Assembly: GCA_003989075.1 (NCBI GenBank)
Contig: RXIX01000020.1
Location: forward strand, 1 to 38,088
Direction of reading: 5' to 3'
DNA from: Candidatus Competibacteraceae bacterium
Lineage (GTDB): Bacteria > Pseudomonadota > Gammaproteobacteria > Competibacterales > Competibacteraceae
Length of the DNA: 38,088 nucleotides
Each line of letters begins with the position of its first letter. Positions within the stretch are counted from its first letter, which is position 1. Shown here piece by piece: positions 1-38,088 of the stretch. A model generated the notes under the pieces. It did no database searches, was not told the DNA's origin, and saw only the letters and a program-made list of their open reading frames with translations. The position numbers were made by a program, and so were the translations under genes.

Positions 1-986
1 TTGCGGGTCACGGCATATTCAGGCGAGCCGGTTTCGAGAATCGACAGCTTGTCCAGTTCCTCATTGATCCGTTTCAGCGCCGCTTCGGGCACCCGGCGAC
101 TGTCCAGACGCTCGCGGAAGCGGTCGATATCGGCGGTGCGGTCGTCCTTGGCAATGCCCAGTTCCTGCTGGATGGCCTTGAGCTGCTCGCGCAGGAAGAA
201 CTTGCGCTGGTGCTCGCTCATTTTCTCCTCGACCTGCTTGCGGATCCGGGTCTGCAGTTGCGCGACTTCCAGTTCCTTCTTGATCAGCACGATGACCTTT
301 TTCAGCCGCTCCAGAATCGGCGCGGTGGCCAGAATCTCCTGCAGTTCCTCCTTGCTCGCCGTGGTCAGGCTGGCGGCGAAATCGGCCAGCGGCGAGGGAT
401 CGTGGGTATTGAAGCGGTTGAGGAAGAATTTCAGTTCCTCGGAATACAGCGGATTGAGCGGGATCAGTTCCTTGAGGGTATTGATCACCGCCAGCGAATA
501 GGCGCGCAACTCATCGGGTCCGGCCTGGTCACTTTCATCGTTGAGATATTCCACATGGACGTGATAGGGCGGCTCAGTGGATAGCCAGCGGTCAATGCGA
601 AAACGCTTCAGGCCCTGGGCGATGAATTGCAGGCGGCCTTCGCTGCGCGCCAACTGATGCATGCGCGCTACCGTGCCGATCGGATAAAAATCATCGGGAT
701 GATGGGCCTTCTCGGCACTATCGGGCTTGACCAGCACCAGGCCGATCACGCGCTGCTCGCGGTTGGCGGCGGCCTCGATGGTCGGCAGCCACGGCTCCTC
801 GGCGAGCAGCAGCGGCAGCGCCTGGGCTGGGAAGAACGGCCGTTCAGACAGGGGCAGCAGGTACAAGGTCGTCGGCAGAACGTCGGCGGCGGCAACGATG
901 GTGTTGTTGTTCGCGGCGCTCCCGGAACTGTCATCATCTTCGCGCACGATTTCCGCTTCAATGGCTTCGGCTTCAGAGTCGCTCAT
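1..986 (-). CDS. lon: Lon protease, N-terminal part (cut by window edge)
   Basis: ATP-dependent cytoplasmic serine protease that degrades misfolded and regulatory proteins. About 328 codons are visible, starting at ATG 986 and running off the left edge. The frame encodes an acidic N-terminal tail, then the Lon substrate-binding (LON/PUA-like) domain, with the family phrases LYLLPLSERPFFPAQ and FYPIGTVARMHQ. It ends in the helical segment with KFFLREQLKAIQQELG, which is highly conserved in Lon. The AAA+ and Ser-Lys protease domains lie outside the window. The tail before the LON domain (rich in D, E, S and N, about residues 1-35) is longer than in E. coli Lon, so this may be one of the longer Lon paralogues. 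The product family is certain; which paralogue it is cannot be judged. Confidence 0.95.
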   Translation of the reverse strand, partial: MSDSEAEAIEAEIVREDDDSSGSAANNNTIVAAADVLPTTLYLLPLSERPFFPAQALPLLLAEEPWLPTIEAAANREQRVIGLVLVKPDSAEKAHHPDDFYPIGTVARMHQLARSEGRLQFIAQGLKRFRIDRWLSTEPPYHVHVEYLNDESDQAGPDELRAYSLAVINTLKELIPLNPLYSEELKFFLNRFNTHDPSPLADFAASLTTASKEELQEILATAPILERLKKVIVLIKKELEVAQLQTRIRKQVEEKMSEHQRKFFLREQLKAIQQELGIAKDDRTADIDRFRERLDSRRVPEAALKRINEELDKLSILETGSPEYAVTR

Positions 987-1024
987 GGTCGCTCACTGGG
1001 CTGGCAAAAGGGATTTGCGAGTTT

Positions 1025-1055
1025 AGATGCGGGCAACCCGGATGATTATCAAGGG
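1025..1055 (-). promoter_or_regulatory. Sigma-32-like heat-shock promoter of lon
   Basis: Read on the minus strand there is CCCTTGAT (1055-1048), then 15 nt, then CCGCATCT (1032-1025). The RpoH consensus is CTTGAA, 13-17 nt, CCCCATNT, so each box has about one mismatch and the spacing is right. Transcription would begin near 1018, about 30 nt before the lon ATG. lon is a classical heat-shock gene, which supports the call. It was found by eye, not scored. Confidence 0.6.
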
Positions 1056-1121
1056 TCCCGGTGCACAGCCGGCGGCATCCCGGCCCTTACCACAACTGAC
1101 CTCTTCGCGGAGACAACAGAC

Positions 1122-1781
1122 ATGCAAGGTCTCTTGAGCAGATTGACCGGAATCGTGCTGCTGGCACTGGCAGCAAATGCTGCCATGGCAACCGATACCC
1201 CGGCCCTGATGGTCGGCCACTTTTCCGCTGCGGATCGGCAGGATTGGCAGGAGAAGGTATTCAAGGGCGAAACCCGCTACAGTTTCGACAGTCGCGGCGG
1301 CCAGCCAGCACTGTTCGCTGACAGTCGCGGCACTGCCTCGGGGTTGTATCGGGAAATCCGCATTGATCTGAACCGCACGCCGTGGCTGAACTGGTCCTGG
1401 CGGGTGGATCGGGTGCTGGGCGATATCGACGAGCGCCAGAAGGCCGGTGACGATTATCCGGCGCGGGTCTATGTGGTGGTATCAGGTGGCGCGGCGTTCT
1501 GGAAAACCCGCTCGCTGGTCTATGTCTGGTCGAGCAATCAGCCAGTCGGCGCCACCTGGAACAGTGCTTATACCGACAATGTGCGCATGATGGCGCTGCG
1601 CTCCGGTACCACTGAGGCGGGGCGCTGGGTCGAGGAAAAACGCGACGTGCGCGCTGACTTTCGCCGCCTGTTCGGTGAAGACATCGATGCCCTCGATGCC
1701 GTGGCGCTGATGACCGACAGCGACAGCAGCGGGCAGACTGCCAGCGCCTGGTATGGCGATATCCGCTTCACGGCGCGTTGA
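1122..1781 (+). CDS. DUF3047 family exported protein
   Basis: 219-residue protein of unknown function. The chosen ATG at 1122 follows a GGAGA ribosome-binding site (1109-1113) and opens a clear signal peptide: a short basic start, a hydrophobic stretch of about 14 residues, and a probable cleavage after AMA near residue 23. The frame is open further upstream, but that part runs opposite the lon 5' region and looks non-coding. The mature part has the DUF3047 features: an early S-R--G-ASGLYR-I segment, a W-NWSWRVD segment, then DDYPARVYVV followed by a W---SLVYVW stretch and a C-terminal D-SDSSG. The protein is probably periplasmic. It stands divergent to lon and converges on trhA with 5 nt between stop codons. 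No function is assigned. Confidence 0.8.
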   Translation: MQGLLSRLTGIVLLALAANAAMATDTPALMVGHFSAADRQDWQEKVFKGETRYSFDSRGGQPALFADSRGTASGLYREIRIDLNRTPWLNWSWRVDRVLGDIDERQKAGDDYPARVYVVVSGGAAFWKTRSLVYVWSSNQPVGATWNSAYTDNVRMMALRSGTTEAGRWVEEKRDVRADFRRLFGEDIDALDAVALMTDSDSSGQTASAWYGDIRFTAR

Positions 1782-1786
1782 AGACC

Positions 1787-2473
1787 CTAGCCGGCCACCG
1801 GGGGCTGAGCACTGGGAATGACGTAGAACAGCACCGACATGAAATGCAGAATGCTGCCGGCCAGCACGAACAGGTGCCAAATGGCGTGGTGATAGGCTAT
1901 CTGCTTGCGCACATAGAAAATCACCCCCAGCGAATAGGCCAGGCCACCGGCCAGCAGCAGCACCAGCCCGCCGGGCGCGACCTGCGCCAGCATCGGTTTG
2001 ATGGCGACCACGATCAGCCAGCCCATGCCCAGATACAGTCCCATCGACAGCCCCTTGATGGGGCGGCGCACCGCCAGTTCCAGCACCATGCCAACAATGG
2101 CAATGCCCCACACCAGCCCGAACAGGGTCCAGCCCCAGCTGCCGCGCAGGCTGACCAGGGTAAACGGCGTGTAGGTGCCGGCGATCAGCAGGAAAATCGC
2201 CGCATGGTCGAGGCGTTGCAGCAGCGGCTTGGCCCGTGGCGAGGGAATGCCGTGGTACAGCGTTGACGCGGTATACAGCACGATCAGGGTCGCGCCGTAG
2301 ATGCTGCAACTGACAACGTGCCAGGCATCGCCGTAAATGGCCGCGAAGGCCACCAGTATCGCCAGCCCGGCGATGCTGAGCAGAATGCCGATGCCGTGGG
2401 TGATAGCGTGGGCGATCTCCTCGCGCAGGCTATATTCCGATCCGGGCATATTCAGATGGGGGCGATCATTCAA
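1787..2473 (-). CDS. trhA: TrhA / hemolysin III family membrane protein
   Basis: 228-residue polytopic inner-membrane protein of the PAQR-like hemolysin III (TrhA/YqfA) family. About seven hydrophobic segments are visible. The conserved polar residues expected for a metal-binding, hydrolase-like active site are present: STLYHG after the second helix, RLDHAAIFLLIAGTYTPF in the middle, and AYHHAIWHLFV near the C-terminus. Length is normal for the family. The N-terminus (EYSLREEIAHAITHGIG) matches family members. The gene starts 13 nt after the stop of msrP and is probably co-transcribed with it. Despite the family name, members are generally linked to membrane or fatty-acid homeostasis rather than to haemolysis. 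Confidence 0.88.
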   Translation of the reverse strand: MNDRPHLNMPGSEYSLREEIAHAITHGIGILLSIAGLAILVAFAAIYGDAWHVVSCSIYGATLIVLYTASTLYHGIPSPRAKPLLQRLDHAAIFLLIAGTYTPFTLVSLRGSWGWTLFGLVWGIAIVGMVLELAVRRPIKGLSMGLYLGMGWLIVVAIKPMLAQVAPGGLVLLLAGGLAYSLGVIFYVRKQIAYHHAIWHLFVLAGSILHFMSVLFYVIPSAQPPVAG

Positions 2474-2486
2474 TGAGCAGGTCTCC

Positions 2487-3389
<903 letters not shown>

Positions 3390-3498
3390 GGCAGCACTCC
3401 CGGAAACGGAAACGGTAATTTCTGCTCAGACCGGCGCGCCGCCGACAAGTTACCACCGGCCGGATCCAATGAGTGCCTGAACCCGGCCGCGCGACAAT

Positions 3499-3930
3499 CT
3501 AGAAGCGGAAACGGCGCAGAATGGTCAGCGAGGACAGCGCGCCGACCAGCTTGCGATCGGCATCGACCACCGGCAGCCGCAAATAGCCGGCGGCGAACAG
3601 GTGCAGCGCCTCGGACAGCGGCGCCTCCGGATCGACCACCGGGTGGGCGTGATCGACGAATTCGACCACCTTGCGGTGCAGGTGCGGAATCAGGCGGTTA
3701 TCGACATCCTCGGCGGTTTCACGCTCGGCATCCTCGGCGCTTTGTGGCTCGGTCGGGGTCAGGATCTTGCTGAGCACGAAGGAGGTAATGGTACCGATGA
3801 ACTCGCCGGCCTCGTTGACCACCATCAGATCCTGCATGTGCTTGCGGACCATGATGGCCACCGCTTCCGAAAGCGGCGCGGTGTCGAGCACGGCGGTGGG
3901 CGCGGACATCATGTAGTGTTTGCATTTCAT
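3499..3930 (-). CDS. CBS-domain-pair protein
   Basis: 143 residues, essentially two CBS motifs and nothing else. CBS1 covers about residues 1-58 (PLSEAVAIMVRKHMQDLMVVNEAGEFIGTIT reads as a textbook CBS half). An acidic linker (about 60-78) follows, then CBS2 (about 85-143). Such stand-alone pairs bind adenine nucleotides or related ligands and regulate partner proteins. No partner domain or catalytic site is seen. ATG 3930 is preferred because GGGAG lies just upstream; the frame stays open to 4074, but that extension lacks CBS-like sequence. The gene is divergent from hppA with 170 nt between starts. Its target cannot be inferred. Confidence 0.82.
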   Translation of the reverse strand: MKCKHYMMSAPTAVLDTAPLSEAVAIMVRKHMQDLMVVNEAGEFIGTITSFVLSKILTPTEPQSAEDAERETAEDVDNRLIPHLHRKVVEFVDHAHPVVDPEAPLSEALHLFAAGYLRLPVVDADRKLVGALSSLTILRRFRF

Positions 3931-4100
3931 TTTTGGTGTTCTCCCGCTAGGGTTATGTCGGTGGTTCTGGTGATGATAGCCGCCGCCCCGGACCGGGGGA
4001 TCATAAGGGCCGGGCCGGTGGCAACCTGATCCATTATTGACCACGCTTGGCCACCGCGCAGCGCGGCGGGCCAATTTCCTGTAAACCGTGGGGGAACTTT

Positions 4101-6143
<2,043 letters not shown>

Positions 6144-6166
6144 AGCCCAGCCTGACCCAGCCTGTG

Positions 6167-6198
6167 CCTGCCCTCTCCCAACTGCGGGAGGGGGCAGG
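6167..6198. terminator. Bidirectional hairpin between hppA and pyrE
   Basis: CCTGCCCTCTCCC pairs with GGGAGGGGGCAGG across a short loop, giving a strong GC stem in the 58-nt gap between the two convergent genes. There is no strong T-run on either side, so it may act as a transcription block or depend on Rho. Confidence 0.5.
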
Positions 6199-6201
6199 AT
6201 C

Positions 6202-6852
6202 TCAAGCTACGGTGATGCCGTAGCGTTCCCGATAGGCGTGAATCAGCGCCCGCTGCGCTGCGTACTCCGGACGCTCGCTCAGATACTGCAGCAGATCATC
6301 CAGCGTGACGATGGCGGTAACCTTGATGCCACAGGCGCGCTCCACTTCCTGCACTGCCGACAGTTCGCCCTGACCCCGTTCCTGACGATCCAGGGCAATC
6401 AGCACACCCGCCGGAGTCGCGCAGTATTCGGCCAGCAGGTTCAACGTTTCGCGCACGGCGGTACCCGCAGTGATCACGTCGTCGATGATCAGCACCCGGC
6501 CGCGCAAAGGCGCACCGACCAGTTGCCCGCCCTCGCCGTGATCCTTGACTTCCTTACGGTTAAAGCACCAGGGCGTATCGCGATCCTCATGCTCGGCCAG
6601 GGCAATGGCGGTTGCGGTGACCAGCGGAATCCCCTTGTAGGCCGGACCGAACAGGGTATCGAACTGGATTGCAGTGGCGGTGATCGCCGCCGCGTAATAG
6701 CAGCCCAGCCGCGCCAGCACCGCGCCGCTGTCGAACAGGCCGGCATTGAAAAAATACGGGCTGACCCGCCCGGACTTGAGAGTGAACTCACCAAAGCGCA
6801 GCACGCCGCGCCCGATGGCGAAATCGAGAAATTCCCGCTGATAGTCCTGCAT
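6202..6852 (-). CDS. pyrE: Orotate phosphoribosyltransferase
   Basis: 216-residue cytoplasmic enzyme of de novo pyrimidine synthesis that joins orotate to PRPP to form OMP. The PRPP-binding motif is [16 protein letters not shown]. Upstream are the family segments [33 protein letters not shown] and [13 protein letters not shown], the last being the catalytic flexible loop with its lysines. Length is normal. ATG 6852 ([13 protein letters not shown]) matches the usual N-terminus; an ATG eight codons upstream at 6876 is possible but adds residues not typical of PyrE. It is divergent from xthA, an adjacency also seen in other Gammaproteobacteria as far as I recall. Confidence 0.95.
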
Positions 6853-6981
6853 GGTACTGAGGCCCCCTGTTAACACGGGCTGGGATGGGTTGGGATTGAG
6901 CAGGGTTATGATAGCCTAGCCGCTTTGCCAGCCGGGCTTGAATACCTCATTTCAACACGACCAGGACTGAAACGAACCACG

Positions 6982-7755
6982 ATGCGGGTCATCACCTTCA
7001 ACGCCAACGGTATTCGTGCTGCGGTCCGCAAGGGTTTTCTCGACTGGCTGGACACGCAGAACGCCGATCTGGTCTGTCTGCAGGAAACCAAAGCCCAGGA
7101 ACAGCAGTTGCCCGCTGCGCTCTACGCCCCGGCTGGCTACCACGTTTACTACCACGATGCCGCGCGCAAGGGTTATAGCGGTGTGGCGCTGTATGCCCGT
7201 CGGGAGCCGGATGCCGTACTGACCGGGCTGGGCTGGCCGGAATGTGACCACGAAGGGCGCTGGCTGGAAGCACGCTTTGGCCCGCTCAGCGTGGTATCGC
7301 TGTATCTGCCATCCGGTTCATCGCGTCCGGAACGGCAGGCGGTCAAGTTCGAGTTCCTGGCGCGACTGCTTGAGCCACTGCGAACGCTGCGCGCCAGTGG
7401 CCGCGATTGCATTCTCTGCGGTGACTGGAACATCGCCCATCGGGAAATCGACCTGAAGAACTGGCGCGCCAACCGCGACCACTCCGGCTTTCTGCCTGAA
7501 GAACGGGCCTGGATGGATCAACTGTTCGGTGCGCTGGGCTGGGTGGACGCCTTCCGGGTCATCAATCCCGATCCCGAGCAGTACACCTGGTGGTCGAACC
7601 GGGGCCGCGCCTGGGAAAAGAATGTCGGCTGGCGCATTGATTATCAGGTGATTACGCCCAGCCTGGCCGACACGGTGCGCGCCGCTGCCATTTACCGCGA
7701 CCAGCGCTTTTCCGATCATGCACCGCTGACCCTGGATTATGACTATGTCTTCTAA
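6982..7755 (+). CDS. xthA: Exodeoxyribonuclease III
   Basis: 257-residue AP endonuclease / 3'-5' exonuclease of base-excision repair (exonuclease III, EEP fold). All catalytic landmarks are present: FNANGIRAA at the N-terminus, the metal-binding Glu in LQETKAQ, the Asp/Asn pair in GDWNIAHREIDLKN, the Asp in GWRIDYQVITP and the final His in FSDHAPLTLDY. ATG 6982 (MRVITFN) is the family start; the open frame upstream to 6925 has no family-like residues. A TATGAT hexamer at 6907-6912 could be its -10 box, though no good -35 is seen. The 3' end overlaps the next gene by 17 nt. Confidence 0.95.
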   Translation: MRVITFNANGIRAAVRKGFLDWLDTQNADLVCLQETKAQEQQLPAALYAPAGYHVYYHDAARKGYSGVALYARREPDAVLTGLGWPECDHEGRWLEARFGPLSVVSLYLPSGSSRPERQAVKFEFLARLLEPLRTLRASGRDCILCGDWNIAHREIDLKNWRANRDHSGFLPEERAWMDQLFGALGWVDAFRVINPDPEQYTWWSNRGRAWEKNVGWRIDYQVITPSLADTVRAAAIYRDQRFSDHAPLTLDYDYVF

Positions 7756-9040
7756 GACCTTCGCTCAGGCTGGCCGCGGGATTCTGCGCACGGTCTGCAG
7801 TGGGCGGATGCTCACCGCGCTGCTGATGGGGTTTTCCTCTGGCCTGCCGCTGCTGCTCGCGACCGGTTCGGTGCTGCAGGCCTGGCTGAAGGAAGCCGGG
7901 GTTGATCTGGGCACCATTGGCCTGTTCGCGCTGGTCGGCCTGCCCTACACGCTGAAATTTCTCTGGGCGCCGCTGCTGGATCGCTTCGCGCCCATTGGCG
8001 GCATGGGTCGGCGGCGCGGCTGGCTGCTGCTGATCCAGATTGCGCTGATCGCGGCCATCGCCGGGCTGGGTCTGGCCGATCCGCTCATCAGCCTGCCCGG
8101 CGTTACCGTAGCGGCATTCCTGGTCGCATTCTTTTCAGCCTCGCAGGATATCGTCATCGATGCCTATCGCCGCGAGTCGCTGAGCGATGCCGAGCAGGGC
8201 CTGGGCGCCTCGCTGTATGTCAACGGCTATCGGATCGGCCTGCTGCTCTCATCGGGTGGCGGGCTGATCCTGGCCGATTTCATCCCGTTCGCGGCGGTGT
8301 ACGCGGTGATGGCCCTGGCAATGCTGCCTGGACTGCTGACCACGCTGCTATGCGTCGAGCCACCGGTGGCTGTGGGCACGCCGCGCAGCCTGCGCGAGGC
8401 AGTCGTGCAACCCTTTGCCGAATACTTTTCCCGTCAGGATGCGCTGCTGATTCTGCTGTTCGTGCTGCTGTACAAGGTCGGCGAGATGATGTCCAGCCAG
8501 ATGACCACGCCGTTCTATCTGGATCTGGGCTTTAGCAAGACCGAAATCGGCACCGTGGTCAAACTGTTTGGCTTCTGGGCGACGGTGATTGGCGGGCTGC
8601 TCGGTGGTGTGCTGATGCTGCGCATGGGCCTGTACCGCGCCCTGTGGACCTTTGGCATTTTGCAGGCAATCGGCCTGATCGGCTTCGTGATCCTGGCCCG
8701 GCTTGGCCATAATCTGCCGGCGCTGGCGCTGGCAATCAGCAGCGAGAACCTGTTCAGCGGCATGGCCACTACGGCCTATGTCGCCTTCATGGCTACCCTG
8801 ACCAATCGCAAGTTCACCGCCACCCAATACGCCCTGCTCAGCAGCTTGATGGGCGTGCCCCGGGTGATCGTCAACACGCCGACCGGTTATCTGGCCGAAT
8901 GGCTGGGCTGGGAAGGATTCTTCCTGTTCTGCATGGCCGCCACCGTGCCGGGGCTGTGGCTGCTGACCCGCTTCCGGGCGTGGATGGAAAGCCCGACTGA
9001 AACCGCTGCTGAACCCCCCATCGAACCGGGCCGGGCCTGA
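7739..9040 (+). CDS. ampG: AmpG-family muropeptide permease (MFS)
   Basis: 433-residue inner-membrane transporter with about twelve hydrophobic helices. AmpG carries anhydro-muropeptides from periplasm to cytoplasm for peptidoglycan recycling and, in many Gammaproteobacteria, beta-lactamase induction. Family features are the start MLTALLMGFSSGLPLLL, GLPYTLKFLWAPLLDR, SASQDIVIDAYRRE and the second-half LDLGFSKTEIGTVVK. It is shorter than E. coli AmpG (about 490), which has extra C-terminal helices. Two start codons, ATG 7739 and ATG 7745, lie inside the end of xthA and suggest translational coupling; which is used is unclear. Nearby genes give no proof of substrate, so related AmpG-like permeases of other function remain possible. 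Confidence 0.85.
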   Translation: MTMSSKTFAQAGRGILRTVCSGRMLTALLMGFSSGLPLLLATGSVLQAWLKEAGVDLGTIGLFALVGLPYTLKFLWAPLLDRFAPIGGMGRRRGWLLLIQIALIAAIAGLGLADPLISLPGVTVAAFLVAFFSASQDIVIDAYRRESLSDAEQGLGASLYVNGYRIGLLLSSGGGLILADFIPFAAVYAVMALAMLPGLLTTLLCVEPPVAVGTPRSLREAVVQPFAEYFSRQDALLILLFVLLYKVGEMMSSQMTTPFYLDLGFSKTEIGTVVKLFGFWATVIGGLLGGVLMLRMGLYRALWTFGILQAIGLIGFVILARLGHNLPALALAISSENLFSGMATTAYVAFMATLTNRKFTATQYALLSSLMGVPRVIVNTPTGYLAEWLGWEGFFLFCMAATVPGLWLLTRFRAWMESPTETAAEPPIEPGRA

Positions 9041-9066
9041 GTGGAGTTTCTGGCAACGGCAGTGGC

Positions 9067-9101
9067 CTGTCATGTGATCATCACGCGTTTTTCATCATAA
9101 T
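9067..9101 (+). promoter_or_regulatory. PhoB-box-like promoter of the glycosyltransferase-PAP2 pair
   Basis: Heptamers CTGTCAT (9067-9073), TCATCAC (9078-9084) and TTTTCAT (9089-9095) recur at an exact 11-bp period, all ending TCAT or TCAC. The PhoB consensus is two CTGTCAT/C-like heptamers 11 bp apart, placed about 10-11 bp before a -10 box. Here CATAAT (9096-9101) follows the second heptamer after 11 nt, so the architecture fits. Matches outside the TCA core of the second and third repeats are weak. A PhoB motif search would settle it. Confidence 0.5.
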
Positions 9102-9128
9102 TTTGCATCCGCCGGCGATAGTGCCGGC

Positions 9129-10343
9129 ATGATCGCAATCCCTGCTGCCTCGAACTCTTCGCTACCCTACGCATCCGCCGGCCAGCGCTTGCGGATCAGC
9201 GTGGTCACCGAAACCTATCCGCCTGAAATCAACGGCGTGGCCATGACCATTGGCCAGATGGTTGATGGACTGCTGGCGCGCGGCCATGCGGTGCAGGTGG
9301 TGCGACCCCGCCAGCACGGTCGCGATGTGGCGCACAAGGCGGGTCGTCTGGACGTGGTGCCGCTGCCGGGCGTACCGCTGCCGTTTTATCCGCAACTGCG
9401 CCTGGGCCTGCCCGCCGGGCGGCACCTGTTGACACGCTGGCGGCAAACGCCGCCGGACATCGTGCACCTGGTCACCGAAGGACCGCTGAGCCGTTCGGCG
9501 CTGCACGTGGCCCGCCGGCTGGGCCTGCGGGTGTTCTCCGACTTCCACACCAACTTTCACGGCTATAGCCGCCACTACCGGGCCGGGCTGCTGGCACAAG
9601 CGATCATCGCCTATCTGCGCCGCTTCCATAACCGCGCCGACTGCACCCTGGTTCCGACCGGACAGCTTGCTGATGAACTGCGCACGCTGGGTTTTCAGCG
9701 GGTGCGCGTGCTGGGACGCGGCATCGACACTGCGCTGTTTACGCCACAACGCCGTGATCAGGCCCTGCGTCGGGCCTGGGGCGCCGGTGCGGATGATCCC
9801 GTGGTGCTATCGGTGGGGCGGCTGGCGGCGGAAAAGAACCTGCAACTGGTGCTGGATGCCTACGCCGCGCTGCGCCAGCACCGGCCAACGGCGCGGCTGG
9901 TGCTGGTTGGCGATGGGCCGCTGGCGGCGCGGCTGCGCACCCGGCATCCCGACATTCTCTTTGCCGGCATGCGCACCGGTGCCGATCTGGCCGCGCATTA
10001 CGCCTCCGCCGATCTGTTCCTGTTTCCGAGCCTGACCGAGACCTTTGGCAACGTCACGCTGGAAGCGATGGCCAGCGGGCTGGCGGTGGTGGCCTTCGAC
10101 TATGCCGCTGCCCGTCACCACATCCGTCACGGTCAGGACGGCTGGCTGGTGGACTGCGCTGACCCGGCCGGCTTCATTGCCGCTGCCCGCTATCTGGGCG
10201 AGCGCCCCGAGCTGATCCACGCCCTGGGACAGGCCGCCCGGCAGGCAGTCATGGCGTTTGACTGGGAGCGTATCCATGAGCAACTGGAACGCTGGTATCT
10301 GCAACCGGTCCGCGAGGAGATCGAACATGCATCGAGTGCTTGA
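9129..10343 (+). CDS. GT4-type glycosyltransferase (possible glycolipid synthase)
   Basis: 404-residue cytoplasmic GT-B glycosyltransferase. The N-terminal domain begins about residue 20 with LRISVVTETYPPEINGVAMTIG, where NGV is the glycine-rich acceptor/donor loop. FSDFHTNFHGYSRHY lies near residue 140. The C-terminal nucleotide-sugar domain has LSVGRLAAEKNLQLVLDAY, LVLVGDGPLAARL and the donor-binding E-x7-E segment SLTETFGNVTLEAMASGLAVV. This combination is typical of the family that includes bacterial diacylglycerol glucosyl/mannosyl transferases and SQD2-like enzymes. The next gene is a PAP2 phosphatase overlapping by 17 nt, and a PhoB-box-like promoter precedes. Together they suggest glycolipid production from diacylglycerol during phosphate shortage, which is inference. 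Donor and acceptor are unknown. Confidence 0.85.
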   Translation: MIAIPAASNSSLPYASAGQRLRISVVTETYPPEINGVAMTIGQMVDGLLARGHAVQVVRPRQHGRDVAHKAGRLDVVPLPGVPLPFYPQLRLGLPAGRHLLTRWRQTPPDIVHLVTEGPLSRSALHVARRLGLRVFSDFHTNFHGYSRHYRAGLLAQAIIAYLRRFHNRADCTLVPTGQLADELRTLGFQRVRVLGRGIDTALFTPQRRDQALRRAWGAGADDPVVLSVGRLAAEKNLQLVLDAYAALRQHRPTARLVLVGDGPLAARLRTRHPDILFAGMRTGADLAAHYASADLFLFPSLTETFGNVTLEAMASGLAVVAFDYAAARHHIRHGQDGWLVDCADPAGFIAAARYLGERPELIHALGQAARQAVMAFDWERIHEQLERWYLQPVREEIEHASSA

Positions 10344-10863
10344 AATCGCACCACTGCGGCGGCTGGCGGAACTCGATATCGTCTGGTGCCTGCACTTCAA
10401 TCGCGCCAGTCACCGGCGCGAGCTGGAGCGCCTGTTTGCGCTGGTCAGCCGGCTGGGCGATGGCGTGTTCTGGTACACGCTGATGCTGGCGCTGCTGCTG
10501 GTGCAGGGAACGGCGGCGCTGCCGGTGGTCGGGCGGATGCTGCTGGTCGGTGCGCTGTCCCTGATTCTGTATAAATGGCTCAAGGCCCGCACCACCCGGC
10601 CACGGCCCTGCGCCCGTCACGACCATATCCGCGCCTCAGTGGCCCCGCTGGATGAATACAGCTTCCCCTCTGGGCATACCCTGCATGCGGTATCGTTCAG
10701 CATCATCGCCGTGTACTACTATCCGGCGCTGGCCTGGCTGGTGCTGCCGTTCACCGTATTGGTGGCACTGTCGCGGCTGGTGCTCGGGCTGCATTATCCG
10801 AGCGATGTGCTGGCCGGTATTCTGCTGGGTGCAAGCTTGGCCAGCCTGACGCTGCACATCTAG
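10327..10863 (+). CDS. PAP2-family membrane phosphatase
   Basis: 178-residue membrane phosphatase with the complete three-part PAP2 signature: K-x6-RP (KWLKARTTRPRP, about residues 83-94), PSGH (SFPSGHTLHAVSF) and SR-x5-H-x3-D (SRLVLGLHYPSD near the C-terminus, containing the nucleophilic His). Four to five hydrophobic helices surround these. Members dephosphorylate phosphatidic acid, undecaprenyl pyrophosphate or other lipid phosphates. ATG 10327 lies within the end of the glycosyltransferase gene, so the two are translationally coupled. A phosphatidate phosphatase feeding diacylglycerol to the upstream transferase is the natural hypothesis, but a UppP-like role is not excluded. Confidence 0.88.
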   Translation: MHRVLEIAPLRRLAELDIVWCLHFNRASHRRELERLFALVSRLGDGVFWYTLMLALLLVQGTAALPVVGRMLLVGALSLILYKWLKARTTRPRPCARHDHIRASVAPLDEYSFPSGHTLHAVSFSIIAVYYYPALAWLVLPFTVLVALSRLVLGLHYPSDVLAGILLGASLASLTLHI

Positions 10864-10875
10864 GCCACACTGGCC

Positions 10876-10953
10876 GCTGGTTCGCTGGTTCGCTGGTTCG
10901 CTGGTTCGCTGGTTCGCTGGTTCGCTGGTTCGCTGGTTCGCTGGTTCGCTGGT
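10876..10953. repeat. 8-bp tandem repeat, about 9.75 copies
   Basis: Nine uninterrupted perfect copies of GCTGGTTC (10876-10947) plus GCTGGT. The array begins 13 nt after the PAP2 stop and lies outside any convincing gene. Perfect identity among copies implies recent slippage, so copy number probably varies between strains. Confidence 0.97.
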
Positions 10954-11233
10954 CGAAGTCGCCAGCAGTCTGCTATCGGCGCTATGATGTATCCTCTTTC
11001 AGACCCCGACTCCAGATCGTGGCGATATCGAGGTACGCAGACATGGCGCCCACCCCCCCTTCTCCGATATATCCCAAGACAGTCTCGACATCGTCTCCAC
11101 GCAAGCAGATGTGGGCAGCGACCGCCTACGGTTTGGCCATCGGTTTATCGAAATCGATAGCGCCATGATCCGCGCGATCCTTTCTGCAGCCTGGACCTCG
11201 CCCAGCGCGAGGTAGCATAAGGACGTTTGCGTC
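10954..11233. other. Leader region of the c-di-GMP gene; no clear gene
   Basis: With the tandem repeat this forms a 370-nt gap. Only short frames occur, for example ATG 10984 (about 58 codons) and ATG 11043 (about 42 codons). Another plus-strand frame without a good start (10988 to about 11215) contains a fairly protein-like run including SDISQDSLDIVSTQADVG. None has a recognisable family or a good ribosome-binding site. It may be a long 5' leader or a decayed gene. Confidence 0.4.
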
Positions 11234-14215
11234 ATGCTCGGCAAGGTACTGGCAATTGATGATGATCAGGGCGTGCTCGATACCTATCGCAGCATCCTGC
11301 ACACACAAGTCTACGAGAGCGATGCGCTGCTGGCGCTGGCCGGGCTGAACACCCCTAGCCGCGGCGAAGGCTTTGAACTGGCTACCGCCCAGCAGGGCCA
11401 GATCGGGCTGGCACTGGCCGAGGCGGCACTGGCCGAGGCGGCGCCATTCGATGTGGTATTCCTCGACATGCGCATGCCGCCGGGTTGGGATGGCCTGGAG
11501 ACTGCGCGCCGCCTGCGCCAATTCGACTACGGCATTTACGTGGTCATCGTCACCGCCTTTACCGATTGCAGGGTAGACGAGATTCAGGACACCCTCGGCC
11601 ACCACACGGTGCTGCTGCGCAAGCCCTTCACCCGTGATGAAATTTTCCAGATGGCGCGCACCCTGTGCCAGGCGCGGCGCACCGATCGCGAATTGGCTGC
11701 GATCAATCTCGAGCTGGAACAGCGGGTTGCACAGCGCACCCAGGCCCTGATGGAAAGCAGCGAGCGGCTGCGTTTCCTGTTCGAGCGTACCGGCACCGCC
11801 ATGCTGACCCTGGAGGCCGACGGGCTGGTTTCCATGGCCAATACCCGCGCCGTGGACATGTTTGGCCTGGAACGCACTTCCATCGAAGGTCAGCCATTCT
11901 GGCAACTGGTAGGTGCCGCCCACCAGAGTCCGCTGCAGGATGCCGCCTGGCTGGAGAACCCGGAGAACGATTTTTTCGGCCGGGAATGCGAACTGCCGTT
12001 CACCCGCCAGGATGGCACGGTGATCTGGGGCCTGCTCGACATCAACCCGATCCGGGAAACCGGCCAGACCCTGATCTCGCTGATCGACATCAGCGCCCGC
12101 AAGTGCGCCGAAACCGCACTGATCGAGAGCGAGGCGCGGGCGCGGCTGCTGCTCAACTCCGCCGGTGAGGGCATTTTCGGCCTCGACCCCGACGGCTATT
12201 GCATCTTCTGCAATCCGACGGCGTTGACCCTGCTCGGTCTTGAATCAGCCGAAGCTGTGCTCGGCCAGCACCTGCACACCCTGATTCACCAGAACGGGAA
12301 TCCCCCGGCGTGGCTGGACTGCCCGATGCATCAGGTGCTGGCCAGCGGCCAGCCGGTACAGGTTGAGCATGATCTGTTCTGGCGCGTGGACAATCGCCAG
12401 CCGTTTTCGGTCGAGTACCGCGCCCATCCGATGCTGCGCGATGGCCGGGTGCTCGGCGTGGTGGTGAATTTCAATGACACCACTGCGCAGCGCCAGGCGG
12501 CGGAAAAACTGCGCCAGGCCGCTGTCGTGTTCGAGAGCAGCCGCGAAGGCATCATCATCAGCGACGCGCATAACCGCATCCTGGCCGTCAATCAGGCCTT
12601 TCAGAGCATCACCGGCTATGGCGAAGCGGAGGTGCTCGGCCAGAATCCAAGCCTGCTTAAATCCGGCCGCCACGATACCGTCTTCTATCGCACCATGTGG
12701 AACGCAATCATCGAGCGCGGTGGCTGGTCGGGAGAAATCTGGAATCGGCGCCGCAGCGGTGAAATCTTCCCGGAATGGCTGAGCATCAGCGTCATCCGCG
12801 ACGATAGCGGCCAGATTAGCCAGTTCGTGGCCGTGTTCTCCGATATCACCCAGCTCAAGCAATCGGAAGCCAAGCTGCATCACCTTGCTCATCACGACCC
12901 GCTCACCGGCCTGCCTAACCGCCTGCTGCTTGCCGACCGGCTCGGGCAGGCCATTCACCGCGCCGCCCGTCAGTGCAGCCGCTTTGCCCTGCTGTTTCTC
13001 GATCTCGACCGCTTTAAGCAGATCAACGATACCCTCGGCCATGGCGTCGGCGATCTGCTCCTGCAGGACGTAGCGCTGCGCCTGCGCCACCTCCTGCGCC
13101 AGCAGGACACCATTGCCCGCCTCGGCGGCGACGAATTCACCATCCTGATTGAAGACCTCGACGATGATCAGGATGCCGGCACCCTGGCCAACAAGATCCT
13201 ATTGGCGCTGCACGAACCGTTCCTCCTCACCGGCCAGAGCCTGTTTATTGGCGCCAGTATTGGTATCAGCCTCTATCCGCGCGATGGCACCACCAGCGAA
13301 CTGCTGTTGCAGAACGCCGATACCGCCATGTACCGGGCTAAGAACAATGGCCGTGGCACCTACCAGTTCTACGATCCGGAAATGACCGCGCGGGTACTGG
13401 AGCGGATGACGCTGGACGGTGAATTGCGCCGCGCCCTGGACGCTGGACAATTCCTATTGCATTACCAGCCACAGCTCGATCTGGCCAGCGGGACAATTGT
13501 CGGCTTCGAAGCGCTGCTGCGCTGGCAGCATCCGCAGCGCGGACTGCTGCTGCCGGCTGCATTCCTCGAAGTCGCCGAGGAAACCGGCCTGATGGTACCG
13601 ATCGGCCAGTGGGCGCTGCATCAGGCCTGTCGGCAACGCCAGGCTTGGCGCGCGGCCGGCCTGGACGCTGGAACGATCGCCGTCAATCTGTCGGCAGCAC
13701 AGATCCAGCGCGGCAATCTGGTGACCACTCTGCGCCAGGTTTTGCTGGAAAGCGGCCTGCCGGGCAGCTATCTGGCTCTGGAAGTATCGGAGCATCTGCT
13801 GATCAGCGAGGCCGAGCACCTGGCCGAGTTGCTGCGCGTCACCCGCGAACTCGGCATCAATCTGGTGATTGGCAATTTTGGCCTTGGCCCGTCCTCGCTG
13901 AGCCATCTGCAGCGCCTGCCGATTCATCAGATCAAGCTGGATCGCAGTTTCGTCAATGCCCTGCCCGACAGTGAAAACGAGGCGGCTATCGCGCGCGCCA
14001 TCATCGCCCTTGGCCACAGCCTGCGCTATCAGGTGATCGCCGAGGGTGTGGAAACGCCGGCGCAGAGTGATTTCCTCAGTGCGGCCGGCTGTGACCGGGT
14101 GCAGGGCTTCCACTACGGCCAGCCCCTGACCGCCATGCAGGTCGAACAGTGGCTGCTGCAACAGGCTGGGCGGCGTCCTGCCGGGCAGTCGTCCAACGAC
14201 CCAACGCATCTCTAG
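11234..14215 (+). CDS. Receiver-PAS-PAS-PAS-GGDEF-EAL c-di-GMP protein, EAL site degenerate
   Basis: 993-residue cytoplasmic signalling protein. Domain order: receiver (about 1-150, phospho-acceptor Asp in VVFLDMRMPPGWDG, conserved Lys in LLRKPF), coiled coil (about 150-180), three PAS domains (about 180-290, 300-420, 425-545), GGDEF (about 550-715) and EAL (about 725-975). The cyclase half looks active: RLGGDEF is intact, and RQQD stands at the inhibitory I-site position before it. In the EAL half, EAL itself, NLSAAQ, EVSE, IKLDRSFV, AEGVET and the QGF motif are kept. However, the loop that is normally DDFGTG reads GNFGLG (Gly880, Asn881), removing two metal-binding Asp. It is therefore probably a phospho-regulated diguanylate cyclase with a non-catalytic EAL. 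A 15-bp tandem duplication (11414-11443) gives LAEAA twice in the receiver. Confidence 0.92.
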   Translation: MLGKVLAIDDDQGVLDTYRSILHTQVYESDALLALAGLNTPSRGEGFELATAQQGQIGLALAEAALAEAAPFDVVFLDMRMPPGWDGLETARRLRQFDYGIYVVIVTAFTDCRVDEIQDTLGHHTVLLRKPFTRDEIFQMARTLCQARRTDRELAAINLELEQRVAQRTQALMESSERLRFLFERTGTAMLTLEADGLVSMANTRAVDMFGLERTSIEGQPFWQLVGAAHQSPLQDAAWLENPENDFFGRECELPFTRQDGTVIWGLLDINPIRETGQTLISLIDISARKCAETALIESEARARLLLNSAGEGIFGLDPDGYCIFCNPTALTLLGLESAEAVLGQHLHTLIHQNGNPPAWLDCPMHQVLASGQPVQVEHDLFWRVDNRQPFSVEYRAHPMLRDGRVLGVVVNFNDTTAQRQAAEKLRQAAVVFESSREGIIISDAHNRILAVNQAFQSITGYGEAEVLGQNPSLLKSGRHDTVFYRTMWNAIIERGGWSGEIWNRRRSGEIFPEWLSISVIRDDSGQISQFVAVFSDITQLKQSEAKLHHLAHHDPLTGLPNRLLLADRLGQAIHRAARQCSRFALLFLDLDRFKQINDTLGHGVGDLLLQDVALRLRHLLRQQDTIARLGGDEFTILIEDLDDDQDAGTLANKILLALHEPFLLTGQSLFIGASIGISLYPRDGTTSELLLQNADTAMYRAKNNGRGTYQFYDPEMTARVLERMTLDGELRRALDAGQFLLHYQPQLDLASGTIVGFEALLRWQHPQRGLLLPAAFLEVAEETGLMVPIGQWALHQACRQRQAWRAAGLDAGTIAVNLSAAQIQRGNLVTTLRQVLLESGLPGSYLALEVSEHLLISEAEHLAELLRVTRELGINLVIGNFGLGPSSLSHLQRLPIHQIKLDRSFVNALPDSENEAAIARAIIALGHSLRYQVIAEGVETPAQSDFLSAAGCDRVQGFHYGQPLTAMQVEQWLLQQAGRRPAGQSSNDPTHL

Positions 14216-16623
14216 CGCAGCGCCAGCGTGGCGATGATCACGCCGCTATCCTCGGCGCAGCGCCGCAACTGGAAACCCATCGCCCGGCACAGCTCCAGCA
14301 TCGGCCGGTTCTCGCGCAGGATCTCGCCAAACAGTTCGCCGAGATTCTGGCTGCGGGCATAGTGAATCAGCCGGCGCAGCAGCAGGCTGCTCAGACCCAT
14401 TCCGGTCGCCTCGTGCAGCAGGATGATGGCAAACTCGGCGCGCTCACCGTCCGCATCGCGGACCAGTCGCGCCACGCCACAGCCCTCGGCATCCTGACCG
14501 GGCCGCTGGCGCAGCGCCACCAAGGCCATATCCCGGTCATAGTCAATCTGGGTCAGCCGCGCCGCTTCGATCGGGCTGAGCGCCTTGCGGGCGTGCATGA
14601 AGCGCATGCGCACTTCCCAGGGTGACAGGCGATCAAAGCCGCTGATAAAGGCCGGGGCATCCTCGGGCCGCACCGGTCGAATGGTCAGCAGCGAGCCATC
14701 CGGCAGCGTCAGACACTCCTCCAGCTCGCGCGGGTAAGGACGAATCGCCAGACGCTGCCGGTGCGAATCCTGCGCCGCCAGCCGGATCTGCGCCCCGGCC
14801 ACCTGCAAACCGATCGCGGGCGTCCACACCAGCCGCAACGCCAGTTCATCCAGTTCGTCCAGATCCACCACCAGTTGCGCCACCCGCAGCAGCAGATCGA
14901 TCAGGCTCTCGATCAGGCCCGCATCCGCCGGATCGGCCTGGCGCAGCAGCGCATGCAGCGGCGACCGGGTGAGCATCGCCCGCGCCAGCAGCGCATGCAG
15001 CGGCGGCAGCGCCGCAGCCAGACACATCCCCAGGACCACGCCCGGGCCAGCCGGCTCCAGCAGCAGCACCGGCCCAAAGGGCGACTGCTCGACCACGCGC
15101 AGCACCAGCTCCAGATCATCGCCGGCAGCAAGCGGCTCGGTCAGGGCCACGCCATACAGCCGCAGCAGCGCCGCCATATCCGCAGCGCCCGGCACGCTGC
15201 AGCCCGCTGCCAGCGTCGCGCGCACCAGCGCCCTGGCCTTAGCCCGTTCGGCGCCATCCGGTTCGGGCGGCGCGGGCGGAATATCCAGCAGCGCCAGACG
15301 CTGCTGCTGGTAGCGGCCGCATTGCAGGAAGGCGCGAATGGCATCATCAGGCGTGTCGTAACTGGGAATGCCCCGCTCCCGGCAGTGCTGGCGGGCGCTA
15401 TGCGCAGCACTGGTCATGCCCAGCCAGCAGCTCAGCAGGGCGCGCCGGTGGCCAGCGGCATGCATCTGGCTGACGGTTTCACCCACCGCAGCAGCGATAT
15501 CAGCGGCGGCGGTCTGGGCATGCGGTGCGTGCAGCAGCAGTACGCCAGCCTTGTCGGTGCAGTGCAACAGACATGCAAGAACAGCGGCGAATCGCGCCGG
15601 ATCGGCAGCGGCACCCAGATCGAGCGGATTGGTGATGAGCGTGTGCGTTGGCAAAAGGTGATGCAAGGCCGCCACGGTGACCGGGGACAGTTCAGCCAGT
15701 TGCCCGCCTGCCGCCAGCAGGGTAGCGGCGGCCAGCCGGCCCAGGCCGCCACTGTTGCCGACAATCAGCAGTTGCCCACTGCATTCCACCGCTGCCCGCG
15801 TCAGGGTTGCCGCTGCCCAGCCCAGTTCGCGCAGCGAAGCGACCTGCAGCAGGCCAACGCGCTGAAAGGCAGCTTCGTACACGGCATCCCGCTGTCGCGA
15901 CACGCCATCGCCACCCTGTCCGCCGCACAGCACCAGCACCGGCTTGATCCGCGCCGCCGCGCGCGCCGCCGATAGAAAGGGCCGCGCCTGACGCAGTGTT
16001 TCCAGATGCAGCAGGATGATGTGGGTATCGGGATCACGCGCCAGCCAGTCAAGCAGATCGGGAAAATCGATGTCATCGCCGGCGCCGAGCGCAACCGCGC
16101 AGGAACAGCCCAGACCCTGATCCGTCACCCATTCCAGCAGCGGCGTCAGCACCATCCCGGATTGCGCGACCAGGGCCAGATGACCGGGCGGTGGCAGGAT
16201 CGGGCTGAGCGAGGCATTCAGGCCGCGCCGGGGCACGATTACGCCCAGACTGTCGGGACCGAGCAGGCGCAGACCGCGCAGCGGGCGTTCCGCCAGAGCC
16301 TGTCGCTGCGCCGGGTTCAGGCTGATATCACCGGCCAGCAGTGCCACCTGCACACCCCGGGCATCCAGGTCCGCCAACAGCACCAGCGGATCCACTGGCG
16401 CGTCAGCTACGATGACCAGTTCGGGGACACGCGGCAGTGCAGCCAGATGCGGATAACAGGGCTGGTTCTGCACCCTGCGCAGCCCGGCGCCGATCAGGAA
16501 CAGCTCGCCCTGCAAATCAGCCGCCAGCAGATTGCCGGCCAGCGCCGCGCCGGCGGCGGTCTCGACACCCAGCAGCGCGACCGCACCAGGACGGAACAGG
16601 GCGCGCAAATAACGGATAGACAT
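14212..16623 (-). CDS. Pat-like protein lysine acetyltransferase (acyl-CoA-synthetase-like plus GNAT)
   Basis: 803-residue protein built like PatZ/Pat. An N-terminal CoA-binding Rossmann domain (about 1-120) is followed by succinyl-CoA-synthetase-like domains (LALVAQSGMVLTPLLEW near 165, ITNPLDLG near 330). A degenerate ATP-grasp-like part (about 465-620) precedes a C-terminal GNAT acetyltransferase (about 635-803). Family phrases LTIRPVRPEDAPAF, LSPWEVRMRFMH and LTQIDYDRDMALVA are clear. The acetyl-CoA loop reads EATGMGLSSLL, where the usual first residue is Q or R. Pat enzymes acetylate metabolic enzymes such as acetyl-CoA synthetase. It is shorter than E. coli PatZ (about 886). It starts 3 nt after the DUF2809 stop, so the two are likely co-transcribed, and it overlaps the convergent GGDEF-EAL gene by 4 nt at the stops. 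Confidence 0.85.
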   Translation of the reverse strand: MSIRYLRALFRPGAVALLGVETAAGAALAGNLLAADLQGELFLIGAGLRRVQNQPCYPHLAALPRVPELVIVADAPVDPLVLLADLDARGVQVALLAGDISLNPAQRQALAERPLRGLRLLGPDSLGVIVPRRGLNASLSPILPPPGHLALVAQSGMVLTPLLEWVTDQGLGCSCAVALGAGDDIDFPDLLDWLARDPDTHIILLHLETLRQARPFLSAARAAARIKPVLVLCGGQGGDGVSRQRDAVYEAAFQRVGLLQVASLRELGWAAATLTRAAVECSGQLLIVGNSGGLGRLAAATLLAAGGQLAELSPVTVAALHHLLPTHTLITNPLDLGAAADPARFAAVLACLLHCTDKAGVLLLHAPHAQTAAADIAAAVGETVSQMHAAGHRRALLSCWLGMTSAAHSARQHCRERGIPSYDTPDDAIRAFLQCGRYQQQRLALLDIPPAPPEPDGAERAKARALVRATLAAGCSVPGAADMAALLRLYGVALTEPLAAGDDLELVLRVVEQSPFGPVLLLEPAGPGVVLGMCLAAALPPLHALLARAMLTRSPLHALLRQADPADAGLIESLIDLLLRVAQLVVDLDELDELALRLVWTPAIGLQVAGAQIRLAAQDSHRQRLAIRPYPRELEECLTLPDGSLLTIRPVRPEDAPAFISGFDRLSPWEVRMRFMHARKALSPIEAARLTQIDYDRDMALVALRQRPGQDAEGCGVARLVRDADGERAEFAIILLHEATGMGLSSLLLRRLIHYARSQNLGELFGEILRENRPMLELCRAMGFQLRRCAEDSGVIIATLALR

Positions 16624-16626
16624 AGG

Positions 16627-17067
16627 CTAAGCATCCTCAGCGCGCTGAGCAGGCGCGAGCCGGTGGGCCGGGTGCATCCAGAGCGGATCCAGCACCATAC
16701 CCAGACCGACACCCACGATGTAGCACAGCAGATCGCTCCATAAAAAACCATGGCCGAGCAGCAGGCCGCCGATACGTGTATTGCGCAGGGCATCGAGCCA
16801 GGGAGCGTGGTAAAGCTGACTGATTTCCACTGCATAGGCCAGCAGCAGCGCTGCCAGCGCCAGGCGGCCACGCCGGCCATGCGGTGCCAGCAGCGCGCAA
16901 CCGATGAAGGCCGCCAGCGCCCACAGCGTGTCGCCGGCATAGCGGGCAATCAGTTCCGGCAGCAGGCCGGCGTACTGCCGCGAGGCGATGCCCAGCGCGG
17001 CGGTGAGCACGCCGGCCAGCAGCAGCAGCGACCGGCTGCGGTCGGACGGGAGAGAAGGTGATGCCAT
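16627..17067 (-). CDS. DUF2809 family membrane protein
   Basis: 146-residue small inner-membrane protein with about four to five hydrophobic helices. The family-typical C-terminal half has YAVEISQLYHAPWLDALRNTRIGGLLLGHGF followed by LWSDLLCYIVGVGLG. DUF2809 proteins resemble VanZ-like membrane proteins; their role is not known. ATG 17067 is chosen; the frame extends to 17334, but upstream it runs across the uvrD start and contains no family-like sequence. It is the first gene of a probable two-gene unit with the Pat-like acetyltransferase and is divergent from uvrD (73 nt between starts). Confidence 0.78.
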   Translation of the reverse strand: MASPSLPSDRSRSLLLLAGVLTAALGIASRQYAGLLPELIARYAGDTLWALAAFIGCALLAPHGRRGRLALAALLLAYAVEISQLYHAPWLDALRNTRIGGLLLGHGFLWSDLLCYIVGVGLGMVLDPLWMHPAHRLAPAQRAEDA

Positions 17068-17126
17068 GAGGATGGTCCCGCTACGGTGGCAAAAACGGGG
17101 GTCACAAGGCCCGGCGCCGGGTCTGC

Positions 17127-17132
17127 TAGAAT
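17127..17132 (+). promoter_or_regulatory. Possible -10 box of uvrD close to its start
   Basis: TAGAAT lies 8 nt before the uvrD ATG, with GTCACA (17101-17106) as a poor -35 at a long 20-nt spacing. If used, the transcript would be leaderless or nearly so; indeed no Shine-Dalgarno is visible before ATG 17141. No LexA box was recognised by eye. Confidence 0.25.
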
Positions 17133-17140
17133 GCCCGGCC

Positions 17141-19363
17141 ATGGACATTTCCGCGATTCTTACTGATCTCAATGAACCCCAGCGCGAGGCGGTCACCGCA
17201 CCGTTGGGACCGGTACGGGTGCTGGCCGGCGCCGGTAGTGGCAAGACCCGGGTGCTGACCCGGCGCATCGCCTGGCTGCTGGCCAAGGAAAAGGCTTCGC
17301 CCTGGTCGATCCTGGCGGTGACCTTCACCAACAAGGCCGCCGCCGAGATGCGCGGCCGGGTGGCGCAGATGCTCGATCAGCCATCCGACCGGCTGTGGAT
17401 TGGCACCTTTCACGGCATCGCCCATCGTCTGCTGCGCATGCACTGGCAGGAAGCGGGCCTGCCGCGCGCCTTTCAGATTCTCGATAGCGACGATCAGAAT
17501 CGCCTGCTCAAACGCATCCTGCGCGGGTTGAATCTGGATGACAAGAAGTGGCCGCCCGCGCAGTGCGCCGCTTTCATCAGCCGCTGCAAGGATGAGGGCC
17601 AGCGCCCGGCGCATCTGAGCGACGACGGCAACCCGGTGCAACGCCAGTACCGGCAGATCTATACCCTCTATCAGCAGGAATGCGCACGCGGCGGAATGGT
17701 CGATTTTGGCGAACTGCTGCTGTGCGCCTATGAACTGTGGCGGGATCACCCGGAACTGCTGGACCGTTACCGGGCGCGCTTCCAGCATCTGCTGATCGAC
17801 GAGTTCCAGGACACCAACACCATTCAGTATCAGTGGGTGCGCCTGCTCAGCGGCAGCCAGGGCAGCGTGTTCATCGTGGGCGACGATGACCAGTCGGTGT
17901 ACGGCTGGCGCGGTTCGAAAGTCGAGAATATCCAGACCTTCGCCGATGATTTCCCCAACACCCGGACCATCCGCCTGGAGCAGAACTATCGCTCCACCCA
18001 TAACATTCTCAAGGCCGCCAATGCCCTGATCGCCAAAAACCAGGGCCGGCTGGGCAAGAACCTGTGGACCGCCGATGGCGATGGTGCGCCGATCCAGATC
18101 TACGCCGCCTTCAATGAAACGGACGAGGCGCGCTTCGTGGTCGAGCGCATCCGCCAGTGGGTACAGGCCGGCGGCCAGCGGCGCGACGCGGCCATTCTGT
18201 ATCGCTCCAATGCTCAATCGCGGGTATTCGAGGAAAATCTGATCGGCGCCGCCCTGCCGTATCGCATTTATGGCGGGCTGCGCTTTTTCGAGCGCGCCGA
18301 GATCAAGGATGCGCTGGCCTATCTGCGTCTGGTGGCTAACCGCGATGACGATCCGTCCTTCGAGCGCGCCGTCAACACGCCGCCGCGCGGCATCGGCGAA
18401 CGTACCCTGGAACTGCTGCGCGATACGGCGCGGGTGCAGGGCCTGTCGCTGTGGCAGGCAGCGGTGCAACTGCTGCGCGCGACCGGCCTGAGCGGCCGGG
18501 CAGCCAGCGCGGTGCGCGGTTTCCTGCACCTGATCGACGGGCTCGATCGCGACAGCCGTGGCCAGACCCTGCCGGAGCAGGTCGCACATGTGGTCGCCGG
18601 CAGTGGCCTGCTGACCTTGTACCAGCAGAGCCGGGATGACAGGGACGGGGCACGGCTCGAAAACCTGGAAGAACTGGCCAATGCCAGCGCCAGTTTCGCT
18701 GCCGGCGCCGATCCGGTGCTGCTTGGCGGCGAGATGGAGGCAGCGGAGGCAGCGGATACAGCGGATCACCTCAACGCCTTTCTCGCCCATGCCGCGCTGG
18801 AATCGGGCGAGCGCCAGTCGGGCAGCGGCGAGGACTGCGTGCAGTTGATGACCCTGCACATGGCCAAAGGTCTGGAGTTTCCGCTGGTATTTCTGGTTGG
18901 GCTGGAAGAGGGCCTGTTCCCCAGCAACCGCGCGGTGGCGGAACCGCTGCGCCTGGAGGAAGAGCGGCGTCTGGCCTATGTCGGCATCACCCGCGCCCAG
19001 CAGCGCCTGTACCTGTGCCATGCTGAAAAGCGCAGCCTGTACGGTCGCGAAAATTTCGCCCAGCCCTCGCGCTTCGTCAGCGAAATCCCCGCAGAACTCA
19101 CCCATGATATCCGCGCCCGGCCCAGGCGGCCCGCAGCACCCGCGCCCGCGCCTTTTTCGCCCGCACCCAGCAGCAGTACAGCGCACACGGCGGCTCCAGC
19201 CGGCCTGCGTCCCGGCCAGCGGGTGCGCCATGCCAAATTCGGCGATGGCGTGGTGCGCGAGGTCGAGGGTGTCGGCTATCACGCCCGGGCGCGCATCGAC
19301 TTTCCCAGTGCGGGCGGCGCCAAGTGGCTGGTGGTCGCCTACGCCAAGCTGGAGTCGCTATGA
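17141..19363 (+). CDS. uvrD: DNA helicase II, UvrD
   Basis: 740-residue superfamily 1A 3'-5' helicase of nucleotide-excision and mismatch repair. Motifs in order: Q-motif LNEPQREAV, Walker A GAGSGKTRVLTRR, Ia TFTNKAAAEMRGR, II LIDEFQDTN, III VGDDDQSVYGWRGS, IV LEQNYRST, V MTLHMAKGLEFPLVFLVG, VI EERRLAYVGITRAQ. The C-terminal GLRPGQRVRHAKFGDGVVREVEG is the UvrD/PcrA tail (Tudor-like, RNA polymerase-binding). ATG 17141 (MDISAILTDLNEPQREAV) matches the E. coli start. The stop overlaps the next start as ATGA. Confidence 0.96.
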   Translation: MDISAILTDLNEPQREAVTAPLGPVRVLAGAGSGKTRVLTRRIAWLLAKEKASPWSILAVTFTNKAAAEMRGRVAQMLDQPSDRLWIGTFHGIAHRLLRMHWQEAGLPRAFQILDSDDQNRLLKRILRGLNLDDKKWPPAQCAAFISRCKDEGQRPAHLSDDGNPVQRQYRQIYTLYQQECARGGMVDFGELLLCAYELWRDHPELLDRYRARFQHLLIDEFQDTNTIQYQWVRLLSGSQGSVFIVGDDDQSVYGWRGSKVENIQTFADDFPNTRTIRLEQNYRSTHNILKAANALIAKNQGRLGKNLWTADGDGAPIQIYAAFNETDEARFVVERIRQWVQAGGQRRDAAILYRSNAQSRVFEENLIGAALPYRIYGGLRFFERAEIKDALAYLRLVANRDDDPSFERAVNTPPRGIGERTLELLRDTARVQGLSLWQAAVQLLRATGLSGRAASAVRGFLHLIDGLDRDSRGQTLPEQVAHVVAGSGLLTLYQQSRDDRDGARLENLEELANASASFAAGADPVLLGGEMEAAEAADTADHLNAFLAHAALESGERQSGSGEDCVQLMTLHMAKGLEFPLVFLVGLEEGLFPSNRAVAEPLRLEEERRLAYVGITRAQQRLYLCHAEKRSLYGRENFAQPSRFVSEIPAELTHDIRARPRRPAAPAPAPFSPAPSSSTAHTAAPAGLRPGQRVRHAKFGDGVVREVEGVGYHARARIDFPSAGGAKWLVVAYAKLESL

Positions 19364-21213
19364 GCGCCTTTGAACCCCGCCCCGCGCCCCTGCAAAGTTT
19401 CGGGCACGGCAGCGATGCCTCGTCGCGGCCCGTGTCGCGACCGCTGATCCCCCAGCACCGGCTGACGCTCAAGGAAGTGCTGGACGCGCTGCTCGCTGAT
19501 GGTCTGGTCGATGTCGCCGAAATCGAGCGCGCCGGCATCGGTGCCCGTGCCGATCGCGGTGAACTGCATCCACTGGTGGTGATCGCCAACAAGCAGTTGC
19601 GCCAGGCCCAGCCGCCGCATCAGGCGCTCAGCATAGAGGGGCTAACCGAGTGGCTGGCTGGCAAGGCCGGCTTACCCTACCTGCGCATCGATCCGCTTAA
19701 ATTCGACATCGCCGCAGTTGAACGCCTGCTGCCCTTCGTCTCCTACGAATATGCCAGTCGCTACCAGATCCTGCCGGTAGCCGCCAATGATACCCAGGTG
19801 GTGTTCGCCACCGCCGAGCCCTGGCTGAGCGAGTGGGTCGAGGTGCTGCGCCACACCCTGCGTCGCGATATCGCGCGGGTCGTCGCCAATCCGCTCGACA
19901 TCAGCCGTTACCAGTTGGAATTCTATGGCGTATCGCGCTCAGTGCGCGGTGCGCTCAAGGGCACGCTGGATACCGGTCAGGGCATTCTCAACTTCGAGCA
20001 GTTGCTGGAATTGGGCCGGCGCGGCGAGCCGGGTGCCGACGAACGGCCGATCGTGCAGATCGTCGACTGGCTGCTGCAGTACGCCTTTGCCCAGCGCGCC
20101 AGCGATATTCACCTGGAGCCGCGCCGCGAACAGGGGCAGATTCGCCTGCGCATCGATGGGGTGCTGCATCCCATCTACCGCCTGCCGCTGGTGGTGATGG
20201 GTGCGGTGACCAGCCGCCTGAAGATCCTTGGTCGCATGGACGTGGCCGAAAAGCGCCGCCCGCAGGATGGCCGCATCAAGACCCGCACCCCGGCCGGCCG
20301 CGAGATTGAATTGCGTCTGTCGACCATGCCGACCGCCTTTGGCGAAAAATGCGTGCTGCGCATTTTCGACCCCGACACGGTCACCAAGAATTTCGCCCAG
20401 CTCGGCTTTGCCCCGGCTGAGGAAAAGATCTGGCGGTCGATGATCGCCCAGCCGCACGGCATCGTGCTGGTGACCGGCCCGACCGGATCAGGCAAAACCA
20501 CCACGCTTTACACCACGCTCAAGTCACTTGCCAGCCCCGAGGTCAACGTCTGCACCGTCGAGGATCCGATCGAAATGGTCGTCCCCGAACTTAATCAGAT
20601 GCAGGTGCAGCCGGCCATCGACCTGAGCTTCGCCCAGGGCATTCGCACCCTGTTGCGCCAGGATCCCGACATCATCATGGTCGGCGAGATTCGCGATCTG
20701 GCCACCGCGGAAATGGCGGTGCAGGCGGCCCTGACCGGTCATCTGGTGCTGTCGACCCTGCACACCAACGATGCCGCCTCCAGCGTGACCCGTCTGCTCG
20801 ATCTGGGCGTGCCGCATTACCTGATTCAGAGCGTGCTGATTGGGGTCATGGCGCAGCGCCTGGTGCGTACCCTGTGCCCATACTGCAAGACGCCCGGACA
20901 GATCGACGATGAACTGTGGAAGGCGCTGGTGCAGCCCTGGCCGCTGCCCAAACCCGAAACCATCAGCGCGGCGCATGGCTGCGCGGAATGCCGCAACACC
21001 GGCTACCTGGGACGTGTCGGTCTGTATGAGCTGATGCAGGTGACGCCGGCATTGCGCCGCCTGTTCCGGCCCAAGCTCAGCGAGGATACCCTGCGCCGCG
21101 AAGCCTGCACCCAGGGCATGCGTCCGCTACGGGTCAGCGCCGCGCTGCAAATCGCCGCTGGATTGACCACTTTTGAGGAAATCGCGCCGATTCTGCCGCC
21201 CCTGAGCGACTGA
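19360..21213 (+). CDS. GspE/PilB-type secretion or pilus assembly ATPase
   Basis: 617-residue cytoplasmic hexameric ATPase of the type II secretion/type IV pilus family. An N-terminal domain (about 40-215, MshEN/GspE-N-like) precedes the core, which starts near 240 with IVQIVDWLLQYAFAQRASDIHLEP. Walker A is GPTGSGKTTTLYTTL, the Asp box VEDPIEMVVPELNQMQV, Walker B LLRQDPDIIMVGEIRD and the His box TGHLVLSTLHTNDA. The zinc-binding cysteines CPYC and CAEC follow. No pilin, PilC or secretin gene is nearby. The start ATG 19360 overlaps the uvrD stop (ATGA), so the two are translationally coupled. Sequence alone does not say whether it drives a pilus, a T2SS or something else. Confidence 0.9.
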   Translation: MSAFEPRPAPLQSFGHGSDASSRPVSRPLIPQHRLTLKEVLDALLADGLVDVAEIERAGIGARADRGELHPLVVIANKQLRQAQPPHQALSIEGLTEWLAGKAGLPYLRIDPLKFDIAAVERLLPFVSYEYASRYQILPVAANDTQVVFATAEPWLSEWVEVLRHTLRRDIARVVANPLDISRYQLEFYGVSRSVRGALKGTLDTGQGILNFEQLLELGRRGEPGADERPIVQIVDWLLQYAFAQRASDIHLEPRREQGQIRLRIDGVLHPIYRLPLVVMGAVTSRLKILGRMDVAEKRRPQDGRIKTRTPAGREIELRLSTMPTAFGEKCVLRIFDPDTVTKNFAQLGFAPAEEKIWRSMIAQPHGIVLVTGPTGSGKTTTLYTTLKSLASPEVNVCTVEDPIEMVVPELNQMQVQPAIDLSFAQGIRTLLRQDPDIIMVGEIRDLATAEMAVQAALTGHLVLSTLHTNDAASSVTRLLDLGVPHYLIQSVLIGVMAQRLVRTLCPYCKTPGQIDDELWKALVQPWPLPKPETISAAHGCAECRNTGYLGRVGLYELMQVTPALRRLFRPKLSEDTLRREACTQGMRPLRVSAALQIAAGLTTFEEIAPILPPLSD

Positions 21214-21248
21214 AACGCCAGGGCAGGTCAGGGCAAGGCGATTTTTTG

Positions 21249-21297
21249 AACAATACACGTATTGTTTTGGACTAAATTGTTGTGAATGACATACAAT
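21249..21297 (+). promoter_or_regulatory. Palindromic operator candidate and promoter upstream of ompW
   Basis: AACAATACACGTATTGTT (21249-21266) has 8-bp perfect inverted arms around a 2-nt centre. It is directly followed by TTGGAC (21267-21272) and, 19 nt later, TACAAT (21292-21297), a plausible -35/-10 pair leaving a leader of about 55 nt before the ompW ATG. The symmetry suggests a dimeric repressor or activator site abutting -35. The regulator is unknown. Confidence 0.45.
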
Positions 21298-21357
21298 GTG
21301 CCGGCGAACATCGCATATTCATTAAAAACACCACACGAGTCGTTTAAGGAGTCCCTC

Positions 21358-21984
21358 ATGTCCTCGAAGATGCTCAAGAGCGCTGTAGCGGTTGCGCTGG
21401 CCGGTGGTCTGTGGGCGGGCGCTGCCCAGGCCTATGAAGCCGGTGACTGGATCGGTCGCGTCGGCGTCTATGGCGTCTATCCCAAGTCCGACAACCTGAC
21501 GCTGGCTCCGGGCGTTGATCTGGACGTCGATGATGGCTATAGCCTGGGCTTCACCATCACCTACATGGCGACCCCGAACATCGGCATCGAACTGCTCGGT
21601 GCCTGGCCGTTCAGCCATGACATCAGCCTGACCGGCGCCGGCAAGGTTGCCAAGACCAAGCAATTGCCGCCAGTGTTGAGTGTGCAGTACCACTTCATGC
21701 CGCAGAGCAATATCCGGCCCTATGTCGGCGTCGGCCTGAACTACACCTTCTTCTTCGACGAAGAGACGACCGGCCCGCTGTCCGGTACCAGCCTCAAGCT
21801 GGAAGATTCCTGGGGCCTGGCTGGCCAGGTGGGCATCGACATCGACGTCGCGCAGAACTGGTTCGTGAATGCCGACATCCGCTATATCGACATCGATACC
21901 AAGGCCAAGTTGAACGGCGATGGCATCGGTACCGTCAATATCGACCCCTGGGTTGTCGGCCTGAACGTCGGTACCCGCTTCTAG
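21358..21984 (+). CDS. ompW: OmpW-family outer membrane protein
   Basis: 208-residue outer-membrane beta-barrel precursor. ATG 21358 follows a strong AAGGAG (21346-21351) and opens a signal peptide ending in GAAQA at about residue 25. The mature protein starts YEAGDWIGRVGVYGVYPKSDN. Alternating strands, the family segments NIGIELLGAWPFSHDI and NIRPYVGVGLNYTFFFDEE, and a terminal Phe in VGLNVGTRF (barrel-assembly signal) identify OmpW. It forms an eight-stranded barrel with a hydrophobic channel for small apolar molecules and is often regulated by stress, oxygen or metals. The open frame continues upstream to 21286 but overlaps the promoter and is rejected. Confidence 0.92.
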   Translation: MSSKMLKSAVAVALAGGLWAGAAQAYEAGDWIGRVGVYGVYPKSDNLTLAPGVDLDVDDGYSLGFTITYMATPNIGIELLGAWPFSHDISLTGAGKVAKTKQLPPVLSVQYHFMPQSNIRPYVGVGLNYTFFFDEETTGPLSGTSLKLEDSWGLAGQVGIDIDVAQNWFVNADIRYIDIDTKAKLNGDGIGTVNIDPWVVGLNVGTRF

Positions 21985-22004
21985 AAAAATCCTGCATTGT
22001 TCCG

Positions 22005-22053
22005 TTTGCCCTGAACCCATCGAAGCCCAACCCTTCGATAGGTCCAGGGCAAA
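22005..22053. repeat. Large two-tier hairpin after ompW, REP-like
   Basis: Outer arms TTTGCCCTG (22005-22013) and CAGGGCAAA (22045-22053) are perfect complements. Inside them ATCGAA (22019-22024) pairs with TTCGAT (22034-22039). No T-tract follows on either strand, so it is not a standard intrinsic terminator, though it could shield the 3' end of ompW mRNA and that of the convergent HMA gene. The sequence style resembles dispersed extragenic palindromes seen in many proteobacteria. Confidence 0.7.
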
Positions 22054-22086
22054 TGGCGCGTATCCTTCGCACCATCCATTCCTCGC

Positions 22087-22287
22087 TCAAACCACTTCGG
22101 GATAGCCCAGCGCCGCCAGCTTCGCACGCAGTTCGGCGCGCACATCGCCGTCGGTATGCACCGAGACCCGGCCCGTAGCAACATCCACAGCCACCTCACG
22201 CACCTGCGCCAGCCCGGCAAGTCCGTTGCGAATCGCGCTCGCGCAACCCTGGCATTTGACGTTCTGCACCTGAAATTCAAAATTCAT
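22087..22287 (-). CDS. Heavy-metal-associated (HMA) domain protein, CopZ-like
   Basis: 66-residue cytoplasmic protein consisting of a single HMA ferredoxin-like fold. The metal-binding loop is NVKCQGCASAI with C12 and C15; the usual Met before the first Cys pair is Val-Lys here. The rest fits: GLAQVREVAVDVATGRVSVHTDGD for strands 2 and 3, and a C-terminal ALGYPEVV. Such proteins shuttle Cu(I) or other soft metals to P-type ATPases or regulators. No metal ATPase is adjacent. It converges on ompW and is divergent from glnA. Confidence 0.85.
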   Translation of the reverse strand: MNFEFQVQNVKCQGCASAIRNGLAGLAQVREVAVDVATGRVSVHTDGDVRAELRAKLAALGYPEVV

Positions 22288-22386
22288 GCGCTTATCCTCT
22301 GGTGATCGCAAACCGACCGGAGTATAAGCGCTGGCACCGCCACCGCGAATCTGAAATGCACGCCATGCGCGATTACGTACGCGCTC

Positions 22387-22435
22387 GCGCCTTATTTTGG
22401 GGCGCAAAGCGGCTTTTATGAGTTATATTGGTGCA
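22387..22435 (+). promoter_or_regulatory. Candidate NtrC enhancer sites upstream of glnA
   Basis: TGAGTTATATTGGTGCA (22419-22435) matches the 17-bp NtrC consensus TGCACTATATTGGTGCA at 14 positions. A second, weaker dyad GCGCCTTATTTTGGGGCGC (22387-22405) is centred 31 bp upstream. Relative to the predicted start near 22527 the centres are about -100 and -131, close to the arrangement known for the E. coli glnA enhancer. Confidence 0.5.
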
Positions 22436-22500
22436 ATAAATGCCCCTCATAAGACCGGTATACGGCTCTAGTAAGGCGTTGCACCTGCAAAAAACGGCCA

Positions 22501-22516
22501 TGGCATGAATCCTGCT
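22501..22516 (+). promoter_or_regulatory. Sigma-54 promoter of glnA
   Basis: TGGCATGAATCCTGCT has the -24 GG and -12 GC separated by exactly 10 nt and differs from the TGGCAYGN4TTGCW consensus at one position. It lies 70 nt before the glnA ATG and about 100 bp downstream of NtrC-like sites. Confidence 0.75.
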
Positions 22517-22585
22517 CTTGCAGGGGCCGGACATCGTCATCCGAGACCCATCGACTCCTGATAGACCCCCGAGGAACCAACGACA

Positions 22586-23995
22586 ATGAATGCTGCTGAT
22601 GTAATGAAGTTGATTGAAGAGAAGGGCATCAAGTTCGTGGACTACCGGTTCACGGATACCCGTGGCAAGGAGCAACACGTCACGGTACCCGCAAGCACGG
22701 TGGAAGAAGATGTGTTCGAGGACGGCAAGATGTTCGATGGTTCGTCCATCGCCGGCTGGAAGGGCATCCAGGAATCGGACATGATCCTGATGCCGGATCC
22801 CTCGACTGCCCGCGTCGATCCATTCTTCGAGGAACCGACCCTCAACATTACCTGCGACGTCATCGAGCCCAACACCATGCAGGGCTACGAGCGTGATCCG
22901 CGTTCAGTCGCGCGTCGCGCCGAAGCCTACCTGAAGTCCACCGGCATCGCCGATACCGCCTACTTCGGCCCGGAAAACGAATTCTTCATTTTTGACGACA
23001 TCCGCTGGGGTGCCGACATCAGCGGCTGCTTCTATAAGATCGACTCCTCCGAGGCCGGCTGGAACTCCGAGCGCGCCTACGAGGGTGGCAACTTCGGTCA
23101 CCGTCCGGGCATCAAGGGCGGCTACTTCCCGGTACCGCCGGTTGACTCCCTGCACGACATCCGCGCCGCCATGTGCCTGACCCTGGAAGAAATGGGCATT
23201 GGTGTCGAAGTGCATCACCACGAAGTCGCTACTGCGGGCCAGTGCGAAATCGGCGTGCTGTTCAACACCCTGGTCAAGAAGGCCGAAGAAGTCCAGGTGC
23301 TCAAGTATGTGATCCAGAACGTAGCCCAGAGCTACGGCAAGACGGTCACCTTCATGCCCAAGCCGCTGGTCGGCGACAACGGCAGCGGCATGCACGTCCA
23401 CCAGTCACTGGCCAAGGACGGGGTCAACCTGTTCGCCGGCGACCAGTACGCGGGCCTGTCGGAGCTGGCGCTGTACTATATCGGCGGCATCATCAAGCAC
23501 GCTAAGGCGCTGAATGCCTTCACCAATGCGTCTACCAACAGCTACAAGCGCCTGGTGCCGCACTTCGAAGCGCCGGTGATGCTGGCTTACTCGGCTCGTA
23601 ACCGCTCCGCCTCGATCCGCATTCCGCACGTGCCCAGCCCGAAGGGCCGGCGCATTGAAGTGCGCTTCCCCGACTCGACCGCCAATCCCTATCTGGCCTT
23701 CGCGGCGATGATGATGGCCGGTCTGGATGGCATCCAGAACAAGATTCATCCTGGCGAGCCGATGGATAAGGATCTGTACGACCTGCCGCCGGAAGAGGAG
23801 AAGCAGATTCCCAAGGTCTGCTTCTACTTCGACGAAGCGCTGGCCGCGCTCGACGCTGATCGCGCCTTCCTGACCAAGGGCGGCGTGTTCACCGACGATC
23901 TGATCGATGCCTACATCACCCTGAAGACTGAGGAAGTGACCCGGGTACGCATGACCACCCATCCGGTCGAGTTCGACCTGTACTACAGCCTGTAA
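22586..23995 (+). CDS. glnA: Glutamine synthetase, type I
   Basis: 469-residue dodecameric cytoplasmic enzyme that condenses glutamate, ammonia and ATP; it is the entry point of nitrogen assimilation. Length equals E. coli GlnA. Signatures: FDGSSIAGW (ammonia-side loop), [12 protein letters not shown] (metal ligands), the Gly-rich [39 protein letters not shown] (ATP/glutamate site) and RIEVRFPD. Tyr398 in [12 protein letters not shown] is the adenylylation site, so control by GlnE is expected. It is preceded by a sigma-54 promoter with NtrC sites and followed by ntrB-ntrC, the classical gln-ntr order. Confidence 0.98.
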
Positions 23996-24050
23996 GACGC
24001 GGTGCGGCTGCGGTCTGACGACCGGCGGCCGTTTCCCCGCACCCGCAGAT

Positions 24051-24080
24051 ACGACGCCCCCATTTTGGGGGCGTTGTCGT
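24051..24080 (+). terminator. Hairpin after glnA
   Basis: GCCCCC (24055-24060, continuing to 24061) pairs with GGGGGC across an ATTT loop, extended by ACGAC/GTCGT outer arms with a small bulge. The T-run is weak. It separates glnA from ntrB, allowing glnA to be expressed well above ntrBC. Confidence 0.6.
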
Positions 24081-24123
24081 TTCCGCACCATTCTCCACGC
24101 AGCAGCGGCCATGCCAACAGCAA

Positions 24124-24140
24124 TGCACTATCATGGTGCA
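24124..24140 (+). promoter_or_regulatory. NtrC operator upstream of ntrB
   Basis: TGCACTATCATGGTGCA is a 17-bp dyad matching the NtrC consensus almost exactly. It lies in the 311-nt gap between glnA and ntrB, as in enterics, where NtrC represses the weak promoter of the two regulator genes. The remainder of the gap (24141-24306) shows no gene of its own and no clear -35/-10 that I can defend. Confidence 0.75.
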
Positions 24141-24306
24141 TATTGGCGGTACTGGATTGAATCAGCGCGCGCTACAGGGCACCGCTGTGCACGCGAATCG
24201 CTGTCTGGGCGGCCTAAAGCTGTGCAGTCGGTACCGCCAGCGCAGCAACAGTGGATTGGTTCGGATTTTGCTATATCCCATCCGGTGGACCGGGAGGCAG
24301 GTAACC

Positions 24307-25368
24307 GTGCTGTTGAGAGACTACTATCGCCGCGTCGTGGAAGGTCTGAGCATCGCTGTCGTGGTGCTCGACCGGCGCTTGCGGCTGACTTTCATGAACC
24401 CGGCAGCGGAAACCCTGTTCGAGCTGAGCTTTCGCAAGGCGCACAAGCTGGCGCTGACCGAGCTGGTGATCGGTGCCGAGGGCTTCATCGCTGGCCTGCG
24501 CCACTGCCTGGAAAACGGTCACCCCTATATCGAACGCGAGCTGCAGTTGACTTTCACGCCGGAACGCATCGTTACCGTCGATTGCACGGCGGCGCCCCTG
24601 CTGGAACGTGACCCGCCGCAGGAACTGCTGCTGGAAATCCGCCAGGTGGACTGGCGGCTGCGCATCAACCGCGAGGAACATATCCTGGCCCAGCACCACA
24701 CCACCCGGGCACTGGTGCGCAACCTGGCCCACGAGATCAAGAATCCGCTCGGCGGACTGCGCGGCGCCGCGCAGTTGCTGGAACGGGAACTGCCGCACCC
24801 GGCGCTGCGCGAATATACCGGGATCATCATTGGCGAGGCCGACCGCCTGCGCAATCTGGTCGATCGCATGCTCGGCCCCAACCAGTTGCCCAATCAGGGC
24901 GACGTCAGCATTCACGAGGTTCTCGAACGGGTCTGCAGCTTGATCGAGGCCGAGGCGCCGACTGGCATCCGCATCGAACGCGACTATGACCCGAGCATTC
25001 CGACGCTCTGGGGTGATGCCGACCGGCTGATCCAGGCCGTGCTCAACGTGGTCGGCAACGCGGTGCAGGCCCTGGAGGGGTGCGGTTTGATCACCCTGCG
25101 TACCCGGGTCCAGCGTCAGTACACCATCGGGCCCAAGCGCTACAAGCTGGTAGCGCGGCTGGATGTGGTCGACAACGGTCCGGGCATTCCCGCCGAACTG
25201 CAGGCGTACATCTTCTACCCGATGATCAGCAGTCGCCCAGGCGGAACCGGCCTGGGTCTGTCGATCGCCCAGAGCATCGTCAACCAGCATGGCGGCCTGA
25301 TCGAGTGCGCCAGCCGGCCTGGCGAGACTGTATTCACACTGCTGCTGCCCTTGGGTAAAAACGGATGA
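24307..25368 (+). CDS. glnL: Nitrogen sensor histidine kinase NtrB
   Basis: 353-residue cytoplasmic sensor kinase (NRII) that phosphorylates NtrC under nitrogen limitation and dephosphorylates it when bound by PII. A PAS domain (about 5-115) precedes the phospho-acceptor H142 in VRNLAHEIKNPLGGLRGAAQLLE. ATPase motifs follow: N-box VLNVVGNAVQAL, G1 DVVDNGPGIP, F-box YIFYPMISSR, G2 GGTGLGLSIAQSIV. GTG 24307 is chosen because GGGAGG lies about 10 nt upstream and the length then matches the family; the frame runs upstream to 24133, but that part covers the NtrC operator region. The stop overlaps the ntrC start as ATGA. Confidence 0.94.
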   Translation: MLLRDYYRRVVEGLSIAVVVLDRRLRLTFMNPAAETLFELSFRKAHKLALTELVIGAEGFIAGLRHCLENGHPYIERELQLTFTPERIVTVDCTAAPLLERDPPQELLLEIRQVDWRLRINREEHILAQHHTTRALVRNLAHEIKNPLGGLRGAAQLLERELPHPALREYTGIIIGEADRLRNLVDRMLGPNQLPNQGDVSIHEVLERVCSLIEAEAPTGIRIERDYDPSIPTLWGDADRLIQAVLNVVGNAVQALEGCGLITLRTRVQRQYTIGPKRYKLVARLDVVDNGPGIPAELQAYIFYPMISSRPGGTGLGLSIAQSIVNQHGGLIECASRPGETVFTLLLPLGKNG

Positions 25369-26759
25369 CCAGAAAAGAACATGTTTGGGTGATTGACGAC
25401 GACCATGCCATCCGCTGGGTACTGGAAAAAGCCCTGCAGCGCGACAACATGATCGTCTCGACCTTCGAAAGCGCCGCCGGGGTTCTTGATGCCCTCGGGC
25501 GCGGGCGGCCAGACGCGATCATGGCCGATATCCGGATGCCGGGGATGAACGGCCTGGAACTGCTGTCGCGACTGCGCGAGCAGGCCCCGGAACTGCCGGT
25601 GATCATCATGACCGCTCATTCCGATCTGGACAGTGCGGTATCCGCCTATCAGGGCGGCGCCTTTGAATACCTGCCCAAACCCTTTGATGTCGATGAGGCG
25701 GTGGCCCTGGTGCGCCGCGCCTGTCTGGCGCACCGCCCGCAGTTCGAACCGCAGGAACCGGTGCAGCGCCTGCCTGAGATCATCGGCGAAGCCCCGGCGA
25801 TGCAGGAGGTATTCCGCGCCATTGGCCGGCTGTCGCGCTCCAACATCACCGTGCTGATCACCGGCGAATCCGGATCCGGCAAGGAACTGGTCGCCCGCGC
25901 CCTGCACCGCCACAGTCCGCGCGCCGACAAGCCGTTTATCGCCATCAACACCGCCGCCATTCCCCGCGATCTGCTCGAATCGGAACTGTTCGGCCACGAG
26001 CGCGGCGCCTTCACCGGTGCCCAGGCTACCCGTCAGGGGCGCTTCGAGCAGGCTAACGGTGGCACCCTGTTCCTCGACGAGATCGGTGACATGCCCGCTG
26101 AACTGCAAACCCGGCTGTTGCGGGTGCTGGCCGAGGGCGAGTTCTATCGAGTCGGCGGCCACACCCCAACCCGGGTCGATGTGCGGGTGATTGCAGCCAC
26201 CCATCAGAACCTGGAACAGCGGGTGCGCGATGGCCTGTTCCGCGAGGACCTTTACCATCGCCTGAACGTGATCCGCATCCAATTGCCGGCCCTGAACCGG
26301 CGCCGCGAGGATATCCCGCTGCTTACCCGGCATTTCCTGGCCCAGGCGGCGCGCGAGCTGGGCGTCGAACCCAAGCAGCTGCGCCCGGAAACCGAAAGCC
26401 ACCTGAGCCGTATGGACTGGCCGGGCAATGTCCGCCAGTTGGAAAATCTGTGCCGCTGGCTGACGGTGATGGCTTCGGGGCGGGAGATCCATCTCGAAGA
26501 CCTGCCCACCGAGTTGCGCGAGCGTGCCCCGGTGACCGCGAATGGGCCGGACTGGGAAGCGGCACTGCGTCTGTGGGCCAGCCAGAGCCTGGCGCGCGGT
26601 GAGCAGGATCTGCTCGATACCGCGCTGCCCAGTTTTGAACGGGTGCTGATCCGCGTCGCCCTGGAACAGACCGGCGGCCATCGCCAGGATGCGGCGCGGC
26701 TGCTCGGCTGGGGGCGCAACACCCTGACCCGCAAGATCAAGGAACTGCATATGGAGTAG
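25365..26759 (+). CDS. glnG: Nitrogen regulator NtrC (sigma-54 activator)
   Basis: 464-residue response regulator. The receiver (about 1-120) has phospho-acceptor D55 in [10 protein letters not shown] and Lys in YLPKPF. The AAA+ domain (about 140-380) has Walker A GESGSGKE, the sigma-54 contact loop GAFTGA, Walker [13 protein letters not shown] and the R-finger region [13 protein letters not shown]-terminal Fis-type helix-turn-helix ([25 protein letters not shown]) binds enhancers such as the one at 24124-24140. It is translationally coupled to ntrB by ATGA. It activates glnA from sigma-54 promoters. Confidence 0.96.
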
Positions 26760-26788
26760 GGCGGCACCACCCGCTCCCCGCGACCACC

Positions 26789-28314
<1,526 letters not shown>

Positions 28315-28319
28315 GCATA

Positions 28320-28342
28320 GGAGAGGTTTTTTGCCTTTCTCC
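28320..28342. terminator. Weak hairpin after hemF
   Basis: GGAGAGG pairs with CCTTTCTCC around a T-rich loop with a 2-nt bulge, just past the hemF stop. It could end hemF transcripts and, from the other side, those of zorD. It is weaker than typical intrinsic terminators. Confidence 0.35.
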
Positions 28343-28434
28343 CTACAGCACAGGAGACGGTGACGCAGCCGGATTGCTCATCCGCCATCCCACCCTGAAA
28401 ACAGGAACGAGGCAAGTTCACTGCGGCGAATCGG

Positions 28435-31400
28435 TTATTCGTCGGCCCTGATCAGGTTCGAACCGACTGCATGGCCACCACCGGGCGCCTCCAGATCGCC
28501 AAAGTCCGAGGGGCGCAGATTCTCCGCGCCGTTGAGCATGTCCGCAGACAGGCTGCGCTTCCATTCGAGCAGGGCGTCGAGCTTCTGATCAAACGTGATG
28601 AAGTCTCCGGCGACTACGACCGGGTAATAGACGAACACATCCCGGGTCTGGCCGATTCTGTATGCGCGGTCGGTCGCCTGGTCCTCCCTGGCGGGATTCC
28701 ATGTGCGCGTGAAATGAATCACATGGTTGGCCGCCTGAATGTTGACCCCGAAGCCAACAGCCAGCGGCGAAAGAATAATCACCCCGAAGCCCTGCGCCTC
28801 CTGGAACGTCCTGATGCGCTTCTGGCGATTGTTCGAGTTGTCTGCGGCCGCCGCAGTGTCGCCGTTGATCACCTCAGGAAGAAAACCCAGCCGTTCGTGG
28901 ATCGCCCGCTGCAGCGTCCGCTGCAGGTCGCGGAACTCGCAGAAGACTATGGCCTTTTCCCCGCTCGTCCGGATGGACTGGAGTTTATCGAGCAGCCACG
29001 CCATTTTCGGCGAGTGCCGGACAATTTCCGACACCGGTTCAGGACTGCCCGGGACACTGCCGGGCGGGCGCGGATCCGAGCAGAGGCGGCGCAGGTATTG
29101 AAGCAATTCAAGATGGCTTTGGAGGCCCGATGGTACTCCGTAACCGGAGCCCTTGCGGAACAGACCCACGGCGTCGGCGTAGTACGCCCGCTGCCGATCT
29201 GACAGGGGCAGGCTCCGGCATTCGGGAACTTCGATCTTTCTTGGCAGATCCCCGGCTACCTCCGCCTTGACCCTGCGAAGCTTTTGCGGCTCTATGAGTT
29301 CGCGCAGTTCAAGGACCCTGGCTTTTTCCTCTTCGGTTTGCGCCTCAATCGGCCTGCGGTAGCGCGCGCCAAAATTCTTGAGGGTGCCGAGCAATCCCGG
29401 CTGGACGAAATCGAACAGACACCAGAGGTCTGTGAGCGTGTTCTCAACCGGCGTTCCCGTGCAGGCGATCCTGAAGCGGGCGTTTTGCTTTTTCGCAGCG
29501 CGTGTTATCAACGCATTCGGATTTTTGATCTTCTGCGCCTCATCGCAAACCATCATCGACCAGCGCTGCAAGGCCAGCGAAAATTCGAGATCGCGCAGTG
29601 TTTCATAGGTCGTCAACACGAGCTTCGCGTTTCCGAGCCAGTCGCGGCGCAGCAATCCTGTTATGCCCGCTCCCGCGAGCCCCTCGTCGAGCGCGCTCCT
29701 TGGCAGGCGCTGTTGCGCAAGCTCGGAACCGTAGAGCGTCAGGACCGGCACCGCGCAGGGTTCAAGGAATTTTCCGATTTCCTCCTTCCAGTTCTCCAGC
29801 AGGGAGACCGGCGCCACGACGAGAAATGGGTCGATGTGCGGATTCCCTTCGATGGCAGCAGCCATGAACGCAAGCAATTGGATCGTCTTGCCAAGCCCCA
29901 TGTCGTCTGCAAGCAGAGCGCCCCTGCAGTCACCGGGAGATTTGCTCCACAGGTGCTGGAGCCACGCGACACCGGTTTTTTGATGGTCCTTGAGCTGGAT
30001 TCCGCGTTTGAGGCTCGACGGAAGGGTGGGGGCTAGCCCCTCTGGCATGGCCAGCCGGCCCCGACGCTCCTCGTAGTCGAGCGTGTCGATGTTTGGCTTT
30101 ACCACCAAACCCTTACGTTCGATCGGCGCGCGTCCACCGACTCCGGACTCGTGGGGATCGAAGGTTCCCGACGATACAGTGGCGTTTGCCGATCCGAGCG
30201 CTTCAAGAGCCGCTTGTGCCCAAGCGACCTTGATTGGTTTAGGGCAACCGGGAAACGGGAACGATTCGCGGTTTTCCGCCCTAGCCCTGGCCACCTCTTT
30301 ACGAAACGCCCCGAGCGTCTTATCGGACAGCGAGACCGCAACCGTTTCCCCGCCGCCCTCAGGCGTGTAGTACAAGCCAAACTCGACGTTCTCCGGGAAC
30401 CAGCCGGAGTGCTGGCTTTTCTTGGCGATGAACGGGGCGTAGTAGGTCTTCTCGACCCCGAAACCCTCGACCCGTTCCGAGTATCGGGTGATGTCGAATA
30501 GCTCCGACGCCTTGAGGCTGGCCGATCCACGCAGCTCATCGAGGGCCGCCCGCAGCAGGGTCGCCTGGTCGAGCGTGTCCCCGAGTATTTCCAGATCCAC
30601 ACCTTCCCAGTGGCAGCACTGGGCGCCCATTGCGATCCTTGCATCAAGCTTGGCGAGGAACGCCTTCAACCCGGCAGCGCCTTCGAATATCCTCTCCTCG
30701 GCGCTCACGCAGCCGGCGCAGGTGTCCTCGACCAGAATTCCCGTCTCAAATGGCCGCCCCATGTCGTCGCGTCTCACGATCGCTGTGAAATGGGCGAAAG
30801 AGATACCAGCCTCGTCTCTGGCCTGTTCGAACTGCTGCGGATCGATCACTCTGTCGGCATCGGGGCCCAGGGTGGCGAACGGATTACGCACGAAGGCTTC
30901 GGCACGCTCGCCCGCAACCCTTCGACCGGGCATTCTTTTGATTTCCCGCAGGACCGTTCGCGCTTCCGGAGAGATGATGACGTGAGCAAGTCCCTCACCG
31001 TCAGGAATCTCGTAGTGTTCCCCGACTGATCCCAGCCGGTCGAAAATTTCCAGCCAGCGCAGCGGTTCGCCATCGAATCCCGGAATGATCTCGATCGCTC
31101 CGCCCGCGCCCTTGCGCATCCGGATACGAATTTTCTCCGGTGTCAGGACGATAGTTTTTTTGAGGAAGTCCGAAAGTTCGGAACCAGCCGCAATCGCCCG
31201 CGTTCTGATCGCGGCCCAGGCCCTGCGATTGGAATCTGCATTCCTCGTTTCCCTGGGCCGTACATGGAATTGAGCGATGGCCCGCAGGGTTTCCCACGTC
31301 TCCAGCGGCAGCAGAGCCTCTGATGATCCTGTTCGAAGCACTGCGCCCTCTATGACAGGATCCGAGCGCAGCGGACGATCATCGGGATCGATCCATCCGG

Positions 31401-31743
31401 CAATCGCCACCGAGAATTCCCTGTCTGTCAGCGAGCCCCGGCTGGACAACGCCAGGCGCCAGCGTTGCACCGGGGGCAGCCCAAGAATCGGCAGGCATTC
31501 AGCATAGACCGGTGACGACATGAGGCGGTAAAGGTTAGCCCACTCGATCCAGGCACTGTCTCCATCGCGCTCGGCGAATCCCTCGTCCTCAAGCTGTGCA
31601 ACCAGAGCCGCGAACTCCGTCAGTGAGCCAGCCAGCGCTCCAGGAAACACAACGCCCTCAGTCGTGAATCTGGTGGTGGGTCGCTCTGACACGATGGTCT
31701 TGTCAACCTTCCGCTTGCCCGAACCAAAGAAGGACCATCCCAT
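28435..31743 (-). CDS. zorD: ZorD, SNF2-family helicase/nuclease of type I Zorya
   Basis: 1102-residue protein. The C-terminal half (about 590-1070) is a Swi2/Snf2 ATPase with DDMGLGKTIQLLAF (Walker A, about 613-622), VCDEAQKIKNPN (motif II), CTGTPVEN (III), VIILSPLAVGFGVNIQAANHVIHFTRTWNPAREDQATDRAYRIGQ (V-VI, split here only by description). The N-terminal half (about 1-580) is a long family-specific region without a domain I can name. In Zorya defence ZorD acts on invading phage DNA after the ZorAB motor senses infection. ATG 31743 follows AAGGA inside the preceding small frame. The order zorA-B-C-D and the size identify type I Zorya. GC is lower than in hemF and upstream genes. Confidence 0.9.
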   Translation of the reverse strand: MGWSFFGSGKRKVDKTIVSERPTTRFTTEGVVFPGALAGSLTEFAALVAQLEDEGFAERDGDSAWIEWANLYRLMSSPVYAECLPILGLPPVQRWRLALSSRGSLTDREFSVAIAGWIDPDDRPLRSDPVIEGAVLRTGSSEALLPLETWETLRAIAQFHVRPRETRNADSNRRAWAAIRTRAIAAGSELSDFLKKTIVLTPEKIRIRMRKGAGGAIEIIPGFDGEPLRWLEIFDRLGSVGEHYEIPDGEGLAHVIISPEARTVLREIKRMPGRRVAGERAEAFVRNPFATLGPDADRVIDPQQFEQARDEAGISFAHFTAIVRRDDMGRPFETGILVEDTCAGCVSAEERIFEGAAGLKAFLAKLDARIAMGAQCCHWEGVDLEILGDTLDQATLLRAALDELRGSASLKASELFDITRYSERVEGFGVEKTYYAPFIAKKSQHSGWFPENVEFGLYYTPEGGGETVAVSLSDKTLGAFRKEVARARAENRESFPFPGCPKPIKVAWAQAALEALGSANATVSSGTFDPHESGVGGRAPIERKGLVVKPNIDTLDYEERRGRLAMPEGLAPTLPSSLKRGIQLKDHQKTGVAWLQHLWSKSPGDCRGALLADDMGLGKTIQLLAFMAAAIEGNPHIDPFLVVAPVSLLENWKEEIGKFLEPCAVPVLTLYGSELAQQRLPRSALDEGLAGAGITGLLRRDWLGNAKLVLTTYETLRDLEFSLALQRWSMMVCDEAQKIKNPNALITRAAKKQNARFRIACTGTPVENTLTDLWCLFDFVQPGLLGTLKNFGARYRRPIEAQTEEEKARVLELRELIEPQKLRRVKAEVAGDLPRKIEVPECRSLPLSDRQRAYYADAVGLFRKGSGYGVPSGLQSHLELLQYLRRLCSDPRPPGSVPGSPEPVSEIVRHSPKMAWLLDKLQSIRTSGEKAIVFCEFRDLQRTLQRAIHERLGFLPEVINGDTAAAADNSNNRQKRIRTFQEAQGFGVIILSPLAVGFGVNIQAANHVIHFTRTWNPAREDQATDRAYRIGQTRDVFVYYPVVVAGDFITFDQKLDALLEWKRSLSADMLNGAENLRPSDFGDLEAPGGGHAVGSNLIRADE

Positions 31744-31746
31744 CGC

Positions 31747-31986
31747 TTATTCCTTCCGCCAACCCCTGCGGGCCTTATATTTGAAACCCCATTGGCGCAG
31801 CCTGTATGCAACTACTTCGATGTGGTCATGAGTCCGAACCCACAATGCCCCGCCCTTTGATCGCATGTCCTCAATCGAAAATCCCCTATCGGCAGCGCAC
31901 TGCACGAGAACCACCATGCTGACTGCCGGAGATAGATCATCTGCTCCAACCCGATCAGCGATGATGGGATTAGCTACAGAGTGCAC
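31747..31986 (-). CDS. 79-codon frame between zorC and zorD, unknown
   Basis: A frame from GTG 31986 (or ATG 31917, 56 residues) to a stop 3 nt before zorD. The better-looking part is the C-terminal 56 residues, with SIEDMRSKGGALWVRTHD, then VAYRLRQWGFKYKARRGWRKE. The RSKGGALWV stretch followed by a helix and an aromatic/basic RGW end recalls a small domain that I have seen attached to helicases and restriction-like proteins; this is memory, not a search. It is in the same frame as zorC, nine codons after the zorC TAA, so it may be an ancestral C-terminal domain of zorC or a separate gene. No good ribosome-binding site precedes either start. It is not part of the described zorABCD set. Confidence 0.5.
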   Translation of the reverse strand: MHSVANPIIADRVGADDLSPAVSMVVLVQCAADRGFSIEDMRSKGGALWVRTHDHIEVVAYRLRQWGFKYKARRGWRKE

Positions 31987-32010
31987 CCTGGATTGGCAAG
32001 ATTGGGATGA

Positions 32011-33501
32011 TTAGTCGCGTTTGCGGGCCGGTTCCTCGGGGCGACGGCCGATAAGCGAGCTAATGGTGTTATCGAAGTTCTGCTCCCAGGTCGGCACCGT
32101 GTTCTTGGTGTGAATCAATCGACAGATGTGGTTGTGGTGCTTCAGTCCGTGGATCGAAACGTCAGAGCGTTCATTGCCCGATAGAAGATTCTGTAAAAGC
32201 GTCGCAGGGATAGAGTCCCATCGGACCAGGTAGAATGCATTGCCTTTAGCTCCGAACTCGATGGCCAGATATTCGCCAATCCGCATGATGAATGCATTGT
32301 TATTGGCTGTCGTGTGCGTAAGGTTCAGCAGACGGCCTCGCGCCCTGTGCTGGAAGTCTTTGAACGCCTCACTCCTGCAATTCTGTGCCTCCGATCCGAG
32401 CGCGAACCACATGTCCTCGATGAAGGACTCGAAGCGCAGCCAGTAATCGAGTCTGCGCGGATCGCTGCGCCCTTCCACACTCAACAATTCGAAGAAATCA
32501 CCGATCAGACGACGCTTGAGCCATCCGTTGATCATTTCGCGGGCTCTGTCGTCAGGTCGTCCCATGGAATCAACAACGTCGGAATCCCACGCCACCCGGC
32601 ACAACCACGGGTTGCCGATGATTGAGACCGCCGCATCACGTAGAGCCATATGTTCGGTGGTGACCGCGCAACGCGAGTAGCGCGACACCAGCAGCGCCAT
32701 GCACCTGGTTTGGAGTTTTTGGGGAATAAACATATCCGTTTTGCCCGTGACAATCGGCAACAGTTTGTCGAGCATTGCCTTGAAATTGTCATCGCGCAGC
32801 CTGGATGCCGTGCGCATCTGCGAATAGATCGCCTCTTGCAGAATCCACGAATCCGTCGGGATCGCAAGCGTTTCGAGAGCAGAGCGGAAGGATGCCGTAT
32901 CGCCCTGCAGCAGTGCTGGACCGTATTTCCCGCAGGGATCAGCGCCGAGAAGATTCGAGTGCTCTGCCAATGGGGCCATCCAATCCGGCTTGCGTTCAGT
33001 CATCTTGTCCAGCGAGCGGCGCTTGCACTCAAGCCATGTGCCCAAGGCCCTAAAACCCCTGATGGCAACCGCATTGGTCGATTCATCGTACAGGGGAAAT
33101 GTCCAGTAGCTCCGCAGCAGCGCTTGGAAGCATTTAATTTGTCTTCGAGTGTCGCCCGCCGCGTCTGCTGCCGCGAATAATTTTTCCCGTAGCCCCTCTT
33201 CCGCAATCAGGCTACATCCGCGCTCATCCGGATTGCTAGCCCCGAGGCAAGCGTATTTGAGATTGCGGAAACCTACCGCAGTACCGGAACGGCGGAACGC
33301 TGCAACGGCAGCGGAGATTGCACCCGGGTCGGATGGCAGGGCCGAAATATCGAACGCGGCCCGAACCTGGCTGATCATGCGCCTGATAGCGGCATCGTCG
33401 GTCCAAGTACCCTGACCGCTCTTCGGGATCGGGATAAAAGTTGTCCGCAGTAAAGAGCGCAGTTGTTCAAGCGGGTCGATTATCTGCTGGTGATTGGGCA
33501 C
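32011..33501 (-). CDS. zorC: ZorC, EH-signature protein of type I Zorya
   Basis: 496-residue soluble protein. The C-terminal part carries the EH signature: Glu415 in AIEFGAKGNAFYLVRW and, 43 residues on, the His cluster in HGLKHHNHICRLIH (His458). In the Zorya model ZorC works with ZorD as a cytoplasmic effector that binds DNA. GTG 33501 is chosen because GAGGA lies 7 nt upstream; it overlaps the end of zorB by 22 nt, so translation is coupled. No other known domain is visible, and without the neighbours the protein would be hard to name. Confidence 0.87.
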   Translation of the reverse strand: MPNHQQIIDPLEQLRSLLRTTFIPIPKSGQGTWTDDAAIRRMISQVRAAFDISALPSDPGAISAAVAAFRRSGTAVGFRNLKYACLGASNPDERGCSLIAEEGLREKLFAAADAAGDTRRQIKCFQALLRSYWTFPLYDESTNAVAIRGFRALGTWLECKRRSLDKMTERKPDWMAPLAEHSNLLGADPCGKYGPALLQGDTASFRSALETLAIPTDSWILQEAIYSQMRTASRLRDDNFKAMLDKLLPIVTGKTDMFIPQKLQTRCMALLVSRYSRCAVTTEHMALRDAAVSIIGNPWLCRVAWDSDVVDSMGRPDDRAREMINGWLKRRLIGDFFELLSVEGRSDPRRLDYWLRFESFIEDMWFALGSEAQNCRSEAFKDFQHRARGRLLNLTHTTANNNAFIMRIGEYLAIEFGAKGNAFYLVRWDSIPATLLQNLLSGNERSDVSIHGLKHHNHICRLIHTKNTVPTWEQNFDNTISSLIGRRPEEPARKRD

Positions 33502-34214
33502 TTGGAATCCTCATCCCAGGGAATATTGGGCGGTGGCATGTCGCATTTTCCTTGACCGCTAGGACAAAGATCCTTGAACTCGAGCCGGAGTTCGACACGC
33601 CGGCTCTCCTCGGGACTCTTCTTGGTCGAGTTGAACGACGATCCACCGACAAGGAAAAGTGTACGGATCATTTTTCGGTCGTTGACGCTGGGAGCATCGG
33701 CGGCATTTGCGTCGAGAAGCACGCACAGTATTCGCTGAGAACGCTCCAGGCTAAGGTTCAGGTTGTAGAGGTAGGAACCCTCCTGGCTGGCGAAGCCCTC
33801 AACTACGACTCGCTTTAGCCACTTCTGGCAGCTTTCGTAGCGGACAACTTCGAGGATCTGTGGAATAAGTCTGCGCAGGAACGCCTTGCGTTCGAGTGTG
33901 AGGTCATTGCCATTTTTGTCGAACTCGGCAAGGGAGCCAAACTCGATCGCATGTCCACGCACCTGCACACCCTTGAACTCGGATCTCTGGGTGATGCTGT
34001 CGATGTCGGTGATGCACGACTGGATCGTTGCTTCCCGGTCCTTCTTCTCCTGTTCGATATCGCGCAATCCCTGTGTGACCGCCATTAGGGCAACAGCCAT
34101 GGCTACGAGGAACAGGACCATCAGTGCTGTCATCAGGTCGGAGAATGATATCCAGAACGGCTTTTCGGCCTCGTCCCGGGCGGGTCTGCGCTGTGGTGTC
34201 TTGATGCCGAACAC
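33480..34214 (-). CDS. zorB: ZorB, MotB-like stator subunit of type I Zorya
   Basis: 244-residue inner-membrane protein. One N-terminal transmembrane helix (about 20-46) holds the ion-carrying Asp26 in FWISFSDLMTALMVLFLV, the position expected for MotB/ZorB proton or sodium relay. A coiled linker and an OmpA-like peptidoglycan-binding domain follow (VVVEGFASQEGSYLYNLNLSLERSQRI near 137-163 and the late RRVELRLEF). With ZorA it forms the ion-driven motor that detects phage-induced envelope damage. The start is GTG 34214, preceded by AGAGG in the last codons of zorA. All key residues look intact. Confidence 0.92.
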   Translation of the reverse strand: MFGIKTPQRRPARDEAEKPFWISFSDLMTALMVLFLVAMAVALMAVTQGLRDIEQEKKDREATIQSCITDIDSITQRSEFKGVQVRGHAIEFGSLAEFDKNGNDLTLERKAFLRRLIPQILEVVRYESCQKWLKRVVVEGFASQEGSYLYNLNLSLERSQRILCVLLDANAADAPSVNDRKMIRTLFLVGGSSFNSTKKSPEESRRVELRLEFKDLCPSGQGKCDMPPPNIPWDEDSKCPITSR

Positions 34215-34220
34215 GGGGCT

Positions 34221-36191
34221 TTACCTCTGCTTCTGCAATGACAGGTCATCCAGGGTGTCCCCAAGATCCTTGATTGCTCCAGAAAGCAGACCTACCGCGC
34301 CGCCGAGCTCCTTATGGAACTGGCGATTGCTCTCGCGCAGGGTGCGAATGACGTTTTCGGCGAACGCTTCGTGAGCGTTGCCCAGGACTTCGCTGATGTC
34401 CTTGAGGTATGCCTCGGCCTGCTTTTCTGCAACGGCGAGTTGCATGGCCGCCCCGTTGAGGGTTGTGACGATCTCGGAGGTCATTGATGCCTCCTTGCGG
34501 GCGTTCTCCACGATCGATTTCATTTCTGCGACTAGCATGGCGAACGAATCGCGCATTCTCGCGTAATCGGCGAGGATGTCGCAGGTCGCTTGGGTAGCCG
34601 ATGAAAGCGTGCCGGAGGATTCATGGATCAATTCCACGGCGGCCGAAGACGAACGCATCGTCTCGGAAACGCCCGATCCTGCCTTGGCGAAGTCGGAGGC
34701 TGCGACACGCAGCATCTCGGCCCCTTGATTAAGTCCACTGATCGCCTCTGTCGTGGCTGATGACAGACGCGCGATGGTGTCTTGCAGGAACCGGTTCGTT
34801 TCGATCGACTGGGCAAGCAAGGATTCAGTCTGCTCGGAAAGCGACCCGATCGCCTTGCTTGTACTTTCCTCAAAATTCTGCTGGCGACGGCCTAGAGAGT
34901 CAGTCGCTTCCTCGGCCTGCCGGCGCAGCTCGCCGACGACAGCGGCAACCTGTTCTCCTATTGTCGAGAGAATCTCCTGCATTTTCCTGCCAGTTTCCGA
35001 TTGTGATTCGGCTGTCATCGCGCACAGTTGATCGACGAATTCACTCATCTGCTGGTTCATGATCTGCTGGCGAGCCTCCATCGAGGTGATGGAGTGATTG
35101 AGACGGTCGGTCATTGCATCGACGGCATTCTTTCCTGCCAAATCGATGCCCTCGGCAAGCCGTGCAAACTGGGAGGCAGCATCTCGCAAGGCATCGCTGG
35201 TCTGGTGCAAAAGGTCGCTCATGCCGTGCATCTGGCTACCAAACATATCGTGCATCTGGGCCGAGAAGCTCGACAGGACATCCGTGAGCATTTTATTGAC
35301 GGCATCGCCCTGACTGGTACTGACACCCTTGACTGCTTCGGCTATTGCAGCAATCGGCTTGCCAAGATGATCACCAATAGCCTTGCCGACATCGATGGAA
35401 ATTTGCCCGGTAGCGCGGGTATTCTCTTCGGCCTGCCGCGCCATCATCTCTGAAAGGATTTCGCGCAGGTCTGCTACGAGAGCATCTTTGATCTGCGCGG
35501 CCTGAGTTGCCTGAGTTTCGGAGGCAATCACGAGGCGCTCAAGGTATTCCTCTCCGGCTCCCGCGTCGAACAGGCTGTCGATCAGTTGGCAAAGTTTCTC
35601 AACCTGCCGATACCGTGCGCTTACAAGGCGCTTCTCAATCCATGTAAAGATCATCGCCAAAGCAATTGCAGTAGCAGAGACGATGAATGCAGTGCTGACA
35701 GCCATGAAGAGAGTGCTCAACCCTTTTTGTACCTGTTCGGGGTTGATCGAGACATGGAATTCTTGCAGACCCATGATCAAGCCTGAGAACGTTCCGATGA
35801 TGCCAAGGCCGGTGAGAATTCCCGGAATGTGTTTATAGAACTCCGTTCTAAGCGGAGAGTCGACCAGGGCGCGCTCGGAGAAGAAGGTTTCGGCCAGTGT
35901 GCTGGCCCGCCAGCGTTTGATACGCATAACCCCGCTGCCATCTTCGGACCGTTGCGGGTGCAGGGTTGCGGTGTACTCACTCCAAAGGTGCTTCATCGGC
36001 GGCTGGGACATCGCCTCTCTGGTGATTTCATCGGGATCGACCGCTGTGCCGGCAGCCTTGTCCTTGATCCTGGACATGATATCGATGCTTTTCTTAAGGG
36101 TTGTGCCCAAGCGCCAGGCCGAAAATAAGAATTCAATCTCAACAGGACTTTCGCTTGGTGTTTTATCTGATTGATTTTCTGGTATAATCAA
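34221..36191 (-). CDS. zorA: ZorA, MotA/ExbB-like subunit with long tail; 5' end replaced by IS sequence
   Basis: The frame is open for 656 residues from a TTG at 36191, but its first 16 codons (36191-36144) lie inside the insertion sequence, whose edge is at 36143. Host-derived sequence starts at EIEFLFSAWRLGTTLKKSI. Two membrane helices form the MotA/ExbB core (about 122-144, ILTGLGIIGTFSGLIMGL, and 157-187, STLFMAVSTAFIVSATAIAL). A very long, mostly helical cytoplasmic tail of over 450 residues follows, rich in A, S, Q and E and typical of ZorA. No ribosome-binding site precedes the TTG; the first host Met is M39. Whether a further N-terminal helix was lost cannot be decided. Promoter and true start have been separated from the gene, so expression is doubtful. 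Confidence 0.88.
   Translation of the reverse strand: MIIPENQSDKTPSESPVEIEFLFSAWRLGTTLKKSIDIMSRIKDKAAGTAVDPDEITREAMSQPPMKHLWSEYTATLHPQRSEDGSGVMRIKRWRASTLAETFFSERALVDSPLRTEFYKHIPGILTGLGIIGTFSGLIMGLQEFHVSINPEQVQKGLSTLFMAVSTAFIVSATAIALAMIFTWIEKRLVSARYRQVEKLCQLIDSLFDAGAGEEYLERLVIASETQATQAAQIKDALVADLREILSEMMARQAEENTRATGQISIDVGKAIGDHLGKPIAAIAEAVKGVSTSQGDAVNKMLTDVLSSFSAQMHDMFGSQMHGMSDLLHQTSDALRDAASQFARLAEGIDLAGKNAVDAMTDRLNHSITSMEARQQIMNQQMSEFVDQLCAMTAESQSETGRKMQEILSTIGEQVAAVVGELRRQAEEATDSLGRRQQNFEESTSKAIGSLSEQTESLLAQSIETNRFLQDTIARLSSATTEAISGLNQGAEMLRVAASDFAKAGSGVSETMRSSSAAVELIHESSGTLSSATQATCDILADYARMRDSFAMLVAEMKSIVENARKEASMTSEIVTTLNGAAMQLAVAEKQAEAYLKDISEVLGNAHEAFAENVIRTLRESNRQFHKELGGAVGLLSGAIKDLGDTLDDLSLQKQR
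36180..36188 (+). promoter_or_regulatory. Extended -10 promoter of the transposase
   Basis: TGGTATAAT is a perfect extended -10 element ending 6 nt before the transposase ATG. No good -35 exists. The transcript would be almost leaderless, a common way for elements to limit transposase synthesis. Confidence 0.5.
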
Positions 36192-36194
36192 AGC

Positions 36195-37196
36195 ATGGTG
36201 ACGAAACAGTTATATGTTCAGTATTTGATAAGCACGCTGAGTAATTATACGTGCACGAATTTGGCTGCGCATCTGGAAGGTACAAGCCATGACGCGATTA
36301 ATGATTATCTGCGGCGTGAGAGACATACGGCCCGTCATCTATGGGAATTAGCCGAATCTTTAATAGATAACCAAGCGGAAGCTTACTTAATTGTGGATGA
36401 CAGCGTACTTGATAAACGTCATGCACAGGCGATGGAATTGGTGAAACGTCAATATAGCGGGAATGTTCACGGTCTCGTGCGAGGCATTGGTGTTGTCAAT
36501 TTAGTTCATAGTTATCAAGAGGATTATTACCCCATCGATTTTCGAGTCTATGCTCCAGAAATTGACGGTAAAACGAAAAACCAACATTTTCAAGAGATGA
36601 TTCGGCACGCGTATTATGAGAAATCGATTAAAGCGAGCACGATTTTGTTTGACGGCTGGTATGCATCTGTTGAAAATCTCAAGTTTATACATCGACTTGG
36701 AAAGATTTTTGTAACGACTCTGAAAGAAAATCGCTGGGTGAGTTTAAGTCCAGAGCAAGGCTATATTCATCTTCAGCAAATAGAATGGACGGAAGAACAA
36801 CTCCGGTACGGAATAACGATCAAGTTGAAAGAGGTTCCTTTTAAGGTGCAGCTTTTCAAGGTAGTCGCCACGAACGGCGACATTGGTTGGGTGATAACGA
36901 ATCGCGCCCCACGTTCTATAGATACGTCGGTGGTTCAAAATGAGAACCAGAGGCGTTGGGTCATAGAGCAGTTGCATCGGGAATTGAAACAACTGACGGG
37001 TATTGAAAAATGCCAATGCCGCAAACAACGAGCGCAACGCAATCATTTATTTTGTTGCTATCAGGCATGGTTTTCATTGAAAGTCGTGGCTAAAAAGCTA
37101 AGAAAAACACTCTACCAAGTCAAACAAAACCTGTGGAGTGAGTATTTGCGTAGCGAGTTACGCCAACCACATATCCGAGTTTACCAGACTGCTTGA
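36195..37196 (+). CDS. DDE transposase, IS701-like
   Basis: 333-residue transposase filling the element. Probable catalytic acids: Asp68/Asp69 in LIVDDSVLDK, Asp153 in LFDGWYAS, and Glu258 or Glu263 in WVIEQLHRELKQLTGIEKCQCRKQRAQRNH, the C-terminal signature of this transposase group. The N-terminal YLRRERHT and the RQYSGNVHGLVRGIGVV stretch also match IS701-type proteins as I remember them. ATG 36195 is used (MVTKQLYVQYL); the upstream open frame is inside the promoter. The reading frame is intact with no stops, so the element may still be mobile. Confidence 0.9.
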   Translation: MVTKQLYVQYLISTLSNYTCTNLAAHLEGTSHDAINDYLRRERHTARHLWELAESLIDNQAEAYLIVDDSVLDKRHAQAMELVKRQYSGNVHGLVRGIGVVNLVHSYQEDYYPIDFRVYAPEIDGKTKNQHFQEMIRHAYYEKSIKASTILFDGWYASVENLKFIHRLGKIFVTTLKENRWVSLSPEQGYIHLQQIEWTEEQLRYGITIKLKEVPFKVQLFKVVATNGDIGWVITNRAPRSIDTSVVQNENQRRWVIEQLHRELKQLTGIEKCQCRKQRAQRNHLFCCYQAWFSLKVVAKKLRKTLYQVKQNLWSEYLRSELRQPHIRVYQTA

Positions 37197-37222
37197 ACGA
37201 GAAATTCCAAGCGAAAGTCCTG

Positions 37223-37246
37223 AAATAAAAATAAATAAAATTTCAT
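37223..37246 (-). pseudogene. Possible detached first eight codons of zorA
   Basis: On the minus strand ATG 37246 is followed by seven sense codons (AAA TTT TAT TTA TTT TTA TTT) that end exactly at the IS edge, with an in-frame TAA just before the ATG. Deleting the IS plus 2 nt joins these codons in frame to GAG ATT GAA TTC of zorA. The sequence is simple and AT-rich, so chance is possible (one in three for frame), and no clear ribosome-binding site is present. Confidence 0.4.
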
Positions 37247-37337
37247 TTATTTATATCCATAAAACATAAAAATAGGCCTCTGCAACATAAAAAGCCTGAT
37301 TCATGGCATCATGATAGTTCTTCGGAGGCTCCCTCCC

Positions 37338-38088
37338 ATGCTTGCACAGCTCGATTTCATCTTCTTCGTTTATGGTCTGTCCTTTCTGCTGCTGGCAGCC
37401 GTCCTGTGGCAACTGCCGCAGCGCGCCTGCGAGGACATTGTCTGTCTGCCGTGGGGCTGGCTGGCACTGTTTGGGCTGCTGCATGGCGCGAATGAATGGC
37501 TGGACATGCTGGCGCTGAGCCTGGGTGATACGCCTCTGTTTCGCCTGCTGCGACTGGGGCTGATGGTGCTCTCGTTCCTGCCGCTGCTGGAATTTGGCCG
37601 GCGCGGCTGGCGACAGCTCGGTGGCTGGGCACCGGGAGCCTGGTGGATATATCCGCTGCTGCTTGGTCTGGCTGGACTGGGCGTGCTCGCCGACGGTGCA
37701 GCCGGTCTGAACGCGGCCTGCCGTTATGTCCTGGGCCTGAGCGGTGCTCTGCTGAGCGCGGCGGTGCTGCTGCGTGCAGCGCGGCGTAAGCAGGCGGCCA
37801 GCACGCGACTGCCACTGTTCCTGATCGGCAGCGCCCTGCTGATCTATGCACTGGTCGCCGGGCTGATCGTGCCGCAGGCCGCATTCGCGCCGGCCAGCCT
37901 GATCAACCAGGAAGCGTTTCTGGCCTTGACCGGCCTACCGATCCAGATCATCCGCGCCCTGTGCGCAGCCACCACCGCCCTGGGCGGCTGGCTGCTGTTC
38001 AACCGCGACCCACAGCAGGCCAATAGTTGGCTGCGCCGCAGCCTGTTGCCTGGATCACTGCTCCTGCTGCTGGCCAGTGGCGGTGGAC
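37338..38088 (+). CDS. Multi-spanning membrane protein, N-terminal part (cut by window edge)
   Basis: 250 codons from ATG 37338, preceded by CGGAGG (37323-37328), running off the right edge. It consists almost entirely of hydrophobic helices, at least seven, separated by short Arg-rich loops, with GWLALFGLLHGANEWLDMLAL near residue 45. This architecture is typical of the sensory membrane region of a histidine kinase or diguanylate cyclase, but no such domain is in view. GC-rich codon use returns to the chromosomal norm, so the accessory region ends before this gene, in the AT-rich stretch 37223-37330. Confidence 0.7.
   Translation, partial: MLAQLDFIFFVYGLSFLLLAAVLWQLPQRACEDIVCLPWGWLALFGLLHGANEWLDMLALSLGDTPLFRLLRLGLMVLSFLPLLEFGRRGWRQLGGWAPGAWWIYPLLLGLAGLGVLADGAAGLNAACRYVLGLSGALLSAAVLLRAARRKQAASTRLPLFLIGSALLIYALVAGLIVPQAAFAPASLINQEAFLALTGLPIQIIRALCAATTALGGWLLFNRDPQQANSWLRRSLLPGSLLLLLASGGG

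Follow-up and report, generated by a model that had tools for sequence, protein, structure and literature searches.

When phosphate is scarce, which enzyme provides the diacylglycerol from which a phosphorus-free glycolipid could be made? The known pathway, whose genes lie behind Pho boxes, has PlcP form diacylglycerol and Agt attach a sugar to it; such remodelling has been described for Sinorhizobium, Phaeobacter, SAR11 and Pseudomonas aeruginosa (PA3219-PA3218 and PA0842) (PMC4796936, PMC8528852). Diacylglycerol is also obtainable by dephosphorylation of phosphatidate, as suggested for cyanobacteria (PMC4796936). A locus in a Competibacteraceae genome (3.4 Mb, 278 contigs) raises this question anew: In contig 20, which is the window analysed here (the whole stretch of 38,088 nucleotides), a GT4 glycosyltransferase (GT) gene is followed by a PAP2 phosphatase gene. 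We asked whether the two form a Pho-controlled operon in which PAP2 takes the place of PlcP.

The gene pair and its phosphatase

The GT gene occupies positions 9129-10343 of the forward strand and encodes 404 aa. The PAP2 gene (10327-10863, forward strand, 178 aa) begins with an ATG at 10327, 17 nt inside the end of the GT reading frame, and has a GAGGAG motif ahead of it. These reading frames and their Pfam domains (Glyco_transf_4, 100.2 bits, and Glyco_trans_1_4, 118.4 bits, in GT; PAP2, 87.0 bits, in its neighbour) agree with an initial annotation of the sequence, which had described a GT4 gene overlapped by a PAP2 gene. Exonuclease III and AmpG-like transporter genes lie 5′ of GT on the same strand, and a gene for a response-regulator GGDEF-EAL protein lies 3′ of the pair. 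The order xth, ampG, GT, PAP2, headed by a gene which we take to be pyrE-like, was found again in two other genomes (G008 and G016). An Rfam scan of the window gave no match, and a terminator scan of 9030-11260 found none.

The catalytic motifs KX6RP, PSGH and SRX5HX3D are intact in the PAP2 protein of the window and present in 43 of 44 PAP2 proteins, the exception being the broken one; the PAP2 alignment (A2) holds 32 of the 44 sequences and leaves out L172, a broken reading. The structure model (pLDDT 93.1) displays the helical PAP2 fold. Its best fold match is Aquifex LpxE (Z 20.9, rmsd 1.9 over 160 aligned positions), ahead of Bacillus subtilis PgpB (Z 18.4, rmsd 2.3 over 162), and LpxE is also the nearest solved relative by sequence (59.3 bits). 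The enzyme is like LpxE and PgpB in its fold and in all three motifs, and unlike them in sequence: it is 23-26% identical to the Aquifex and B. subtilis proteins and scores far below the curated NCBIfam cut-offs (22.8 of 177 for LpxE, 59.2 of 250 for SepP, and likewise far below for the PgpB model). With these motifs and this fold, the natural reading is that PAP2 is a phosphatidate or related lipid-phosphate phosphatase, and LpxE-like or carrier-lipid substrates would fit the modelled fold equally. Because of this range of substrates, we regard the proposal that PAP2 is the diacylglycerol source for GT as evenly balanced. PAP2 active sites generally face the periplasm, whereas GT4 enzymes generally act on the cytoplasmic side, and we counted this against supply by PAP2.

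The gene after GT was PAP2 in 41 of 80 named loci, PlcP in 5 and OlsB in 1. In the other 33 it was none of these, which we counted against our best explanation. Two loci (L213 and L217) have GT, PlcP and PAP2 together, with PAP2 after PlcP. A quick tree of 85 GTs groups the partner labels into clusters but requires at least 15 changes, with PlcP appearing as a partner at three places. One GT lineage thus occurs beside PlcP, beside PAP2 or without either adjoining. Set against the PlcP-Agt operons, the window has the GT4 gene behind a Pho box, and where plcP would adjoin it there is PAP2: the partner is not the metallophosphoesterase PlcP, a homologue of which is encoded on another contig (G000:C5:54582-55334).

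This homologue opens a serious, if less probable, alternative: GT may be a Pho-controlled glycolipid enzyme while PAP2 salvages phosphate from another envelope lipid (candidates being lipid A 1-phosphate, undecaprenyl diphosphate and phosphatidylglycerophosphate), with diacylglycerol coming from the PlcP encoded elsewhere. The proximity to LpxE in both sequence and fold would fit such salvage, PAP2 need not supply diacylglycerol in a genome that has PlcP, and in the two loci with GT-PlcP-PAP2 the phosphatase accompanies PlcP. Against it, PAP2 falls under the cut-offs for LpxE and SepP just given, the genome's own PlcP is without a convincing Pho array, and the usual partner of GT is PAP2, not PlcP (41 vs 5 loci). 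We favour the reading in which PAP2 stands in PlcP's place.

The Pho-box array and the start of the mRNA

Upstream of GT, three forward-strand heptamers follow one another with an 11-bp period: CTGTCAT (9067-9073), TCATCAC (9078-9084) and TTTTCAT (9089-9095). Their starts at 9067, 9078 and 9089 are as the initial annotation had them, and the CATAAT that it placed 11 nt from the second heptamer (9096-9101, forward strand) does begin 11 nt after it. A degenerate fourth unit, ATTTTGC (9100-9106, forward strand), continues the same period and had been overlooked, as had the hexamer and the inverted repeat described below. The fourth unit is xTxTTGC-like in most orthologues: it is ATTTTGC in the window and xTGTTGC in the other large clade. 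A PhoB site consists of two 11-bp direct repeats (PMC3978041), and PhoB sites overlap the -35 (PMC3348028); here the array occupies the -35 place, with 10 nt between unit 4 and a -10 candidate.

A search of the genome with the plain pattern CTGTCAYNNNNYTGTCAY, allowing 2 mismatches, gave 59 matches against 58 for the reversed-pattern control, which is background. Proof therefore had to come from conservation, and for scoring we built a heptamer matrix instead. It was trained on the upstream regions of the family's phoB (30) and pstS (13) genes, with GT promoters left out; 37 of these 43 regions gave a site matching the consensus in 10 or more of its 14 letters, some of the pstS sites being possibly spurious. 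Scored with this PhoB matrix, as the initial annotation had suggested, the trio in front of GT reached 25.4, the top of the 38-kb window on both strands, where the next-best three-box place scored 16.0. None of 2000 dinucleotide shuffles of the GT upstream region reached the score of the trio; for two boxes, P = 0.0025. Among the scanned loci of the genome itself, the rows scoring at least 25.3 were those of PhoX, phoB and the GT site.

The array is conserved before orthologues. Family promoter tests used 28 of 30 GT loci, omitting L035 (whose contig starts inside the gene) and L016 (short upstream region, no usable ATG). Among the periods 8-14, period 11 was the best in all 28 promoters, with three units and with four units alike. 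The mean three-box score was 21.3, compared with 2.5 for shuffled sequences, and every one of the 28 exceeded 95% of its own shuffles. With a consistent choice of in-frame ATG, the array starts at -62 or -63 from it in 27 of the 28; L037, at -64, is the exception. Outside the family we considered 70 promoters (80 named loci less 9 judged to be Competibacteraceae and 1 with a short upstream region): period 11 was best in 57, 59 were above 95% of their own shuffles and 57 were above the 95% level of random windows, which show no period preference; the remaining 13 promoters are without a preference for period 11. The scanned loci of relatives span 606,268 positions; ten rows there scored at least 22, and 8 of these sit immediately before GT genes. 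These promoter counts come from related sequences and hence are not independent trials, while GT identity falls to about 50% and the 4-nt spacers vary. The outcome that the initial annotation had named as damaging, a site lacking before orthologues, was not found.

Where would transcription start? A second conserved element, GATAGT (9117-9122, forward strand), lies 10 nt 3′ of unit 4 and 6 nt 5′ of the ATG, and is a candidate -10. An xAxxxT hexamer ending 6-7 nt before the ATG is present in 27 of the 28 family promoters, 10 or 11 nt after unit 4; at most other distances such a hexamer occurs in 0-2 of 28, with exceptions of 9, 11 and 5 of 28 around the place of CATAAT. A Shine-Dalgarno-like motif, sought by a simple rule, precedes GT in 0 of 28 family promoters; as controls, the same rule found one before phoB in 27 of 30 cases and before PAP2 in 19 of 31. 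From the position of the hexamer together with the lack of this motif, the GT mRNA is probably leaderless. A sigma-70 promoter scan of 9030-11260 found no site at GT, as expected of an activated promoter. The layout of a PhoB-activated promoter proposed in the initial annotation thus stands as regards 11-bp heptamers before a -10; the units are four rather than three, and GATAGT is the better conserved -10.

GATAGT is also the centre of a perfect inverted repeat, GCCGGC-gatagt-GCCGGC (9111-9128; arms 9111-9116 and 9123-9128). Several relatives share with the window such a repeat around the -10; in several other promoters it is weak or absent, so it is not universal. As a conserved structure we rejected it: the paired fraction was 0.583 at the centre at -9.5 and 0.571 at another centre.

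A different start, from CATAAT as the -10 or as a second one, would give a leader of about 21 nt folding into a GCCGGC hairpin just before the AUG, and we consider this unlikely. CATAAT is close to consensus, it has the spacing from heptamer 2 given above, 8 of the 10 promoters in the window's clade have xAxxxT exactly there, and the arms of the repeat differ among some orthologues yet still pair. Family-wide, however, only 12 of 28 promoters have xAxxxT there, compared with 27 of 28 for the ATG-proximal hexamer; a leader of this kind would be without a Shine-Dalgarno-like motif in all 28; and in several promoters the repeat is poorly formed or missing, with the other centre nearly equal. The start next to GATAGT is the one we adopt below.

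The glycosyltransferase among phosphorus-free lipid genes

The genome encodes its own PhoB (G000:C161:1769-2443; 365.1 bits, cut-off 296.2), with a two-unit box before the gene. Its phoX (PF05787) has a four-unit array, which scores 28.6 for three units, and arrays also precede the ornithine-lipid gene olsB (20.9) and the betaine-lipid gene btaA (20.3); period 11 is best in each of the three. In relatives, an OlsB-like acyltransferase gene lies directly 3′ of the GT-PAP2 pair (about 170 bits to OlsB models with cut-offs of 320-350), and btaA (DUF3419), a gene for a btaB-like methyltransferase, a gene for a plcP-like metallophosphoesterase, phoX or the pst operon lie near it. The suggestion of the initial annotation that the two genes form a phosphate-starvation lipid unit draws support from the conserved array, the genome's own PhoB and the boxes before PhoX, OlsB and BtaA.

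These genes also occur together across the family. A GT orthologue (E < 1e-100) is present in 30 of 39 family genomes, and PlcP was found in 28 of the 30 genomes with GT and 1 of the 9 without, OlsB in 29 and 2, BtaA in 26 and 1, and PhoB in 29 and 5, respectively, a co-occurrence that is partly due to poor genome completeness. Restricted to the 25 good genomes, the counts with and without GT are 21/22 and 1/3 for PlcP, 22/22 and 1/3 for OlsB, 21/22 and 1/3 for BtaA, and 21/22 and 2/3 for PhoB.

Two other genes were considered as clear members of this regulon and set aside. The genome's own plcP was an unclear case, with a best three-box score of 8.9 and a higher score at period 14. An MgtA-like GT4 paralogue (35%), near PlcP in some genomes, had no array in any of the 3 copies examined, which shows that the array test can say no.

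Contig C5, which carries this plcP and btaA, matches the end of a long contig from another genome, G026, at 99.9% identity; the phoB of G026 is just 78% identical to that of the window's genome. The PlcP of C5 is 73-77% identical to the copies of G025, G013, G006 and G008, compared with 70% to the other G026 copy, and these four genomes also carry the GTs that most resemble the window's in sequence and in type of promoter. C5 has a GC content of 0.61-0.64, in line with the 0.62 of the window; other sampled pieces of G026 have 0.55-0.61. Judging by PlcP kinship and GC content, C5 most likely belongs to the window's genome, the G026 contig end being the odd one.

GT itself is a GT4 enzyme by sequence. 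Among the NCBIfam matches listed (25 of 39), which belong to many different GT4 subfamilies, every score was under cut-off; for named glycolipid synthases GT fell far short (102.9 of 400 for MGlcDAGSynMgs, 142.5 of 480 for GlcN_PG_synth), and a PDB sequence search returned only general GT4 enzymes (PimA, BshA, MshA and others). We liken GT to Agt by its gene setting. On this setting, GT likely makes a glycolipid and is a probable glycosyl-diacylglycerol synthase (Agt-like).

GT4 is a broad family, and it is conceivable, if rather improbable, that ceramide, the lipid A core or an undecaprenyl carrier, for example, is the acceptor of GT in place of diacylglycerol, as part of an envelope change in phosphate starvation. 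Pho-regulated GT4 enzymes of Caulobacter crescentus act on ceramide (PMC6445935), and the scattered, sub-threshold NCBIfam scores would suit such an acceptor too. Its genomic company argues for diacylglycerol: in 5 of the 80 named loci PlcP adjoins the GT orthologue, and in relatives GT lies near btaA-btaB-plcP and olsB; this plcP and betaine-lipid setting is that described for Agt in PMC4796936.

The background-level plain two-box search of the genome might suggest that the array matches by chance or serves another regulator. We consider this very improbable: its period, its position and its fit to the matrix are conserved in different genera and classes, and phoB, phoX, olsB and btaA are preceded by the same element.

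A proposed pathway and its meaning

We conclude that the GT-PAP2 operon is very probably under Pho control. In our favoured reading, which we consider somewhat probable as a whole, it is a Pho-regulon operon for the synthesis of glycosyl-diacylglycerol in which PAP2 stands in for PlcP. At low phosphate, PhoB would bind the four-unit array, presumably as two tandem dimers, and bring RNA polymerase to GATAGT as the -10. Transcription would start on the ATG or no more than one base away from it, GT being translated from a leaderless mRNA and PAP2 from a Shine-Dalgarno-like site of its own that lies within the GT gene. GT would then transfer a sugar from its putative donor to diacylglycerol, giving a phosphorus-free glycolipid, while PAP2 would dephosphorylate phosphatidate or a related lipid phosphate to diacylglycerol and free phosphate, the role that PlcP has elsewhere.

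Pho-controlled glycolipid synthesis is already known, and there is no new principle in it. As in the PlcP-Agt systems described, Pho boxes precede a glycosyltransferase gene paired with a possible diacylglycerol-yielding enzyme, and btaA-btaB or other phosphorus-free lipid genes lie near plcP; unlike them, the promoter here is four-unit and probably leaderless. Like the suggestion made for cyanobacteria (PMC4796936), our reading derives diacylglycerol for phosphorus-free lipids from phosphatidate instead of through PlcP; the accessible part of that source mentions no Pho-controlled operon, whereas here a proteobacterial GT-PAP2 operon has Pho boxes. Under phosphate limitation, Desulfovibrio alaskensis G20 forms phosphorus-free membranes of glycolipids and ornithine lipids, and mutants in an Agt homologue and an ornithine-lipid synthase have reduced fitness (PMC5193443). 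Glycolipid and ornithine-lipid genes are tied to phosphate limitation there, as the Pho boxes suggest for those here; that species belongs to another organism group, its enzyme is OlsF where ours is OlsB-like, and a PAP2 partner is not mentioned in the accessible part of that paper.

Our literature search, thin on subscription papers, found no paper on a GT-PAP2 phosphate-starvation operon among the matches listed. Searches on PhoB or Pho boxes with leaderless mRNA gave nothing apparently related by title and abstract, and those on Competibacter lipids gave none among the matches listed. In the literature searched, then, neither the PAP2 partner nor the leaderless four-unit promoter was found in print.

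A broader reading, which we offer tentatively and at somewhat less than even confidence, is that a PAP2-Agt route runs parallel to PlcP-Agt across Beta- and Gammaproteobacteria. A Pho-controlled lipid phosphate phosphatase would make diacylglycerol from phosphatidate, and the dedicated glycolipid synthase using it would be made from a leaderless mRNA under a four-unit Pho array; PAP2 and PlcP would have been swapped repeatedly beside the same GT; and the glycogen-accumulating Competibacteraceae of wastewater plants would keep a complete Pho-controlled kit for phosphorus-free membranes, with glycolipid, ornithine lipid and betaine lipid.

The swapping of phospholipids for phosphorus-free lipids has been traced in genomes and in nature largely via plcP. 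If PAP2 does the work of PlcP, surveys of plcP undercount the lipid-remodelling trait. The conserved promoter, if leaderless, is a natural case of a regulated promoter that needs no ribosome-binding site. For wastewater treatment, the operon suggests a way for glycogen-accumulating bacteria, which compete with those that remove phosphate, to economize on phosphorus.

Repeats flanking the glycosyltransferase-phosphatase pair

The candidate -10 element of the promoter of the GT4 glycosyltransferase gene (GT) is enclosed by an inverted repeat (9111-9128), which is also found at the orthologous loci L012, L017, L020, L030, L033 and others. In several orthologues the arms differ yet stay complementary, such as GTCAT/ATGAC in L012 and TGGC/GCCA in L017. 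At other orthologue promoters the repeat around the -10 is weak or absent. At the opposite end of the pair, a perfect tandem array of the octamer CGCTGGTT (10875-10953; 9.9 copies) starts directly 3' of the stop codon of the PAP2 phosphatase gene.

Contig and record assignments

Part of the own-genome contig that carries plcP and btaA (segment G000:C5:26283-67245) shares 99.9% identity over ~40 kb with family genome G026 (G026:C1:826000-865998). The two genomes belong to different genera and their phoB genes are 78% identical. The shared segment could be due to contamination, to a recent transfer or to a contig whose end is chimeric. Two public MAG records, labelled Synechococcaceae cyanobacterium (L154, JAAUTD010000016.1) and Phycisphaerales bacterium (L156, JACSSB010000397.1), each contain a GT matching that on a Competibacteraceae contig.

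Genes downstream of GT in relatives

One family member (G001; L140 14953-17040) has the Pho-box array and GT and lacks PAP2, in whose place stands a gene for a 202-aa protein with no match in Pfam or NCBIfam. In one genus (G022 and G023), the gene immediately 3' of GT-PAP2, on the same strand, encodes an Orn/Lys/Arg decarboxylase, assigned by Pfam in L137 (2073-4487) and by likeness in L150 (10170-12698). Outside the family, a Hydrogenophaga MAG (L174) has a GT with no PAP2 next to it; by eye, the gene that follows resembles a PhoX-type alkaline phosphatase and would be another Pho gene adjoining such a GT.

What the first reader, a model, noticed from the sequence alone, without database searches (positions are those of the whole stretch)
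36143..37246. IS element splits the zorA start from the gene, possibly reversibly
The IS right at the zorA 5' end supplies the first 16 codons of the present frame (TTG start, no ribosome-binding site). Beyond the IS an ATG plus seven codons ends exactly at the IS edge. Removing the IS and 2 nt (a possible AA/TT duplication) restores one continuous frame into zorA. Hypothesis A: simple insertion after codon 8, precise excision would reactivate defence. Hypothesis B: insertion plus deletion removed a longer N-terminus, perhaps including a membrane helix, because no target duplication over 2 bp is seen. Either way ZorA expression should be cut or altered, as if selection against the defence system had acted.
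Basis: partly seen in the sequence, partly recalled or inferred. Interest (0 to 1): 0.75.

Follow-up and report, generated by a model that had tools for sequence, protein, structure and literature searches.

The report
IS-truncated, decaying Zorya defence operon
A jumping gene and the DNA loss that came with it have cut the start, including a membrane helix, off the first gene of an anti-phage Zorya operon; a second gene carries a premature stop, so the system looks broken rather than switchable, an ordinary if well-documented case of decay.

Summary
A 1,080-bp IS701-type element (36143-37222) abuts zorA of a type I Zorya operon and supplies the first 16 codons of its present frame.

Hypothesis A (simple insertion after codon 8, precise excision restores the gene) is refuted on three counts:
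- Sister MITEs in the same genome and two related ISs make 5-bp target duplications. This IS has CTCAA on one side and AAATA on the other, so the "AA" is not the duplication.
- Close ZorA homologues (48-63% identity) have some 25-29 further residues, mostly an N-terminal membrane helix, that the eight codons MKFYLFLF do not resemble.
- The DNA beyond the IS occurs IS-free at the end of another contig (C173), next to an unrelated gene and not zorA. The eight codons are intergenic DNA of a histidine-kinase locus.

Hypothesis B (longer N-terminus lost in an IS-associated rearrangement) is supported.

I found a second lesion: zorC has an in-frame TAA that removes its last 87 residues, with a conserved end. 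ZorB and ZorD look intact. The operon is most likely a non-functional remnant. The junction comes from a fragmented assembly that branches at this site, so long reads are needed.

The parts
36143..37222 (+). IS701-type insertion sequence, 1,080 bp; the only full-length copy in the genome bin
   Evidence: Terminal inverted repeats; single full-length hit in the own genome; NF049921 IS701 transposase
36195..37196 (+). IS701-family DDE transposase, 333 aa from ATG 36195
   Evidence: nearest plasmid relative 52.9% identical
36143..36163 (+). left terminal inverted repeat, the zorA side; outside it is CTCAA (36138-36142)
37202..37222 (+). right terminal inverted repeat; outside it is AAATA (37223-37227)
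34221..36142 (-). 5'-truncated zorA (native part): lacks about 25-29 N-terminal residues including TM1; TM2, TM3 and the cytoplasmic tail are kept
   Evidence: PADLOC ZorA1 759.5 bits with query 19 aligned to profile 31; alignments with homologues; hydropathy
36143..36191 (-). IS-derived 16 codons (LIIPENQSDKTPSESP) that head the present frame: polar, no ribosome-binding site
33480..34214 (-). zorB, 244 aa, apparently intact
   Evidence: PADLOC ZorB1, NCBIfam ZorB1; homologues align over nearly the whole length
31747..33501 (-). zorC pseudogene: in-frame TAA at 32011-32013 cuts off the last 87 residues, which stay in frame and recognisable downstream
28435..31743 (-). zorD, 1,102 aa SNF2 helicase, apparently intact (GLGKT near residue 616, DEAQ at 734)
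37223..37310 (.). AT-rich (24% GC) intergenic DNA in front of the histidine-kinase gene, containing the 'ATG plus seven codons' (37223-37246, minus strand); its first 77 nt are also the end of IS-free contig C173
37311..38088 (+). 5' part of a hybrid histidine kinase gene, continued on contig C193

Best explanation
This is a type I Zorya operon (zorABCD) that has lost its 5' end in an IS-associated rearrangement. An IS701-type element sits between what is left of zorA and the intergenic region of an unrelated histidine-kinase locus. Each IS flank carries half of a different target site (CTCAA in zorA, AAATA in the intergenic region). The simplest routes are recombination between two IS copies, one in each place, or an IS-adjacent deletion. 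Either removes the zorA promoter, ribosome-binding site and first 25-29 codons, and with them TM1. Any ZorA still made would start late, lack TM1 and be poorly translated. zorC carries an independent nonsense lesion. The operon is therefore most likely dead or dying and cannot be restored by excision of the IS. Shown here: the truncation, the missing membrane helix, the mismatched target halves, the IS-free flank and the zorC stop. Inferred: the rearrangement route and the loss of defence.
For: (1) Target duplications: of 12 sister elements (11 MITE-type and the 295-bp C90 derivative) whose two ends could be read, 8 have exact 5-bp duplications, one has 4 of 5 and one has GCTTTA on both sides; the other two show none. 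Two related ISs also show 5-bp duplications (ACCTC, and TTCAA in ISPlag1). The zorA copy has CTCAA against AAATA. (2) Close homologues start 25-29 residues earlier, with a hydrophobic helix and usually a YWH motif, for example MNEIISNYWHVGIVGMLLVAISIGFFARFVFPARRL (63% identity) and MSDEIVNFVRAYWHISIIGGFLVALSISFIAEFVFPAWRL (59%), against native EIEFLFSAWRL. The peak 19-residue hydropathy of the N-terminus is 1.6-2.9 in five homologues, 0.51 in the present protein and 1.13 with the eight codons joined. (3) The right flank is the last 77 nt of contig C173, preceded there by ...GGATTCTAT and a CxxCxxCC-protein gene, with no zorA and no IS. (4) An N-terminus profile that finds zorA starts in five other genomes finds none in this one. 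(5) zorC stops at TAA 32011-32013, while most of the 61 homologue alignments that reach that point run on (median 85 residues), and 49 loci match the residues beyond the stop. (6) Removing any single component of a Serratia type I Zorya abolishes defence (PMC11890865). [quoted passage not shown]).
Against: No reads are available. The bin has 278 contigs and the assembly graph appears to branch at this spot, so IS|37223 could be a strain variant or a rare misjoin. No reciprocal junction or second full IS copy was found, so the route is open. No expression data exist, and a late start could still yield some ZorA. Gene order in relatives does not independently show that C173 next to the kinase is the ancestral order.
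Confidence: 0.8

Rival explanations
1. Hypothesis A: simple IS insertion after codon 8 of zorA with a 2-bp duplication; precise excision would restore the gene.
For: Joining the flanks with 2 nt left out gives one continuous frame with an ATG.
Against: The family makes 5-bp duplications. Close homologues have a longer N-terminus with a full membrane helix. The eight codons exist IS-free next to a different gene and read MKFYLFLFIESS-stop there. A chance start in that frame has a probability of 0.46.
Confidence: 0.02
2. Assembly artefact: two loci each carry a copy of this IS (one inside an otherwise intact zorA, one upstream of the kinase) and the assembler joined zorA-IS to IS-kinase.
For: The genome is fragmented, and contigs converge on the window at exactly 37223 (C173) and again at 37363 (C102), as shown by 77-nt terminal overlaps.
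Against: No other contig carries the IS ends, the zorA edge or a zorA N-terminus, and C173 runs unbroken through the IS-free site. All of these could be unbinned. The zorC stop does not depend on the join, nor does the rejection of the eight codons as the zorA start.
Confidence: 0.13
3. The truncated ZorA is still made, from a late start or an IS-borne promoter, and the operon keeps some activity with a two-helix ZorA.
For: TM2, TM3, conserved channel residues and the tail are intact; zorB and zorD are full length.
Against: No outward promoter match within the zorA-proximal 380 bp of the IS and no Shine-Dalgarno; a hydrophobic N-terminal segment is seen in the homologues listed; ZorC is truncated too.
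Confidence: 0.05

Closest known systems
Type I Zorya (ZorABCD) anti-phage system
   Same: Gene order zorA-zorB-zorC-zorD and strong matches to all four families; ZorA channel core and long cytoplasmic tail present
   Different: zorA lacks promoter, start and TM1; zorC lacks its last 87 residues
IS701 family insertion sequences (for example ISPlag1)
   Same: DDE transposase of NF049921, CAGGACTT-type termini, 5-bp target duplications in relatives and MITEs
   Different: This copy has no matching duplication; its two flanks come from different target sites
TSD-less IS copies at rearrangement junctions (PMC11708052)
   Same: IS at a junction of unrelated sequences without target duplication, next to lost DNA
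   Different: Here the junction cuts a phage-defence operon; the event is inferred from one genome, not observed

Membership tests
Type I Zorya | zorA, zorB, zorC, zorD in one operon | tested here: met
   PADLOC E-values 7e-229, 2e-88, 2e-153 and 0 in order on the minus strand
Type I Zorya | ZorA with N-terminal TM1 plus TM2 and TM3 | tested here: not met
   TM1 and 25-29 residues missing compared with homologues; so the locus is filed as a remnant of a type I Zorya, not as a complete system
Type I Zorya | full-length ZorC with conserved C-terminal module | tested here: not met
   TAA at 32011-32013 before the conserved end
Type I Zorya | phage protection | not testable with these tools
   needs plaque assays
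IS701-family IS | IS701-type transposase above the curated cut-off | tested here: met
   NF049921 363.9 bits against 250
IS701-family IS | matching terminal inverted repeats | tested here: met
   21 nt, 90% complementary
IS701-family IS | target-site duplication at this copy (a mark of simple insertion, not of family membership) | tested here: not met
   CTCAA against AAATA; 5-bp duplications in sister MITEs and relatives. Points to rearrangement of this copy; transposase and ends still place it in the family.
Reversible IS switch | precise excision restores the interrupted gene | tested here: not met
   sequence on the far side of the IS is not zorA

The most novel reading that the evidence does not exclude
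The population carries several coexisting haplotypes around the kinase gene (C173, zorA-IS and C102/IS1-like all run into the same sequence), so IS-driven rearrangement may be actively gaining and losing Zorya-bearing arrangements, and the window would capture one such state.
Probability: 0.1. Interest if true: 0.45.

Novelty: new member of a known kind. Interest (0 to 1): 0.2.

Why it matters
Operons like this are scored as 'Zorya present' by family searches (PADLOC gives E-values down to zero), although two of four genes are broken. The case shows which simple checks (homologue N-termini, in-frame stops, target duplications) separate a probably working defence system from a remnant. It also shows that a frame restored by leaving out an IS is weak evidence: about half of shuffled flanks of this composition would give one.

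Tried and rejected
Genome-collection scan with ZorA alone gave no loci; the alignment-based scan gave 80. The only genome held for the genus is the window's own, so no IS-free zorA of a sister strain could be examined. A search for the missing N-terminus in the own genome was empty; the positive control found it in five genomes outside the profile but was weak or missed it in two divergent family relatives. Synteny of the C173 gene with the kinase in relatives was not found, so the ancestral order is not independently confirmed. Outward promoter scan: nothing above chance. In the literature searches no title or abstract reported an IS-disrupted zorA; the papers were not read in full for this. 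No structure prediction was run, because the missing helix is clear from sequence and hydropathy. A two-base target duplication was considered and rejected because the family makes five.

Full report
OBSERVATION. The IS is 36143-37222, 1,080 bp, with terminal inverted repeats of 21 nt (90% complementary) and one transposase of the IS701 type (NF049921, 363.9 bits, cut-off 250). It abuts zorA. The present frame 34221-36191 starts at a TTG inside the IS, with no Shine-Dalgarno match there or at the next in-frame starts. The eight codons at 37246-37223 are as described. An open in-frame start in such AT-rich DNA is expected by chance: 46% per frame and 88% for any frame in shuffles.

WHAT THE OPERON IS. 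Minus-strand genes 34221-36142 (zorA), 33480-34214 (zorB), 31747-33501 (zorC, interrupted) and 28435-31743 (zorD) match type I Zorya families with PADLOC E-values of 7e-229, 2e-88, 2e-153 and 0. The nearest solved ZorA is PDB 8QYD. The genes are 55-61% GC in a 64% GC surrounding, which suggests acquisition.

TARGET DUPLICATION. The own genome holds many short elements with the same ends: about 159-bp MITEs and a 295-bp internally deleted copy on C90. In the 12 elements whose two flanks could be read, 8 have exact 5-bp duplications, one has 4 of 5 and one has GCTTTA on both sides; C126 and C90 have none. Two related ISs on plasmids have 5-bp duplications as well. The zorA copy has CTCAA and AAATA, matching at one of five positions. 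The 2-nt AA is therefore not its duplication, and the two flanks most likely belong to different target sites.

HOMOLOGUE N-TERMINI. Eighty ZorA loci from named genomes were fetched. The best (63-48% identity) start well before the point where the native window sequence begins, with a hydrophobic helix that usually follows a YWH motif. Counting to the residue aligned with native E18, L067 has 25 residues before it, L054 28 and L047 29. None resembles MKFYLFLF. The 19-residue hydropathy peak is 2.33, 2.26, 2.53, 1.63 and 2.89 in five homologues, 0.51 in the present protein and 1.13 with the eight codons joined. TM1 is missing; TM2 and TM3 are kept.

IS-FREE FLANK. Window 37223-37299 is identical to the last 77 nt of contig C173, where it follows ...CTCTAATCAGGAGGATTCTAT and the start of a divergent CxxCxxCC-protein gene. 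There the eight codons continue as MKFYLFLFIESS-stop. Two other 77-nt terminal overlaps (C102 at 37363-37439, C193 at 38012-38088) have the same length, as expected of a k=77 assembly graph; the assembler itself is not known, so this is an inference. C102 reaches the kinase gene through an IS1-family element. The sequence to the right of the IS is therefore part of a histidine-kinase locus that also exists without zorA. The point of divergence is exactly the IS edge, as expected for a true transposition target.

WHERE THE N-TERMINUS WENT. No other contig shares the zorA edge or the IS ends at full overlap length. A profile of 14 ZorA N-termini finds the zorA start in five genomes that were not used to build it (E = 9e-16 to 0.003), is weak (E = 0.13) on one divergent family relative, misses another (G015), and finds nothing in this genome. 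Loss is favoured over relocation, within the limits of a binned assembly.

SECOND LESION. zorC stops at TAA 32011-32013 after 496 codons. Most of the 61 homologue alignments that reach that point continue, with a median of 85 residues. The 87 codons after the stop are still in frame and match the ends of ZorC at 49 loci (best E = 3e-12), including ...KGGALWVR...WGFKYK...GWRKE. ZorB and ZorD look intact, with GLGKT and DEAQ motifs in ZorD.

MECHANISM. [quoted passage not shown] Removal of any one gene of a Serratia type I Zorya abolished protection (PMC11890865). Loss of the start and TM1 of ZorA plus truncation of ZorC makes loss of function very likely; this was not tested.

VERDICT. Hypothesis A is refuted, B is supported, and reversibility is not. 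The case is an ordinary decayed defence operon with a clear anatomy and two lesions. The main uncertainty is the fragmented assembly around the junction.

Noticed in passing
window 31747-32013 (-): zorC has an in-frame TAA; the conserved 87-residue end is still readable behind it.
   Followed up: yes
L018-L032 (own-genome contigs C90, C23, C144, C126, C113, C101, C56, C44, C31, C2, C68, C7, C43, C32, C8): A family of about 159-bp MITEs shares the 44-bp left end and the terminal repeats of the window IS, mostly with 5-bp duplications; C90 holds a 295-bp internally deleted IS.
   Followed up: partly
L127 (C173), L128 (C102), L129 (C193) against window 37223-38088: Three contig ends overlap the window by exactly 77 nt, which suggests that the assembly branches around the histidine-kinase gene; C102 arrives through an IS1-family element.
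   Followed up: partly
L029 (C7, about 44362-44491): A MITE left end is cut after 40 nt by an IS1-like element.
   Followed up: no
window 37274-37297 (-): A terminator-like stem-loop lies just outside the IS and reads towards zorA; it might block leftward read-through, or be chance.
   Followed up: no
window 25365-26759 (+): PADLOC matches to RtcR/CARF models here are explained by a sigma-54 response regulator of NtrC type, next to a histidine kinase and near a glutamine synthetase gene.
   Followed up: no
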